A stretch of DNA of 64,000 bases from Altererythrobacter rubellus. GTDB taxonomy: Bacteria > Pseudomonadota > Alphaproteobacteria > Sphingomonadales > Sphingomonadaceae. This document shows positions 1 through 64,000 of the stretch, piece by piece. The stretch's first letter is position 1, and every line of letters begins with the position of its first letter. The translations under genes and the position numbers were made by a program. The notes under the pieces are model-generated. The model was not told where the DNA came from and made no database searches. It worked only from the letters and a program-made list of their open reading frames with translations. The DNA is taken from NCBI RefSeq assembly GCF_030284385.1, contig NZ_CP127221.1:1116001-1180000 (forward strand). Direction: 5' to 3'.

Positions 1-173
1 AGAAGACCGAAGCCGAGATGCTGCGTACGCCGAACTTCGGCCGCAAGTCGCTCAATGAGATCAAGGAAGTGCTCTCCAGCATGGGTCTGCGCCTCGGCAT
101 GGATATCCCGGGCTGGCCACCAGAGAACATCGAAGAAATGGCCAAGAAGCTCGAACAGGAACTTCTCGGCTAA
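1..173 (+). CDS. rpoA: RNA polymerase alpha subunit, C-terminal end (partial)
   Basis: The window opens inside a frame that starts at base 3 and stops with TAA at 171-173. The visible 56 residues are the end of the alpha C-terminal domain: the helix-hairpin-helix stretch reading [14 protein letters not shown], then [13 protein letters not shown] and a Lys/Glu-rich tail. This domain contacts promoter UP elements and activators. rplQ follows 141 bases downstream on the same strand, the standard rpoA-rplQ end of the alpha ribosomal operon. The 5' part lies outside the window. Confidence 0.95.
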
Positions 174-314
174 GATTGGCGAAGGTGGCGGCCACAACTT
201 GCCACCAGGAACGGGCTACCTTGCACGGGCCCATTACGAACGAAGCGCTGATCCCCTCAGGAAAAGTCGGAACCGGTTTTCCGCCCGGAGGGGTCAGCCA
301 GAAAGAGATAAACA

Positions 315-734
315 ATGCGTCACGGAATTTCACAGCGTAAGCTGAGCCGTAAATCGGGCCACCGTACGGCCCTGTTCCGCAACATGGCAGCGGCTCTGAT
401 CAAGCACGAGCAGATCCACACCACATTGCCAAAGGCGAAGGAACTGCGTCCTTACGTCGAGAAGCTGATCACGCTGGCAAAGCGTGGCGGCCTGTCGAAC
501 CGTCGCCTGGCGATGAGCCGTCTGCAGGACGAAACCCAGCTGAAGAAGCTGTTTGACACTCTGGCAGAGCGCTACAGCGACCGTGAAGGCGGTTACACGC
601 GCATCATCAAGGCCGGCTATCGCGGCAGCGACGCTGCGCAAATGGCGATCATCGAGTTTGTCGAGCGTGACGAAGACGCGAAGGGCCAGGACTCTGGTCC
701 GGTCCAGAACGAAGAAGACATGGAAGAAGCGTAA
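315..734 (+). CDS. rplQ: 50S ribosomal protein L17
   Basis: This 139-residue protein is L17 of the large ribosomal subunit. The start [17 protein letters not shown] and the block [17 protein letters not shown] are the conserved family signature, and residues 1-120 cover the whole L17 domain. The last 20 or so residues form an acidic extension ([10 protein letters not shown] then EEDMEEA), a common variable tail. It is the last gene of the rpoA operon and is followed within 25 bases by a good intrinsic terminator. The ATG start follows a purine-rich stretch (GAAAGAGAT). Confidence 0.97.
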
Positions 735-758
735 GCGACTTCATATCCGAACAAGCAA

Positions 759-790
759 GGGCTGGAAGGGTAACCTTCCGGCCCTTTTTT
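759..790 (+). terminator. Intrinsic terminator after rplQ
   Basis: GGGCTGGAAGG at 759-769 pairs with CCTTCCGGCCC at 774-784 (one G-T wobble) around a GTAA loop, followed by six T residues at 785-790. It would end the rpoA-rplQ transcript. Confidence 0.9.
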
Positions 791-965
791 GATGTGTTTG
801 ACACACTTCAACCTTTCCCATAACAGGCGCCCAAGGCTGAGAGCGGCCTGCCGTCCGCGGGCGCAAGCCAGGGTGAACACTCTCACGATATCACAAATCA
901 TCTTCAGGCTAGCCGGGATGGCAATGCGGACTCCATCGTAATCGGCTTGAGAGCAGGAGATTGAT

Positions 966-1421
966 ATGATTTCGCAACACCTTCCCAATCTGGCGAATAT
1001 GAAGGTGCTGGCGCGGCGATACCGCTCCATCAAACAAACGCAGGGGCGCCATGTCTCGCATTCGCGTGCGCTGGCATTGATCGCGCGTCGTTATGGTTTC
1101 TTCGATTGGAACACTGCGGCTGCACAGGCCAGAAACCTGCATACACCCGATCGTTTTCAGGCCGGACAACATGTTGCTGGCCGGTACATGGGGCACGAGT
1201 TTCAGGCGCGCGTTGTCGCATCGACACGGCTGTCGCAAGAAGAGGTGCTGATCTCCCTCGAGTTCTGGGAGCCCGTTGACGTAGTGACGTCCAAGTATTT
1301 CTCGAACAATCGCAAGCGAGTTTCGGGCAGGATCGGGATTGATGGCCGGTCTCGGGAATGCTTGTCCGGCGGCATTCCCCACCTCGAGGTGATGGAAGAA
1401 GCAAGTATGGCGCGACCTTAG
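966..1421 (+). CDS. Hypothetical protein with glyoxalase-superfamily-associated helical N-terminus
   Basis: This 151-residue soluble protein has no signal peptide. The N-terminal third (MKVLARRYRSIKQTQG, then SHSRALALIARRYGFFDWNT) matches the pattern Lys/Arg-rich helix + SHS-x-AL-x-L-(A)-x(3-4)-G-(F/Y)-x-DWN that I associate with the helical N-terminal module found in proteins annotated as glyoxalase superfamily. No glyoxalase metal-binding barrel is evident in the remaining 100 residues, so no enzymatic role is claimed. A strong ribosome-binding site (AGGAGA at 955-960) decides the ATG. The gene stands alone between two terminators, so it is probably monocistronic. Confidence 0.7.
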   Translation: MISQHLPNLANMKVLARRYRSIKQTQGRHVSHSRALALIARRYGFFDWNTAAAQARNLHTPDRFQAGQHVAGRYMGHEFQARVVASTRLSQEEVLISLEFWEPVDVVTSKYFSNNRKRVSGRIGIDGRSRECLSGGIPHLEVMEEASMARP

Positions 1422-1441
1422 TTTAACCGCAGCAAGCGATC

Positions 1442-1475
1442 GGGCCGGTGGAGCGATCCATCGGCCCTTTTCTTT
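1442..1475 (+). terminator. Intrinsic terminator
   Basis: GGGCCGGTGG (1442-1451) pairs with CCATCGGCCC (1458-1467), leaving a six-base loop, followed by TTTTCTTTT. It ends the 966-1421 transcript. Confidence 0.85.
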
Positions 1476-1502
1476 TATCCGCGCCGGGCTAGGGTGGCGC
1501 GC

Positions 1503-2888
1503 ATGATCCGCACATCTCTCGGCGCTCTCGCGCTACTCGCTGCCATTCCCCTCGCAACCCCAGCCGTTGCGCAAGGCGCGCAGGAACAACTCGACGCTCG
1601 CTATGACCGGGCGCTGGCTGCTGGTTACAAAGCTCTGTTCCTGTGCAGCGCGATCGCGAATGCAGAGGCCAACGGCACCATGCGAACACCCGAAAGCGTC
1701 CACGAGTGGGAGCTGACAGGCATACAGGCGCCGCTGAATGATATCGTGCGCGATTTGCCCTATGAGATCATCCGCACGCCCGAATCCGGAACGGTTGATC
1801 AAGTGCGCGTCACTTGGGCCGATGACATGGGTCCGCGTACCGCGCGCTATCAGCCGCGCTTCGGCTGCGACCTGATGCCCATTGACTCCCCCGAGTTGGA
1901 GACACGAGAGCCGCTTCGCATGCGCAATTCCAGCTCAGAATCGGGCTGGTCCTTTCCTGACAGTGTGTCCGTCAACGGATTGCCAGGCGAACTCGGCGCA
2001 AAGGCGTTCGACGGGACCTATGGCGAGGGCAGCCGCACTACATCGGTCCTGGTCGTACAGAATGGCGACATTGCGCTTGAGCGTTACGCAGAGGGTTTCA
2101 ACGCTGCGACCCCGCAGCGCACCTGGTCGGTGGCCAAGTCTATCGCTGCGACGCTAGTCGGTTGGGCGGTGCAAGCCGATGACGTAACGGTCGATCAACC
2201 GGTCGGGCTGGCTTATTGGCGCACGCAAGACGATCCTCGGCGGACGATAACGATCGACCATATGCTGCGCATGGCCTCGGGGCGTTATTCAGACACGCCC
2301 GGTAACAGGACTGATCCGCTTTACTGGGGCGGAGCCACTGTGGATGAAAGTGCGACCCATTGGCCGCTCGTGCATAAACCAGGCACTGTCTATCGCTATG
2401 CCAACAATGACACGTTGATGGCTGTGAAGGCGATCCAGTCATATCTGTCTTACTATCGGCCAATGGACTTCTTCGAGAGGGTCGGGATGCACCACACGGT
2501 TGCTGAGACCGACCATCGGGGCAATTATGTGCTTTCCAGCCAGGTCTGGTCGACCGCTCGCGATCTGGCGAAGCTCGGCCAGCTATACCTAAACAACGGC
2601 GCTCTGCCTGATGGTGAGCGCCTGTTGCCTGAAAACTGGCGGCAGTATGTATCCGATCCCAGCGGCCCCCAGCCGGATGGCCCGCTTGGCTATGGCGCCG
2701 GTTGGTGGCTGCTAAACAAGCAGGATGGCATTCCGGATGATGCATTTGCAGCGCTCGGCAATCGCGGTCAGTATGTCGTGATCGTGCCCAGCCGCAACGT
2801 CGTGATCGTTCGCCGAGGCGAAGATCCGGCCGGCTATCGTTTCGATATTGCAGCCTTTACGCGCGATGTGCTGGCGACGCTTGATTAG
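1503..2888 (+). CDS. Beta-lactamase-fold serine hydrolase (class C / 6-aminohexanoate-dimer hydrolase type)
   Basis: This secreted or periplasmic serine hydrolase of the class C beta-lactamase-related family has 461 residues from the ATG at 1503. A signal peptide is visible (hydrophobic SLGALALLAAIPLATPAVAQ). The catalytic SxxK motif is in TWSVAKSIAATL (Ser about residue 209, Lys 212) and the second motif is YAN in YRYANND (about residue 299). The C-terminal third motif appears as GNRGQY rather than a lactamase KTG, which suits esterase or amide hydrolase relatives more than antibiotic resistance. A GTG at 1494 is also in frame; the ATG at 1503 is preferred because AGGG sits about nine bases upstream and the signal peptide begins cleanly. 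Confidence 0.85.
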   Translation: MIRTSLGALALLAAIPLATPAVAQGAQEQLDARYDRALAAGYKALFLCSAIANAEANGTMRTPESVHEWELTGIQAPLNDIVRDLPYEIIRTPESGTVDQVRVTWADDMGPRTARYQPRFGCDLMPIDSPELETREPLRMRNSSSESGWSFPDSVSVNGLPGELGAKAFDGTYGEGSRTTSVLVVQNGDIALERYAEGFNAATPQRTWSVAKSIAATLVGWAVQADDVTVDQPVGLAYWRTQDDPRRTITIDHMLRMASGRYSDTPGNRTDPLYWGGATVDESATHWPLVHKPGTVYRYANNDTLMAVKAIQSYLSYYRPMDFFERVGMHHTVAETDHRGNYVLSSQVWSTARDLAKLGQLYLNNGALPDGERLLPENWRQYVSDPSGPQPDGPLGYGAGWWLLNKQDGIPDDAFAALGNRGQYVVIVPSRNVVIVRRGEDPAGYRFDIAAFTRDVLATLD

Positions 2889-2949
2889 CGGCGCAACCTA
2901 GCTAGATTTTCCTGACACCCCTGGTCGCACCCACCGGAGTAAACCGAAA

Positions 2950-5097
2950 ATGATCCGCCCGATACTGCTGGCAGCTACAGCCGGCCTTATTGCTGCACCG
3001 CTTGCCGCAGGCACACCTACTGTTCCCGAATATCCCGAAACCTATGCGCAGGATCTGACCGAGACGTTCTTCGGCGAGGAAGTTGCAGACCCCTATCGCT
3101 GGCTCGAAGATGATGTTCGCAACAACCCTGAAGTCGCGCTGTGGGTTGAACGTCAGAACGAAGTTACCGATGCGTTCCTGAACCGGCTCGACAACCGTGA
3201 CTGGTTTGCGCAGCGGATTGCCGGGCTGATGGACTTCGAACGGTTTGGAATTCCGGAAAAGGCGGGCGATAACTACTTCTACACACGCAATTCCGGGCTG
3301 CAGAACCAGTCTCAGCTTTACGTGCAGACCGGCATCGATGGCGAGCGGCGCCTGCTGATCGATCCTAATGCATGGGCGGATGATGGCGCGACAGCGCTGG
3401 CCGGGTGGGAGCCTTCGCCAGATGGCTCGCTGCTCGCTTACAGCGTGCAGGACGGCGGAACCGACTGGCGCATTATTCGCGTGATCGATGTCGCGACCGG
3501 CAAGCAACTGGGCGATGAAATCCGCTGGGCCAAATTCACCGGCATCGCCTGGGTTGGCAACGAAGGCTTTCTCTATTCGCGTTTTCCCGAACCGGAAAAG
3601 GGGCAGGATTTCCAGGCGCTCAATTACAATCAGGCGGTCTATTTCCACGCCATTGGCACCGAGCAAAGCGATGACAGGCAGGTGTTTGCAACGCCCGATC
3701 ATCCGGAGCGCGGGCATTCAGCGCGCACCACGCATGACGGGCGCTGGGCCACGATGACCAGTTCGCTAGGCACGGATGATGTCTATGAAGTACATCTGAT
3801 CGATCTGAAAAGGCGCGGGCGCGATCGCTGGACTGCATTGCCATTGGTAACCGGCTTCGAAAATAGCTGGTCACTGATCGCCTCGCTTGATGGGACGTTG
3901 TACTTCACCACTAATCACGATGCGCCCAAGTTCCGCATCGTTTCGATCGATCCGGATGCTCGCGCGCCTGAATGGCGGCTGGTTGTGCCGGAAACGGATG
4001 AGCCGATCTCTGGCGCTTCCATTGTCGGTACCAAACTGGTGGTCGAATATCTGCGCGACGCCGCGAGCCGTGCGGTTGTGCTCGATCTGAAGGGGGAGGG
4101 CGCCAGTTCGATCGAATTGGCGGGGCTCGGCACCGCAAGCGGATTTGGCGGATCCCCCGGTGATCCCGAAACATTTTACAGCTTTGAAAGCTTCAACCGT
4201 CCGGACTCGATCTATCGCTTGAATTTGGAAACCGGTGAGACCGAGGCTTTTGCCAGCCCCGATTTGACCTTCGTGCCTGAAGATTATGCCATCGAGCAGA
4301 AATTCTATGCTTCAAAAGACGGCACGCGCATTCCGATGTTCATCGTGCGCAAGAAGCAGCTGGCCGAGAGCGGAGAGGCCGCGCCAACCCTGCTTTATGG
4401 CTATGGCGGATTCGATATCTCGATCACGCCGGGATTCAATGCCACCCGCATGGCATGGTTGGAAGCGGGCGGCGTGTTCGTGCTCGCCAACATTCGCGGC
4501 GGGGGCGAATATGGCAAGGAATGGCACGATGCCGGTCGCCGTGCGAACAAACAGAATGTATTCGATGATTTTATCGCGGCTGGCGAATTCCTGAAATCCA
4601 ATGGATACACCACGCCGAACGGCCTGGCGATCGAAGGGCGCTCCAATGGCGGCTTGCTGGTGGCCGCCGTGACTAATCAGCGTCCTGATCTGTTCGATGC
4701 CGCACACGCAGCTGTGGGGGTGATGGACATGCTGCGTTTCGATCGGTTTACCGCGGGCCGATACTGGGTCGATGACTATGGCTATCCCGACCGCGAAGAG
4801 GATTGGCGTATCCTGCGCAGCTATTCACCTTATCACAACGTGCGTGATGGAGTGGACTATCCGGCGGTCCTTGTGACTACGGCTGATACCGACGATCGCG
4901 TGGTTCCGGGGCACAGCTTCAAATACGCCGCAGCGCTGCAAGCAGCTGAACTGGGCGACAAGCCGCAGCTGATCCGGATCGAGACGCGCGCGGGGCATGG
5001 GGCGGGTAAACCGACCGATAAGGTGATTGCTGAAGGCGCAGATGTGCTTGCTTTCCTTGCGCATTTCACTGGATTGGCGATTGTTCAGGAAAAATAG
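2950..5097 (+). CDS. Prolyl oligopeptidase family S9A serine peptidase
   Basis: This 715-residue exported peptidase cleaves short peptides after proline. A signal peptide covers about residues 1-21. Residues 25-430 form the beta-propeller that filters substrate size, and 440-715 the alpha/beta hydrolase domain. The triad is visible: Ser565 in EGRSNGGLL, Asp648/649 in TTADTDDRVVPGHS, and His683 in RAGHGAGK, with spacing close to that of pig prolyl oligopeptidase (S554, D641, H680). Length is usual for the family. It follows the serine hydrolase by 61 bases on the same strand and may share its transcript. Confidence 0.93.
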   Translation: MIRPILLAATAGLIAAPLAAGTPTVPEYPETYAQDLTETFFGEEVADPYRWLEDDVRNNPEVALWVERQNEVTDAFLNRLDNRDWFAQRIAGLMDFERFGIPEKAGDNYFYTRNSGLQNQSQLYVQTGIDGERRLLIDPNAWADDGATALAGWEPSPDGSLLAYSVQDGGTDWRIIRVIDVATGKQLGDEIRWAKFTGIAWVGNEGFLYSRFPEPEKGQDFQALNYNQAVYFHAIGTEQSDDRQVFATPDHPERGHSARTTHDGRWATMTSSLGTDDVYEVHLIDLKRRGRDRWTALPLVTGFENSWSLIASLDGTLYFTTNHDAPKFRIVSIDPDARAPEWRLVVPETDEPISGASIVGTKLVVEYLRDAASRAVVLDLKGEGASSIELAGLGTASGFGGSPGDPETFYSFESFNRPDSIYRLNLETGETEAFASPDLTFVPEDYAIEQKFYASKDGTRIPMFIVRKKQLAESGEAAPTLLYGYGGFDISITPGFNATRMAWLEAGGVFVLANIRGGGEYGKEWHDAGRRANKQNVFDDFIAAGEFLKSNGYTTPNGLAIEGRSNGGLLVAAVTNQRPDLFDAAHAAVGVMDMLRFDRFTAGRYWVDDYGYPDREEDWRILRSYSPYHNVRDGVDYPAVLVTTADTDDRVVPGHSFKYAAALQAAELGDKPQLIRIETRAGHGAGKPTDKVIAEGADVLAFLAHFTGLAIVQEK

Positions 5098-5212
5098 GAC
5101 TTTTCTGAACAATCGCTGACACGCCAGTTCAGCGAGCCATCACCCCGAAGCATTTAGTTCTCTCATCACAGCCGAGGCAATCCCGCCACGGCCCAGATGA
5201 GGAGAACCTCAA

Positions 5213-5776
5213 ATGAGCAAGACAACACAAGCATTCGCGAAGGGTGGGATCGCAACTGCAGCCGTGGGCGCACTGGCATTGGCCGGCGCGGCTCCAGCGC
5301 AAGCGAAAAACCGCGACGACAAGATTGATGCAGGCGATGTGATCGCCGGTGCGCTGATCGTTGGTGGCCTTGCAGCCATCCTCGGGGGCTCGAACAACAA
5401 TAACCGCTATCGCGACAAATATCGCTATCATGACCGCGATTACCGCCCGCAGGGCAACCCAGAGCGTGCGATCCAAAAATGTATCAATGCCGTAGAGCGC
5501 GATGCACGCCGGGCGGGTTACCGGTTCGCCGATGTAACCGAGATCCGCGATGTCGATCGTGAGCGTCGCGGTTGGGAAATTCGTGGGCGCCTGGTGGTTG
5601 ATGAGGGACGCGGCGGTTATCGCGGCGACCGGTACCGGGATCGCAACCGCTATAATGATCGCGGATATGCCTACAACCATCGCGGCCAGAATCTTGATCA
5701 GGGACGTTTCAAATGTGAGATTCAGCGCGGTCGGGTAGTCGGCATCAATTACCGCGGTCTACGCTACCTCGATTGA
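5213..5776 (+). CDS. Secreted Arg/Tyr/Asp-rich protein with DAGDVIAG motif (paralogue 1)
   Basis: This 187-residue protein of unknown function has a signal peptide ending near APAQA (residue 31). A short hydrophobic Gly-rich segment follows (residues about 41-60, DAGDVIAGALIVGG), then runs of Arg, Asp, Tyr and Asn (RYRDKYRYHDRDYR). A central alpha/beta-looking portion contains ERAIQKCINAVERDARR, and the C-terminus FKCEIQRGRVVGINYRG carries the second cysteine. The order signal peptide, DAGD hydrophobic segment, RDY repeats, C-terminal Cys motif recurs in the next gene, so the two are tandem paralogues. The AGGAG ribosome-binding site supports the ATG. An envelope role is inferred only from export and composition. 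Confidence 0.7.
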   Translation: MSKTTQAFAKGGIATAAVGALALAGAAPAQAKNRDDKIDAGDVIAGALIVGGLAAILGGSNNNNRYRDKYRYHDRDYRPQGNPERAIQKCINAVERDARRAGYRFADVTEIRDVDRERRGWEIRGRLVVDEGRGGYRGDRYRDRNRYNDRGYAYNHRGQNLDQGRFKCEIQRGRVVGINYRGLRYLD

Positions 5777-5806
5777 TCGGGAATGACTCCAACCTCCACC
5801 AGACTG

Positions 5807-5838
5807 GGCGGTTCAGGCTTTGCTAAGCCTGGGCCGCC
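5807..5838 (+). terminator. Strong hairpin between the two paralogues
   Basis: GGCGGTTCAGGCTT (5807-5820) pairs with AAGCCTGGGCCGCC (5825-5838) over 14 bp with two G-T wobbles and a TGCT loop. The following T stretch is short (TAGCTCTTC), so it may be a terminator or an mRNA-stabilising or processing hairpin. Confidence 0.5.
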
Positions 5839-5896
5839 TAGCTCTTCGTCATAGATTCGACGCGTTTGGTGGGCGCATACAGCAGGAGGGACCATA

Positions 5897-6715
5897 ATGG
5901 CCCAATTTGTAAAGCTTGCGGTCGCTTCCGGCACGCTTGCCGCAGTATCTTTAATGACAGCACCAGTCGCGGCCGCAGACATTCCCGCTATTGCACCAGC
6001 GGTGCATTCTGAATTGCCGCAGTTCGATGTTTTCAGCGCGGACGCGATGACTGCCGAGCATCACCGCCGCTACCGTTATCGTGGCTACCGCCATCGCCAC
6101 CGCGTTGATGCGGGTGATGTGCTGGCAGGCGTGCTGATCATCGGTGGTATCGCGGCCATTGCCAATGCTGCATCGAATTCAGAGCGCCGCGAACGCAACG
6201 AGCGCTATCGTGACTATCGCGAGGACCGCAATGACTATCGCCGTGATCGTGATGATCGCCGCGATACGCGCCGTTCGTCTGGCAGCGGGCGCGGCATCGA
6301 TGGCGCGGTTGATCAATGCCTGGCGGAAATCGAGCGCGACGTCCGCGTAGACGAAGTTGAAAGCGTGGATCGGACTGGTGAAGGTTGGCGTGTAACCGGT
6401 ACTATTTTCAACGGTGACCGCTTCACTTGCACGATCGGCGCGGACGGCAGGATCGAGAACGTGAACTATGGCGACAGCTTTGCGGCGCAAGATCGCTCTG
6501 GCTCTGCTCGACCACGTCAGGTGCGCGACAACCAGTATAGCGATGATCGCTATCGCACGGCCTGGGCGCAAGTAGAACGCGAAGAACAGGTCGATCCCGA
6601 TGCAGAGCTTCGCTCTCAGCAGGTTCCGGCCTATCCCGGTGGCCCGGTGGATGGCGATCTAGAGGAAAGCCCCTCGGACGATCGCTATGCAATGGCACAA
6701 GTGCCCGCGACCTAA
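5897..6715 (+). CDS. Secreted Arg/Asp/Tyr-rich protein with DAGDVLAG motif (paralogue 2)
   Basis: This 272-residue exported protein has a signal peptide to about residue 26. A His/Arg/Tyr-rich stretch (HHRRYRYRGYRHRHR) is followed by VDAGDVLAGVLIIGGIAAI, the same short hydrophobic segment as in the upstream gene, then an Arg/Asp/Tyr repeat region (RYRDYREDRNDYRRDRDD). The motif VDQCLAEIERD parallels IQKCINAVERD of paralogue 1, and FTCTIGADGRIENVNY parallels its C-terminal FKCEIQRGRVVGINY. About 85 extra C-terminal residues are Asp/Pro-rich and unique to this copy. Function is unknown; the shared two-Cys core suggests a disulphide-linked periplasmic domain. Confidence 0.7.
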   Translation: MAQFVKLAVASGTLAAVSLMTAPVAAADIPAIAPAVHSELPQFDVFSADAMTAEHHRRYRYRGYRHRHRVDAGDVLAGVLIIGGIAAIANAASNSERRERNERYRDYREDRNDYRRDRDDRRDTRRSSGSGRGIDGAVDQCLAEIERDVRVDEVESVDRTGEGWRVTGTIFNGDRFTCTIGADGRIENVNYGDSFAAQDRSGSARPRQVRDNQYSDDRYRTAWAQVEREEQVDPDAELRSQQVPAYPGGPVDGDLEESPSDDRYAMAQVPAT

Positions 6716-6721
6716 GCCAAC

Positions 6722-7360
6722 CTAATCTGTCGTGCTTTCCGTCTCGTCATAGGATGGAAGCGCGATTTGCCATCGGATCGCCGCGCTGCGCAGCGCGAAG
6801 CCTGCTATCCATGCCGTGCCCCATACGATGGGGTTGTCGATACCCGTGGCCATGCCGCCAACGGTTAGAGCTGCGGTGGCTGCGGCTGCAGTCACATATA
6901 GCTCTGGCCGCATGATGATTGACGGCCTGCCTGCAACAACATCGCGAATAATTCCGCCCACGCAGCCGGTGATGATCCCCATAAGTGCAGCCGGTACGGG
7001 CGGGATGCCGTATGACAGCGCCTTTGCGCTGCCGAGCACTGCATAGGCCGTAAGACCCGCGCCATCGGCATAATCGAGTAATTTGCCTTCCCACCAGCGC
7101 GTGGGTGTAAACCACGCGATCAAAGCAGTGCCGAGGCATATCGGCGCGACCCACGGGTCAGTCATCCAGAACACCGGCGCGCCGATCAACAGATCACGTA
7201 CGGTGCCGCCGCCTACTCCTGTCACCAACGCAAAGAAGGCCAGCGTAACGAATGTCTGCTTGAGCTTGGCGGCAAGCAACGCGCCGGTCAGCGCAAAAAT
7301 GGCAAGGCCGAGAATATCGAGCACATCGAGTACCGGGGTGAGGACTTCAGCGCCGTTCAC
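6722..7360 (-). CDS. TRIC/UPF0126 family membrane channel-like protein
   Basis: This 212-residue inner-membrane protein belongs to the UPF0126 family (YicG-like), structurally related to trimeric intracellular cation channels. Two homologous halves each hold three helices with Gly-rich kinks. The motifs ALTGALLAAKLKQ and FFALVTGVGGGTVRDLLIG in half one are echoed by IITGCVGGIIRDVVAG in half two; the GGGxxRD motifs are family hallmarks. The frame is open far upstream, but the start is taken as GTG at 7360 (MNGAEVLTPVLDVL) because it overlaps the stop of the upstream PepSY gene as GTGA, giving translational coupling, and because it gives the usual family length. Confidence 0.85.
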   Translation of the reverse strand: MNGAEVLTPVLDVLDILGLAIFALTGALLAAKLKQTFVTLAFFALVTGVGGGTVRDLLIGAPVFWMTDPWVAPICLGTALIAWFTPTRWWEGKLLDYADGAGLTAYAVLGSAKALSYGIPPVPAALMGIITGCVGGIIRDVVAGRPSIIMRPELYVTAAAATAALTVGGMATGIDNPIVWGTAWIAGFALRSAAIRWQIALPSYDETESTTD

Positions 7361-8046
7361 GCGGCTGAGACCTTCGCTTTGCGGCGGCGGAACATCAGAA
7401 TGCAGCCAAGCAGCGCACCGATCACACCCAGAGCGGCAAACAGGATCAGGATCGGATGGCTGGTATCTTCGCGAGTCCTCAAATCCATGATGTGCAGGCC
7501 CCACATGAAATCGAACCCGCGCCACCAACGCGTGCGTACGGCCTCGATCTGGCCGGTATCGCGCCCGATATAGATATGCGCGCCATCTTCCAGTGCGACC
7601 TGCCAAACGGGCATTTCGCGACGGAAATCGAACGGGACATTGTCGGCATCGAACGCAGTCACGCTGCGTATCTGGTCGCCTCCCTTGATCTGTTCGGCCA
7701 CAATCAATCGGGCATCATTGGCGGACAGCGCGGGCAAGGCCGCCCCGCTTTGAATATCGACCCGGCGTGTGCTGCCATCCATGCCGGTAAGGATCGCCAC
7801 GGCGCGGCCATCCTGCATCACGGCGCGCATTTCGCGGATCGGAAATTCTGCACTCGCCAGCGCGCTTCCTGGCAGTACCAGCGGCTGGACCGCTTGCTCT
7901 ACACGCAAGTGATTGCCGCGCACTTCCTCGATCGGCTTGGCCGCCATGTAGAGGCCTGTCACCATCCACATCAGCGTGGGAAAACCCACCAGCCAGCCAA
8001 GCCAGATATGCCACCTGGCAAATTTAAGCATCGTCAGTTTAGGCAC
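7357..8046 (-). CDS. PepSY domain membrane protein
   Basis: This 229-residue membrane-anchored protein has an N-terminal membrane segment with Trp/His residues (ARWHIWLGWLVGFPTLMWMVTG, residues about 11-32), a periplasmic region holding two PepSY-like units, the second being MPVWQVALEDGAHIYIGRDTGQIEAV, and a C-terminal membrane helix (HPILILFAALGVIGALLGC) followed by RRRKAK. The layout resembles a reduced PepSY-TM protein. Such proteins are often linked to metal uptake or to inhibition of peptidases. It couples to the downstream TRIC gene and follows the amidase by three bases. Confidence 0.8.
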   Translation of the reverse strand: MPKLTMLKFARWHIWLGWLVGFPTLMWMVTGLYMAAKPIEEVRGNHLRVEQAVQPLVLPGSALASAEFPIREMRAVMQDGRAVAILTGMDGSTRRVDIQSGAALPALSANDARLIVAEQIKGGDQIRSVTAFDADNVPFDFRREMPVWQVALEDGAHIYIGRDTGQIEAVRTRWWRGFDFMWGLHIMDLRTREDTSHPILILFAALGVIGALLGCILMFRRRKAKVSAA

Positions 8047-8049
8047 TGC

Positions 8050-9396
8050 TTATCCGTTCAAAAGTGTGTCGATTTCACGCGCGGCGGCGACGCAATCCAG
8101 ATCGCCCCAACGCCGCCCCATGACTTGCATCCCGCATGGCAGCTCTGCACCGAGATATGAGCCTGAACCAATGGGTAGCACGGTAGCGGGCAGATTGGGG
8201 AAGGTCGCGAGACCCGCCCAGGCTAGCCCGCCAGAGGCCGGATGAGCTTCGCCATTGATGTCAATGTCGCCGCGAAAAACTGCTTCGTCGCGATGCGGGA
8301 CTGCCAATACAGGGGCAGGGGGCGCGAGCACAAAGTCATAGCTTTCAAACAGATGCGCCCATGCCAATTCGTTGCGCGCTTGCAGATCTAGCAGGTCGAA
8401 CCAGTCGGTTGCTGTCGCGCGTTTACCATCGGGCGAGGGGGCTCCGCGCGCCATCGCGACATTGAGCATGCGCAGATAATCCGCTTGCTGTGCTGCGAGG
8501 TCGGGGATGAGATCGCTCGTCCGGTCGATCTGCACGCCCGCCGCTTCGAGAGCGCTCAAAGCCGCTTCCATCGGTCCGCGTACGCTGTCATCCAAGGGGC
8601 TGTCAGGGTGATCAAGGATCGCAAGAATGCGGCATGACTTGAGCGGCTTCTGGCGTTCAAACAGCGGGAATTCTGCTGTCAGGCGCAAGATAATCTCGAT
8701 GTCATCGGGATTGCGCGCCAGCGGCCCTGCAATCGAAAGCGCGCCATCATGCGCGTCTTTGCCTGCCATCAGCGGGTGATCATGGCCATGCTTGCTGACC
8801 AGACCCCAGCTGGTCTTGTGGCCCCAGACGCCGCAAAAATGCGCTGGCACCCGCACAGAGCCGCCAATGTCTGTGCCGTACTCGATCGGTACCATTCCGC
8901 TTGCGACCGCTGCGGCTGAACCGCCCGATGATCCACCAGGGGAACGATCGTGATTGTGCGGGTTATTGGTGCGGCCGTAGACTTCGTTGAAGCTTTGCCA
9001 GTCACTCAGGTCGATCGGCACATTGGTTTTGCCCAGAAAGACCACGCCTGCCGCCTTGAGTTGGCGTACGATCTTGGCATCTCGTCGCGCAACATAATCC
9101 TCGTGCGACTTGTGCCCCCACGTGGTGGGAAGGCCAGCGATATCAAAACTTTCCTTAATCGTCATAGGCACGCCGAACAGCGGCTGATGCTCGCTGGGGT
9201 CATCGCGATCCATAGCCTTGGCGGTCGCAATCGCGCGCTCGAAATCGCATACGGCAATGGCATTGATATGAGCGTCGAGATGTTCAATCCGCGCAATCGC
9301 ATCTTCGACGGCTTCATGCGGTGAAATCTCGCCTTTGCGGATGCGTGCCGCAGTCTCCAGCGCGCCCGGCTTGTCGGTCAATTTCGGATAGGCCAC
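8050..9396 (-). CDS. Amidase signature family hydrolase
   Basis: This 448-residue cytosolic amidase has the Ser-cisSer-Lys triad of the amidase signature family. Lys81 lies in PMTIKESFD, Ser156 in SPGGSSGGSAAAVA and Ser180 in YGTDIGGSVRVPA; the spacing (75 and 99) equals that of fatty acid amide hydrolase. Substrate cannot be read from the sequence. The gene is not next to gatC or gatB, and it lacks the GatA context, so it is unlikely to be the amidotransferase subunit. It heads a minus-strand group with the PepSY and TRIC genes. Confidence 0.88.
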   Translation of the reverse strand: MAYPKLTDKPGALETAARIRKGEISPHEAVEDAIARIEHLDAHINAIAVCDFERAIATAKAMDRDDPSEHQPLFGVPMTIKESFDIAGLPTTWGHKSHEDYVARRDAKIVRQLKAAGVVFLGKTNVPIDLSDWQSFNEVYGRTNNPHNHDRSPGGSSGGSAAAVASGMVPIEYGTDIGGSVRVPAHFCGVWGHKTSWGLVSKHGHDHPLMAGKDAHDGALSIAGPLARNPDDIEIILRLTAEFPLFERQKPLKSCRILAILDHPDSPLDDSVRGPMEAALSALEAAGVQIDRTSDLIPDLAAQQADYLRMLNVAMARGAPSPDGKRATATDWFDLLDLQARNELAWAHLFESYDFVLAPPAPVLAVPHRDEAVFRGDIDINGEAHPASGGLAWAGLATFPNLPATVLPIGSGSYLGAELPCGMQVMGRRWGDLDCVAAAREIDTLLNG

Positions 9397-9611
9397 ACAA
9401 TTCTCCCTCTCCCAGCTCGCTTCTTAGGGAGAGGAAAGGGGCTGATCAAACGCGAATTGCTAGTTGTGACGAGGCACAAAGGCACAATTACCATGATTTC
9501 CGGGTCGATGAACCTTGGGGTGGGGCAAACGATGCGTTCAATGGCTTTGGTAGTCGCAATATTTGGATTGGCGACTTGCGGTGGCTGGATTTCTTCCCTG
9601 CCGGCGGCTAG

Positions 9612-9773
9612 AAAACGTCTGTCGCAGCGAAATTTGTCGGAGGTATCCATCACATGTCCCAAGGCACGACGGGCTATTTTGCACTCGAGCTTGAGCAAGG
9701 CGAATGTGGCATCACCGCAGAAATACCCGACGCCAATGGTAAGGATTTCTTCCAGCGGTTCGGCGTCGAATAG
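9612..9773 (+). pseudogene. Possible 3' remnant of a secreted protein gene
   Basis: A short plus-strand frame after an in-frame TAG (9609-9611) reads KTSVAAKFVGG, then an internal ATG at 9654 with GGAGG about ten bases upstream, giving a 39-residue peptide MSQGTTGYFALELEQGEC and on to FFQRFGVE. The pattern (spG-x-t-gYF-x-LeLepGe-x(4)-aeipDa-G-x-F) resembles the C-terminal strand pair of small cupredoxin-like secreted proteins. The same frame before the TAG also looks protein-like (WIGDLRWLDFFPAGG). It is either a broken gene or a 39-residue small gene. The rest of the gap from 9397 holds nothing else convincing. Confidence 0.3.
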
Positions 9774-9783
9774 TCGAAGCCGA

Positions 9784-11202
9784 TCAAATGTGGATCGGCT
9801 TGCCTTGCACCGCCATCGCCGCTTCCTTCATCGCCTCAGCATGGGTTGGGTGCGCATGGCAGGTATAGGCGATGTCTTCTGATGTTGCGCCAAACTCCAT
9901 CGCGATGCCAGCTTCGGCAATCATTGTGCCGGCAACGCTGGCGATAGACCACACGCCTAGAACGCGGTCGGTTTCTGCATCGGCGATGACCTTTACGAAG
10001 CCGTCAGGCTCGTGATTGGTTTTCGCGCGGCTGTTTGCCATCATTGGGAACTTGCCGACTTTGACTTTGGCCTTGTCGCCACATGCCTTTTCGATGGCTT
10101 GCTCGGTTGTCAGTCCAACACCGGCGATCTCGGGCCAGGTGTAGACTACGCTCGGGATCACATCGTGGTTCACGATGCCGGTCTCACCCGCGATGTTCTC
10201 AGCTACTGCGATGCCTTCATCTTCGGCCTTATGCGCCAGCATCGGGCCGGGAATCACGTCACCAATCGCCCACACGCCCTCGATTGATGTCCGGAAGGAG
10301 TGATCGGTTTCGATTTGACCGCGCTGGTTGGTTTCCAGACCGATGTTCTCAAGACCCAAACTATCGGTATTGGGCTTGCGACCGATCGACACCAGCACGC
10401 AATCAGCCTCCAGCTTCTCTTCATCGCCGCCTGCAGCTGGCTCAAGCGTCAGTGTCGCTTTCTTGCCTTTCACGGATACGCCAGTGACCTTGGTCGAAAG
10501 CTTGAACTCGATCCCTTGCTTCTTGAAGATCTTGTTTGCTTCCTTGCGAATATCGCCGTCCATTCCGGGCAGGATCTGGTCGAGGAATTCCACACAAGTC
10601 ACTTCTGCACCCAAACGGCGCCACACAGAGCCAAGCTCTAGCCCGATCACACCGCCACCGATGACGACCATTTTCTTCGGAACTTTAGCGAGCTCGAGCG
10701 CACCAGTGGAATCGACCACGACTTGCTTGTCATTGTCGACCTCTACACCCGGCAGTGGAGTGACCGAAGAACCGGTGGCAATCACGATGTCTTTGGCGGT
10801 TACGGTTTCGTCGCCGACTTTTACCGTGTGCGCGTCCTGGAACGTGGCGTAGCCCTTTTTCCAGTCGACCTTGTTCTTCTTGAACAGGAACTCGATGCCC
10901 TTGGTCAGACCATCGACCGCATCGATCCGCTGTTCGTGCATTTTTCCAAGGTTGAGTTTCGGGGTCACGTCTACGCCCATGCTGGCCATAGTGCCATTGG
11001 CGGCCGCATCATAGAACTCGGACGCATGCAGCATCGCTTTTGATGGGATGCAACCCACGTTCAGGCATGTTCCGCCCAGTGTGGCGCGGCCTTCCGCACA
11101 AGCCACTTTCAGGCCCAGCTGCGCCGCGCGAATTGCTGCGACATAGCCACTTGGGCCAGCGCCGATAATCAGGACATCGTAATCGTAAGAATGGTCAGCC
11201 AT
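9784..11202 (-). CDS. lpdA: Dihydrolipoyl dehydrogenase (E3)
   Basis: This 472-residue flavoprotein reoxidises dihydrolipoamide for the 2-oxoglutarate dehydrogenase complex, passing electrons to NAD. The FAD-binding GAGPSGYVAAIRAAQ is at residues 14-28. The redox disulphide is Cys46/Cys51 in GGTCLNVGCIPSK, the NAD-binding motif is VVIGGGVIGLELG near 180, and the C-terminal HAHPTHAE holds the catalytic His-Glu pair. It lies 12 bases after odhB on the same strand, so it is the E3 of the odh operon. The stop overlaps a 9-bp inverted repeat (AAGCCGATC/GATCGGCTT) without a T run. Confidence 0.96.
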   Translation of the reverse strand: MADHSYDYDVLIIGAGPSGYVAAIRAAQLGLKVACAEGRATLGGTCLNVGCIPSKAMLHASEFYDAAANGTMASMGVDVTPKLNLGKMHEQRIDAVDGLTKGIEFLFKKNKVDWKKGYATFQDAHTVKVGDETVTAKDIVIATGSSVTPLPGVEVDNDKQVVVDSTGALELAKVPKKMVVIGGGVIGLELGSVWRRLGAEVTCVEFLDQILPGMDGDIRKEANKIFKKQGIEFKLSTKVTGVSVKGKKATLTLEPAAGGDEEKLEADCVLVSIGRKPNTDSLGLENIGLETNQRGQIETDHSFRTSIEGVWAIGDVIPGPMLAHKAEDEGIAVAENIAGETGIVNHDVIPSVVYTWPEIAGVGLTTEQAIEKACGDKAKVKVGKFPMMANSRAKTNHEPDGFVKVIADAETDRVLGVWSIASVAGTMIAEAGIAMEFGATSEDIAYTCHAHPTHAEAMKEAAMAVQGKPIHI

Positions 11203-11214
11203 TGGGGGTATTCC

Positions 11215-12435
11215 TTAAAGGTCGATCAGCATCCGTGTCGGATCTTCGATCGCTTCCTTGATGATCTTGAGTGCGGTCACCGCTTCGCGGCCGTCGATCA
11301 GGCGGTGGTCATAGCTCAGCGCGATATACATCATCGGCTTGATCACGACCTGGCCGTTGACCGCGACGGGGCGGTCTTCGATCCGGTGCAGGCCCAGCAC
11401 AGCGCTCTGCGGCGGATTGATGATCGGGGTCGACATCAGCGATCCGAACACGCCGCCGTTAGAGATAGTGAAGGTACCGCCCGACATGTCTTCCATCGTC
11501 AGCGTGCCATCTTTGGCGCGCTTGCCGAAGTCTGCGATGTCTTTCTCGATCTGAGCAAAGCCCTTGGCATCGCAATCGCGCACCACCGGAACGACCAGCC
11601 CGTTTGGCGCGGACACTGCGACAGAGATGTCGACATAGTCGTGATAGACGATCTCATCGCCTTCGATATAGGCGTTGACCGAGGGCACATCCTTCAGCGC
11701 CAGACATGCGGCTTTCGCGAAAAAGCCCATGAATCCCAGACGGATATCGTGCTTTTTTGCGAACATGTCTTTGTACTTGCTGCGCGCTTCGATCACCGCC
11801 GACATGTCGACATCATTGAACGTAGTCAGCAGCGCGGCATTGTCTTGCGCGCCTTTCAAACGCTTGGCGATGGTCTGGCGCATCCGTGTCATCTTGACGC
11901 GCTCAGTTTTGCGATCACCTGCTGCTACAGCAGCGGCAGGCGCCGGTGCCGCGGCCGGTGCAGATGCGCTCTCGCCATCGCGCTTGTTGCGCGCTGCGGC
12001 CAGAACATCTTCCTTGGTCAAGCGACCGTCCTTGCCGGTACCCTTGATCGTCGTCGGATCGACCCCGTGTTCCAGTACGGCGCGGCGCACCGCCGGCGAC
12101 ATGGTGATGGAATCGCTGCTACCAGAGGTATCTTCTTTCGCTGCAGCCGGGGCAGGGGCGCTTTCCTTGCTTTCAGCCTTCTTGGCCGGTGCGCCGGAGC
12201 CTTCTTCGATGATCGCGATCACTGCGCCGACTTCAACGGTGTCGCCAACCGCAACCTTGTGCTCGCCGATCACACCCGCGACAGGCGAAGGTACGTCAAC
12301 CGCGACCTTATCTGTCTCTAGCGAAACAATCGGCTCATCGGCCTCTACCGTGTCGCCCGGCTGCTTCAGCCATTCGCCAACGCTCGCTTCGGTGACTGAT
12401 TCACCCAGAGTTGGTACTGTAACTTCTGTGGCCAT
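11215..12435 (-). CDS. odhB: Dihydrolipoamide succinyltransferase, E2 of 2-oxoglutarate dehydrogenase
   Basis: This 406-residue E2 core protein has an N-terminal lipoyl domain (residues 1-76) with lipoyl-Lys43 in [10 protein letters not shown], an Ala/Pro/Glu-rich linker (77-105), a peripheral subunit-binding domain at about 112-148 ([15 protein letters not shown], then [14 protein letters not shown]), a second Ala/Pro linker, and the catalytic acyltransferase domain (about 180-406) ending with the active-site motif HRLIDG (His377, Asp381). It transfers succinyl to CoA. It lies 10 bases after odhA and 12 before lpdA, so one transcript is expected. Confidence 0.96.
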
Positions 12436-12445
12436 GATGTGGTCC

Positions 12446-15274
12446 TTAGCCCTTAGACTTACTGGAATTGGTTTTGCTGTTCAGGCCCAGTGCTTCCGCG
12501 ATTAGCGCTTCCTGCTGTTCCTGATGCCGTTTTGCGAGACCTGTCGCTGGCGAAGCGGATGCATCGCGCCCGGCATAGATCGGTCGCAAGCCGGGATGAC
12601 CAGCATCGCTCAACGATTGCTCGATCAGCCGATCAACGAAGAACCATGAACCATTGTTCTTTGGCTCTTCCTGACACCAGACAACGTCCTCAAGCTTTTT
12701 CATACGCTTGAGGCGCACCGCAAGCGCATCGCCGGGGAAGGGGTACAATTGTTCGATCCGGATGATCGAGACATCGTCGAGCCTTTCCTCGTCCCGCTTC
12801 TGCATTAGATCGTAAGCGACTTTGCCGCTGCACAGTACCAGACGCTTTACCTTCGTGTCTGCAATATCTGTCATGTCAGACTTGATCCGCATGAAGTGAT
12901 GGTCTCCCATGAACTCGTCTGCGCTGCTCTTGGCGAGGGGATGGCGCAGCAAGCTCTTGGGCGTCATGATGATCAGCGGTTTGCGGAAATCGCGATGCAT
13001 CTGGCGGCGAAGCACATGGAAGTAATTCGCCGGCGTTGTGATGTTGCAGACCTGGATATTGTCATTCGCACATAGCTGAAGGAAACGCTCAAGCCGCGCA
13101 GAACTGTGCTCTGGCCCTTGACCTTCATATCCATGCGGCAACAGCATCACGAGCCCGTTTGCGCGCAACCATTTGGCTTCGCCGCTCGCGATGAACTGGT
13201 CGATCATGATCTGTGCACCATTGGCGAAATCGCCAAACTGCGCTTCCCAAAGGACCAGTGTTTTCGGGTCTGCCATGGCAAAGCCATATTCAAAACCGAG
13301 CACGCCATATTCGGACAGCGGGCTGTCATAGACTTCGAACTTGCCATGCGGCAGCTGACACAGCGGCAGGTATTTGTCCTCGGTCTTCTGGTCGACCCAG
13401 ACTGCGTGGCGCTGGCTGAAGGTGCCGCGGCCCGAATCCTGTCCGGACAGGCGCACGCCGTATCCTTCGGTTACGAGGCTGCCGAATGCGAGCGCTTCCG
13501 CAGTCGCCCAGTCGAAACCGTCACCGCTCTCGAACATGTCTGCGCGGCCCTTGATCACGCGCTGCAGCGTGCGGTGCGCGTTCAGATCATCCGGGATCGT
13601 CGTCAATGTTCGGCCCAAACTGTCGAACAGCTTCTTTTCGATCGCCGTTTCAATGTTGCGCCGCGAACCTTCGGGGTCGGCCGGTTTGTTCAGGCCCGCC
13701 CAGCGTCCGCCGAACCAGTCGGCTTCATTGGCCTTGTAGCTTTTGGCTGCTTCAAACTCTTCGTCGAGCAATGCGGTGAAGTCGTCGCGCAATTTAGGCG
13801 TATAGCCTTTTTCGATCACGCCTTCTTCAATCAAGCGCTCTGCATAGAGATAGCTGACCTTTTTGTGCTTGCCGATCGCGTCATACATCAACGGCTGCGT
13901 AAATTTCGGCTCGTCCCCCTCGTTATGGCCGAAGCGGCGATAGCACCACATGTCGATCACGATATCGCGCTTGAAGCGATGACGATAATCGACCGCGAGC
14001 TTGCACGCGAAGGTCACGGCCTCTGGATCATCGCCATTGACGTGCAGGATGGGTGCCTGAACGCCCTTGGCAACGTCAGACGGGTAAGGTGATCCGCGCG
14101 AGAATTTGGGCGCGGTCGTAAAACCGATCTGGTTGTTGATGATAAAGTGCAGGCAACCGCCAGTGTTGTAACCGTTGATGCCCGTAAGGCTCAGGCTTTC
14201 CCACACCACGCCTTGCCCTGCGAATGCTGCGTCACCGTGGATCAGCACTGGCAAGACTTGCTCGTGCTTGTCCAGATCGCCGCGGATCGCTTGCTGCGCG
14301 CGGGCTTTGCCCAGGACCACCGGATTAACCGCTTCAAGGTGAGACGGGTTGGGGACCAGGCTCATATGTACTTCGATCCCGTCAAATTCACGATCGGTGC
14401 TGGTGCCCAGGTGATATTTCACGTCGCCAGAGCCGCCTACGTCTTCCGGGCTGGCAGAACCGCCGGAAAATTCGTGGAAGATCACCTTGTAAGGCTTGGC
14501 CATCACATTGGCGAGCACGTTCAATCGGCCGCGGTGCGCCATGCCATAGATGATTTCGCGCACGCCGGCTTGGCCGCCATGCTTGATCACCGCCTCCAGG
14601 GCAGGGATCATCGCTTCGCCGCCATCCAGGCCGAAACGCTTGGTGCCAACGTATTTCTTGCCGAGGAAATTTTCATATTCCTCGCCGCGAACCACAGCGG
14701 CCAGGATCGCGCGTTTGCCTTCGTCGGTGAACTGGATCGTTTCACCCGGGCTTTCGAACTTGTCCTGCAGGAAACGCCGCTCTTCTGTGTCGGCAATGTG
14801 CATGTATTCAAGGCCAACCTTGCCGCAATAGGCCGCGCGCAAAGTGTCATAGAGTTCGCGAACGGTCGTCCATTCCAGACCCAATACGCCGCCAACATAG
14901 ACTTCCTGATCTTCATTGCCGGCAAGCCCGTGAAAATCGAGTGTTAGGTCGTTTGGTGTCTCATGGCTGTGCAGACCAAGTGGATCCAGATCCGCCGCCA
15001 TATGGCCGCGCACACGATATAGCCGCACCAGAGTCATCGCCGCTATCGATAGGCTCGCCGCCTTTTCGACCGCTTTGGGGTCAGTTGGCTTGCCAGCCGC
15101 CGCGGCAGCTTGTTTGACCTCTGCCTTGAGCGTCGTGGGATCAAGCGCAGCTGTCAGGTCTGCGCCTGAATCCGCAACGGTTTCCAGCCAGCGCGGATTG
15201 CCCCAGCTGGGCCCCTGTTGAGGGACTTCCTGGTCGCCCATTTCAGGCAGAAACTCGTGGTTTTCGTTACCCAT
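12446..15274 (-). CDS. odhA: 2-oxoglutarate dehydrogenase E1
   Basis: This 942-residue thiamine-diphosphate enzyme decarboxylates 2-oxoglutarate and hands succinyl to the E2 lipoyl arm. Readable family features are the N-terminal [17 protein letters not shown], the active-site region [15 protein letters not shown], the thiamine-binding stretch [16 protein letters not shown], the NNQIGFTT segment, and [15 protein letters not shown]. The C-terminal transketolase-like part includes [14 protein letters not shown] and [14 protein letters not shown]. Length is typical for the homodimeric SucA type. It is preceded by sucD (25-base gap) and followed by odhB. Confidence 0.97.
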
Positions 15275-15299
15275 TTCGGTCTCCGGGGAGGAGGAAAAG

Positions 15300-16190
15300 T
15301 TAAGCCAGTTCTTTCAGCAGCGCGTCGAGCGTTGTGCCAAGTTCGCTGGGGCTTGGCGATACGCGGATACCCGCAGCTTCCATCGCTGCGATCTTGGCAT
15401 CCGCGCCGCCCTGGCCGCCCGATACGATTGCGCCAGCATGGCCCATCCGGCGGCCCGGAGGCGCTGTGCGGCCAGCAATAAAGCCAACCATCGGCTTTTT
15501 GCGGCCTTTCTTTGCTTCATTGGCGATGAATTCAGCGGCTTCTTCTTCCGCGCTGCCGCCGATCTCGCCGATCATGATGATCGACTTGGTTTCATCATCG
15601 TCCAGGAACATGTCGAGCACGTCTATGAAGTTGGTGCCGTTCACGGGGTCACCGCCGATGCCCACCGCGGTGGTCTGGCCAAGACCAACCATAGTTGTCT
15701 GGTGGACGGCTTCGTAAGTGAGCGTGCCGGAACGTGAGACAACGCCGACGCTGCCCTTTTTGAAGATGCTGCCCGGCATAATGCCGATCTTGCATTCGCT
15801 CGGTGTCAGAACACCCGGGCAGTTCGGGCCGATCAGGCGCGATTTGGAACCTTGCAGCGCGCGCTTCACGCGAACCATGTCGAGCACCGGAATGCCTTCG
15901 GTGATGGCAACGATCAGCTCGATCTCTGCATCGATCGCTTCAAGGATCGCGTCCGCCGCGAACGGAGGCGGCACGTAAATGCACGAAGCGGTCGCGCCGG
16001 TTGCCGCCTTCGCATCGCCAACCGTGTTGAACTGCGGAATGCCGATATGCTCGGTGCCGCCTTTGCCAGGCGTAACACCTGCCACCATCTGCGTGCCGTA
16101 AGCGACAGCTTGCTCTGTGTGGAACGTACCTGTGTTACCGGTCATCCCTTGCGTGATGACCTTGGTGTCCTTGTTGACGAGGATAGACAT
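15300..16190 (-). CDS. sucD: Succinyl-CoA ligase alpha subunit
   Basis: This 296-residue subunit of succinyl-CoA synthetase binds CoA in its N-terminal Rossmann domain ([19 protein letters not shown]) and carries the phosphorylated histidine His251 in [13 protein letters not shown]. Other family blocks are [11 protein letters not shown] and [17 protein letters not shown]. The enzyme makes ATP or GTP from succinyl-CoA with the beta subunit SucC. The partner gene, normally just upstream, is not here: the space between mdh and sucD holds a small secreted protein. SucC must be encoded elsewhere in the genome. Confidence 0.96.
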
Positions 16191-16218
16191 TCACAAAACT
16201 CCGTCTTTCTAATTCGGT

Positions 16219-17656
<1,438 letters not shown>

Positions 17657-17892
17657 TTAATGCATCAGACGCATAAAAACTGCCTAGCCACATTGGCACG
17701 TTTCCCCTGCGTCCGGGGGGATTTCGCACCGGGACACTTGCCAGAGGCCTAGGCGGCTACGCGCGCGAAAGCAACCGCGAAAAGCATGCAGCTCGATTGA
17801 ATATTTGATAACTATTCGCAATAGCAATAAGCGCTATCAAAATTGCTGAATTTGCGCTGTTTTGCAAGAAGTGCCCGCAAAGGCGAAGTGTG

Positions 17893-19857
17893 TCAGGCCT
17901 GCGCGCGCGCAGGCTTATCGTCATCGCTTTCCTGCGTAAGCAGCATAGCCGCAAGATAATCTGGGACAGCGCGGCTGAAGTAATAACCTTGCCCCAGCGT
18001 ACATCCGGCTTCGCGAACGGATTGGACCTGATCGATCGTCTCGATGCCTTCGGCGACAATATCCATGTCGAGTTGCGAGCCAAGCTTGGCCACTGCGCGA
18101 ATAATAGCATCGGTCTTCTTGCCAACATTGGGGCCAGACACAAAGCTGCGGTCGACCTTGATCTTCGAGAATGGGAAGCTGTTGATATAGCCCAGCGAAG
18201 AATACCCCGTGCCGAAGTCATCAAGCGCGAAACGGACGCCGCGGCTCGAGAGCTCTTCCATAAATACCGCAGTGGCATGATTGTCATCCACGAACAGGCT
18301 CTCTGTGACTTCAAGTTCGAGCCGGTGCGGGTCAAGATTTGCTTCGCGCAAGGCGTTGATGATGCCCAGAGCTGCCCCCGGAGCGCGGATCTGCATAGGC
18401 GAAAGGTTTACCGCAACGCTGACATGCTCCGGCCATTGCGCGCAAGCTTTGGCGGCTTGCGCGGTAATCCAATTACCCAGTGTAACAATAACGCCGGTTT
18501 CTTCAGCTACGGGAATGAACTCGTCCGGGCGCAGCTCACCTTTTTCAGGATGGAACCAGCGTACCAGCGCTTCGAAGGTGTGGATCTTGCCTGTATCCAG
18601 ATGAATGATCGGCTGGAAGTAGATCGACAGTTCGTCCCGCATGATTGCACTGCGCAACTCGTCTTCGATCTCACGGCGGCGCACCAGATCGCGCGTCATC
18701 TTCGGGTTGAAGAAGCTGGTCTGCGAACGGCCGGCGACCTTGGCATGATAGAGTGCGAGGTCGGAACGCTGCATCAACGTTTCGATGTCTTTTGCATCAT
18801 CGGGCATCATCGCAACGCCGAGCGAGACCCGCACATCCAGCGATCTTCCGTCAACCCTTAGTGGGCGCATGACTTCAATATGAATTTCGCTGGCCAGCCG
18901 CTCGGCTTCCCTCCGGTCTTCGACCGGGCCGTAGAGGACGAATTCATCGCCGCCGAAGCGCGCTACGGTTGCACCTTCAGGCACGACTTCGCGCAGGCGA
19001 TTGGCCACTTCTGCCAACACTTTGTCGCCGATCGGGTGGCCCAGCAAATCATTCACTTCCTTGAATCGATCCAGGTCGATCCAGATCAATGCCATCTGCT
19101 GGTCGCCCTTCAGGCCCCTCATGCTTTCGACCATCACATGGTTGAGGCCCGCACGATTCGCGAGTCCTGTAACAACATCGGTACGAGCAAGGATCTGCAT
19201 CTTGTCGGCCATGCGTGCACTGGTTTCCGCTGAAGCGATGGAATCGCGCAGAACCTTGAACACATTCAAAGTGATTGAAGCCATCGCCGGGATCAGCAGC
19301 AACATGTTCACGAAAAGTGCGAGCAGGGCGAGCGAGCCGATGTAAAGCGCCGCGGCCATGATGGGAAAACAGACCAGACAAAGCTGGCCCATCGCGATTG
19401 TTGGACGGCCTGCATTGCGTGCGCAAATGCCAACACCGTAGCAGGTGGCGTTGGCGATCATCAGCACTTCGACCGAAGCGGTGGTTTGCAGCGCAATGGT
19501 CAAGGCGGCAATTCCGCCAAGCACAAAGGCGTAGCTGAACGCACCGACTTCGTACACCAGCTCGAGCTTCTGCGTGCTGGTATGCGTTTGATCAGGGGAA
19601 AGACCAAGCGAGGCAACCACGCGTGCCATCGCGATCACCGTCAGCAGGATACATCCGATGTACAGGATATGCTCACCGGAGACCCACGCTGCAATCGCGG
19701 TAGAGGCCACCCCATTGAACGCGCCGATCGCAAGGCTGGCTGGTTGGGTATAAAGGGTCGATACGAGGGTTCGCCGCACGCGCGCAGACAATGTGTCCTG
19801 GCTCGAACGGACAGATAGGCGCCTTTTGATGGCGTTGATTGTCGCTGACATTCCCAT
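17893..19857 (-). CDS. GGDEF-EAL cyclic di-GMP turnover membrane protein
   Basis: This 654-residue protein has an N-terminal region with about five or six membrane helices (residues 40-200), a GGDEF domain (about 215-385) with intact GGDEF at 302-306, and an EAL domain (about 395-650) with EAL at 429-431 and DDFGTGYSS further on. Both catalytic motifs are intact, so synthesis and hydrolysis of cyclic di-GMP are both possible. The five residues before GGDEF are not preceded by an RxxD inhibitory site. The membrane part matches no sensory family I can name; the ligand is unknown. It is transcribed alone. Confidence 0.92.
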   Translation of the reverse strand: MGMSATINAIKRRLSVRSSQDTLSARVRRTLVSTLYTQPASLAIGAFNGVASTAIAAWVSGEHILYIGCILLTVIAMARVVASLGLSPDQTHTSTQKLELVYEVGAFSYAFVLGGIAALTIALQTTASVEVLMIANATCYGVGICARNAGRPTIAMGQLCLVCFPIMAAALYIGSLALLALFVNMLLLIPAMASITLNVFKVLRDSIASAETSARMADKMQILARTDVVTGLANRAGLNHVMVESMRGLKGDQQMALIWIDLDRFKEVNDLLGHPIGDKVLAEVANRLREVVPEGATVARFGGDEFVLYGPVEDRREAERLASEIHIEVMRPLRVDGRSLDVRVSLGVAMMPDDAKDIETLMQRSDLALYHAKVAGRSQTSFFNPKMTRDLVRRREIEDELRSAIMRDELSIYFQPIIHLDTGKIHTFEALVRWFHPEKGELRPDEFIPVAEETGVIVTLGNWITAQAAKACAQWPEHVSVAVNLSPMQIRAPGAALGIINALREANLDPHRLELEVTESLFVDDNHATAVFMEELSSRGVRFALDDFGTGYSSLGYINSFPFSKIKVDRSFVSGPNVGKKTDAIIRAVAKLGSQLDMDIVAEGIETIDQVQSVREAGCTLGQGYYFSRAVPDYLAAMLLTQESDDDKPARAQA

Positions 19858-19973
19858 TACCGCTCGGGATTAACCCAAACTTGTCAATGACAGGTTAACG
19901 AGGTGCTTACCAAAAAGACGGAGGGTTTCTGCGGATTGGCGGGCGCATTCTATGTTGCAGGGAGATTAGGGGA

Positions 19974-20279
19974 TCAGGCCTGAAGTTCGCGCGCCGCAAT
20001 TACTGCCATGCGCCGGTCCAGCTGACGGCAAATCTCCAGCCACCAGCGATATTCCGGCTGCTTGTCCGCAAAGAAGGCTTGTTCCGCACGGTGGCGCGCC
20101 GCGCGGGCAGCACCAAGCCCATGCTCTGCGAAATGGCGCAAAGCCGCTTCGACAATCGCAGGGTCGGTAGATTTTACTGCGCCATTATCATTTGCGGCGA
20201 CCACGCGCGCCGGCACGAACAGCAATCGCGACATTGCGCCGCGATTGGTAGAATACGCAATATTTGAATGACTTGGCAT
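19974..20279 (-). CDS. Conserved-looking small protein of unknown function
   Basis: This 101-residue soluble protein has an N-terminal stretch with ARVVAANDNGAV and a helical C-terminal half rich in Ala, Arg and aromatic residues (ALRHFAEHGLGAARAARH, then EYRWWLEICRQLDRRMAV). A second in-frame ATG (20234, MSRLLFVPARVV) would give 86 residues and may be the true start. No signal peptide or catalytic motif is present. I think similar short proteins occur in other sphingomonads but cannot confirm that here. It is divergent from the ABC importer downstream. Confidence 0.6.
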   Translation of the reverse strand: MPSHSNIAYSTNRGAMSRLLFVPARVVAANDNGAVKSTDPAIVEAALRHFAEHGLGAARAARHRAEQAFFADKQPEYRWWLEICRQLDRRMAVIAARELQA

Positions 20280-20431
20280 TGTGCGACCCCGACCTGTGTG
20301 TTAAGCCGTCCCGTCTAGTGCATGGGTGCTAACGTCGCGTTCAGGGACAGGGTTAACGCCGGATTGACAACGATATTTCGCCTAAAGCTTTCCGGTGCTT
20401 GCAGGCAAAGGGGCACGTCCCTATCGCGTGA

Positions 20432-21280
20432 ATGATGGGGAGTTTTCGCACATCAATGGCTATCGGTAGCCGGCTTGCCTTAACCGCGGCACTAACGGCC
20501 GGCTTGGCCACCTGCGCGCCTGCGGAGGTTGGCGAAAAGGCCGGCGATGACGGCGCGCCGCGCGTCGTCAGTCTCAACCCTTGCCTTGATGCGATAGTGG
20601 TCGAAGTAGCCCATCCCGATCAAATTCTCGCACTGTCACACTATAACGCCAACCCGCAATCCAGCTCTATCCCGCAAGAAATCGCGCGGCGTTATGACGT
20701 CACGGGCGGAACGGTGGAGGAAATTGTCGCGTTGCAACCTGACATTGTACTGGCGAGCACATTTATGGCGCCCGCCACCCGCGCTGCCTTCGATAAGCTG
20801 GGCGTGCGAGTGGAGGCTTTTGACAGCCCGATGTCGGTCGAAGAAAGCATTGATCAGGTGGGCAGACTTGCACAGCTGATAGACCGCAAGACTTCCGGCG
20901 AAGCGCTAGCTGCAGACATTCGCAATTCCGTCTCAATCGTTGGAGCTGGAGAACAGAGGTCCGCGGTTTTGTGGCAACCGGGCGGGATTGTCCCGGGCGA
21001 ACAGCAATTGATCAGCGAATTGTTGCGAGCATCCGGATTTGCCAGCCATTCTGCCCGATTGGGGCTAGGGCAAGCAGACTATCTTTCGCTTGAGCAAGTT
21101 GTCGCGTCACCGCCAGATGTGCTGATAGTGGCCGGGCAAAGTCGTGCACAGCAGCATCCTGCGTTAGCCCGAACCGATACATTGATCGCCCAATTCGATC
21201 CTACGCTGCTTTATTGCGGCGGTCCGACGATACCGCGCGCGATGCAGCGGCTGCGCCAGATACGTGAGCAGATATCATGA
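20432..21280 (+). CDS. Periplasmic metal-chelate/cobalamin-type binding protein of ABC importer
   Basis: This 282-residue helical-backbone binding protein (BtuF/FepB-like fold) starts from the ATG at 20432; 20456 (MAIGSRLALTAALTAG) is an alternative with GGGGAG 13 bases upstream. The signal peptide ends with LTAGLATCAPAE, which resembles a lipobox but has Thr before Cys, so lipidation is doubtful. Family features are PRVVSLNPCLDAIV near residue 45, EIVALQPDIVLAS near 100 and VVASPPDVLIVAG near 215. The stop overlaps the permease start as ATGA. The ligand (Fe-siderophore, haem or cobalamin) cannot be decided; no TonB receptor or B12 riboswitch is beside it. Confidence 0.85.
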   Translation: MMGSFRTSMAIGSRLALTAALTAGLATCAPAEVGEKAGDDGAPRVVSLNPCLDAIVVEVAHPDQILALSHYNANPQSSSIPQEIARRYDVTGGTVEEIVALQPDIVLASTFMAPATRAAFDKLGVRVEAFDSPMSVEESIDQVGRLAQLIDRKTSGEALAADIRNSVSIVGAGEQRSAVLWQPGGIVPGEQQLISELLRASGFASHSARLGLGQADYLSLEQVVASPPDVLIVAGQSRAQQHPALARTDTLIAQFDPTLLYCGGPTIPRAMQRLRQIREQIS

Positions 21281-22230
21281 ACCGAGCCGCGCTCTTGTTT
21301 GCTGCTCTTCTTGTGATCTTGCTCCCGCTGTCATTGCTTGCCGGGCGCGTGTGGCTCGATCCCTTTACCGATCCGCGTGCGTCTCTGATCCTTATGGAGC
21401 TGCGCTTGCCGCGTGCGTTGCTGGCGATTGTGATCGGTGCGGGGTTGGGCGCGGCAGGCGCTGCGATGCAAGGCTATTTGCGCAATCCGCTGGCGGATCC
21501 CGGCCTGTTCGGTATCGCGCCGATGGCGGCGTTGGGCGCTGTGGCCAGCCTGTGGCTGGGTGTTTCAGCCAGCCAATGGACATTGCCGGTGATGGCTTTG
21601 GCCGGAGCGGCACTGGGCATGGCGCTGCTCGCGATTATTGCGGGTCGCACTGGCGGAATTGCGCTATTCACACTGGCGGGCCTGATGATCGCGAGCCTAG
21701 CGGGCGCGCTGACCGCGCTCGCCATCACCTTGGCGCCCAGCGCCTTTGCCATGAGCGAGATTGTGATGTGGCTGAATGGCGCGCTGACCGACCGCAGCTG
21801 GCGCGATGTCTATCTGGCTGCACCGCTGGTGCTTGCGGGAATTGCATTGCTTGGCATTAAGGCGCGCTCGCTTGATGCTTTGACACTGGGCGAAGTGGCG
21901 GCCCGGTCCATGGGCGCCCGCGCGGATCTGTTGCTCGCATTGCTGGTCGGCGGAGTGGGGCTGACTGTAGGTGCGAGCGTAGCTGTCGCGGGAATTATCG
22001 GATTTGTCGGCTTGATTGTGCCGCATCTGGTGCGTCCATTGACTGACCGCTTGCCCTCCAGCCTGATCCTGCCAAGCGCACTTGCGGGCGCGTGCCTGGT
22101 CCTGGCAGCCGACAGCGTGGTGCGCATCTTGCCGCTGGTCACAGAGCTGAGACTTGGCATCGCTTTGAGCCTGCTCGGCGCGCCGTTCTTCCTCTGGTTG
22201 TTGCTCAAGATGCGGCGAGGGCGGCTATGA
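21277..22230 (+). CDS. FecCD/BtuC family ABC importer permease
   Basis: This 317-residue inner-membrane permease has nine or ten hydrophobic segments. Family motifs are RLPRALLAIVIGAGLGAAGAAMQG in the first third (the RLPR-GA-L-G-A pattern), ADPGLFGIAPMAALGA, and near the end VAGIIGFVGLIVPHLVR, the coupling-helix motif that touches the ATPase. It starts inside the stop of the binding-protein gene (ATGA, 21277-21280) and ends in the same way over the ATPase start, so the three genes are translationally coupled. Confidence 0.92.
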   Translation: MNRAALLFAALLVILLPLSLLAGRVWLDPFTDPRASLILMELRLPRALLAIVIGAGLGAAGAAMQGYLRNPLADPGLFGIAPMAALGAVASLWLGVSASQWTLPVMALAGAALGMALLAIIAGRTGGIALFTLAGLMIASLAGALTALAITLAPSAFAMSEIVMWLNGALTDRSWRDVYLAAPLVLAGIALLGIKARSLDALTLGEVAARSMGARADLLLALLVGGVGLTVGASVAVAGIIGFVGLIVPHLVRPLTDRLPSSLILPSALAGACLVLAADSVVRILPLVTELRLGIALSLLGAPFFLWLLLKMRRGRL

Positions 22231-22979
22231 TCCTCTGCGCAGACAATATTTCGCTTTCTCGCGGGGCAAGGCTCGTTTTGGACCAGGTTTCGATCAGGCT
22301 GGAACCCGGCAAGATCACAGCCATTTGTGGCGCTAATGGCGCGGGTAAGTCCTCGCTCTTGATGGCGCTGGCCGGACTCCTCGAAACGAAGGCAGGGTGC
22401 GTTTTGCTAGCTGAGAACGAGCTGTCTGGGTTGCATCCTCAAATACGCGCGCAACGCATTGGATATCTTCCGCAAGAGGCCGAAATTGCGTGGGATGTCG
22501 CGGTTGAGAACCTCGTACGGCTGGGGCGTATGCCCTATCGCGATCGCGGTGATGCGGCGGTAGAAGCGGCCATCGCTGCGCTCGATCTCGAAGGATTGCG
22601 GCACCGGCCAGCCTCTCAACTTTCCGGCGGTGAGAAAGCGCGCGCGTTGCTTGCCCGCGTGCTGGCGGGCGAACCACAATGGATCCTGGCGGACGAGCCG
22701 CTTGCCGCGCTTGATCTGGCGCATCAGCAGACCTTGCTGAGCCACTTGCGAAAGGCTGCGAATGCTGGTGCCGGCGTGGTAATCGTGATGCACGATCTTG
22801 CCGCTGCGATGAATCATGCGGACAGAGTAATCGTTCTGAGTGAAGACGAATTTGCGGGACACGTTGCTGCCGATGGCGCGCCAGAGGAAGCGCTATCGGC
22901 CCATAACATCAAGCGTGTGTGGGGCGTGGATGCGCGGTGGATTGGCGAGCCGGGCGCACGCGCGCTTATCACATATTAA
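22227..22979 (+). CDS. ABC importer ATPase (FecE/BtuD type)
   Basis: This 250-residue nucleotide-binding subunit has Walker A GANGAGKSSL near residue 37, Q-loop GYLPQEAEIAWD, signature LSGGEKARALLARV, Walker B WILADEPLAALD and H-loop VVIVMHDLAAA. The frame stays open upstream into the permease, but the start is taken as ATG 22227 in the ATGA overlap (MILCADNISLSRGAR), which aligns with family starts. It powers uptake through the permease encoded just upstream. The gene converges on the M3 peptidase gene over a shared short spacer containing a terminator. Confidence 0.92.
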   Translation: MILCADNISLSRGARLVLDQVSIRLEPGKITAICGANGAGKSSLLMALAGLLETKAGCVLLAENELSGLHPQIRAQRIGYLPQEAEIAWDVAVENLVRLGRMPYRDRGDAAVEAAIAALDLEGLRHRPASQLSGGEKARALLARVLAGEPQWILADEPLAALDLAHQQTLLSHLRKAANAGAGVVIVMHDLAAAMNHADRVIVLSEDEFAGHVAADGAPEEALSAHNIKRVWGVDARWIGEPGARALITY

Positions 22980-23002
22980 AAGGGCGACCCGAAGGCCGCC
23001 CT
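22978..23002 (-). terminator. Intrinsic terminator of the M3 peptidase gene
   Basis: On the minus strand AGGGCGGCC and GGTCGCCCT pair around a TTCG tetraloop, followed by TTT. It lies between convergent genes and, lacking T residues on the other side, mainly serves the minus strand. Confidence 0.75.
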
Positions 23003-23027
23003 CTCATACCTGCATTCCCCGAAGAGC

Positions 23028-25223
23028 TTACTCTTCAAGCAGCCCGCGGCTGATCAGCATCGGCTGCACGTCCGGCTGGCGACCGGCAAAGTTTTCGAAC
23101 ATCTGGAAATAATCCATCGTTCCGCCACGGCTGAGCACGGTCTGGCGATAGTGATCTCCATTCTCGCGGCTCAAACCGCCGTTGTCGAGGAACCACTTGC
23201 GGCTGTCCTTGTCGAGCATCTCGGTCCATAGATAGCTGTAATAGCCAGCCGAATATCCCGCAGGGTCCGAGAAGATGTGGTTGAAGTAGTTCGACCGGTA
23301 GCGTGGCGGCACCAGATCGATTTCCAGACCCAGGGCCAACAGCGAGTTACGTTCAAACGCATCAACCTTTTCCGGTGTATCGATCGCTGCGGCTTCTTCC
23401 GGTGAAAGCGCGTGCCATTTCATGTCGAGCAGCGCGGCTGTCACCACTTCACCAAAGTCGTAACCCTGGTTGAATTTGGACGCGGCCTGGACCTTCTCCA
23501 CCAGTTCCATCGGAATGGTTTCGCCCGTTTCATAGTGCTTGGTGTAATTCTGCAGCACTTCCGGGTAGGTCACCCACATCTCGTGAACCTGGCTGGGGTA
23601 TTCGACAAAGTCGCGCGCGGTAGCGGTGCCTGATAATGTCTCGTACTTCTGATCCGCGAAGAAGCCGTGCAGCGCATGTCCAAACTCGTGGAAAGTGGTT
23701 TCTACCCAGTCAAAGCTGACCAGCTGCGGCTCGCCATCGGCGGCCTTCGGGATGTTGAGCACGTTGTAGATCACCGGCTTGTTGCCTGTCTCATAGCTTT
23801 GATCGACGAAGTTGCTCATCCACGCGCCACCCCGTTTTGACGGGCGCTGGAACGGGTCAAAATAGAACAGGCCCAGTTCGCTGCCGTCAGCGTCGAACAC
23901 TGTGTAGACCCACACATCCGGATGGTAGACGGGGATATCGTCACGCTTTTCGAAAGTAAGGCCGTAAAGCTTTTCGGCCATGAAGAACACGCCGTCCTCA
24001 AGCACCCGCTCGAGTTCGAAATACTTCATCACTTCGCTTTCGTCATACGCGAATTGTTCAGCTTTCACCTTCTCGGCAAAGCGATACCAATCCCACGGCT
24101 GGACTTCGAAATCGAGCCCGGCGGCGGCGATCCGCTTGTTAAGCATTGCGGCATCGCTGCGCTGTGTGGCGGCAAGGGCCGGTACCATATCTTCCATGAA
24201 GCCCAATGCGGTGGCCGGTTCCTTCGCCATGCGATCATACATGGTGTAGGTCGCCCAGTCGGGTTTGCCGAAAATCTCGGCTTTCTCGGCGCGCAATGTA
24301 GCGATTTTCGCCAGCAGAAGCCGTGTATCCTTATCGCCGCCTTGATCCGCGCGGTATGCGCTGGCCTTGAACAGACGCTCACGCACTTCGCGGTTTTCCA
24401 GCGCGGGCAGCAACGGCTGCTGCGTGGTGTTCTGCAAAGCGAGTGCAAACTTGCCTTCCATGCCCTTTTCCGCTGCCAGCGTTGCGGCCGCATCAATGTC
24501 GGAATCTGACAGACCGGCCAGTTCGTCGCGCGTGTCAACGATCACTGCGCCGTCCACGGTCGCCTCGCGCACCTTCTGGCCGAACTCGGTCGTCAGTTTG
24601 GATAACTGGCTGTTGATTGCCTTCACTTGCTCGCGCTGGTCTTCGTCCAGCAGCGCGCCAGCCTGCACCATGTCTGCATAGGTTTTTTCCAGCAGCACCG
24701 CATCTTCGGGTTCCATCGTCATTGCTGCGCGATTGTCATAGATGGTTTTCACGCGCGCAAAGAGGTCCGGATCCAGGTTGATCGCGTCATAATGCGCGGT
24801 CAGCAGCGGGCTGACTTCGGTATCAATCTCGTCAAGGCGGTCCGTTGTGTTCGCGCCCGTCAGAGCGGAGAAAACATAGCTGACCCGGCCCAGCATCAGG
24901 CCCGATTTTTCCAGCGCGACGATGGTATTCTCGAAAGTCGGCGCTTCAGGATTGTTCACAATTGAAGCGACTTCGGCCTTCTGGATCGCCATGCCCTGTT
25001 CAAAGGCGGGCATGTAATCGTCTTCACTGATTGCGTTGAAATCGGGTGCATGGAACGGCAGCGTGCTTTCTGAAGCGAAGTATCCGGTGCCTTGCGGGAT
25101 GGATTCAATGCCAGCGAAAATCTCGTCACTGCTGTAGATCTCAGCAGGGGTCATGTTGCAACCGCCCAATACGGCAGCGGCCAATGCGATAGGTGCAACG
25201 CGGGCCAAAATTCGGGCCTTCAT
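23028..25223 (-). CDS. M3 family zinc peptidase lipoprotein (peptidyl-dipeptidase Dcp-like)
   Basis: This 731-residue M3 metallopeptidase hydrolyses oligopeptides. The zinc site is HEFGH (His512, Glu513, His516) in TTFHEFGHALHGFF, with the third ligand expected about 25 residues later. The N-terminus is a lipoprotein signal (ALAAAVLGGCNM), so the enzyme is probably anchored in the envelope, unlike cytosolic OpdA. The frame continues upstream, but the ATG at 25223 fits because it begins the signal peptide and is preceded by GGAGAAT. It could cooperate with the exported prolyl oligopeptidase in peptide scavenging, which is inference. Confidence 0.9.
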   Translation of the reverse strand: MKARILARVAPIALAAAVLGGCNMTPAEIYSSDEIFAGIESIPQGTGYFASESTLPFHAPDFNAISEDDYMPAFEQGMAIQKAEVASIVNNPEAPTFENTIVALEKSGLMLGRVSYVFSALTGANTTDRLDEIDTEVSPLLTAHYDAINLDPDLFARVKTIYDNRAAMTMEPEDAVLLEKTYADMVQAGALLDEDQREQVKAINSQLSKLTTEFGQKVREATVDGAVIVDTRDELAGLSDSDIDAAATLAAEKGMEGKFALALQNTTQQPLLPALENREVRERLFKASAYRADQGGDKDTRLLLAKIATLRAEKAEIFGKPDWATYTMYDRMAKEPATALGFMEDMVPALAATQRSDAAMLNKRIAAAGLDFEVQPWDWYRFAEKVKAEQFAYDESEVMKYFELERVLEDGVFFMAEKLYGLTFEKRDDIPVYHPDVWVYTVFDADGSELGLFYFDPFQRPSKRGGAWMSNFVDQSYETGNKPVIYNVLNIPKAADGEPQLVSFDWVETTFHEFGHALHGFFADQKYETLSGTATARDFVEYPSQVHEMWVTYPEVLQNYTKHYETGETIPMELVEKVQAASKFNQGYDFGEVVTAALLDMKWHALSPEEAAAIDTPEKVDAFERNSLLALGLEIDLVPPRYRSNYFNHIFSDPAGYSAGYYSYLWTEMLDKDSRKWFLDNGGLSRENGDHYRQTVLSRGGTMDYFQMFENFAGRQPDVQPMLISRGLLEE

Positions 25224-25744
25224 TCGTAATTCTCCAGTCCAATAGATTTGCCGGGCTGCGCGTGCGCGATTCCGGTGATGCGACCAAACGGCATCTCTAA
25301 TGCCGTTCGGCGCTTGAACCTCAGATTGATAACATTTGCAACCAGTCTGCCGTCGCATGTCGGGAGACATATGTCGCTGGTCGAATATTGGCGCAAATGA
25401 ACCGGGCAAGCGGGGAGCCCTCTTGCCCGGTTCGCCGTGCGACCCTTTGAGTAGAAATCGCCGCATAATCCCCTTGGTGCGACCCGAAGGGCTTGGGGTT
25501 TGACTCCGCAAAGAGAGGTATTGTTTCGGCTACTGGCGGCACGTTTTCGACCTGACGTTTCCTGTAGGTCGCACCGCGCGTGTAGTCTCAACCAAAACAT
25601 AAAGTGACGTATAGGTATAACATAAGGGGCGGCAGTTGATTGCGAAAGCCTTGCGAGCACGCAATTATCGCCCAAGCTGTTCTCGGGTCGCCGCTTCGGG
25701 CTGAAAGCATTGGATTTTTGCGCTCGGACGCCTGCGGGGTTGCA
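25224..25744 (+). other. 521-base gap with a 12-bp inverted repeat
   Basis: No gene is convincing here. The clearest feature is a perfect 12-bp inverted repeat at 25399-25433 (GAACCGGGCAAG, 11-base loop, CTTGCCCGGTTC) with no T run on either strand. The motif TGCGACCC occurs twice (about 25438 and 25479). An AT-rich patch with TATAAC near 25616 could be a -10 element for the truncated TIR gene that follows. Confidence 0.5.
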
Positions 25745-25972
25745 ATGGCCGAATACACTTACAAGGCTTTCATCAGTTACAGCTGGGCCGATACCAAATG
25801 GGGCAAATGGTTTCAGCAAGCCGTTGAGACCTATCGCACGCCCAAGGCACTGATCGAAAAGCACGCCGGGATGCGCGGAACCTTCTTCGCCGTCTTGCCC
25901 TCACTCCATTCACAACCAATATCCACCGCCAGCGAGCCGCAGCTTGACAGCGTGAACATTACCGGAACATAG
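25745..25972 (+). pseudogene. Truncated TIR-domain protein gene
   Basis: The 75-codon frame begins MAEYTYKAFISYSWAD, followed by KWGKWFQQAVETYR and TPKALIEKHAG. This is the start of a bacterial TIR domain: the first beta strand with FISYS, then the W-x(2)-W...ETYR-x-P-x-AL pattern of large TIR proteins. After about 45 residues the similarity stops and the remaining 30 residues look random before a stop eight bases from uvrA. The rest of the TIR domain, including its catalytic Glu, and any effector or repeat domain are missing, so this is a 5' remnant left by a deletion joined to the uvrA upstream region. Confidence 0.75.
25954..25968 (+). promoter_or_regulatory. LexA (SOS) box before uvrA
   Basis: GAAC-ATTACCG-GAAC is the GAAC-N7-GAAC (GTTC-N7-GTTC on the other strand) operator of alphaproteobacterial LexA. 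It sits 11 bases before the uvrA ATG and just after TTGACA (25944-25949), a -35 candidate, so LexA would block the promoter. It overlaps the tail of the TIR remnant. Confidence 0.85.
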
Positions 25973-25979
25973 AGTCTGC

Positions 25980-28895
25980 ATGTCCCTGACCAAAATTTCT
26001 GTACGCGGTGCGCGTGAGCACAACCTCAAAGGTATCGATATCGATCTGCCGCGCGATGCGCTGATCGTGGTGACGGGCCTTTCGGGCAGCGGGAAAAGCT
26101 CGCTCGCATTCGATACGATCTATGCCGAGGGTCAGCGGCGCTATGTGGAATCGCTCAGCGCCTATGCTCGGCAATTCCTCGAAATGATGCAGAAGCCCGA
26201 TGTCGAGCATATCGACGGGCTTTCTCCCGCAATCTCGATCGAGCAAAAGACGACGAGCCGCAATCCGCGCTCCACCGTGGCGACGGTGACCGAGATCTAC
26301 GACTATATGCGGTTGTTGTGGGCGAGGGTGGGCGTGCCTTATTCACCCGCCACGGGAAAACCGATCAGCGCGCAGACCGTCAGCCAGATGGTCGACCGGG
26401 TGATAGAATTACCCGCAGGCACGCGGCTCTATCTGCTTGCGCCGGTGGTGCGCGGGCGCAAGGGCGAATACCGCAAGGAGCTAGCCGAATGGCAGAAGGC
26501 GGGCTTCACCCGCGTTCGAATCGATGGCGAGATTTACGCGATCGAGGAAGCGCCCGCGCTCGACAAGAAATACAAGCATGATATCGAAGTGGTGGTTGAC
26601 CGGCTGGCGGTGAAGGCCGGCCTGGAAACCCGCCTCGCGGACAGTTTTGAAACCGCGCTGAAGCTGACCGAAGGGTTGGCCTATGTCGATCTGGCGGATG
26701 GCGTTGTGCCGGGGCGCGAGGATGAAGGCGAGACTGGCGGCGCGATGAAGGGTGTGGGCATCCCTGCCAACCGCATCGTGTTTAGCGAGAAATTCGCCTG
26801 CCCGGTCAGCGGCTTCACCATCGAGGAGATCGAACCACGCCTGTTCTCATTCAACGCGCCGCAGGGGGCCTGCGCGACGTGCGACGGGATCGGCGAAAAA
26901 CTGTTATTCGATCCGCAGCTGGTCGTGCCGAACGAAAGCCTGACGTTGAAACAAGGCGCGGTGGTGCCCTGGGCGAAGAGCAATCCCCCGTCACCTTATT
27001 ACATGCAAGTGCTGACCAGCCTTGCGAAGGCGTATGACTTTGACATCACCACGCCTTGGAACCAGCTGGAGCCGGATCAGCGGATGATCATCCTGCACGG
27101 CACGGGCGGCATGCCGGTCGAGCTGACCTTTAAGGACGGGCGCAAGGAATATACCGTGCGCAAGCCGTTCGAAGGCGTGATCGGCAATCTCAACCGCCGA
27201 TTGCTTCAGACCGAAAGCGCGTGGATGCGCGAGGAGCTGAGCAAGTTCCAGACCGCGCAGCCGTGCGAAAGCTGCCATGGCAAGCGCCTGAATGAGAAAG
27301 CGCTGGCGGTGCGCGTCGCGGGCACCGATATTGCCGATCCGGTCAGGATGAGCGTTTCCGATGCCAAGGAATGGTTCCTTGGCCTTGAAGCCAAGCTCAA
27401 TGAAACGCAGCAACAGATTGCGCGCGCCATCCTGAAGGAAATCAACGAGCGGCTGGGCTTCCTCGACAATGTCGGCCTAGACTACCTCAACCTCGACCGT
27501 ACATCCGGCACGCTGTCAGGTGGGGAGAGCCAACGTATCCGGCTCGCCAGCCAGATCGGCAGCGGGCTTTCCGGCGTGCTCTACGTACTCGACGAGCCCA
27601 GCATCGGCCTGCACCAGCGCGACAATGATCGCCTGCTGGAGACATTGAAGCGGCTGCGCGATCTCGGCAATACCGTGATCGTGGTAGAGCATGACGAAGA
27701 CGCGATCCGTCAGGCGGATCATATCGTCGATCTGGGCCCCGGCGCGGGTGTGCGCGGCGGCGAAGTGGTGGCGCAAGGCACGCTGAAACAGATCATGAAG
27801 GCCAAGAATTCGATGACCGCCGATTATCTGACCGGGCGGCGCGAGATCGCGGTTCCGGCCACGCGGCGCAAGGGCAATGGCCACAAGCTGACGGTGAAGG
27901 GCGCGCGGGCGAACAATCTGAAAGACGTCACTGCCAGCATCCCGCTCGGCATATTCACTTGCATCACCGGCGTATCGGGCAGCGGCAAGTCCAGCTTCAC
28001 GATCGACACGCTCTATGCCGCCGCCGCGCGCACATTGAACGGCGCGCGCGTGATTGCGGGCGCGCATGACAAGGTTACGGGGCTGGAGTTTTGCGACAAG
28101 GTGATCGAGATTGACCAGTCGCCGATCGGTCGTACCCCACGGAGCAACCCTGCCACCTACACCGGCGCCTTCACAAATATCCGGGACTGGTTCGCCGGCC
28201 TGCCAGAGGCGCAGGCGCGCGGCTACAAACCCGGGCGCTTTTCGTTCAACGTCAAGGGTGGCCGATGCGAGGCCTGCACCGGCGACGGGTTGATCAAGAT
28301 CGAAATGCACTTCCTTCCCGATGTCTATGTGACGTGCGAGGAATGCGGCGGGCGTCGCTACAATCGTGAAACGCTGGAGGTGAAGTTCAAGGGGCTTTCC
28401 ATCGCCGACGTGCTCGACATGACGATCGAGGATGCGGAGGAGTTCTTCAAGGCCGTGCCCCCCATCCGCGACAAGATGCATATGCTGAATGAAGTGGGGC
28501 TGGGCTACGTCAAAGTGGGCCAGCAAGCGACCACGCTGTCAGGCGGCGAGGCGCAGCGGGTGAAACTGGCGAAGGAACTCAGCAAACGCAGCACCGGGCA
28601 AACACTCTACATTCTGGACGAGCCGACCACGGGCCTGCATTTCGAGGATGTGCGCAAGCTCTTGGAAGTGCTGCACAGGCTGGTCGACCAGGGCAATTCG
28701 GTGGTGGTGATCGAGCACAATCTGGATGTGATCAAAACCGCGGACCATATCCTCGACCTTGGCCCTGATGGCGGCGTGCGTGGGGGGGAGATCGTGGCGG
28801 AGGGGACGCCCGAAGAAGTGGCTCACGAACCGCGCTCTTTCACGGGGCAGTATCTTGCGAACATGCTGGACAAATCGAGGCAGGCGGCGAAATAA
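25980..28895 (+). CDS. uvrA: Excinuclease ABC subunit A
   Basis: This 971-residue damage-recognition ATPase of nucleotide excision repair has two ABC modules. Module I has Walker [13 protein letters not shown] near residue 32, a zinc finger region with CPVSGF and [12 protein letters not shown], and signature [15 protein letters not shown]. Module II has Walker [16 protein letters not shown] near 664, zinc finger CEACTGDG ... [10 protein letters not shown], and signature [15 protein letters not shown]. Length is typical. There is no clear ribosome-binding site before ATG 25980, so the transcript leader must be very short. SOS control is indicated by the LexA box just upstream. Confidence 0.97.
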
Positions 28896-28920
28896 ACCCC
28901 TCTACCAAGGGAGGTGACAC

Positions 28921-29178
28921 ATGGAATTGGAAGCGTTCTTTCTGACGGCGGCGGAGATTTCCGTCGTGTTGATCGGGTTTGTTACGATCTTCCTGACCTT
29001 CGTGATGAGCGGGCGAGAGATCGGCAAGGCAAACCGGATGCACAGCCGTGCGTTGCTGACCGGGGCCTACCCCTTGCTATTCGTAACCTTCGTGTCGGTC
29101 GCGGCCAATGCCTATGGCGCGAGCGAGGCGACCGCACTGCTCAGTTTCCACCTTGCCGGAGGGCTCCAAGCGTCATGA
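28921..29178 (+). CDS. Membrane protein, N-terminal part (split gene)
   Basis: These 85 residues hold two clear membrane helices (FLTAAEISVVLIGFVTIFL and ALLTGAYPLLFVTFVSVAA) and the start of a third (TALLSFHLAGGLQA). GGAGGTG lies before the ATG. The frame stops at TGA (29176-29178), overlapping by ATGA a second frame that continues with VMIGIVMTGFYSRL. A membrane helix straddling the junction suggests one protein of about 158 residues in relatives, split here by a -1 shift (mutation, programmed frameshift or sequence error). No family was recognised. Confidence 0.6.
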   Translation: MELEAFFLTAAEISVVLIGFVTIFLTFVMSGREIGKANRMHSRALLTGAYPLLFVTFVSVAANAYGASEATALLSFHLAGGLQAS

Positions 29179-29399
29179 TCGGTATCGTGATGACGGGCTT
29201 CTATTCGCGGCTGAGCCAGGCCGAAGTCAGGGAAGTCGGCTGGATATACACCTTGGTGTCATTCACACTGGGCTGGGGTGCCGGGGGTTTTTTCTGGGCA
29301 GACGCGCTCGGCTATGCGCCCGCGGGCAATGCGGTGGTGGCGGTGATTTTGAGCTTCCTGCTGACGGGAACCGTGCTGTTCAGCTTTGCCGCGCAGTAG
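29175..29399 (+). CDS. Membrane protein, C-terminal part (split gene)
   Basis: The 74-residue frame starts in the ATGA overlap with the previous frame. It completes the interrupted helix (MIGIVMTGFYSRL) and adds two more (VGWIYTLVSFTLGWGAGGFF and AGNAVVAVILSFLLTGTVLF). The sequence is clean membrane protein without decay, so translation by stop-start coupling is possible and the pair could work as two subunits. Together the halves look like a small integral membrane protein of unknown role behind uvrA. Confidence 0.55.
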   Translation: MIGIVMTGFYSRLSQAEVREVGWIYTLVSFTLGWGAGGFFWADALGYAPAGNAVVAVILSFLLTGTVLFSFAAQ

Positions 29400-29446
29400 A
29401 TGAAGCTGTTCGACTGGAAGAACTCGCGGGGTGCGGGCGGGGGCGG

Positions 29447-30055
29447 TTAGCGCCCCGTAGCGGCCATCAGCGCGGCCAGGCCTTCGCTCTCTTCGCTGGT
29501 GAGCTCGAGCGGGGCGCCACAGCGCGGATCGGTCTTCTGAAGTGCGCGGATCATCGCGTCATTGATCGGGATCGGGTCACAGCCATTGTCCGTGCTGCAG
29601 ATCATGTCGAACTCGGGCCGCGCCTTCTCATGGCATTCCAGGCAATTGCCGTCGAACCGGTTGACGACGTCGACATGTCCCCGCTTGCGGATCGCGGTGC
29701 CTTCAGGAGAAACTTCGAATTCGAAGAACTCCCAATCCTTGGTGTCCGCATTGAAACCTTTTGCGCGTTTGACCATCGCTTCGCCTGGAACAAGCTGGAC
29801 GACCGAACCAACCGGAAAGACGCCGCCGTCCTCGGACGACGCAACTGCAACGGTCGCTTCCAGGTCGCCATCAAGGTTGCCGACGAAGAAACGGTCAACC
29901 TGGGTCAGATCGCGGATGCAGCCGAAGCTGGCCGCTGTCATGTTCTCGGTCGCTGACGCCGCAGTGTCCGGCGCTTGCTCGGCCGGCTCTGCACAAGCCG
30001 AGAGTGTCAGCGCGATGGCGGATACGAAAGCGATGTTTGCGAAGTTGCGTGTCAT
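29447..30055 (-). CDS. Lipoprotein with a single CxxCH haem motif
   Basis: This 202-residue exported protein has lipobox LTLSAC at about residue 21. Near residue 140 it has CLECHEK, a CxxCH motif for covalent c-type haem, followed by CSTDNGCDP. The rest (GSVVQLVPGEAMVKRAKGF, DWEFFEFEVSPEGT) is beta-rich and resembles the cytochrome P460-like/uncharacterised cytochrome pattern in which a haem motif ends a beta domain. Only one haem site is seen; the axial Met is not obvious. The frame continues upstream, but ATG 30055 begins the lipoprotein signal and is preceded by GGGGGTGG. Confidence 0.75.
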   Translation of the reverse strand: MTRNFANIAFVSAIALTLSACAEPAEQAPDTAASATENMTAASFGCIRDLTQVDRFFVGNLDGDLEATVAVASSEDGGVFPVGSVVQLVPGEAMVKRAKGFNADTKDWEFFEFEVSPEGTAIRKRGHVDVVNRFDGNCLECHEKARPEFDMICSTDNGCDPIPINDAMIRALQKTDPRCGAPLELTSEESEGLAALMAATGR

Positions 30056-30130
30056 GGAAACCACCCCCGGTTTGCGAGCCGGAGACTGGGGTGCTGGGGC
30101 GCTCAAGTCAAATGCGAAATTGGTGCAAGA

Positions 30131-30682
30131 TCAACTCGCCAACAGTTCTATACGTACTTCGCCCACTCCACGTCGGACCAGGCCGATTTCCTCTGCGGCG
30201 GCGCGGCTTAGGTCAATCACGCGATTAGGCGTGAAGGGACCGCGATCATTGATCCTGACGATAATGGATCGGCCGTTGCCGGTATTAGTGACAAGCACCA
30301 TGCTGCCAAAGGGAAGCGTCTTGTGCGCCGCAGTCATCGCCCGCATGTCAAATCGCTCTCCATTGGCAGTTCTTCGGCCGTGAAAGCGGCGCCCGTAGTA
30401 GGAAGCGTGACCGGTGCCGAGATCGCGTACGACATCACCGACGGCTGGCTCTTGTGGCGGTTCGATCTCAGAAATGTCGACGGCGTCGTAAGGATGGTCG
30501 TGCGGAGGGAGGGGGATGTCGAACTCGGAAAAGCCATCTTGGAAGCTCTGGTCTTCTTGCTGGGCTTCTGAATATCCGTCCTCGCCCGCATCCTGTCCTA
30601 CAACCGGCGGCGAAGCTATAGCGAGCAAGCTCACTATGAGGGCGCAGCAAATCCGCGCATGAAGATGGAAAGCCCTCTCCAT
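30131..30682 (-). CDS. rlpA: RlpA-like double-psi beta-barrel protein (septal lytic transglycosylase family)
   Basis: This 183-residue exported protein has a signal peptide in its first 30 residues ([18 protein letters not shown]), a Glu/Asp/Pro-rich spacer (about 31-85), then an RlpA domain: [46 protein letters not shown] with the conserved Asp, and [15 protein letters not shown]. There is no C-terminal SPOR domain, so it lacks the usual septal targeting module. RlpA proteins cleave glycan strands stripped of peptides. Start chosen at the ATG opening the signal peptide; the frame is open further upstream. Confidence 0.85.
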
Positions 30683-30824
30683 TCCGGAAGAATAGCCAAG
30701 CAGGGTAGCAATATGCAAATTTCCGCTGCGCAAGCCGGCGCTTGGGCGGCTGCATCGAGCGAAAGTTGTGCGAAATCTGCTTCCAGCTGCGTGCCCGGTA
30801 CGGGAAGAAGTCTGTACTCCAAGA

Positions 30825-31380
30825 ACCAAAAGCAAATGGGGCCGACATTGCTGCCGACCCCACTCTTACCGTCGCGTGGTCTTCTTGTCCGGCGAACCTT
30901 TCAAGAAGCGCTTGGCACTCGGTTTCTATCCCCTCCAACGGGTTGGAGGTTCTTTTCACCGACGCTCGCGTCGGCATCCGGTCTCGCCTTTCAACTCAGT
31001 CCTACCTGTCCGTGCCGAAGCCTTTTCAAGCGGTGCTGTGTCTTCCAACGCTACCGAGACCATTCCCCCTTCGCGATCACTTCCCTCAAACGGCTGGTTT
31101 CTGCCTCAGCTTCCACCTTCCTCGGTCCACAACCAGGTTCCTGGCCTATCCAGTGAATGTGCTTCGCGTTCTTCTCAGGCAACTGCACTTGCTTCCAGTT
31201 TGCACCTTCTGCATATCCAGTCTCGAAGTCCGCGTGGAAAAAATCCACTGCGTCGGTTTTTTGAGAAACTCTCGTGAAATCAACTCGTTGGAGCCAAATT
31301 TCCGGTTGGGTTTCTCTCCCTTCCGATGTTTCAAGACTGCGCCCTCGCAGTGAGTCGCGCAAGCTTTGCAACCCCGACTT
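30825..31380 (-). ncRNA. Candidate large structured RNA (unknown family)
   Basis: About 550 bases between rlpA and argG hold no convincing gene but many hairpins: ACTGCG/CGCAGT (31336-31351), CGC-GTGGA/TCCAC-GCG (31231-31252), CCAGG/CCTGG (31133-31144), CCGACGC/GCGTCGG (30959-30974) and CCTCCAAC/GTTGGAGG (30932-30949), plus a 7-bp long-range pair GGTCTCG (30980-30986) with CGAGACC (31055-31061). Reading the purine-rich minus strand, the block ends in a terminator-like stem at 30838-30861 followed by ATTTGCTTTT. All plus frames are open for hundreds of bases, but with poor codon bias. It does not look like RNase P RNA, tmRNA, SRP RNA or 6S RNA. It could instead be a long rlpA leader. Confidence 0.45.
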
Positions 31381-31421
31381 ATCCACTTTTCCTCAGATCA
31401 CCTGTGGACGCGCGTGGATAA
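31379..31421 (+). promoter_or_regulatory. Cluster of DnaA-box-like sites
   Basis: TTATCCACT (31379-31387) and, on the other strand, TTATCCACG (31413-31421) each match the DnaA box TTATCCACA at 8 of 9 positions, with a weaker third site (TGTGGACGC, 31403-31411). They lie in inverted orientation just past the argG stop and at the 5' edge of the candidate RNA. Binding is unproven. Confidence 0.4.
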
Positions 31422-31452
31422 CTCAACCATTCGTCGAAAATGTGTGTTAGCC

Positions 31453-32670
31453 TCAGGCGTGATCGCGTTTCGCAAGCAACTTGAGCCGTAAAGCGTTCAG
31501 CTTGATGAAGCCTTCAGCGTCTTTTTGATCGTAAGCGCCGGCATCGTCTTCGAAAGTGACGTGCGATTCGGAGTAGAGCGAGTTCGCGCTCTTACGTCCA
31601 ACTACGCCTGCAACACCTTTGTAGAGCTTCAGGCGAACCCTACCGCTGACTTTCTCCTGACTGTGGTCAATCGCCGCCTGCAGCATTTCGCGTTCAGGGG
31701 CGAACCAGAACCCGTTGTAGATCAGCTCTGCATATTTGGGCATCAGCTCATCCTTGAGATGGGCTGCCCCGCGATCAAGCGTGATCTGCTCGATCCCGCG
31801 ATGTGCGCGGGCATAAATCTCGCCGCCCGGAGTTTCATACATGCCGCGCGACTTCATCCCGACGAAACGGTTCTCGACCAGATCGAGCCGGCCAATGCCG
31901 TGCTTGCGACCTAGATCATTCAGCGCGGTCAGCAGCTCGGCAGGCGACATCGCTTCACCGTTTAGCGCCACTCCATCGCCGCGTTCGAAATCGATGGTGA
32001 TATATTCGGGTGTATCCGGCGCGCCCTCAGGGTTGTCGGTGCGCGAATAGACATAATCCGGCGTCTCTTCCCACGGGTCTTCCAGGACTTTGCCCTCAGA
32101 CGAGGTGTGGAGCAGGTTCGCATCGGTCGAGAACGGGCTCTCACCGCGCTTGTCTTTAGGCACGACGATCTGGTGCTTCTCCGCCCATTCGATCAGCGCG
32201 GTCCGGCTGGTCAGGTCCCACTCGCGCCAAGGCGCAATGACTTTGATGTCGGGGTCAAGCGCATATGCGCTCAGCTCGAAACGAACCTGATCATTGCCTT
32301 TGCCGGTTGCACCATGCGCTATCGCATCAGCGCCTGTCTCATGCGCAATTTCGACCAATCGTTTAGAGATCAGAGGTCGCGCAATGGAGGTGCCCAGCAG
32401 ATAGTCGCCTTCATAGCGTGCATTGGCGCGCATCATCGGGAATACGAAATCGCGAACGAATTCCTCGCGCAGATCTTCGATATAGATGTGCTTGTCCGGA
32501 ATGCCCATCGCACGCGCCTTGGTACGGGCAGGCTCGATCTCTTCACCTTGGCCGAGGTCGGCGGTGAATGTCACCACTTCGCAGCCGCGCTCTACCTCTA
32601 GCCATTTCGCGATGACCGAGGTGTCGAGACCTCCGGAATAGGCGAGAACAACACGTTTGATATCTGGCAT
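31453..32670 (-). CDS. argG: Argininosuccinate synthase
   Basis: This 405-residue enzyme joins citrulline and aspartate using ATP, the penultimate arginine step. The ATP-binding PP-loop [10 protein letters not shown] is at residues 9-18, with further family blocks [18 protein letters not shown] and [12 protein letters not shown]. The frame is open for 37 more codons upstream, but ATG 32670 ([14 protein letters not shown]) gives the standard length and has AGAGG ten bases upstream. argH, the next enzyme, lies 17 kb away, so the pathway is not clustered. Confidence 0.97.
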
Positions 32671-32835
32671 TCTTGGAAACCTCTTTTCAATCGCCGCGCG
32701 GCTAGCAGGAGCAAGGGGAAGGGGCAATGAAGAAGCGTGTTGCAAGGGTGTAGTCGAGCTTCGTGCGCTGCGAAAAATCATGGGAAATGAGTTAGAAGGT
32801 ACTATCTAACGACTTCAGAGGCGGGAGAAGCAGTG

Positions 32836-33489
32836 ATGGCTAGTATGTGGGTAAACGCGCGCGAAATGGCGCAAATGGCGCCGCCAGAGCGCAATCGCTG
32901 GGTCGACTTCCTGCGCGCGCTGTCAATCCTGGCGGTGGTTTTCGGGCACTGGCTGGTTGCCGCTCCCTACATCGATTCTAGCGGAGCGGTGCAGGGTGGG
33001 CATTTGTTGGGAATCTTGTCGTGGAGCCAATGGCTGACATGAGGCTTTCAGGTCATGCCGATTTTCTTCCTCGAGGGTGGCTATTCCAACGGGGTCAGCT
33101 GGCGCGCGCAATTGCGCAAGGCGGAGGCTGGGCAAACGGGTGTTTATCGAGACTGGTTCGCGAGCCGCGTGCAGCGGTTGATTACCCCGGTCTTTCCGGT
33201 GCTGTTGCTGTGGGCAGTGCTCGCCTTCGGGATGACCATAGCGGGGATGGACCGAGCCAATGTGGCAATGGCAACCCAGCTCGCGCTGGTGCCAGTGTGG
33301 TTTCTGGCGGTCTATCTGCTGGTGGCAGCTATTACGCCGCTAAGCCTGAAATTGTTCCTCGGGTCTTTCCGCAATCACAATGGATTCCACGAGGATGTGA
33401 CGGTGGGCATTGGCCAGTGGCTGGCCGCCGAAATGAAACCGAAATGGCTGCGTATCGGCGGCTATCGGTATCCGCGCGGAGGCATTTAG
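32836..33489 (+). pseudogene. Chimeric pseudogene: acyltransferase-3 5' part joined to queF 3' part
   Basis: The frame opens like an acyltransferase-3 family membrane enzyme (RNRWVDFLRALSILAVVFGHW), meets TGA at 33040-33042 where relatives read Trp (SQWLT[14 protein letters not shown]), and continues in frame with [15 protein letters not shown] and hydrophobic helices. At about 33343-33354 (SLKL) it switches to the C-terminus of NADPH-dependent preQ0 reductase: [13 protein letters not shown], then [15 protein letters not shown], ending at TAG where QueF continues. So two genes were fused by deletion through a short shared SLKL-coding stretch. Neither product can work: the QueF catalytic Cys region is absent and the acyltransferase is truncated. 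Confidence 0.8.
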
Positions 33490-33653
33490 CCGGATGTGCG
33501 GCTATCGGCAGTGGCGCTGGTACCTCGCGAGGTCTTCGTAAAGATCAACGGAGAGAGACATTTTGAGACATCGGTGTTTAATTACCAGGCTGGACTTAAA
33601 AATCTAGTAACAATAAATATTTCTGCCAGACTGAAATAGCTTGGAAAACACTG

Positions 33654-34178
33654 TCAGTATTCAAATTGGCCAGCGGGACAGCGGTACATGGTCCACTGAT
33701 CTTCACCATAAGTATTGTCGTAATAGGTCAGTTTATTGGGATCGTCACTCAATTCAACTATAAGGTCCAAATAGAGGTCCTCTCCTTCGGCTCCGCATTC
33801 CAAGGTTCCATCAAAACCCAGCTCTGTAACTTTATCGTCAGGGACAGCGCAGCCCCACTCGTACCCACTCCAGTACCAGTTGCCTTCTCCAGAGTATTCT
33901 TCGTATTTGAAAAATATGGATGTGTCAGATTGCATTTGATTTTTAGAGCATTGCTCTAGATTGCTATTCCACTCACCGGTCAGACGCTGCCGAATATCGT
34001 TAGGTGAGGCTTCTGTAGAACCTTGTGGGGCTTTTTGTTCCTGCTGGGCAGTCTTGGGATTACCAGTCTTTTTCTCAATAACTGTTTTGAGCCTATCGAA
34101 AATGCTGGTCTGTGCCTGAAGTGCTCCAAGGCCACCAAAAGCCGATAGTGCGGCCAAGATTACGAAAGATTTGCGCAT
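33654..34178 (-). CDS. AT-rich secreted protein of unknown function
   Basis: This 174-residue protein has a signal peptide (MRKSFVILAALSAFGGLGALQA), a polar linker rich in Lys/Gln/Pro, then a compact domain with five cysteines and many aromatic/acidic residues (GEWNSNLEQCSKNQ, GYEWGCAVPDDK, GTLECGAEGED, ending MYRCPAGQFEY). No family was recognised. Base composition is visibly more AT-rich than its neighbours, and it sits between tRNA-Thr and a broken gene pair, which suggests recent acquisition. Confidence 0.65.
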   Translation of the reverse strand: MRKSFVILAALSAFGGLGALQAQTSIFDRLKTVIEKKTGNPKTAQQEQKAPQGSTEASPNDIRQRLTGEWNSNLEQCSKNQMQSDTSIFFKYEEYSGEGNWYWSGYEWGCAVPDDKVTELGFDGTLECGAEGEDLYLDLIVELSDDPNKLTYYDNTYGEDQWTMYRCPAGQFEY

Positions 34179-34333
34179 AAATTCTCACCAAAGGTTCTCT
34201 GCAAATAACTAGCTTCTCCAGAAAGCGACACCTTGAAAGTTTCAGCAATGATATCAAGGGCGGTTGAGAGAGTTAGTGTCCGCCGCAGAGTAGCGCGGAA
34301 AGGGTGAATGGCAACCGGTTTTGTTTCCCGTCG

Positions 34334-34356
34334 TTTGTTACCCCATTTGTTACCCC
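34334..34356 (+). repeat. Tandem 12-mer near tRNA-Thr
   Basis: TTTGTTACCCC occurs twice, at 34334-34344 and 34346-34356, separated by one A. It lies 60 bases past the tRNA 3' end, where attachment-site debris or an integrase 5' end is often found. No integrase reading frame remains. Confidence 0.4.
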
Positions 34357-34413
34357 GCGGGGAAAAATCAGCTGAGACGCGGACCAAAAAGACCGTTAAG
34401 TTATTGAAAGGTA

Positions 34414-34489
34414 TGGTGCCGGCTGCAAGATTCGAACTCGCGGCCTGATGATTACAAATCAACTGCTCTACCAACTGAGCTAAGCCGGC
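34414..34489 (-). tRNA. tRNA-Thr (anticodon UGU)
   Basis: Reading the minus strand, acceptor GCCGGCT pairs with AGCCGGC, the D arm GCTC-AGTTGGTA-GAGC follows, the anticodon loop is TTTGTAA (anticodon TGT, Thr ACA codons), and the T arm contains GTTCGAATC. The discriminator A and the CCA end are encoded (34414-34416). One T-T mismatch is present in the anticodon stem. Confidence 0.96.
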
Positions 34490-34601
34490 ACTTTTCTGTT
34501 CGCCGTTTGCCTGCCAACACCTGGCAATCCGAAACGGAAGCGGTCCCCTAGGCGAAAGTTATTCGGGCCTCAAGTGGGAACTGACATAGCATAGAAAAAT
34601 T

Positions 34602-35486
34602 CTAAAGAGCACCAAAGGTCCACCCTTCGGTGCGCGCAATTTCCGGTGTTAAGCCCTTTGGGGCCCAATAGGCTGGATCCGGGCCGATCTTGCGGAGCCA
34701 CGCCGCGGTCACCAGAGCGTCCGAAGAATGGTCGTCGATAGGGCCGGTTCCGGCCACAGGAGGCGAGCCCAATTGCGCGAGTGCCACGTTCAAATCTTCG
34801 AAACTGCGAAGTTTGGTCCTGGCGCCGCCGATACCTCCGCCCCGCGCAGCGATAGATGTGTACATCTCGACAACAACAGGGCCGCTATCGGGCAGCGGAT
34901 CGATCGGCCAGACCGCGACGGCATCGCGCAATTGGTGCAGCATTCGCATGCCGGTCAGAGATGATTTGCCGACCTGCGCGGCGCCAACAAGGTTGAAATT
35001 GCTGACCGGGCGCACACCTTGCTCGCGCTGAGCCAGTTCGGCGCATCGAAAGCGACCTTGCCTAGTGGGAGCGTCGGCCAAGTGAAAATGCTGTCCGAGA
35101 TGTTCTTTGGAATGGCGGAAATATTCGCTTAGTTGAGGATGCGAGACAAAACTGCCGCACTCCAAATTCGGGTCATCAGAGCAAACCTGGTCGATCAGCG
35201 CCCAAAGCGATTTTGCATCCTTGGGGCTGTCATTCCAATGCGGAAAGAATGCGCCTGCGTCCTGAAACGGAAGCGAAATGCCTAAATCCATCCCTACCAG
35301 TGTGTCGCGCGGAATATCATCGCGCAGGATGGCGAGCACTTCTTTGCGCGCCCAGCCTCCTCTTGGTGGCTCAACCAGCACCGGCGCACTGCCCGTGCCT
35401 TCTGCCAGTGACAGGGCAATACCCTTCTGTCGCGCGCCTTTCGCGCCCGACCAGTCAATCGCGAGATAATGTGTGAAGTCACGCAT
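34602..35486 (-). CDS. Predicted RNase H-like fold protein (DUF429-like)
   Basis: This 294-residue soluble protein starts with YLAIDWSGAKGARQKGIALS, has DTLVGMDLGISLPF near residue 62, and ends with DDHSSDALVTAAWLRKIG. The three acidic clusters on a beta strand, a second strand and a C-terminal helix fit the RNase H-like layout predicted for DUF429 proteins. A nuclease role is inferred only. Its ATG overlaps the rarA stop by eight bases (ATGCGTGA), so it is translationally coupled to rarA, a replication-fork protein, which favours a nucleic-acid role. Confidence 0.7.
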   Translation of the reverse strand: MRDFTHYLAIDWSGAKGARQKGIALSLAEGTGSAPVLVEPPRGGWARKEVLAILRDDIPRDTLVGMDLGISLPFQDAGAFFPHWNDSPKDAKSLWALIDQVCSDDPNLECGSFVSHPQLSEYFRHSKEHLGQHFHLADAPTRQGRFRCAELAQREQGVRPVSNFNLVGAAQVGKSSLTGMRMLHQLRDAVAVWPIDPLPDSGPVVVEMYTSIAARGGGIGGARTKLRSFEDLNVALAQLGSPPVAGTGPIDDHSSDALVTAAWLRKIGPDPAYWAPKGLTPEIARTEGWTFGAL

Positions 35487-36804
35487 CTTTGCGTTCGGCT
35501 CGCAGCTTTTCCCAATAGGCGATCCGCTCTTTCACCTTGCGCTCAAAGCCGCGCTCTACCGGCGTGTAATAAGTCTGAGGCTCCATCTCTTTCGGCCAGT
35601 AATTGTCGCCAGAGAAGCCTTCTTCGGTATCGTGATCATAGGCATAGCCTTTGCCATAGCCGACATCCTTCATCAGCTTTGTCGGAGCATTCAGGATGTT
35701 CTGGGGCGGCAGCAGACTGCCGGTTTCCCTCGCGCTCTTCCAAGCTGATTTCTGGGCAGCATAGGCAGTATTCGATTTGGGGGCGGTCGCCAGATAGAGG
35801 CAGGCCTGCACAATCGCGAGCTCGCCTTCGGGTGAGCCAAGAAATTCATACGCATCCTTGGCAGCGAGGCACTGAATGAGGGCTTGAGGGTCGGCCAGCC
35901 CGACATCTTCGCTCGCAAAGCGTACCAGTCGGCGCAATACGTAGAGCGGCTCTTCACCGGCCACTAACATTCGCGCCATGTAATATAGTGCGGCCTGTGG
36001 ATCGCTGCCCCGAAGCGACTTATGCAGCGCCGAGATCAGATTGTAGTGTCCGTCGCGATCCTTGTCATAGACAGACACTCGCCGCTGCAGGAAGGTGCCA
36101 AGCCCGGCGGGATCGAGCGGGGTATTGATCTGCGCATTATAAAGCGTTTCGGCCTGATTGAGCAGAAACCGCCCGTCACCGTCGGCGCTGCCAATCAGGG
36201 CGTCACGCGCGGCATCATCAAGGGGGAGGGGGCCTTCCAGCTCTTCCGCGCGCGCAAGCAGTTTTTCCAGAGCAGCCGCGTCCAGGCGATTGAGGATCAG
36301 AACCTGCGCACGGCTAAGCAGAGCTGCGTTGAGTTCAAAGCTCGGATTTTCGGTTGTTGCGCCGACCAGCGTCACCGTTCCGCGCTCGACAAAGGGAAGG
36401 AAACCGTCCTGCTGCGCGCGGTTGAAGCGATGGATCTCGTCCACGAACAACAGTGTTTTTTGGCCAACGCCCGCCATCTTGTCCGCTTCGGCAAAGGCTT
36501 TCTTGAGGTCCGCCACCCCTGAAAAAACCGCGCTTACAGAGATAAACCGCATGCCCACTGCATCCGCCAGCAGACGCGCAGTGCTGGTCTTGCCCGTGCC
36601 AGGCGGCCCCCACAACACCATGCTCGACAGCTTGCCTGCCGCGACCATGCGGCCGATTGCCCCTTGCGGTCCGGTCAGATGTTCCTGCCCGATGACTTCG
36701 TCCAATGTCCGTGGGCGCAAGCGGTCGGCCAGCGGTGCGTCCTCACGCGGAGCGGCGCTGGCTTTTGCTTGCTGTGAAGGGTCATTGCCAAACAGATCTG
36801 CCAT
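35479..36804 (-). CDS. rarA: Replication-associated recombination ATPase RarA/MgsA
   Basis: This 441-residue AAA+ ATPase is related to clamp loaders and acts at stalled forks. Walker A GPPGTGKTS is at residues 66-74, Walker B/sensor in FVDEIHRFNRAQQDGFLP, and sensor 1 in GATTENPSFELN. The C-terminal tetramerisation part includes SALHKSLRGSDPQAALYY and RRLVRFASEDVGLADP, specific to the RarA/WRNIP1 family. Length is standard. It leads a two-gene unit with the RNase H-like gene. Confidence 0.95.
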   Translation of the reverse strand: MADLFGNDPSQQAKASAAPREDAPLADRLRPRTLDEVIGQEHLTGPQGAIGRMVAAGKLSSMVLWGPPGTGKTSTARLLADAVGMRFISVSAVFSGVADLKKAFAEADKMAGVGQKTLLFVDEIHRFNRAQQDGFLPFVERGTVTLVGATTENPSFELNAALLSRAQVLILNRLDAAALEKLLARAEELEGPLPLDDAARDALIGSADGDGRFLLNQAETLYNAQINTPLDPAGLGTFLQRRVSVYDKDRDGHYNLISALHKSLRGSDPQAALYYMARMLVAGEEPLYVLRRLVRFASEDVGLADPQALIQCLAAKDAYEFLGSPEGELAIVQACLYLATAPKSNTAYAAQKSAWKSARETGSLLPPQNILNAPTKLMKDVGYGKGYAYDHDTEEGFSGDNYWPKEMEPQTYYTPVERGFERKVKERIAYWEKLRAERKDA

Positions 36805-36872
36805 TGGTCGAGTGCCATAAGCCGTTCATCGCTCAAAGCCAAAGTCCTCTTGCAAAACGGCCTCTAAGATAC

Positions 36873-36892
36873 ATCTTTGAGCTATCAAAGAT
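36873..36892 (+). promoter_or_regulatory. Palindromic operator candidate for the PadR regulator
   Basis: ATCTTTGA-GCTA-TCAAAGAT is a perfect 8-bp inverted repeat, flanked by AAGATAC on the left so that AAGATACATCTT forms a second, smaller palindrome. It ends five bases before the AGGAG site (36897-36901) of the padR-type gene, the expected place for autorepression. Confidence 0.6.
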
Positions 36893-36909
36893 ACTCAGGA
36901 GTTAAATGA

Positions 36910-37569
36910 ATGACTTGGAATAGATCTGGGCGCGGTGGTTGGAGCAATCTGGGGCCGATGATCGCAATGGCAATGGCTTCCGCCGCAAATGAGTGGGAAG
37001 ACGAGTTCAAAAGCTCACGTCACCGCCGCAAGTCGCGCGATTGGCAAGACGGTGCGCGCCGCAACAAACGTCGAGGGCGGATGTTCGGCACAGGAGAGCT
37101 ACGCTTGGCCTTGCTGGCGCTCATCAACGAAGAGCCGCGTCACGGCTATGAGCTGATCAAAGCGATCGAAGAGATGACCGGAGGTGCTTATGCGCCAAGT
37201 CCTGGCGCAGTCTACCCGACGCTGCAAATGCTGGAAGAAGAAGGCCAGATCAAACAGTCCAAGCCCAAGAAGAAGGGCAAGCCTGCTGATGAGGAAACGA
37301 GCGGCAAGAAGCCTTTCGAAGTTACAACATCGGGTGCGGCTGAACTCGAAGACCGTGCAGATGAAGTCGAGGAATTGATGGGCCGCATCAATGAACACGG
37401 CGATCGCGCAGAGAAGGTGAAAGAAAAATCACCTGACCTGTTTCGCGCAATGGGGAATCTTGCCTCTGTACTGAAAAATCGCGCAAGGGCCGGCAAGCTC
37501 GACAAGGATACGGTTGATCAGATCGTTGATATTATTGATGAAGTTGCCAAGCGCATCGAGCGGATGTGA
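36910..37569 (+). CDS. PadR family transcriptional regulator
   Basis: This 219-residue regulator starts with about 55 basic and Gly/Ser-rich residues (SRHRRKSRDWQDGARRNKRRGR). The winged-helix PadR domain (about 58-140) follows: LRLALLALINEEPRHGYELIKAIEEMT, then SPGAVYPTLQMLEEEGQI, the recognition helix and wing. The C-terminal half is a long acidic/basic coiled coil for dimerisation. The ATG is fixed by AGGAG eight bases upstream. The 4-TM protein gene downstream and this gene itself are possible targets. Confidence 0.88.
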   Translation: MTWNRSGRGGWSNLGPMIAMAMASAANEWEDEFKSSRHRRKSRDWQDGARRNKRRGRMFGTGELRLALLALINEEPRHGYELIKAIEEMTGGAYAPSPGAVYPTLQMLEEEGQIKQSKPKKKGKPADEETSGKKPFEVTTSGAAELEDRADEVEELMGRINEHGDRAEKVKEKSPDLFRAMGNLASVLKNRARAGKLDKDTVDQIVDIIDEVAKRIERM

Positions 37570-37675
37570 TCGGCTTGCGTAGGCAATGGCTTAACGCATT
37601 TGCCATCGCGCCAAGCGCGCAATAATCTTTCCTTCATCGATCCGGCACCAGACCGGACTGGAGGGGAGAATTTTC

Positions 37676-38098
37676 ATGAGTGAAGCAACGAAAGCGCCGT
37701 GGCACCTATGGGCTGTCGGGATTGTGGCTCTGCTTTGGAATGCTGTTGGCATTTTCAGTTACATGATGACGCATCTGGGAAAGCTGGAAGACCTTGGCAT
37801 GACGCCAGATCAGATAGCTTTCTTTGATTCATTCGCGGCCTGGTCCAATGCGCTTTGGGCTATGGGAGTCTGGGGCGCATTTTTCGGATCAATCCTGTTG
37901 CTCTTGCGCTCGCGTTGGGCAGTGACATCAATCGCCATTTCTGTGGTCGGCCTGGTTGGTACAACGATCTATCAGAACTTCATGATCGAGGTGCCGGCGG
38001 AGTTGCAAAGTCTGCCGCTAAACCTGACTATTTGGGCCACCACACTGTTTATGCTTTGGTATGCCCGCAAGATGCAGTCCGAAGGCATATTGGACTGA
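37676..38098 (+). CDS. Four-helix membrane protein of unknown function
   Basis: This 140-residue inner-membrane protein has four predicted helices: WHLWAVGIVALLWNAVGIFSY, SNALWAMGVWGAFFGSILLL, VTSIAISVVGLVGTTIY and LTIWATTLFMLWYARK. Acidic residues sit between helices one and two (KLEDLGMTPDQIAFFDSF). There is no recognised catalytic motif. GGAGGGGAG before the ATG is a strong ribosome-binding site. It lies 106 bases after the PadR gene; PadR proteins often control adjacent membrane proteins, so co-regulation is plausible but unproven. Confidence 0.7.
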   Translation: MSEATKAPWHLWAVGIVALLWNAVGIFSYMMTHLGKLEDLGMTPDQIAFFDSFAAWSNALWAMGVWGAFFGSILLLLRSRWAVTSIAISVVGLVGTTIYQNFMIEVPAELQSLPLNLTIWATTLFMLWYARKMQSEGILD

Positions 38099-38104
38099 CC
38101 TGAA

Positions 38105-39307
38105 CTAGGCTGAATCCAACGCCGCCTTGATCTTCGCCTCGTCTTCGGCGCGCAATTCCTCGCGCGCGGTGACGAGGCGGATATAGGTGTCGGCCACCAC
38201 CTGATTGATGGCATCCCAGCTATATTCGCGCGATTTGCGTTCACCGGCTGCACCATGCGCGTGGCGGTGCGCATCATCAGTGCAATAAGGCGCGATAGCT
38301 TCTGCAAAAGCGGCGGCATCACCGGGCGGTACAAGCTGCCCGGTCTCTTCTGGCGTAACGAGCGAAGACGCACCAGTCGCGCCAGCGGCAACCACCGGCA
38401 GTCCGCTAGCCATGGCTTCCAGCGTCACATTGCCGAATGTCTCGGTTATTGACGGGTTGAAGAAAATGTCACCGCTTGCGAGCGCGCGGCCCAGGTCAGC
38501 GCCGGTCTGGAATCCGGCGAAAATGCCCCCGGGCAGGGCTTGCTTGAACCAATCCTTCGCCGGGCCATCGCCAATGACGAGAACCTTGTGTGGGACCTGC
38601 CTTTTGCGCAGCTCGATGATTGTGTCCGCGAACACATCAAGCCCTTTTTCCATGACCAAGCGGCCCAGAAAAACGATGGCAACGTCATCATCTTCCAGCC
38701 CGAGCGAACGACGCCACTCCATGTCGCGTTTGCTGGGGTCAAAGATCGTTCGATCTACCCCGCGCGACCAGATCGTGATGTCATCATGCATGTCTTGCTC
38801 AATCAGCGTGTCGACCATGCTTTGCGATGGAGCCACCAGCGCGTCACAACGATTGTAGAACCGGCGCAAAATCCACTCGATGGTGGGCTCAAGAAATGCG
38901 AGTCCATAATAGCGCGGATAGGTTTCGAAGCGCGTGTGAACCGATGAAAGCACGGGCAAATCGTATTCTTGTGCCCATCGTAACGCGGCATGACCCGTTG
39001 GATCAGGAGACGAAATATGGGCGACATTTGGCTCAAATTTCACCAGATCGTCTTTAGCCTTCCGGCTTAGTCCGGTGGGTAAGCGGTATTCACCGCGCCC
39101 CTTCACCGGCATCCGGACATTGGGCACGCCAACCAGATCACCTGTAGGCTCAAAATCCGGGTTTGCCACCTTAGGCGCGTAGACACGCACAGACGCTCCC
39201 TGACGGAGCAAATACTCCACCAAACGGTTCAAAGCCTGGTTCGCGCCGTCACGCGTGTAGTTGTAATTGCCACTGAAAAGGGCAATGCGAAGTTCGCTGG
39301 TGTGCAT
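38105..39307 (-). CDS. GT4-type glycosyltransferase (mannosyltransferase-like)
   Basis: This 400-residue retaining GT-B glycosyltransferase of the GT4 group has N-terminal acceptor-side ALFSGNYNYTRDGANQALNRL, HISSPDPTGHAALRWA, SSVHTRFETYPRYYG and the linker APSQSMVDTL. The donor domain shows FLGRLVMEKGLDVFADT and the E-x7-E motif with Glu289 and Glu297 in ITETFGNVTLEAMASG. The early motifs resemble MgtA/PimB-like alpha-mannosyltransferases acting on lipid acceptors; the exact sugar and acceptor cannot be read. No other glycan genes are adjacent. Confidence 0.88.
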   Translation of the reverse strand: MHTSELRIALFSGNYNYTRDGANQALNRLVEYLLRQGASVRVYAPKVANPDFEPTGDLVGVPNVRMPVKGRGEYRLPTGLSRKAKDDLVKFEPNVAHISSPDPTGHAALRWAQEYDLPVLSSVHTRFETYPRYYGLAFLEPTIEWILRRFYNRCDALVAPSQSMVDTLIEQDMHDDITIWSRGVDRTIFDPSKRDMEWRRSLGLEDDDVAIVFLGRLVMEKGLDVFADTIIELRKRQVPHKVLVIGDGPAKDWFKQALPGGIFAGFQTGADLGRALASGDIFFNPSITETFGNVTLEAMASGLPVVAAGATGASSLVTPEETGQLVPPGDAAAFAEAIAPYCTDDAHRHAHGAAGERKSREYSWDAINQVVADTYIRLVTAREELRAEDEAKIKAALDSA

Positions 39308-39409
39308 ATTCTAAGTCGGCATATAGCACAGCATTGCGAATGAAAAGCGGCGCGCAATCAACTTGCGCGCCGCCTCCACCGATCTCATGATCGGAAGTAG
39401 GGTTTTGCT

Positions 39410-39760
39410 TTAGCTGTCAGAGCCTGACGAAAGGCCTTTCAGCGCACCCATCACCATATCGTACAAGCGACGTGTGATTAGCGATGCGGACATACCAGCG
39501 GCGGCAACAGCAAGGTTGCTGAAGATTGCGGTCAAATATTCCCCAATTGCCGGAATCGCGCCAAGCACTGCACCAACCGCAGGCAGAACAAGAACTGCCA
39601 AATACATACGAATGGCACCGTCCTGATCAGCGGCAATGCCGCCAATGATTCCCAGAACGAGTATGATCAATCCGACTTCCAGGCCCGGAATGGATACAAA
39701 CCCACCAACAATTGCTAGCACCACTGCCAAACCAGCTGCCAGTCCCCCAACTTTTTCCAT
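39410..39760 (-). CDS. Small hydrophobic membrane protein
   Basis: This 116-residue protein from ATG 39760 has GGGAGAG seven bases upstream; the frame extends 13 codons further but without a better site. Most of it is hydrophobic: VGGLAAGLAVVLAIVGGFV, VGLIILVLGIIGGIAA, MYLAVLVLPAVGAVLGAIP and YLTAIFSNLAVAAAGMSASLI, so four membrane helices. It ends with KGLSSGSDS. No family was recognised. Confidence 0.65.
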   Translation of the reverse strand: MEKVGGLAAGLAVVLAIVGGFVSIPGLEVGLIILVLGIIGGIAADQDGAIRMYLAVLVLPAVGAVLGAIPAIGEYLTAIFSNLAVAAAGMSASLITRRLYDMVMGALKGLSSGSDS

Positions 39761-39982
39761 ATATTCTCTCCCAATCTCTCCCCCATGGAGAGCAGACAAG
39801 ATAGCCGAAGTTTCGTTTCCAGTGAAACTTTCATGCTGCGCGGTAAAATATTGATAAAAAAATTGAAAATGAAGATTTCCACGAGTTTTTTAACAGGCTG
39901 CGACGCTCTATGCTGCGGCAAGAGGCGCTTTTCCAGCGACGAGTCGTGACGTGAATAGCTTTGCACAGCCCGCCAGCATCGC

Positions 39983-40066
39983 TTGACATGTTGCGGCGCA
40001 AAACTAATGCGATCCGTGGGCCACGCGGTCCCAACGCCGCGCGAGCTCTCTGTAAGGAGAGAATAC
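39983..40066 (+). promoter_or_regulatory. serC promoter and serC-leader-type RNA
   Basis: TTGACA (39983-39988) and TAATGC (40005-40010, 16-base spacing) form a promoter candidate. The leader from about 40011 has GGGCC/GGTCCC around ACGC (40018-40032), then GCCGCGCGAG, then CTCTC/GAGAG (40046-40061), a stem that encloses the ribosome-binding site AGGAGA. This order (GGGCC hairpin, then a stem over the SD) matches my memory of the serC leader motif described upstream of serC in Alphaproteobacteria, a candidate cis-regulator of serine synthesis. Confidence 0.7.
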
Positions 40067-41233
40067 ATGACTAGCATACCCAGCGAACCGGCACTGAAGC
40101 CGGCGCGCCCACAATTTTCTTCCGGTCCCACGGTTAAGTTCCCGGGCTGGTCCCTAGATAAGCTGAAGACAGAATCGCTCGGTCGCTCGCACCGCTCGGC
40201 GACAGGCAAGGCGCGTCTCAAATACGCGATCGATCTGTCCAAAGAGATGCTGGGCGTGCCAGAGGACTATCTCGTTGGCATCATGCCGGCTTCTGATACT
40301 GGCGCGCTGGAATGCGCGATGTGGACGATGCTGGGGCAGGGCCCCGCAACCGTCGCGGCATGGGAAAGCTTCGGCAATGTCTGGATTCAGGATGCGGTCA
40401 AACAGCTCAAGCTAAAGGACTTGCAAGTCCTTGATGCCGACTATGGCGAAATTCCCGATCTGAACCAGATTCCGCAAGATAATGACGTTGTCTTCACCTG
40501 GAACGGTACGACTTCGGGCGCGAAGATACCGAACACGGATTGGCTCGCTCCAGGCCGTGCTGGTGTGACCATCAATGACGCCACCAGCGCAGTGTTTGCG
40601 CAGGAAATGGATTGGGCAAAGCTCGATGCCACGACCTATAGCTGGCAAAAAGTGATGGGTTCAGAGGCGCAACACGGCATGCTGATCCTTTCACCCAAGG
40701 CGGTCGAGCGGATCGAAAGCTATGATCCCGAGTGGCCGCTTCCCAAGTTGTTTCGCCTTAAGAAGGGTGACAAGATCAATCGCGGCATCTTTGAAGGTGC
40801 AACGATCAACACGCCATCTTTGCTCGCGACTGAAGACTATATCGCGGCGCTGGAATGGGCGCAGTCGATCGGCGGTCGCAAGGCTATGTTCGAACGGGCC
40901 GATGCAAACGCAAAGATCGTCACCGATTGGATCGAGGCGACGCCTTGGTTGCGCAATATGGTCAGCGATCCGGCGCAGCGCACCAATACCGGTGTGTGCT
41001 TTGTTTTTCAGGGCGAATGGTACGAAGGCCGTTCTGCAGAAGATCAGGCTGCCGTGCCAAAGACAATCGCAAAGATGCTGGAAGAGCGCAACGTGGGCTA
41101 TGACTTTAACGGTTATCGAGATGCCCCGCCAAGCTTGCGCATCTGGTGTGGTGGCACGGTTGAGCAGGAAGACCTGAAGCGTCTGCTGCCCTGGATCGAA
41201 TGGGCATACGAGACCGTTAAGTCTGGCATCTGA
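40067..41233 (+). CDS. serC: Phosphoserine aminotransferase
   Basis: This 388-residue PLP enzyme converts 3-phosphohydroxypyruvate and glutamate to phosphoserine. Features are FSSGPTVKFPGWSLDKLK at the N-terminus, SDTGALECAMWTMLG binding the cofactor phosphate, DATSAVFAQEMDW, and the Schiff-base Lys195 in YSWQKVMGSEAQHG. It is the longer alphaproteobacterial SerC type, more like the archaeal/alpha group than E. coli SerC. ATG 40067 follows AGGAGA inside the leader hairpin; the frame is open further upstream. serA follows, so serine synthesis is clustered. Confidence 0.94.
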   Translation: MTSIPSEPALKPARPQFSSGPTVKFPGWSLDKLKTESLGRSHRSATGKARLKYAIDLSKEMLGVPEDYLVGIMPASDTGALECAMWTMLGQGPATVAAWESFGNVWIQDAVKQLKLKDLQVLDADYGEIPDLNQIPQDNDVVFTWNGTTSGAKIPNTDWLAPGRAGVTINDATSAVFAQEMDWAKLDATTYSWQKVMGSEAQHGMLILSPKAVERIESYDPEWPLPKLFRLKKGDKINRGIFEGATINTPSLLATEDYIAALEWAQSIGGRKAMFERADANAKIVTDWIEATPWLRNMVSDPAQRTNTGVCFVFQGEWYEGRSAEDQAAVPKTIAKMLEERNVGYDFNGYRDAPPSLRIWCGGTVEQEDLKRLLPWIEWAYETVKSGI

Positions 41234-41235
41234 TG

Positions 41236-41312
41236 TGAGTTCCTGCGGAAGCAGGAACCCTGCGCCAACTCGAACAAACCGAAATTCTGGGCTCCTGTTT
41301 TCGCAAGAGCAC
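41236..41312 (+). repeat. REP-like double palindrome between serC and serA
   Basis: GTTCCTGC-GGAA-GCAGGAAC (41239-41258) is a perfect 8-bp hairpin. About 32 bases on, GCTCCTG-TTTTCG-CAAGAGC (41291-41310) is an imperfect relative of it. Two related palindromes facing each other are typical of REP doublets in sphingomonads. It could also damp serA expression. There is no T run for termination. Confidence 0.5.
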
Positions 41313-41328
41313 GTAAAGGATCAGTAAC

Positions 41329-42912
41329 ATGACCAAACCTAAAGTACTCATCTCTGACAAGATGGACCCGAATGCCGCGCGTATATTCGAAGAACGTGGC
41401 TGCGAAGTGGATGTGATCACCGATCACACGCCTGAACAATTGGCCGAGATCATCGGCCAGTACGATGGGCTCGCGATCCGTTCGTCGACCACTGTGACAA
41501 AAGAAATCCTGGATGCGGCCACTAATCTGAAGGTGATTGGCCGTGCAGGTATCGGTGTCGACAATGTCGATATCCCCTACGCCTCTGGCAAAGGTGTAGT
41601 CGTCATGAACACACCGTTCGGCAACTCGATCACCACTGCTGAACACGCGATTGCGATGATCATGGCGCTGGCGCGCCAGATCCCGGCGGCGAACACCCGT
41701 ACGCAAGCCGGCGAATGGCCCAAGAAAGACTTCATGGGCATCGAGGTGACCGGCAAGACGCTCGGCCTGATTGGTGCGGGCAATATCGGTTCGATCGTGG
41801 CGAGCCGCGCACAAGGCCTCAAGATGAAAGTGATCGCTTACGACCCATTTCTGACCGAAGAGCGCGCGATCGAGCTCGGTATCGAGAAGGTCGATCTGGA
41901 CACGCTGCTTGGCCGCGCTGATTTTGTCAGCCTGCACACCCCGTTGACCGACCAGACGCGCAATATCTTGAGCCGCGAACGGCTCGAGAATGCAAAGCCC
42001 GGCATCCGCATCGTCAATTGCGCACGTGGAGGGTTGATCGATGAAGCAGCGCTGAAGGATTGCCTGGAAAGCGGCCAGGTTGCAGCAGCTGCGCTAGACG
42101 TGTTTGAATCCGAGCCCGCAACGGACAACCCGCTGTTCGGTGCGCCGAACTTTATCTGCACGCCGCATCTGGGCGCGTCGACGACAGAGGCACAGGTGAA
42201 CGTAGCGCTACAGGTTGCTGAACAGATCAGCGATTATCTGGTCAATGGCGGCGTTACCAATGCGCTCAACATGCCTTCGCTTAGTGCCGAAGAGGCGCCG
42301 AAACTAAAGCCGTACATGGGCCTTGCGGAGGCGCTTGGTTCGCTTGTTGGACAACTCGCGCACGGCAATCTCGAAAAGGTCAGTATCGAGCGCGAAGGCG
42401 CGGCTGCCGAGCTTAACGGCAAACCCATCACGGGTGCGGTCCTGGCGGGCTTTATGCGCCGCTATTCAGACACGGTGAACATGGTCAACGCGCCATATCT
42501 CGCGAAGGAACGCGGGCTCGAGGTCAGCGAAGTGCGCCAGTCGCGCGAAGGGGCGTTTAACACGCTGATCCGTGTGACGGTTCAGACTGCCGAGGGACCA
42601 CGTTCCGTGGCCGGAACACTGTTTGGAAACGACGCCCCACGGCTGGTGGAAATCTTCGGAATCGGTATCGAAGCCGAGCTGAGCGGTCACATGCTTTATG
42701 TTGTCAATGATGACAAACCGGGCTTCATCGGCCGTATCGGCACATTGCTTGGTTCGCATGATATCAATATCGGAACCTTCAACCTCGGGCGTCGCGAAGC
42801 CGGCGGCGAAGCCGTGCTGCTTCTCAGTCTCGATCAGAAGATCCCTGACGATGTGATCGCTCAGGCAACTGAGATCGAAGGTGTGAAACTGGTCAAAGCG
42901 CTGGAATTCTGA
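41329..42912 (+). CDS. serA: D-3-phosphoglycerate dehydrogenase
   Basis: This 527-residue enzyme catalyses the first step of serine synthesis. The NAD motif GLIGAGNIGSIVASRAQ is near residue 147; catalytic residues are Arg233 (NCARGGLIDE), Glu262 (VFESEPA) and His280 (CTPHLGAST). Residues about 320-450 form the intervening domain of long PGDHs, and about 455-527 an ACT domain (MLYVVNDDKPGFIGRIG, then INIGTFNLGR) that usually binds serine for feedback. It is co-directional with serC. Confidence 0.96.
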   Translation: MTKPKVLISDKMDPNAARIFEERGCEVDVITDHTPEQLAEIIGQYDGLAIRSSTTVTKEILDAATNLKVIGRAGIGVDNVDIPYASGKGVVVMNTPFGNSITTAEHAIAMIMALARQIPAANTRTQAGEWPKKDFMGIEVTGKTLGLIGAGNIGSIVASRAQGLKMKVIAYDPFLTEERAIELGIEKVDLDTLLGRADFVSLHTPLTDQTRNILSRERLENAKPGIRIVNCARGGLIDEAALKDCLESGQVAAAALDVFESEPATDNPLFGAPNFICTPHLGASTTEAQVNVALQVAEQISDYLVNGGVTNALNMPSLSAEEAPKLKPYMGLAEALGSLVGQLAHGNLEKVSIEREGAAAELNGKPITGAVLAGFMRRYSDTVNMVNAPYLAKERGLEVSEVRQSREGAFNTLIRVTVQTAEGPRSVAGTLFGNDAPRLVEIFGIGIEAELSGHMLYVVNDDKPGFIGRIGTLLGSHDINIGTFNLGRREAGGEAVLLLSLDQKIPDDVIAQATEIEGVKLVKALEF

Positions 42913-42940
42913 TCGCGGATAGGGCAAGCGCCCGCGTGTA

Positions 42941-44047
42941 ATGACCGAACCAGACGACCTGTTGCCTGAAGGGCTTGAAGACAAGCTGCCGCGCGAGGCG
43001 GAGGCGATCACGCGCGCCATGCGGTCATCGCTCGATGTGCTGTGGAGCCATGGCTATGATCGCGTACGCCCGCCGCTGATCGAATTCGAGAAGTCGCTTG
43101 CAGGCCGTATGGACGGTGTGCAGCCGCGCCGAATGTTTCGGTTCGTAGATCCGGTCAGTCTGCGTACGCTCGCTTTGCGCAGCGATATCACACCGCAGAT
43201 CGGCCGAATCGCAGCGACCAGTATGGCAGGCACGCCGCGGCCTTTGCGGCTGGCCTATTGCGGTGAGACGGCGCAGATCAAAGCGGATCAGCTTGCACCC
43301 GCGCGTGAACGAACGCAGCTGGGGGCGGAGCTGATCGGTGCAGATTCCGTTGCTGCGGCAAGCGAAGTGGTTGCACTCGCAATTGAGGCATTATCTGCAG
43401 CAGGTCTGACGGGTATCTCGGTTGATTTTACGCTGCCAGACCTTGTCGACACTTTGTCTGAAAGCGCTTTGCCCTTGGCACCGGAATTGATCGGCAATGT
43501 TCGTCGAGAGCTGGATATGAAGGATGCAGGCGGACTGCGCGCGGCAGGTGGCGAAGCCTATCTACCGCTGCTCTATGCGACAGGCCCGTTCGAAGAAGCA
43601 CTTGAGAAATTGTGTGCAATTGATGCCGGCGGGGCGCTCGCTTCCAGGATCGCGGGGCTGAAAGCAATTGTGAAGCGGATCGGAGACGCGGCGCGCGTTA
43701 CATTGGATCCGACCGAACGCCATGGCTTCGAATACCAAAGCTGGTTTGGCTTCACGCTTTATGCCGAAGGTGTTCGCGGTGCAGTGGGGCGGGGTGGAAC
43801 CTATTTGATTGGCGGCGCCAATGAGCCAGCAACCGGCTTCACGCTATATGTCGATCAGATGATCGAAGGCTCGCGGGGCAGCGAAACAGTCGATCTGGTG
43901 TACCTCGCAAATGGGCATGACAGAGAAAAAGCGGCGGAGCTTCGTGCCAAAGGCTATCGTACTCTTGCCCAGATCGAAGACGGCGAAGATCTCCTTGCGC
44001 TTGGCTGCACGCACAAGCTTTCCGGCAAGGATATGGTTGCGCTCTAG
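42941..44047 (+). CDS. hisZ: ATP phosphoribosyltransferase regulatory subunit
   Basis: This 368-residue HisZ is a class II aaRS-like paralogue of HisRS that activates the short HisG in histidine synthesis. The aaRS-like motifs are LWSHGYDRVRPPLIEFEKSL, FVDPVSLRTLALRSDITPQIGRIA (motif 2 region) and the C-terminal motif 3-like AVGRGGTYLIGG. It lacks the C-terminal anticodon-binding domain of HisRS, fitting HisZ length. hisG is not in the window. The stop codon interleaves with that of the convergent Rrf2 frame (44044-44047). Confidence 0.9.
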   Translation: MTEPDDLLPEGLEDKLPREAEAITRAMRSSLDVLWSHGYDRVRPPLIEFEKSLAGRMDGVQPRRMFRFVDPVSLRTLALRSDITPQIGRIAATSMAGTPRPLRLAYCGETAQIKADQLAPARERTQLGAELIGADSVAAASEVVALAIEALSAAGLTGISVDFTLPDLVDTLSESALPLAPELIGNVRRELDMKDAGGLRAAGGEAYLPLLYATGPFEEALEKLCAIDAGGALASRIAGLKAIVKRIGDAARVTLDPTERHGFEYQSWFGFTLYAEGVRGAVGRGGTYLIGGANEPATGFTLYVDQMIEGSRGSETVDLVYLANGHDREKAAELRAKGYRTLAQIEDGEDLLALGCTHKLSGKDMVAL

Positions 44048-44550
44048 TTCCGCGAGCGCACGTGTTCGCTGATCCAGACGCCCGCTTGCATCACCTTTTC
44101 CATGCCCAGTTGAGCAGCAACACTGCGGCTGAGTGTTACCAGGTCGATTTCCGACAGGCTTTGGCGGTAGGCCTCCTGCGCGCGCCAGAATCCTGCTGCA
44201 ATATTACATGGCGCTTGGCAGTCAGCCGGTTTGCTCGCTCAAGGCCCCTTCTGACGAATTTCCGTCCAGCGAAACATCGGCTTATCGCCATCCACCGCGA
44301 GCAATATGTCGAGCAAGGTGATTTCATCTGGAGCGCGGGCGAGGGTGTGAAAACCGCTTCTTCCACGCCCCCCTGTGATTATGCCTTCACGTGCAAGGGC
44401 TCGCATCTGTTTGGCCATATAGGGCTCCGGGAGGTCATGAAATTCAGCCATAGCTGAGAGTGCCAGCCCGCGATCTGGCCAAAGCGGTGCCATCACGGCA
44501 CAGGCATGCGCAGCCCATTCTACACCCTTGTTGATCCACATAGCGAACAA
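44044..44550 (-). pseudogene. Rrf2 family regulator with an in-frame TGA at codon 104
   Basis: The 169-codon frame encodes a complete-looking Rrf2/IscR-type regulator: winged helix MWINKGVEWAAHACAVMA, AMAEFHDLPEPYMAKQMRAL, REGIITGGRGRSGFHTLAR, then FRWTEIRQKGP. Codon 104 is TGA (44239-44241), after which the same frame continues for 64 clean codons (ASKPADCQAPCNIAAGFWR, then LVTLSRSVAAQLG). In relatives the GP is followed by a cysteine that, with the next two, can bind an iron-sulphur cluster, so TGA replaces Cys. It may be a fresh nonsense mutation, a sequence error or readthrough. It is divergent from purA. Confidence 0.75.
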
Positions 44551-44670
44551 TCCCGTTGCTTGCCTCCAAAGTAGATGCAGATAGCGTTGGCTCGAGCGCT
44601 TGACTTTGCAGTGCTCGGCATTTTATCGGCCCGAGCGCAATCGGGGCGCATATCGCCCCACGTTTCCGTC

Positions 44671-44724
44671 CCTTGGTCGAGTCCTGTCGAAGGACCATGA
44701 GGATCCCCCTGGCAGGGGGTAAGG
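44671..44724 (+). promoter_or_regulatory. purA leader hairpins
   Basis: GGTCGAGTCCTGTCGAAGGACC resembles an interspersed sphingomonad palindrome (its half TCGAAGGACC is typical). It is followed by CCCCCTG-G-CAGGGGG (44705-44719), a tight GC hairpin that ends directly before the TAAGG ribosome-binding site of purA. It could limit purA translation. Confidence 0.35.
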
Positions 44725-44731
44725 TGTAAGC

Positions 44732-46021
44732 ATGGCTAATGTTACAGTGATCGGCGCTCAATGGGGCGATGAAGGCAAAGGCAAGATTGTTGACTGGCTT
44801 GCGAGCCGTGCCGATGCCGTTGTGCGCTTTCAAGGCGGGCACAATGCGGGTCACACATTGGTGGTGGATGGCACAACCTACAAGCTGAGCTTGTTGCCGA
44901 GCGGCATCGTGTCCGGCACCCTGAGCATGATCGGGAATGGCGTGGTGCTGGACCCATGGGCATTGCGGGATGAAGTGCAAAAGCTTGAAGGTCAGGGGGT
45001 CACGATCAGCGATGATAATCTGGCGATCGCAGACAATTGCCCGCTGATCCTGCCGATCCACCGCGATCTCGATGGCTTGAGGGAAACTGCGGCGGGTTCT
45101 GGCAAGATCGGCACCACAGGCCGCGGTATTGGCCCAGCGTATGAAGATAAGGTCGGGCGCCGCGCGATCCGCGTTTGCGACTTGGCGCATCTGGACAGTC
45201 TGGATACACAGCTCGATCGACTTTGTGCGCATCATGACGCACTACGCGCCGGTTTTGACCAGCCGCCGGTCGACCGTAAGCGTCTGCTGGATGATCTGAA
45301 AGAGATCGCGCCCTTCGTATTGCAGTTCGCTCAACCTGTTTGGAAGCGTTTGAAGAAAGTGCGCAAGGCTGGCGCGAAAATACTGTTCGAAGGTGCGCAG
45401 GGCGTGCTGCTTGATGTCGATCACGGCACCTATCCGTTTGTCACCAGCTCCAACACCGTAAGCGGAACAGCGGCATCGGGCTCAGGGCTTGGGCCGGGCG
45501 CCGCGGGCTTCGTACTCGGTATTGTGAAGGCCTATACTACCCGCGTGGGTAGCGGTCCGTTCCCGACCGAACTGGACGATGAAGTTGGACAATTGCTGGG
45601 CGAACGTGGTCACGAGTTCGGCACAGTAACTGGGCGGCAACGCCGGGTCGGCTGGTTCGATGCGGTGATCGTGCGCCAAAGCTGCGCGATCAGCGGTGTG
45701 ACTGGAATTGCGCTGACCAAGATTGACGTGTTGGACGGTTTGGAAACTGTTAAGATTTGCACGGGATACCGCCTGCGCAACAATGTGATGGATTATCTGC
45801 CAAGCCATGCCGGCGATCAGGCAGCGGTTGAGCCGATCTACGAAGAGCTGGACGGCTGGAGTGAGAGCACAGCCGGCGCGCGCAGTTGGGCGGATCTGCC
45901 AGCCAATGCGATCAAGTATATTCAACGGATTCAGGAGCTAATCGAAACACCGGTCGCGCTGGTATCGACCAGCCCTGAACGTGATGACACCATTCTTGTG
46001 CGCGATCCATTTCTCGATTGA
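44732..46021 (+). CDS. purA: Adenylosuccinate synthetase
   Basis: This 429-residue enzyme makes adenylosuccinate from IMP, GTP and aspartate. The P-loop-like [16 protein letters not shown] (Asp13 catalytic) and the second catalytic residue His41 in [13 protein letters not shown] are intact, as is [13 protein letters not shown] binding IMP and the C-terminal [16 protein letters not shown] base-binding segment. Length is standard. The order serC-serA-hisZ-(Rrf2)-purA groups serine, histidine and purine genes, a layout I recall from related Alphaproteobacteria. Confidence 0.97.
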
Positions 46022-46217
46022 TGGCTTCGCCGCAAGGCAAAACCTGACAGGCTACCTATTCAACCGGATTACGGCCCGCCGACTGGCCGCGTAGCTCACA
46101 TTCATCGACGTAAGTATTTTGGGCAGGGGCTCCTCCCCCGGCTGGCATTTCTCACCAGTTTCTTGCGCTACTAGGCTTGGCCTTTGTACTCGTTCGGCAG
46201 GGCAATCTGGCGTTGCC

Positions 46218-47015
46218 TCAAGCAGCTTGAATGGGCGCGACAAGTCGAACTACGGTTTGACCTGGGTAGTCTGCCTTGGCGTGTTCTGATGGCACGCGCT
46301 GTGCGTCGGCTCTTGCTCGCGCCAGAACTGTGCCGGGGACGTCCCCTTCCATCAGAATGATGTCCGCTACACCCAACCAACGCATTTGCCTTATCGTCAG
46401 GTCCTCGGGATCTTCGCTGGTGAGCTGAATGATCTGGTTCTTCCCATCGTTGATGCTTTGCTCGTTTGCCAGCCAGTTCTCGACCTTGTCGGCGCTTGCG
46501 GCGTCAAATGGATCCAATTCGCCGCCTTCACGCAAAGCCGCATCGATTACGCGCCGTCGATCAGCACCATCGGGGTGTTTGGCTCGCAGTTTTTCCCGAG
46601 CGCTGAGTAGAGCACTCGCAAGCTTTCCCAGAGATTGCGGCAGGATAGCATCAAGGCGCAACCGTACATGCTTGGCAAGCCCTGCCGAGGCCCCGCCAGT
46701 ACCAATGGCGATCAGCACCGGGTCTCTGTCCAAAATGCTCGGCGTAGTGAAGTCGCACAAATCCGGCATGTCGACCACGTTCACCAGCATGCCGGCACAG
46801 CGTAAATTGATGGCCGCTACTTTACATGCCTCCGCATCGTCATAGGCTACAAAGGCCACCTTCACACCCTCATCAATCGCGCGTTGGATATCGTCTTCGA
46901 TTATACCGCCGGCGCGTTCAATTAAACGTATCTTGGGCTCAGCCGTATCCCCGCTACCCAGCACCAGTACCTTCTGCCCGTTGATGCGATGGAATAGCGG
47001 GAGCGAATTGATCAT
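46218..47015 (-). CDS. Precorrin-2 dehydrogenase/sirohydrochlorin ferrochelatase-like protein (siroheme synthase N-terminal type)
   Basis: This 265-residue protein resembles the N-terminal half of CysG: PLFHRINGQKVLVLGSGDTAEPKIRL (Rossmann NAD site), KVAAINLRCAGMLVNVVD, CDFTTPSILDRDPVLIAIGTGGASAGLAKHVR with the conserved Asp region, and RLRLDAILPQSLGKLA. The uroporphyrinogen methyltransferase half is absent; residues 200-265 are a unique extension. It would finish siroheme synthesis together with a separate methyltransferase. It follows lysA by 11 bases on the same strand. The Rossmann motif has GSGDTA where many carry GGGxVA. Confidence 0.85.
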   Translation of the reverse strand: MINSLPLFHRINGQKVLVLGSGDTAEPKIRLIERAGGIIEDDIQRAIDEGVKVAFVAYDDAEACKVAAINLRCAGMLVNVVDMPDLCDFTTPSILDRDPVLIAIGTGGASAGLAKHVRLRLDAILPQSLGKLASALLSAREKLRAKHPDGADRRRVIDAALREGGELDPFDAASADKVENWLANEQSINDGKNQIIQLTSEDPEDLTIRQMRWLGVADIILMEGDVPGTVLARARADAQRVPSEHAKADYPGQTVVRLVAPIQAA

Positions 47016-47026
47016 GAGTGTTTCAT

Positions 47027-48286
47027 CTATTCTAGCCAGTCGGGAACGCGCTCGGCATTAATGAAGGAATCGGCGCCAACCCGGTCGGCCACGACTGCAA
47101 ACTTGTCACCATCAACCAGAGTTTCGGCCACGAACCCGCGCGAGTTGTATGAACTTGCCATTGTCGCGCCATAGGCGCCAGCCGTGCGAAAAACCGCCAG
47201 ATCGCCGCTCTTCACGAGATCGCATTGGCGGTCCCGCGCAAAGGTGTCACCAGTTTCGCAGATCGGGCCGACGATGTTGGCGATCATGCTTTCACCGGTG
47301 GGCGTAACCGCTTCAAAATGGTGGTACGCTCCGTATAGGGCGGGGCGGGCAAGGTCGTTCATTGCCGCATCGACAATCACGAAGGGGTTGTTGAGCCCGC
47401 GCTTTACGCGCACCACTTCGGTCAACAGAACCCCGGCGTTGCCAGCGATAACACGGCCGGGCTCAAAGATCAGTTTGACCCCCCAGTCTTTAGTGACGCA
47501 GGCGACCATGGCTCCATACTCGGCTGGGCTGGGCAGAACTTCGCCCTTGCGATAAGGCACGCCAAGGCCGCCGCCCAGATCGACATGGGTGATCGTGTGG
47601 CCCGCGCCGCGCAACCCGGCAATAAGTTCACCGAGCTTTGCGAACGCGCTTTCGAGCGGAGTGATGTCGGCCAGCTGACTGCCGATGTGTACAGCTACGC
47701 CGCGCAGGTTCACGCCTTTCTGGCTGGCAAGCTTTCCGAAGATTTGCCCTGCCTGATCAATCGGTACGCCAAACTTGTTGTCTCCCTTGCCCGTCGAAAT
47801 CTTGTCATGCGTTCCGGCATCGACGTCCGGATTGATTCGCAGCGCGCAATCTGCGGTCAGGCCCATTCCTTCCGCGATTTCGGCCAGCTCCAGGCCTTCT
47901 TCTTCGCTCTCGATGTTGAATTGACCGATCCCGGCTTCAAGCGCCTCGATCATTTCGCGGCGGGTCTTTCCCACACCAGAGAAGACGATCATTTCCGGAG
48001 CGATACCTGCGGCTAGCGCGCGGCGCATTTCGCCAACGGAAACGACATCGGCACCATACCCCTGGTTTTGCAGCACTTTCAGTACAGCCAGATTGGGATT
48101 GGATTTGACCGCAAACGCAATCAGCTTGTCAGGCACTTCGTCCAGTGCTTCTCGAAAAACGCGTGCATGCCGTTCCAGCGTTGCGCGCGAATAGACATAG
48201 ACCGGCGTCCCCACCTCTCTGGCTATCTGCGGCAAAGGCACGTTTTCGGCGTGAAGCACACCGTCTTTGAGTGCAAAATGGTCCAT
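47027..48286 (-). CDS. lysA: Diaminopimelate decarboxylase
   Basis: This 419-residue PLP enzyme converts meso-diaminopimelate to lysine. The cofactor lysine is Lys61 in IAFAVKSNPNLAVLK; the glycine-rich phosphate site is THVDLGGGLGVPY; EPGRVIAGNAGVLL and the Cys-Glu pair in GPICETGDTFA complete the dimer-interface active site. Length is typical. It is preceded by a small lipoprotein gene and argH, a common argH-lptM-lysA order, and followed by the siroheme gene. Confidence 0.96.
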   Translation of the reverse strand: MDHFALKDGVLHAENVPLPQIAREVGTPVYVYSRATLERHARVFREALDEVPDKLIAFAVKSNPNLAVLKVLQNQGYGADVVSVGEMRRALAAGIAPEMIVFSGVGKTRREMIEALEAGIGQFNIESEEEGLELAEIAEGMGLTADCALRINPDVDAGTHDKISTGKGDNKFGVPIDQAGQIFGKLASQKGVNLRGVAVHIGSQLADITPLESAFAKLGELIAGLRGAGHTITHVDLGGGLGVPYRKGEVLPSPAEYGAMVACVTKDWGVKLIFEPGRVIAGNAGVLLTEVVRVKRGLNNPFVIVDAAMNDLARPALYGAYHHFEAVTPTGESMIANIVGPICETGDTFARDRQCDLVKSGDLAVFRTAGAYGATMASSYNSRGFVAETLVDGDKFAVVADRVGADSFINAERVPDWLE

Positions 48287-48304
48287 AGACTTGCTAAAAT
48301 TTCC

Positions 48305-48550
48305 CTATTCTGGGGGAAGATCGAACGGGTCGTCTTCGCGTTCTTCCGAACGACGCCTTAACTCAACACTACGTTGTGGCGCTGCCAAAGTTTCCAGTTC
48401 CAATAGCTGTTCCGCTTCTGGTTTGGCTTCGCTCCCATAGGGCGCTGGCGGCAAGCTGGAGTTTGCGAGCGGTTGAATGTCGGCGCGTTGCCCGCAAGCG
48501 CCAAGCGCTATCGCGGCAAGCGTGAGTGTGACGATCGACCGTTTTGTCAT
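48305..48550 (-). CDS. Small lipoprotein (LptM-like position)
   Basis: This 81-residue lipoprotein has signal [14 protein letters not shown] with a good lipobox and Cys at residue 19, then a short Pro/Ala/Glu-rich tail ending DDPFDLPPE. Its start overlaps the argH stop as ATGA. LptM (YifL) proteins, which assist LptD maturation in enterobacteria, occupy the spot before lysA/dapF in many genomes, and context suggests the same class. The sequence is too short and variable to be sure. Confidence 0.7.
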
Positions 48551-49980
48551 TGCTTCAATCCCATCCGCTCTTTCGCTGCGGCAATCTGCGCCTTTACCTG
48601 ATCAGGCGCGGTGCCGCCATATGAGTTGCGCGAGGCGACGGAGGCGTCGACTGAGAGCGCTTTGAACACTCCATCATCAATCCGGCTGTCGATTTCCTGA
48701 AGCACGCTGAGCGGCAGCTGGTCCAGGGCAACACCGTCTGCCTCTGCGCGTTTAACCGCAGCGCCTGTGATGTGGTGCGCTTCTCGAAACGGAATGTCGG
48801 CCTCGCGCACTAACCAGTCCGCGAGGTCGGTCGCAGTTGCGTATCCAAGCTCGGCTGCTTCACGCATCCGTGCGGTGTTGAAAGTGCTGTCGGCAATCAT
48901 TCCGCTCATGGCCGCGATGCAAAGCTCCAACAGCCCCGCGGCTTCGAACACGGGCGGTTTGTCGTCTTGCATATCCTTTGAATAGGCGAGCGGCAGCCCT
49001 TTCATGGTGATCATGAGCGAGGTCACGCAGCCAATGATGCGACCCGTGTGCCCGCGCACTAGTTCGGCGGCATCGGGATTCTTCTTCTGTGGCATTATGG
49101 AGGAACCCGTCGATAGGCTGTCCGCTATGCGCACAAAACCGAAGGGTTGGCTGGCCCAGATAATGAATTCCTCTGCAAGCCGCGAAAGGTGCAATGCGCA
49201 CTGGCTTGCAGCCATCAAGAAATCGAGGGCGAAATCGCGGTCTGAAACAGCATCAAGACTGTTGCGAGTGGGAGCAGCAAACCCAAGCGCCATGGCTGTT
49301 GCTTCGCGGTCTATCGGAAAACCGGTACCGGCGAGTGCTGCGCTGCCCAAAGGGCACATGCTGAGCCGGGTACGAGCGTCGTTAAAACGGTCGCGGTCGC
49401 GGTCGATCATCTCGAAATAGGCCATCAGGTGATGGCCCAATGTTACTGGCTGAGCAGTCTGCAAATGCGTGAAACCAGGCATGATGCTGTCAGCATGCGC
49501 TTCTGCCTGATTGAGCAGCGCCAGTTGCAGCTGGCCCAGCGTGGAATCCAATTCATCAATTGTGTCGCGCACCCAGAGTCGGAAATCGGTTGCAACCTGG
49601 TCATTTCGGCTGCGCGCTGTGTGCAGGCGGCCAGCGGCTGGCCCGATCAATTCGGTCAAACGTGCTTCGACTGTCATGTGAATATCCTCGAGGTCCCAAT
49701 CCTCGGGCACGCCATTGCGCGCGTATCCTTCAGCAATCTGATCCAGTCCGCCCAGAATGGCATCGCAATCTGCCTTGCTGACGATGCCTTGCGCACCCAG
49801 CATACTTGCATGCGCCTTGGATGCGCGGATATCTTGGCGCCACAGGGCTTTGTCGAACGGGATCGAAGCATTGATTTCGCGCATGATCGCGCTAGGCCCT
49901 TCAGCGAACCTTCCGCCCCACATCTGATTGGAGCCTGCCTCTATGTCTTTTCGCCCGGTATCGTTGTCTTGGTCGCTCAT
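48547..49980 (-). CDS. argH: Argininosuccinate lyase
   Basis: This 477-residue enzyme cleaves argininosuccinate to arginine and fumarate. N-terminal [21 protein letters not shown] is diagnostic, followed by [33 protein letters not shown], and the superfamily signature [19 protein letters not shown] carrying the catalytic Ser loop. The ATG at 49980 (MSDQDNDTG) is chosen with GAGGCGCAG upstream; ATG before WGGRF is possible too. Its 5' end overlaps the divergent TlpA gene by about 40-50 bases, so the two promoters lie inside each other's coding region. Confidence 0.96.
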
Positions 49981-50527
49981 CTGCGCCTCGGCCTTGTTTC
50001 TTTCCGGTTGCGATAGTGGCGCTGGCCATGGCGCGCAACCGCAAGAGGAATTGGGCGTAGACAAGCAGGAGTTGACCGGCGAGATCGATTACAGCTTTGC
50101 AGGCGAATTGATGCCAGCAGTCAGTGTGACCAATCCGGATGGAGCGCAGCTCAATCTGGGTGCTCTGCAAGGTCAGCCGGTTCTGATTAACCTATGGGCC
50201 ACCTGGTGCGCGCCATGCGTTGTCGAAATGCCGATGCTGGATGAACTCGCTGCGCTGAAAGAGGACGAGCTGCGCGTGCTGACCGTAAGCCAGGATATGC
50301 GCGGCGCAGAAGCTGTCGTGCCGCTCTTCGAAGATCGCGATTTTACGCATCTCGAGCCTTGGCTTGATCCCGCGAATGATCTGGGTGTGAGCTTCGGAGG
50401 TAGCGGGGCGATGCCGCTCACCGTGCTGTATGATGCCGAGTCGAAGGAACTTTTTCGTGTCGCGGGCGGCTATCACTGGAACTCGGAAGAAGCGATCGCG
50501 GCCATTGAAGCGGTAATCGCAGACTAG
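49928..50527 (+). CDS. TlpA-like thioredoxin lipoprotein
   Basis: This protein of up to 199 residues is an envelope-anchored thiol-disulphide oxidoreductase. The lipobox is [10 protein letters not shown] (Cys28), the redox site WCAPC (Cys94/Cys97) lies in [16 protein letters not shown], and the cis-Pro loop is [11 protein letters not shown]. The domain (about residues 62-199) is of TlpA/ResA type, which reduce cytochrome c or copper-site cysteines. ATG 49943 ([10 protein letters not shown]) is an equally good start. It is head-to-head with argH, with overlapping 5' ends. Confidence 0.9.
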
Positions 50528-50579
50528 TCCGGCAGTTCCAACCCCAATGGCTGTAGCGGAAACCCGAACAAGCTTGACA

Positions 50580-50780
50580 TCAGGTGTGCCTGAATTCGCG
50601 CTTCCACGCGTCCAGTCCGGCATCTTTCCATGCAGCGTATTGGCCACCTCTTAGCGACAAGAAGGACGCTGCTTCTTCAGGCCCGCTTTTGCTGCGACGG
50701 CCGATTAGTAACACGCCTACGATCTGGTCAGCATGCCGATATCGCTGGTCGAGCAGGTTTCCAGCAAGCGGATCACTGAC
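50580..50780 (-). pseudogene. Unrecognised 3' gene fragment
   Basis: A minus-strand frame with no start reads DPLAGNLLDQRYRHADQ, then IVGVLLIGRRSKSG, ASFLSLRGGQYAAWKDAG and ends in KREFRHT-stop (66 codons). It has codon use and residue mix like a real protein tail, and is cut by a stop just upstream (50781-50783). I do not recognise the family. Confidence 0.35.
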
Positions 50781-51329
50781 TTAAAGCGGAACCGTTGCCC
50801 ACAAGGCACCATAAGGCAGAAAAGAAGGGGTCTATCCTGTGAGCGATGATCGCCATCCCATTGCATCGACCATAAGATCTTACGAATCGCTGCTTGAACC
50901 GCTTGCAAAGATAAGGCTTCGACGATGCCCCTTGAGCATCGATCCGGTAACCTGATCGCCTGGTTCGATGCGGATGCCCGCTGATGGAGCGGCCTAATGC
51001 AGGCAATCGAACAGACTGGTACGGTGGATACGAAACCCGACCACCTCTGTTTAACCGGATCTTGCGTAAGGCGCTTTAAGAGCGATGCGGCTGTCTTGCT
51101 GCATGCCTTTCAACCCATCAATTCGCCATAATTAATGCAATACATCCTCCGACCTCGAAATCAGCAAGCAGAGAAATTGCCGTGAATAGCCCCGTCTGTT
51201 TGATGACCAAGCCGGTCTCCTACAAGGCTTAAGAGCTTTTCGGATCGTTCGTAAACATCGGAAATATTCGAGGGGATCTTCAGCCCACTAGCGCACAGAA
51301 TCAGTGATCCCGTGTGCATAGTGACTGAA
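50781..51329 (+). other. Non-coding or decayed stretch before tRNA-Val
   Basis: About 550 bases with frequent stops in all frames, no hairpin with a T run, no repeat and no family-like translation that I could identify. Together with the fragments on either side it looks like worn-out DNA. Confidence 0.4.
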
Positions 51330-51405
51330 TGGTGGGCGATGACAGGCTCGAACTGCCGACCCTCTCGGTGTAAACGAGATGCTCTACCAACTGAGCTAAT
51401 CGCCC
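51330..51405 (-). tRNA. tRNA-Val (anticodon UAC)
   Basis: On the minus strand, acceptor GGGCGAT pairs with ATCGCCC, D arm GCTC/GAGC, anticodon stem TCTCG/CGAGA with loop TTTACAC (anticodon TAC, Val GUA codons), and T arm with TTCGAGC. Discriminator A and CCA (51330-51332) are encoded. Confidence 0.96.
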
Positions 51406-51523
51406 ATTCCGTCCTGCGGAGACGCGCTATCTAGCGCCGATTCATGGAAAATCAATCATAGAGTTTAAAGTGATGGGTGATCTGACGACATTCTGGTTCA
51501 GACAGCTATCAGGCCCATTGTGA

Positions 51524-51705
51524 TCAAGTGGCCTTGGATACCGTGGATCGCTGCATCTTCCGCTTGGTTATCCGGTCGCCCAGAAACACCTTGCCCAGCC
51601 AGAATACCAAAAGAATCAGAACCAGTGTATACGGAAATTCAAGATAGATTGTCTCGTGCAGCGCTTCAGGGAAAACCTGCTGTTGCCCGCTGAATAGAGA
51701 ACTGG
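51524..51705 (-). pseudogene. 3' fragment of a membrane protein gene
   Basis: A minus-strand frame without a start codon reads FPEALHETIYLEFP, then YTLVLILLVFWLGKVFLG (one membrane helix) and DRITKRKMQRSTVS to a TGA at 51524. It looks like the last helix and basic tail of a membrane protein whose 5' part is gone. The family is unknown. Confidence 0.35.
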
Positions 51706-51778
51706 TGGCGACACATCGGAAAGAACATGCGCCATAGGCGGCGCAGCAGGCGATGCTTGTCCTTGAGGTGACAGGAAA

Positions 51779-52012
51779 TTGCCTGACGTGGTGCGGCGCG
51801 AGCTGGCCCGTTTTGCTAAAGATGGGCTGATTATTGTCCGAGCCAGCCGCACGGATGAGGGGTTGGTTGATCGCGAGCCGGAGGACGATGCCAATGGGTT
51901 CGTCGCTGTGCGTGCACTCAATCTGCAAAAGGCACGAATTCTGCTGCAGCTGCTGATCGCGAACGGGATCAGTGATCCCGGCGCGATCCAGTCAGCATTT
52001 GATAACCGCTGA
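51779..52012 (+). pseudogene. L-asparaginase C-terminal fragment
   Basis: The frame has a start only at TTG and reads RELARFAKDGLIIVRASRT, EDDANGFVAVRALNLQKARI and ILLQLLIANGISDP, ending AFDNR. This is the end of a type II asparaginase: the VVR-(A/S)SRT strand, GFV-x(3)-LN-x-QKARILLQL helix and SDP-x-AIQ-x-AF tail. Both catalytic Thr regions, in the N-terminal domain, are missing, so the product is inactive. An in-frame TGA stands shortly upstream. It ends five bases from the convergent MDR gene. Confidence 0.7.
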
Positions 52013-52016
52013 AAAT

Positions 52017-53129
52017 TCAGCCCCAGGGCGTGACGAGATATTTTTCGCCGGTCTTCATCTGGCGATAATCGCTGATCGCTTCCTTGGTCAGCATCTCTTC
52101 CAGATTGACCTTCGCCTTGTAGCTCGACGCAAAAGTGGTGGTGAGGTTTTGCTGTACGCGGGTGCGCATCTTCACGACAGTTTCCATCCCCGCATTGGCC
52201 AGGAATGGAGTCAGCAGCCAGCCTGACAGCGTCCAGCCAAAGCCATAGCTTGGCGTCAGGATCGTCGGGCCGAAGTCAAGGCGGCCGTAGATGAACATGC
52301 GCTTTGCCTGGTTAGAGCCATAGCGCGAATATTCGGTCATCTTGCTGACCGCGACCTGCTCCATCGCCTTGAACACATTGTCGACCGCTTGCCCACCGCC
52401 GATCGGGTCAAACCCATAGAAAGCATCGCTTTCGTCAATTGCTGTGCGCAGCTGTTCCATGAAATCATCGTCAGAGGAGTTGACGACATATTTCGCGCCA
52501 ATACCTCTCAGCATCTCGACATGTTCGGCTTTGCGCACGATGTTGACCAGCTCGATACCGTCTTCCTGGCAAATCTTGATCAACATCTGTCCAAGGTTTG
52601 ATGCCGCGGCTGTATGGACGATTGCCTTCTGCCCATCCATCTTTGCATTCTCGACAAATCCCAGCGCAGTCATCGGATTAACGAAGCTGGACGCACCCAC
52701 TTCGCTGGAATGGTCACCCAGCGGCAGACACATCATCGCATCGGCGATAGCGTATTGCGAAAAGGCATTGCCGGGAACGCAGGCCACGCGCTGGCCCATC
52801 AGCGCTTTGGCCATGTCGCTGTCGCCGGTCGCAACCACGGTGCCTGCACCTTCATTGCCGGCTGGCAAACGTTGGCCGTAGCGGCTTTTCTGGCCTGAGA
52901 GGAAAGGTTCAGGCATTTGCGCGACAACTTTGCCCGGCGAATATTCGGCTTTGTCGAAATCGGCTGCACTGGTCAGGATCGCGAGGTCTGACGGATTGAT
53001 TGGCGCAGCCTCCATCTTGACCAGCACTTGATTTCCCGTTGGTTCAGGAAAGCTCTCTTCGCTCACTTCCAGCGTCAGCTTGCCGTCGGCGGTAAGCGTG
53101 GTGAAAAGCTGTTGGCCAGTGGTGGTCAT
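52017..53129 (-). CDS. Zinc-type/quinone-oxidoreductase-like MDR protein
   Basis: This 370-residue medium-chain dehydrogenase/reductase has an N-terminal GroES-like half with NQVLVKMEAAPINPSDLA and GNEGAGTVVATGDS, and a Rossmann half with KAIVHTAAASNLGQMLIKIC and FDPIGGGQAVDNVFKAM. Cys/His zinc ligands are not apparent, which favours quinone/enone reductase activity with NADPH. ATG 53129 (MTTTGQQLFTTL) has AGAGG upstream; a start five codons earlier is weaker. It follows truA by 11 bases. Confidence 0.85.
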   Translation of the reverse strand: MTTTGQQLFTTLTADGKLTLEVSEESFPEPTGNQVLVKMEAAPINPSDLAILTSAADFDKAEYSPGKVVAQMPEPFLSGQKSRYGQRLPAGNEGAGTVVATGDSDMAKALMGQRVACVPGNAFSQYAIADAMMCLPLGDHSSEVGASSFVNPMTALGFVENAKMDGQKAIVHTAAASNLGQMLIKICQEDGIELVNIVRKAEHVEMLRGIGAKYVVNSSDDDFMEQLRTAIDESDAFYGFDPIGGGQAVDNVFKAMEQVAVSKMTEYSRYGSNQAKRMFIYGRLDFGPTILTPSYGFGWTLSGWLLTPFLANAGMETVVKMRTRVQQNLTTTFASSYKAKVNLEEMLTKEAISDYRQMKTGEKYLVTPWG

Positions 53130-53140
53130 GATTATTCCTC

Positions 53141-53887
53141 TCAAGAATCGGCGTAAGTAGCTTCTACGAAGTAGAGACCATGTGGCGGGGCGTTAAGCCC
53201 TAATTCCTGCCGGTCGCGTGCGGCGAGTGCTTTTGCAACCTGATCTTCGCGCCAAACGCCTTGTCCGACAAGCTTCAAACAGCCGACCATGCTGCGCACC
53301 TGATGGTGCAGGAAACTGCGCGCAGCGGCGTGAATGCGGATTTCGTTTCCGTCTCGCTCAACATCCAAGCGATCGAGTGATTTGACCGGACTGTCTGACT
53401 GGCAATGCGCAGATCTGAAGGTGGTAAAGTCGTGCTTGCCAACCAGCGCCTGCGCAGCGCCGTGCATCGCCTTTTCATCAAGCTCCTGCGGGACTTGCCA
53501 GGCGCGCTTATGATCGATCGTCAGCGGTGCACGGCGGTTGATGATGCGATAGACATAGCTTCGCCCGATACACGAAAACCGGGCATGCCAATCGTCAGGC
53601 GCAATCTCGCAATGTGTCACGGCGATGGGGTTAGGGCGCAGATGGGCGTTCAATGCCTCCATCAGGCGGAATGGTGCCAGTTCTTTTCCGATGTCGATGT
53701 GGCTGCGCATGGCCAGAGCATGCACGCCGGTATCAGTTCTGCCAGCGCTGAACAGGCGAACATCTTCACCTGTCACGGCATTGGCCGCCTCCTCGACGGC
53801 TTGCTGCACGGTTGGACCATGCTTCTGACGCTGCAGGCCCTGAAACGGTGTGCCGTCAAATTCCAGTGTCAGCGCGAAACGAGTCAC
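53141..53887 (-). CDS. truA: tRNA pseudouridine(38-40) synthase
   Basis: This 248-residue enzyme makes pseudouridine at positions 38-40 of tRNA anticodon arms. Catalytic Asp52 lies in [15 protein letters not shown], with [14 protein letters not shown] at the N-terminus and [17 protein letters not shown] near the end, all TruA signatures. Its start overlaps the fmt stop as ATGA (53884-53887), giving the common fmt-truA pair. Confidence 0.96.
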
Positions 53888-54801
53888 GACAGAATGGTGC
53901 CTTTCGCAATGGGATTGCCGCGCAGGAAGTCCTCACGATCCATCGCCGGTTTGCCCGCGCGTTGCAGGCGGAGCGGGCGGATCGCGCCGGACCCGCAAGC
54001 GATGGTGAAATCTTCATTGAGAACCTCACCGGGATTACCTGAACCTTCGGCCAATTCTGCCCGCAGCAATTTTACGCGCTCTCCGTCGCTTTCAGACCAT
54101 GCGCCCGGGAAGGGGGCGAGGCCACGCGCCAGCCGTTCAATTTCCTCTGCCGGTTTTGACCAGTCGATCCGCGCTTCGGCTTTATCTATTTTGGGCGCAT
54201 AGGTTGCCGCACCATCATCCTGCGGGATCGCGGCCAGATGCTCCAGATCGTTGAGCACGCCCACCATTGCATTGGCGCCCAGTTCGGCCAGTTCCTCTGT
54301 CAGTTCGCCCGTGGTCTTGGCATCTATCGGTGTTATCACCTTGGCGAGCATGGGCCCTGTATCCAGCCCGGCTTCCATTTGCATGATCGTGACACCCGTT
54401 TCCGCATCTCCGGCCAGAATTGCGCGGTGGATGGGGGCCGCTCCGCGCCAGCGCGGCAGGATTGAAGCGTGGATATTGAGACAGCCGTAGCTGGGCGCGT
54501 CGAGCACCGCTTGCGGCAGGATCAGGCCATAGGCAGATACCACCGCCACATCTGCTTGCAATGCCGCGAACTCCGCCTGCGCATCTTGGTTCTTGAGAGA
54601 GGTCGGATGCCGAACCTCGATCCCCAGTTCTTTCGCCTTGCGATGCACCGGGGATGGCTGAAGCTTTTTCCCTCTCCCTGCGGGGCTCGGCGGCTGGGTA
54701 TAGACGCACACCAACTCGTGCCCTGCTTCGTGCAACGCAACCAGCGCCGGAACGGCGAAGTCAGGGGTTCCCATGAACGCGATTGTCATTTTGGGGCGCA
54801 T
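53884..54801 (-). CDS. fmt: Methionyl-tRNA formyltransferase
   Basis: This 305-residue enzyme formylates initiator Met-tRNA. N-terminal [18 protein letters not shown], active-site [20 protein letters not shown] and [11 protein letters not shown]-like stretch ([14 protein letters not shown]) are present, followed by the C-terminal OB-type domain. ATG 54801 or the ATG four codons later could be used. def is nearby but on the other strand beyond recR, so the usual def-fmt pair is broken up while fmt-truA is kept. Confidence 0.96.
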
Positions 54802-54854
54802 AACAGTGCAGGCGGGCCTTTCTCGAATTCGCTCAAGCCCCTATCTGTCACGAC

Positions 54855-55451
54855 ATGGCATCGCAAGAGATCGAAGCATTGGCAGGTGCATTGTCGCGTC
54901 TGCCCGGATTGGGCCCGCGCAGCGCGCGGCGCGCGGTTTTGTGGTTGGTCAAGAACCGTGAGCAGGCGCTGCCAACGCTGCTAGAGGCATTGGGCGCGGT
55001 TCGCGATACGCTGGTTGAATGCGAAATTTGCGGCAATGTCGATACGAAGAACCCTTGCGGGATTTGTGCCGACCACCGCCGCGATCTAAAATCGCTCTGC
55101 GTGGTCGAAGATGTGGCAGACCTTTGGGCGCTTGACCGCGCGCGACTGTTCACCGGCAGGTATCACGTGCTGGGCGGAAAGCTGTCCGCGCTCGACGGCA
55201 TCGGGCCGGAGGATCTGAATATCGCTTCGCTTTTGTCTCGCATTGAAGAAGGCGGGATCGACGAGGTGGTTCTGGCAATGAACGCGACGCTGGAGGGGCA
55301 AACCACGGCGCATTACCTCGCTGAGCGGCTAGAGGCGTTTCCGCTGCGCATCACGCAGCTGGCGCATGGCCTGCCTGTGGGCGGCGAGCTCGATTATCTG
55401 GATGAAGGCACGCTGGCGCAGGCGCTTAGGGCGCGGAGGCCTGTTGACTAA
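54855..55451 (+). CDS. recR: Recombination protein RecR
   Basis: This 198-residue RecFOR-pathway protein has a helix-hairpin-helix ([19 protein letters not shown]), zinc finger cysteines 56, 59, 68 and 71 ([16 protein letters not shown]), a Toprim domain ([15 protein letters not shown], then [19 protein letters not shown]) and the C-terminal Walker-like helix ALRAR. It is divergent from fmt with only 53 bases between starts, and is followed by a hairpin-rich repeat and def. Confidence 0.96.
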
Positions 55452-55466
55452 AGTCACGGCAGTCAA

Positions 55467-55535
55467 CGGGCGACCGCCCGTCGGCCTGTAGGCCGCCCCC
55501 GCGGAGGTGTTCGCGTAAGCGAACTGCCGCGCGGG
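55467..55535 (+). repeat. Three-hairpin GC-rich interspersed-repeat-like element
   Basis: Three consecutive palindromes: CGGGCG-AC-CGCCCG (55467-55480), CGGCCT-GT-AGGCCG (55482-55495) and GTTCGC-GTAA-GCGAAC (55509-55524), the last enclosed by an outer CCCGCGG/CCGCGCGGG pairing. Tightly packed perfect hairpins between recR and def look like a REP/MITE-type dispersed element rather than a terminator, as no T run follows. Confidence 0.5.
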
Positions 55536-55582
55536 ATAACAGTTTCGTTGAAATATAGCTCTCAACCGCCTATTTCCGCTTT

Positions 55583-56155
55583 ATGGCTATACGTGAAATT
55601 CTGGAAGTGCCGGACCCCCGGCTCAAGGTCGTTTCTGAACCCGTTGCGGAAGACGAGTTCAATGACGAGCTGAAACAGCTGGTCGAGGACATGTTCGAAA
55701 CGATGTATGACGCGCCCGGAATTGGCCTCGCCGCCATTCAGGTTGGCGTGCCCAAACGCGTGCTGGTGATCGATCTGCAACCGGAAGACCCGGATGCGGA
55801 TCCGATCGAATGCGAGCATGACGGGCACAAGCACACCCATCCGGCTACAAAGAAAGAGCCGCGCACGTTCATCAATCCGGTTATCGTTGATCCCGCGGAA
55901 GAGCAGTCGACCTATCAGGAAGGCTGCCTGTCCGTGCCGGAAATTTACGCCGATGTAGATCGTCCGGCGACCTGTACGGTCCGATATCAGGATCTGGACG
56001 GCAACCACCATGAAGAGAGTATGGAAGGCCTGCTCGCGACCTGCATCCAGCACGAGATGGACCACCTGGAGGGCATTCTCTTCATCGACCACCTGTCGCG
56101 CCTGAAACGTCAGATGGCGCTCAAGAAGCTGAAGAAGCTAAGGCAGGCGGCGTAA
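55583..56155 (+). CDS. def: Peptide deformylase
   Basis: This 190-residue metalloenzyme removes the N-formyl group from nascent proteins. Motif 1 GIGLAAIQVGV, motif 2 EGCLSVPEIYADV (metal ligand Cys115) and motif 3 QHEMDHLEG (His157, Glu158, His161) are all intact. A 30-residue insertion (PEDPDADPIECEHDGHKH and on) between motifs 1 and 2 is rich in Asp/His, longer than in E. coli Def. It lies 60 bases before rmuC on the same strand. Confidence 0.95.
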   Translation: MAIREILEVPDPRLKVVSEPVAEDEFNDELKQLVEDMFETMYDAPGIGLAAIQVGVPKRVLVIDLQPEDPDADPIECEHDGHKHTHPATKKEPRTFINPVIVDPAEEQSTYQEGCLSVPEIYADVDRPATCTVRYQDLDGNHHEESMEGLLATCIQHEMDHLEGILFIDHLSRLKRQMALKKLKKLRQAA

Positions 56156-56215
56156 GCTGCGGGTAAACCTTACTCAGCACTGGCGTTCCGGTTCCGTTCC
56201 GCCTAAGTTGACGGG

Positions 56216-57559
56216 ATGGACCCTACACTTCTTACTATCATCGCGCTTGTTCTTGGTCTCGCAATTGGTGCGGGGTCAGGGTGGTTTATCGGCTCTCGCC
56301 AAGCGGCGGATACAAGGGCCAAATTGGCCGAAGTGGAGGCTGTTGCTGCAGAACGCGAAGCCGAATTCAAAACCGCGATCAAGGAACTGGGTGAGGCGCA
56401 GATTGAGCTTGCCACGCTGAAAGCGAACGCTGCCAATTTCGACAAGCAGATGGCGCAGATGAAAGAAGCGCGTGAGGAGATGCTCACACAGTTCAAGGCG
56501 CTCGGCAGCGAAGTGCTGTCGCGCAGTCAGGAAGAATTCCTCAAGCGTGCTGATGAGCGCTTCAAGCAGTCCGAAGAAGCGGGTGAAGCCAAGATCAAGA
56601 CCTTGCTGCAACCCGTGGGTGAGCGGCTGGCCAAGTATGAGCTACAAGTTGAAACGCTGGAGAAACAGCGGGTCGATGCCTTTGGTCAGCTGACCGGCCT
56701 GATCCAGTCAATGCGTGAAGGGCAGGAAGAGGTGCGCCGCGAGGCGCAGCGGCTGGGCAATTCGCTCACCAATGCGCCCAAGGCACGTGGGCGCTGGGGC
56801 GAGAGGGCGCTGCAAAACCTGCTCGAACAATGCGGCCTTGCTGAACACACCGATTTTCTGATGGAGCAGTCGGTCGACACTGAAGACGGGCGCCTGCGCC
56901 CTGATGCCATTATCAACGTACCGGGCCAGAAAAAGCTCGTAATCGATTCCAAAGTTTCGCTCAACGCCTATCAGGCCGCGTTCGAGGCTGATGATGACGA
57001 TGCGCGCAAGACGCATTTGGAAATGCATGCGAAGTCCATGCGCAACCACGTCCAGACGCTTGGCGCAAAAAGCTATCAAAGCCAGTTTGAAGAAGCACCC
57101 GACTACGTCATCATGTTTATTCCGGGCGAACATTTTGTGACAGCTGCCCTGGATGCGGATCCAACATTGTGGGACTTTGCCTTCGAACGGCGTGTCTTGC
57201 TGGCTACCCCGACCAACTTGGTCGCCATCGCGCGGACGGTCGCGCAAGTCTGGCGGCAGGATGGCCTTGCTAAAGAGGCGCAGGAAATCGGACGCATGGG
57301 GGCAGAGTTGTACGAGCGACTTTCAACCGCTGCACAGCATCTGAAACGGGTGGGGGGTGGCCTCGAAAGCGCGGTCAAGAATTACAACAGCTTCGTTGGC
57401 AGCTTTGAACGCAATGTGCTGTCATCCGGCAAGAGGTTGGCGGAAAAAGGCATCGAGATCGGCAAGCGCGAAATCGAGGAGGTCCCGCTCGTTGAAGGCG
57501 CGCCGCGATATACGTCGGACGACTTGCTCATCGATGGCGGCAAGGACGGGGCTGAATAG
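56216..57559 (+). CDS. rmuC: DNA recombination protein RmuC
   Basis: This 447-residue protein has an N-terminal membrane helix (LLTIIALVLGLAIGAGSGWF), a coiled coil rich in Ala, Glu and Lys (about residues 30-160), and the RmuC domain (about 180-410) with GRWGERALQNLLEQCGLAEH, PDAIINVPGQKKLVIDSKVS (PD-(D/E)xK-like core) and APDYVIMFIPGEHFVTAAL. RmuC limits inversions at short inverted repeats. It sits behind def and converges on the trmH-like gene with a four-base gap. Confidence 0.94.
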   Translation: MDPTLLTIIALVLGLAIGAGSGWFIGSRQAADTRAKLAEVEAVAAEREAEFKTAIKELGEAQIELATLKANAANFDKQMAQMKEAREEMLTQFKALGSEVLSRSQEEFLKRADERFKQSEEAGEAKIKTLLQPVGERLAKYELQVETLEKQRVDAFGQLTGLIQSMREGQEEVRREAQRLGNSLTNAPKARGRWGERALQNLLEQCGLAEHTDFLMEQSVDTEDGRLRPDAIINVPGQKKLVIDSKVSLNAYQAAFEADDDDARKTHLEMHAKSMRNHVQTLGAKSYQSQFEEAPDYVIMFIPGEHFVTAALDADPTLWDFAFERRVLLATPTNLVAIARTVAQVWRQDGLAKEAQEIGRMGAELYERLSTAAQHLKRVGGGLESAVKNYNSFVGSFERNVLSSGKRLAEKGIEIGKREIEEVPLVEGAPRYTSDDLLIDGGKDGAE

Positions 57560-57562
57560 CGG

Positions 57563-58369
57563 TTAACTGTCCAGCCCGGCCAGCACTTCGTAAGCCAACA
57601 CCGCCCCAGCTACCGCCGCGTTGAGGCTGTCCGCGCGGCCTTTCATCGGCATCGTGACGCGCAAATCGCATGCGGTTTCGTATTCCTCGGGCAGGCCTTG
57701 CGACTCATTGCCGACCAGAATGAAGCAGGGGCTTTCATAAGGTGCGCCACGATAAGGCACTGCGTCGCGCAAGCTTGCGGCAACCAATTGGCCCGAACCA
57801 CTGCGTAGCCAGGGCAGGAATTCTTCCCAGCTTGCACGCGCCACGGCCTGCGTGAAAATCGCGCCCATGCTGGCGCGTGCGGCTTCGACGCTGAAAGGGT
57901 CAGCGCAATCGTCAATCAGGATCAGCCCGCCTGCGCCCACAGCATCTCCTGTGCGCAGCATGGTGCCCAGATTGCCCGGATCGCGCAGCGCTTGTGCCAC
58001 CAGCCAGATGTTTGCGGTTTCGCGTTTGATAACGTCCAGTGAACTATCAAATTCAGCAAACACGCCTGCTACCGCTTGCGGGTTCGATTTACCGGTGATC
58101 TTGCTGAGGATATCGGGCGAAGTCTCGATGACCTCGCCACCCGCGGCTAGGACGTCTGCTTCAAGCGCGCTGAGCAGAGGATGCGGATCGCGCCCGCTGG
58201 CCATCACCAGCACTTCCGGAACATGCCCGCATTCCCGCGCATCGGTAAGCAGGCGCAATCCTTCGGCCAGAAATTGGCCAGCTGCCTTCCGGTGCTTCTT
58301 TTCGCGCAGACTGCGCAGATATTTGACCGTCGGGTTGGAAAAGCCGGTGATCTCTCGGCGATCAGACAC
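57563..58369 (-). CDS. TrmH/SpoU family RNA 2'-O-methyltransferase
   Basis: This 268-residue SPOUT methyltransferase has an N-terminal substrate-binding part (NPTVKYLRSLREKKHRKAAG) and a C-terminal knotted domain with the three SpoU motifs: NLGTMLRTGDAVGAGG, LVGNESQGLPEE and ADSLNAAVAGAVLAYE. The target RNA (rRNA or tRNA) is not decidable. It lies five bases after the HPr gene and is the last gene of the chvI-chvG-hprK-rapZ-EIIA-HPr unit. Confidence 0.92.
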   Translation of the reverse strand: MSDRREITGFSNPTVKYLRSLREKKHRKAAGQFLAEGLRLLTDARECGHVPEVLVMASGRDPHPLLSALEADVLAAGGEVIETSPDILSKITGKSNPQAVAGVFAEFDSSLDVIKRETANIWLVAQALRDPGNLGTMLRTGDAVGAGGLILIDDCADPFSVEAARASMGAIFTQAVARASWEEFLPWLRSGSGQLVAASLRDAVPYRGAPYESPCFILVGNESQGLPEEYETACDLRVTMPMKGRADSLNAAVAGAVLAYEVLAGLDS

Positions 58370-58374
58370 AAAGG

Positions 58375-58653
58375 TTACTCTTCGCCAAAGCCGTCTTCGA
58401 TCAGAGCGGCCAGTTCGCCGCCCACACTTTCGGCATTCACTCCGCCAACGATCAGCTCAACATCGTCGCCTTTGGCGGCGCCAAGCATCATCAGGCCCAG
58501 GATCGAACCGCCAGCCGCTTCATTGCCGTCCTTCGCAACACGTACATGCGTGCCTTCGGGCAGGACAGAAACTGCACCTACGAATTTTGCGCTGGCGCGT
58601 GCATGCAGCCCGCGCTTGTTGACGATAGTAATTGTCTTGCGAAACTCGCTCAC
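58375..58653 (-). CDS. Phosphocarrier protein HPr
   Basis: This 92-residue HPr has the phosphorylated histidine His17 in NKRGLHARASAKFV and a regulatory serine Ser50 in GGSILGLMML, the target of HPr kinase. Its start overlaps the EIIA stop as ATGA. With no sugar permease nearby it belongs to the regulatory (nitrogen-type) PTS of Alphaproteobacteria, receiving phosphate from an EI-Ntr encoded elsewhere. Confidence 0.95.
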   Translation of the reverse strand: MSEFRKTITIVNKRGLHARASAKFVGAVSVLPEGTHVRVAKDGNEAAGGSILGLMMLGAAKGDDVELIVGGVNAESVGGELAALIEDGFGEE

Positions 58654-59075
58654 GCGCGAGCCTCTTCCGGCGCAGCCTCGTCGCCGAGAAACTCGCTGGC
58701 AACAGTGATGTAGTTGCGGCCAGCCTTCTTCGCTGCGGCAACGGCATCGATCACACTCATCTTCTTGCGCGCTCCAGCCAGACGAATCAGCATCGGTAGG
58801 TTGATGCCGGCAATCACTTCAACATGGCCGCGATCAAGCAGCGAAATCGCCAGATTAGATGGCGTGCCGCCGAACAGATCGGTCAACACTATTACACCCT
58901 CGCCATATTGGACCGACGAGATTGCGTCGGCAATTTCCTGGCGCCGGTTTTCCATATCGTCATTGGGGCCGATGCACACGGTGGCCACGTCTTGCTGCGG
59001 GCCGACAACATGCTCCATCGCGTCCACAAAGTGGTCGGCCAGATCGCCATGCGTGACGAGGATCAATCCGATCAT
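58650..59075 (-). CDS. PTS EIIA component, mannose/fructose type
   Basis: This 141-residue EIIA of the Man/Fru superfamily has active-site His9 in LVTHGDLADHFVDAM, followed by VIVLTDLFGGTPSNLAISLL, the second signature. There are no IIB, IIC or IID domains, so it acts as a signalling output of the phosphorelay rather than in transport. Its gene lies between rapZ (61-base gap) and HPr, to which it is translationally coupled. Confidence 0.94.
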   Translation of the reverse strand: MIGLILVTHGDLADHFVDAMEHVVGPQQDVATVCIGPNDDMENRRQEIADAISSVQYGEGVIVLTDLFGGTPSNLAISLLDRGHVEVIAGINLPMLIRLAGARKKMSVIDAVAAAKKAGRNYITVASEFLGDEAAPEEARA

Positions 59076-59136
59076 GAGAGTGTGCGAAGTCCGTTCATTC
59101 CTGCGGCGCGACGCCGTATGGTGTTTCTATTGGTGC

Positions 59137-60048
59137 TCAACGCCTTGCCCCTTCGATCTCGTCGCTGGTGCGTGAACCCAGATTGCGGTGGCGGACAGTG
59201 GGCGAAAATCCTGCCTCGCGCAAGCCTTCTGCGATGTGTTCGGCGGTGAAGACAGAACGATGGCGTCCGCCGGTGCAGCCAAAGGCAATGTGAACATACG
59301 ATTTGCCCTGCGCCTGATATCTTGGCAGCAAATCCGTGATCAGCGGGAGAATTTGAGAGGTGGCGGATTTGAAGCCCGGATCATTCCTGATGTGATCACC
59401 CACGGCTTTGTCGAGCCCGGTCAGTTCACGTAATCCGTCTACCCAATGCGGGTTATCAAGGAATCGCATGTCAAACACGAGATCGGCGAGCGGAGGGTAG
59501 CCTTTGGCAAACCCAAAGCTTGAGACCGTTACCGTCATCGGAGTGCTGGGGGACTGTGAATAGAGTTCGCGCAGTTTCTGCTGCAACTCGTTCGGATTGA
59601 AACTGGTGGTGTCGATAACGACTTCGGCCCAGTTCCTGAGCGGTGCCAACAGATCGCGTTCCGCGCGTATTCCCTCTGTTAGTGGACGCCCGCTTGCGAG
59701 TGCATGGCGGCGGCGCGTTTCATTGTAGCGTCGCTCCAATTCTTCGGTCGAGCAGTCAATGAACATAGTCGAGATTGAGGCGTTCTGATGAGATAACCTA
59801 TCGACTAATCCGATTATCTCGTCCGGTACAAACCCGCGTGTGCGTGAATCAAATCCGATAGCAATGGGCGTGCCTGACAAGCCAGGAGCAGCTGCCATTG
59901 TCTTGAGAAATCGCACCGGGAGATTGTCGATTGCTTCCCAACCCAAATCCTCCAGCACATCGAGTGCAGTGGACTTTCCGGCACCCAACATGCCTGTGAC
60001 CAGCAGGATGTGCTGTGGCGCCGAGTCGAGGTGATCGGTGGAGCTCAT
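59137..60048 (-). CDS. rapZ: RNase adapter RapZ-like nucleotide-binding protein
   Basis: This 303-residue P-loop protein has N-terminal VTGMLGAGKSTALDVLEDLGW (Walker A) with AIDNLPVRFLK, FDSRTRGF, and a C-terminal domain with SFGFAKGYPPLADLVFDMRFL, DNPHW and IAFGCTGGRHRSV, the RapZ signature block. In E. coli it guides RNase E to GlmZ; in Alphaproteobacteria its role is less clear, but linkage to hprK and PTS genes is conserved. It lies 11 bases after hprK. Confidence 0.94.
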   Translation of the reverse strand: MSSTDHLDSAPQHILLVTGMLGAGKSTALDVLEDLGWEAIDNLPVRFLKTMAAAPGLSGTPIAIGFDSRTRGFVPDEIIGLVDRLSHQNASISTMFIDCSTEELERRYNETRRRHALASGRPLTEGIRAERDLLAPLRNWAEVVIDTTSFNPNELQQKLRELYSQSPSTPMTVTVSSFGFAKGYPPLADLVFDMRFLDNPHWVDGLRELTGLDKAVGDHIRNDPGFKSATSQILPLITDLLPRYQAQGKSYVHIAFGCTGGRHRSVFTAEHIAEGLREAGFSPTVRHRNLGSRTSDEIEGARR

Positions 60049-60059
60049 GGTGATCGACG

Positions 60060-60488
60060 CTAGAAGCTAAGCCCATGTTTGCGCAATGCCCATTCGGCGC
60101 GGGTCGCTTGAATTGCATCGCCTCTACGGAAGGGCAGAACCGGGACAATGCAGTCGAATATTTCGCGCTGCTCAAGGATTTCGGGAAGTCTTGAACCTTC
60201 GGCCTCGAGCAAAAGAATCAAGGCAAGCGGCGCGGATGTGGTTTCCAGGTTCACAATACCGACGCCGCGGATCTCCATTTTTCCCTCAATGTTTGGCGGA
60301 GGTCTGGCTATCACTTGGTCGCTGCCGTTTGCGAGACACACGCCGTCATCTCCGATCAGCACTGCACCGCGATCGACCAATGCGAGCGCCAGGCTGCTCT
60401 TGCCACTTCCCGGAGGGCCTTCAATCAGGACGGCACGACCGTCGATCGCAACCGCGCTAACGCCTATCAGAGTTTTGCCATCGCTCAT
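60060..60488 (-). CDS. hprK: HPr kinase/phosphorylase, short alphaproteobacterial form
   Basis: This 142-residue protein comprises only the C-terminal kinase domain: Walker [32 protein letters not shown], and MEIRGVGIVNLETTS, the HprK family signature. The N-terminal domain of Firmicute HprK (about 130 residues) is absent, as usual in Alphaproteobacteria. It phosphorylates the HPr regulatory serine. Its start overlaps the chvG stop as ATGA. Confidence 0.93.
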   Translation of the reverse strand: MSDGKTLIGVSAVAIDGRAVLIEGPPGSGKSSLALALVDRGAVLIGDDGVCLANGSDQVIARPPPNIEGKMEIRGVGIVNLETTSAPLALILLLEAEGSRLPEILEQREIFDCIVPVLPFRRGDAIQATRAEWALRKHGLSF

Positions 60489-62053
60489 CGCGCCGCTGGC
60501 ATCTCGAAACGCATGAAGGCGCCGTCTGCGCCGTCGGGCCGGCTTTCTGCGATTAACCGCCCGTCATGAGCTTCTGCAATGGCGCGTGCGATAGCAAGGC
60601 CGAGGCCAGAGTGGTTGCCAAAGCTTTCCGCCTCGGGCCGAACCGAGTGAAATCGTTCGAACACTTTCTCTCTCTCATCTTCCGGAATGCCTGGCCCAGC
60701 ATCACAGACCGTAATTGCCACACAGTCTCCATCATTGCTGATATCGACAAGGATGGGCGCGTCGACTGGCGAGAATGATACGGCATTGTCGAGCAGGTTT
60801 TCGATCACGCGTTCCAGGCGCGGTGCAACTCCGGTTACGATTGCCGCATGACCGCGGCTAGTGATCTCGATCTGGTGGTCCGCGTTCTCGGCGCGGGTTT
60901 CGCGTGAGCCGACGATTGCCTTTATCAATTGCGTCATATCGATGCGTTCACGCTTCGCCCGCGACATTTCTGCATCGATCCGGCTGGCGTCAGAAATCTC
61001 GGAAACCAGGCGATCAATCCGTCGCACGTCATGGGTGGCGACAGCGAGCAATTGGTTGCGCAGTTCCGGGTCTTCCACGCGAGGAAGAGATTCCATTGCG
61101 CTGCGCAGGCTCGCCAGTGGGTTCTTGATCTCGTGCGCGACGTCGGCGGCAAAACTGTCGACGGCATCGATGCGATGCCTCAATGCGCTCGTCATATCAG
61201 AGACGGAGCGTGCGAGTGTGCCGATCTCATCGCGGCGATTCGGTAGACGTGGCACCTCTACTTCGCGGTCGCGGCCTTGGCGTACCTTTGCCGCCGCTGA
61301 TGATAGCAACCTTATCGGCGCGACGATAGTCCGCGCAAGAAAGAGCGAAAGCAGGATCGAAGCTACCAGAACGAGCAGCACAGCCAGGCCAAGCGTTGAA
61401 CGGGCCGCGCGAACAGACTCAGTGATGTCTACCGCATTGCGGGTGGTCAACAGCGTGGCGCCATTCAAGCCCACCGGCGCTGCAGCAGTGATAACTGGTG
61501 TTCCGTCGAGCCAGTCATACAACGTGATCTGGCTCACCCCTTCGTCGCGTGCGCGAACAACCTCTGGCCAAGCATCCGCACGCTGCGATTCGGGTTCGAT
61601 ATAGTCAGTCACCGGTTCAGCGCTGACAATCGTATCTAGGGCTCGATCAAGCCAGCGGGCGAAGCGCTCACCGGGCGGTTCATCGCCGGGCTGATCGAGT
61701 TGGAAAGAGGGTTCATCGAGCGCGAAACTATCCGCCCACAGCAAGCCTTCCGCATCGAACATGCGGAGCCGCATGCGCTGTTCTTTACCGATCTGCACGA
61801 GCAAGGCTTCCTGACGTGTCCGCGAAGCACCAGCGAGCGCTTCAGCGGTGATCTGCGCTTCGATCCGCGCCAGCTTGTAGCGCTCGTTGAGGAGCTGGGT
61901 ACGGTAGGTGTCGAGGTAAAAGATGCCGCCGCCCAAAAAGAGCAGAGGAAGAATGTTCACAGCCAGGATCCGCGAAGTCAGCGACAGGCGGGAACTCCAG
62001 CCCAGCCGGTCAATTGCCGGGGCCAAGGCTGATGGACGCGCGGGATCAGCCAT
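60485..62053 (-). CDS. chvG: Sensor histidine kinase ChvG
   Basis: This 522-residue membrane kinase has a first helix [19 protein letters not shown], a periplasmic sensor region, a second helix [20 protein letters not shown], a HAMP linker, a dimerisation domain with His307 in [17 protein letters not shown], and a catalytic domain with [12 protein letters not shown] and [11 protein letters not shown]. Family relatives (ChvG/ExoS) sense acid and envelope conditions. ATG 62053 overlaps the chvI stop by eight bases (ATGGCTGA), setting the start; the frame is open well upstream. Confidence 0.94.
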
Positions 62054-62798
62054 CTGTGAAACTATACCCTGCACCGTAAAGCGTTTCGATTGCGCTGAAA
62101 TCGTCGTCGACCTGGCGGAACTTGCGGCGCATCCGCTTGATATGGCTGTCGATTGTTCGGTCATCGACGAAGACATCATCCGGGTATGCCGCATCCATGA
62201 GTTGGTTTCGGCTCTTGATGACCCCGGGACGGCCCGCAAGCGCTTCAAGGATCAGAAACTCCGTGACAGTCAGCGAAACGGGCTGCTCGTTCCATATTAC
62301 ATGATGCCGTGACGGGTCCATATAGAGACGTCCGCGTGCAATGACTGTTTGCCGCTGATCGGAATTGCCTGGGTCGCTTTGTTCGCCCGCATTGATATGA
62401 TCAGCGCGTCGCAAAATTGCGCGGATGCGAGCCAGCAAAAGACGCAAGCTGAATGGCTTGGCGATGTAGTCATCGGCGCCCAACTCTAGCCCGATCTCCT
62501 CGTCGCGCTCGTCATCCTTGCTGGTCAGGAATATGACAGGCAGGGCAGACTCGCGCCGAACGCGGCGCAGCAACTCTAGCCCGTCCATCTTTGGCATCTT
62601 GATATCGAACACGGCCAGATCTGGCGGATTGTCCAGCAAGGCCTTCAAGGCCGTTTCGCCATCCGAATAAACGCGAGTGGTGAACCCTTCCGCTTGAAGC
62701 GCAATCGAAACCGACGTCAGGATGTTGCGGTCGTCGTCGACCAGCGCGATCACAGATTTCTCGCTTGTTTGGCCAGATTCGGCCGCAGAATTGTCCAT
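62046..62798 (-). CDS. chvI: Response regulator ChvI
   Basis: This 250-residue OmpR-type regulator has a receiver domain with [15 protein letters not shown] and phospho-acceptor Asp65 in [17 protein letters not shown], followed by [10 protein letters not shown] and [10 protein letters not shown], then a winged helix ending [17 protein letters not shown] and [13 protein letters not shown] 62798 ([10 protein letters not shown]) has AAAGGG seven bases upstream and is preferred; starts up to 11 codons earlier exist. It is the first gene of the seven-gene minus-strand operon and divergent from pckA, a conserved neighbour of chvI. Confidence 0.94.
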
Positions 62799-63061
62799 TT
62801 CTGGCCCTTTCATCGCGCTATCCATACGCAATTAGCGTGTCCGGCGAAATGAAACAACGAATGGTCGCAAGAATCGGACAGATTGTGGCTATATGGCGCT
62901 CGTGGTTTGACCTCATCTAAGCTCCAGACTAGAGAACAACTCAATTCCGCGCATTCGTATGCATAGCTCATCTATGGGCCCGTGCATGCAACGGCGCATT
63001 GAAGCAAAACACAGGCCTGATTGCAGCTCAGGTCAGTTCCGGAAGCATCCAGGAGAATCGC

Positions 63062-64000
63062 GTGTCCATTTCGCTTGCCGTTCCCTTGTCCGCCCAGGGC
63101 ATTGAAACCGCCTCTCGCATTCACTCAAACCTCGGCACACCGCAACTGGTCGAGCAAGCATTAGCCAGGGGCGAAGGCGAACTGTCGCACCATGGCGCGC
63201 TGGTTGTGCAAACCGGCCCGCACACAGGTCGCAGCGCGAAAGACAAATTCATCGTTCGCGATGCAGAGACTGAAGACAGCGTCTGGTGGGGAAAAGTCAA
63301 CGCCAGCATGACGCCTGAGCATTTCGCCGCGCTGAAGGAAGACTTTCTGGCTGCGCTCAAAGAGAAGGACGAGCTTTTCGTTGCGGACCTTTTCGGTGGT
63401 TCACAGCCGGAATACCGCGTAAATGTGCGTGTGATCAACGAGCTTGCTTGGCACAATCTGTTCATCCGCACGATGCTGGTTCGCCCGACTGCGGGTCAAC
63501 TGGCTGACTTCGCGCCTGAATACACGATCATTGATCTGCCAAGCTTCCGCGCCGATCCGGAACGCCACGGCACTCGCAGCGAAACTGTGATTGCTGTGAA
63601 CCTTAGTGAGAAACTGATCCTTATCGGCGGCACACGCTACGCCGGAGAGATGAAGAAGAGTGTCTTCGGCATTCTCAATTATCTGCTGCCGACCAAGGGT
63701 GTGATGCCGATGCACTGTTCGGCCAATGTCGGCGCAGACGGCAAGACTGCCGTCTTCTTCGGATTGTCCGGAACTGGCAAAACAACGCTTTCTGCAGACG
63801 CAAGCCGCACGCTGATCGGTGATGACGAGCATGGCTGGTCAGACACCGCGGTCTTCAATTTTGAAGGGGGCTGCTATGCCAAGATGATCCGCCTGTCTGA
63901 AGAGGCTGAACCGGAGATCTACGCAACAACACGACGGTTTGGCACAGTGCTCGAAAATGTCGTGATGGATCCGCAGACCCGCGAACTCGATTTCGATGAC
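63062..64000 (+). CDS. pckA: Phosphoenolpyruvate carboxykinase (ATP), partial
   Basis: This gluconeogenic enzyme converts oxaloacetate and ATP to phosphoenolpyruvate. The first 313 codons are present and the 3' end is beyond the window. The start is GTG at 63062 ([17 protein letters not shown]), with AGGAGA eight bases before it. Visible motifs: [16 protein letters not shown] (substrate-binding Arg), [16 protein letters not shown]-loop [14 protein letters not shown] (Lys240), LIGDDEHGW with metal-binding Asp, and [10 protein letters not shown]. The 230-base spacer to chvI carries both divergent promoters. Confidence 0.95.

Follow-up and report, generated by a model that had tools for sequence, protein, structure and literature searches.

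A predicted structured non-coding RNA gene of about 0.5 kb between argG and rlpA in Altererythrobacter rubellus, with a promoter that may follow the cell cycle

Large, deeply conserved, multi-domain non-coding RNAs are few in bacteria, and two of them, RNase P RNA and tmRNA, are central machines. In size range and multi-domain fold RNase P RNA and alpha-tmRNA are comparable to the RNA presented here, but both are located elsewhere in this genome: RNase P RNA class A (RF00010) at 2090399-2090797 and alpha-tmRNA (RF01849) at 981648-981991, and neither family gave a match in the block discussed below. Other RNAs to be compared are OLE, ROOL and GOLLD, families which presumably are included in Rfam, as presumably are the five alphaproteobacterial elements of an earlier report. 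In the parts of the literature drawn on here OLE, ROOL and GOLLD appear as large ornate bacterial ncRNAs, a description which also suits the present RNA. OLE is given there as an RNA of about 600 nt, found mostly in Bacillota, which works in a ribonucleoprotein (RNP) and has an unknown biochemical function, and it is still counted as an open problem among large bacterial ncRNAs.

Two alphaproteobacterial RNAs come close with respect to the cell cycle. CcnA of Caulobacter crescentus is, in the part of the report used, an ncRNA linked to the master cell-cycle regulators; it is 182 nt long, is drawn beside the replication origin and targets the leaders of ctrA and gcrA (PMC8959179). This description sets it apart from our RNA, which is multi-domain and far from the presumed origin; placement by oriC and a size of about 180 nt are at variance with about 496 nt at 1147 kb of a 2.3-Mb genome, and CcnA was rejected as a candidate. 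EcpR1 of Sinorhizobium modulates the alphaproteobacterial cell cycle and is likewise set apart by its description, in the sections consulted, as a trans-acting small RNA (PMC4414408). GsrN is, from the excerpt at hand, a different sRNA (PMC5869019), and the five alphaproteobacterial elements mentioned above are known to us from a portion of the original report (PMC1273637). A literature search, conducted mostly outside subscription journals, did not bring up a description of the RNA among the matches listed; an earlier report is possible.

The DNA analysed, called the window in the following, is a stretch of 64,000 nt of the A. rubellus chromosome, and all coordinates of features from here on refer to it unless they are given in kb. 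Searched against Rfam 15 at gathering scores, the window gave no match in the block. Its matches elsewhere were the serC leader RF00517 (40014-40066, plus strand, 43.9 bits) and two minus-strand tRNAs (34417-34489 and 51333-51405). When 11 loci were searched at E<=5, three matches were returned, all of them far under the cut-offs and one of them overlapping the RNA. This overlapping match, to the snoRNA model sR28 in locus L004, scored 16.9 bits where the cut-off is 39 (E=3) and was taken as chance.

Position of the gene and fold of the RNA

The original prediction, which was based on the sequence alone, saw between argG and rlpA a hairpin-dense, gene-free block (30825-31380) that might give an undescribed minus-strand ncRNA of about 550 nt. 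The comparison with relatives agrees with the larger part of it: compensatory changes in the homologues exceed both shuffled and slid controls, no reading frame is conserved among the relatives, and Rfam 15 holds nothing that matches above chance. The size has to be corrected. The predicted gene is about 496 nt, starts at 31327 and ends at 30832 on the minus strand, and is followed by a U-rich tail reaching to about 30828; both ends are inferred, the 5' end from the position of the -10 hexamer and the 3' end from the terminator hairpin. The stretch 31330-31427 is promoter. The gene call is based on 95 elements from the genus and 34 from the family set, on covariation and on an asymmetry between G-U and A-C. 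Purines make up 61% of the RNA's minus strand. Upstream lies argG (31453-32781, minus strand, a listed reading frame) and downstream rlpA (30131-30682, minus strand), both named as in the earlier note; the rlpA start, ATG at 30682, was picked by eye, and the listed TTG start at 30835 falls inside the terminator of the RNA.

By count the hairpin density is only mildly unusual. The block holds three stems of at least 6 bp (loop 3-10) where the shuffled mean is 0.85, seven of 200 shuffles reach three, and as many are present in 16 of the 115 stretches of equal size into which the window was divided for comparison; the folding energy compared with shuffles gives z values of -3.1 for the minus and -2.2 for the plus strand. 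The stem count alone is thus not decisive, and it is the comparative evidence which makes the observation real. Four of the five stems that had been called perfect are so: 30932-30949 (outer 8 bp, in a stretch of variable length), 30959-30974 (outer 7 bp, backed by the family comparison), 31133-31144 (outer 5 bp) and 31336-31351 (outer 6 bp), the last of which sits in the promoter and not in the RNA. The fifth, 31231-31252, is imperfect, with three outer pairs followed, by eye, by a bulge and five more pairs, and its arms pair elsewhere in the family fold. The 7-nt complement of 30980-30986 with 31055-31061 is exact and is backed by the family as part of a longer helix, and the terminator-like stem at 30838-30861, with four perfect outer pairs and a continuation past a G-U pair, belongs to a hairpin which the family also backs.

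The family alignment consisted of 47 sequences, the 34 family elements and 13 of the 95 genus elements. RNAalifold gave it an energy of -150.5 and 47 pairs with a double Watson-Crick change, where ten shuffles of the columns gave -67 to -88 and 3-12 pairs; for the 95 genus sequences the values were -222.5 (shuffled -109 to -141) and 51 pairs (10-17), the structures in both cases coming from the same alignments as were used for counting the pairs. For the 3' half a structure was drawn up by hand and evaluated on 43 sequences, which are the 47 without L054, L075, L084 and L093. In it 95.1% of the cells are paired, and change on both sides is seen in 18 pairs and in 108 cells; column shuffles gave 88.5% paired, 11.7 pairs and 32 cells (sd 5.6), and sliding the structure by 1-3 columns gave 38-44% paired, 6-12 pairs and 15-43 cells.

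It should be noted that the plus-strand fold also beats its shuffles (-123.3 and 36 pairs for the 47 sequences, -175.5 and 46 pairs for the genus), as a complement must, and the assignment of the strand therefore rests on the G-U argument. In the 47 sequences the minus strand has 518 G-U against 112 A-C cells, whereas the best plus-strand fold has 133 against 259; the genus set gives 1430/254 for the minus and 316/610 for the plus strand. Since G-U exceeds A-C on the minus strand only, this is taken as the strand of the RNA.

A protein gene was ruled out by the absence of a shared frame and by the indels, of which just 9% are multiples of three (pairs at least 80% identical). Among frames of at least 15 codons the most frequent shared combination of start and stop occurs in 31/95 elements on the RNA strand, where it lies in the box region upstream, and in 21/95 on the opposite strand. 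Two minus-strand ATG/GTG frames, 30468-30977 (169 codons) and 31051-31386 (111 codons), overlap much of the RNA and are liable to be annotated as hypothetical proteins; neither is common to most relatives. Compensatory changes beyond the controls and the lack of a conserved frame, both read from sequence comparison, make the block almost certainly a structured RNA gene.

From its 5' end the minus-strand RNA starts with a domain (31253-31326) made up of a closing helix, 31326-31318/31260-31253, and a hairpin, 31294-31291/31286-31283; these have 77% and 83% of the cells paired, and a compensatory change seen in at least two sequences occurs in 4/7 and 3/4 of their pairs. The second domain (31150-31251) contains three nested helices, 31251-31244/31158-31150, 31234-31225/31174-31165 and 31206-31204/31199-31197, which are 81-93% paired and have compensatory change in 18 of 20 pairs. 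Between this domain and the third, at 31050-31150, the fold is poorly resolved; the stretch includes the hairpin 31133-31144 and receives long lineage-specific insertions. The third domain (30978-31057) is built from the helix 31057-31049/30986-30978, which contains the exact 7-nt complement, and the hairpin 31023-31020/31015-31012 (87-88% paired, compensatory change in 7 of 11 pairs). It is followed by the most conserved hairpin of the RNA, at 30958-30975, with a CGAG loop, nearly invariant and with 96-98% of the cells paired. The 3' domain (30868-30923) has a helix, 30923-30915/30875-30868, and an inner hairpin, 30908-30904/30885-30881; it is 87-91% paired, and all pairs of the inner hairpin show compensatory change. 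A terminator-type hairpin of 14 bp (30834-30865), 99.8-100% paired and then running into AUUUGCUUUU on the minus strand, closes the structure. Compensatory change is found in 6/14 of its pairs (4/14 under a stricter count), and in L145 and L148 the upper stem is a different one with a UUCG loop, the shape of the hairpin being retained.

The segments 30958-30975, 30923-30915 and 30875-30868 carry four strands, two like GCCGGCGC and two like GCGCCGGU, that are able to swap partners. On both large alignments RNAalifold prefers the swapped form, in which the CGAG hairpin gives up its 5' half to pairing with the 3' domain. The local hairpin and the 3'-domain helix agree, by eye, with lineage-specific changes, and the local form was used for the counts. 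A conformational switch by exchange of partners is possible.

Occurrence among relatives

A DNA search of 40 relatives and the genome itself found matches in 20 of the 41, all in one genus, with three relatives matching over nearly the full length and the rest chiefly at both ends; the matched loci adjoin argG. The 36 bases of the 3' end have a single match in each of 95 genomes out of the 114 of the genus (<=3 mismatches; reversed control 0), and carriers among the matches listed (80 of 119 stretches) bear the names Erythrobacter, Qipengyuania, Porphyrobacter, Altererythrobacter, Aurantiacibacter, Alteraurantiacibacter, Croceibacterium, Pelagerythrobacter, Parerythrobacter and Allopontixanthobacter. 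Genome G129 is without a match to this pattern, yet a covariance model finds the RNA in it, so that the genomes missed by the pattern are not all true absences. Measured from the predicted start, the RNA has a length of about 490-605 nt in the genus; in the family set the range is 413-584 nt.

Dereplication removed 35 of the 95 genus sequences, and from the 60 that were left a covariance model was built for the 3' domain. It found 157 of 397 family genomes, in 44 of 91 genera, at E<=1e-3, and 112 genomes at E<1e-8. The former threshold lets noise in, because some genomes (for instance G116 and G323) give a second weak match beside a strong one. A second model, built from 43 family sequences, found 130 of 397 genomes at E<=1e-6, in 35 of 89 genera; leaving out six matches with E from 1.4e-7 to 5.7e-7 reduces this to 124 genomes and 30 genera. 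The family search supplied 43 loci, of which nine (L120, L123, L124, L127-L130, L133 and L135) were dropped as belonging to the same genus or as near copies; all nine have argG and rlpA. Of the 34 that were kept, 33 come from 26 other genera and one, L141, from the same genus. Within the 3-4 kb of each that were available rlpA is found in 34/34 and argG in 33/34, and gene order had played no part in finding these loci. The gene is in single copy, downstream of argG and usually directly before rlpA, across much of the family (erythrobacters and their relatives).

Searching the class gave 21 of 387 genomes at E<=1e-3. Five are from the same family (E<=1.2e-17), and the 16 outside it (29-41 bits) are taken as noise. 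The weak matches of the family model at 29-41 bits in other alphaproteobacterial families (L199-L213) come from GC-rich genomes and are probably noise. Among 30 match-free genomes of other genera or families, rlpA was not found within about 1.5 kb in 26. In the remaining four it lies 336-447 nt past the end of the argG match and no trace of the RNA is seen. These four, L162, L163, L164 and L165, represent four genera with argG close to rlpA and apparently no RNA, from which it follows that the RNA is dispensable somewhere; they may reveal under what circumstances it can be spared. From the synteny we infer that this is an old single-copy gene of one family, vertically inherited and absent or lost in some branches.

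The promoter and its sites

Promoter and box counts cover the 129 elements (95 genus, 34 family) in a strict recount. A sigma70-type promoter is predicted on the minus strand, with the -35 hexamer TTGCGC at 31357-31362 and the -10 hexamer CAGTCT at 31334-31339. The corresponding pattern TTG-17-CANNNT occurs in 127/129 elements (95/95 genus, 32/34 family); the exceptions are L159, where the spacer is 18 bp, and L139, which has no such promoter at 17-bp spacing. On this pattern, and on the hairpin at the other end, promoter and terminator are very likely placed correctly.

Upstream, at about -95 to -50, three boxes are found: box 1, TTATCCAC, at 31414-31421 and box 2, TCCACA, at 31403-31408, both on the minus strand, and box 3, inverted, at 31379-31387, which reads AGTGGATAA on the minus strand. 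The three-box pattern is present in 125/129 elements and has identical spacing in 124, the outer boxes 1 and 3 being inverted relative to each other. The pair TTATCCAC-N3-8-TCCACA has one occurrence in the 2.3-Mb genome, and this is at the RNA gene. We take the boxes to resemble DnaA boxes, with the consensus TTATNCACA; two are TTATCCAC boxes and one is TCCACA, and none matches the full 9-mer TTNTNCACA. That DnaA controls the promoter has, on this likeness, about an even chance of being right.

The spacer of the promoter contains GACTC at 31352-31356, which matches GANTC, the site of CcrM methylation and of GcrA. A GANTC is found inside the core promoter in 96/129 elements (64/95 genus, 32/34 family) and is missing in 31/95 and 2/34; 94 of 127 strict promoters have it in the 29 nt that the -35 and -10 elements span, where 0.9%, 3.4% or 9.8% would be expected from the RNA body, the density in the window or equal bases, respectively. 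The density per start is 0.00038 in the RNA body (129 elements) and 0.0014 in the window, the promoter being enriched. There are two main positions for the site, 72 in 42 elements and 79 in 43, and hence it is retained although its position differs. The extended motif YGAKTCK, on either strand, is present in 32/34 family and 27/95 genus promoters and absent from 68/95. Methylated GANTC is bound by GcrA, and in Caulobacter promoters with YGAKTCK have been hypothesized to be activated by it, while Brevundimonas has no preference for an extended motif except a slight one for C before GANTC (PMC7987155, in the sections drawn on); GcrA brings RNA polymerase to methylated promoters (PMC7403470, likewise in part). 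A gcrA gene was found in the genome. Control of the promoter by GcrA/CcrM is, judging from the sites, fairly probable.

Alternative explanations and proposed role

The original prediction had offered a long rlpA leader as its other possibility, in which the RNA would be the 5' UTR of rlpA and the last hairpin an attenuator that governs read-through. An rlpA was found for 78 of the 129 elements, 51 being without one in the stretch examined. In 77 of the 78 loci it is downstream and has the orientation of the RNA, the distance being at most about 200 nt in 72 of them (a rough estimate), and the hairpin standing between RNA and rlpA is of the terminator type, all of which would suit a leader. This hairpin is nearly invariant, however, and rlpA is inverted in L154, where it is convergent to the RNA, and 305-832 nt away in four loci; to our knowledge the known leaders are also smaller and have fewer domains. 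The conserved terminator and the inverted or distant rlpA in some loci favour an RNA of its own and make the leader quite unlikely, while read-through into rlpA may occur in some species. An element acting as DNA, a DnaA titration site or a second origin whose inverted repeats merely look like RNA, could account for a box pair that occurs once in this genome and at this very spot. We consider it very improbable since the structured part does not include the boxes, G-U and A-C are asymmetric in favour of G-U, and the ends look like a promoter and a terminator. In addition the sampled GC skew, noisy as it is, changes sign from negative to positive at about 344-370 kb, not far from hemE (382 kb), and declines after about 1.4-1.5 Mb; with the RNA at 1147 kb a replication origin was rejected. 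Hardly credible is a CsrB-like sponge which would bind CsrA through many GGA motifs. GGA is above the shuffled mean in five of six copies (21 versus 15.5 in the window, 25 versus 15.7 in L119), but L158 has no excess (9 versus 9.4), and the sponge is unlikely because CsrA (PF02599) was not found in the genome.

The last alternative keeps the RNA gene and changes its control: the triple box would serve a regulator other than DnaA, GANTC would be there by some other constraint, and the product would be a housekeeping or stress RNA without cell-cycle timing. The rigid spacing, identical in 124 of the 129 elements, and the mutual inversion of the outer boxes are in line with such a regulator, as is the failure to find a matching cluster near the presumed origin, where a dense DnaA-box cluster was sought by pattern around hemE and the skew turn; the 31/95 genus promoters without GANTC fit a reading without cell-cycle timing. 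A GANTC in 96/129 core promoters, where 1-3% would be expected (9.8% if bases are equal), its retention at two alternative places and the extended GcrA motif in 32/34 family members speak against that reading, and we regard this alternative as somewhat unlikely.

The explanation we prefer, and hold to be probable on the strength of these comparisons, is a separate gene for a structured ncRNA of about 0.5 kb which would be timed with replication and the cell cycle and would act in trans, its most likely role being that of an RNP scaffold. The predicted sigma70-type promoter would drive the RNA and would be switched by DnaA on the three TTATCCAC-type boxes and by GcrA on the CcrM-methylated GANTC of the core promoter, and through this switching synthesis of the RNA would follow chromosome replication and the cell cycle. 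The intrinsic terminator would end the transcript, which is proposed to fold into a number of helical domains, the core almost invariant and the helices at the periphery differing in length. Base-pairing small RNAs usually conserve a single-stranded seed. A core that hardly varies, surrounded by helices that do, is closer to RNP or catalytic RNAs than to such sRNAs, and the RNA would most likely not be a simple antisense RNA; action in trans of the RNP type is by this analogy a proposal with even prospects. It is further possible, if doubtful, that the RNA is the first of a new class of large RNP or catalytic RNAs, made once per round of replication under the switches of DnaA and GcrA, and reporting or enforcing the progress of the cell cycle.

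The gene is single-copy and sharply bordered, its family includes many named strains, and its promoter suggests a control by DnaA and GcrA/CcrM that is testable. If confirmed, it would add a new class of RNA, the novelty being that of the RNA family, since large orphan RNAs are already known as a category, and it would give a direct handle on the question whether the alphaproteobacterial cell cycle is controlled with the help of a large structured RNA.
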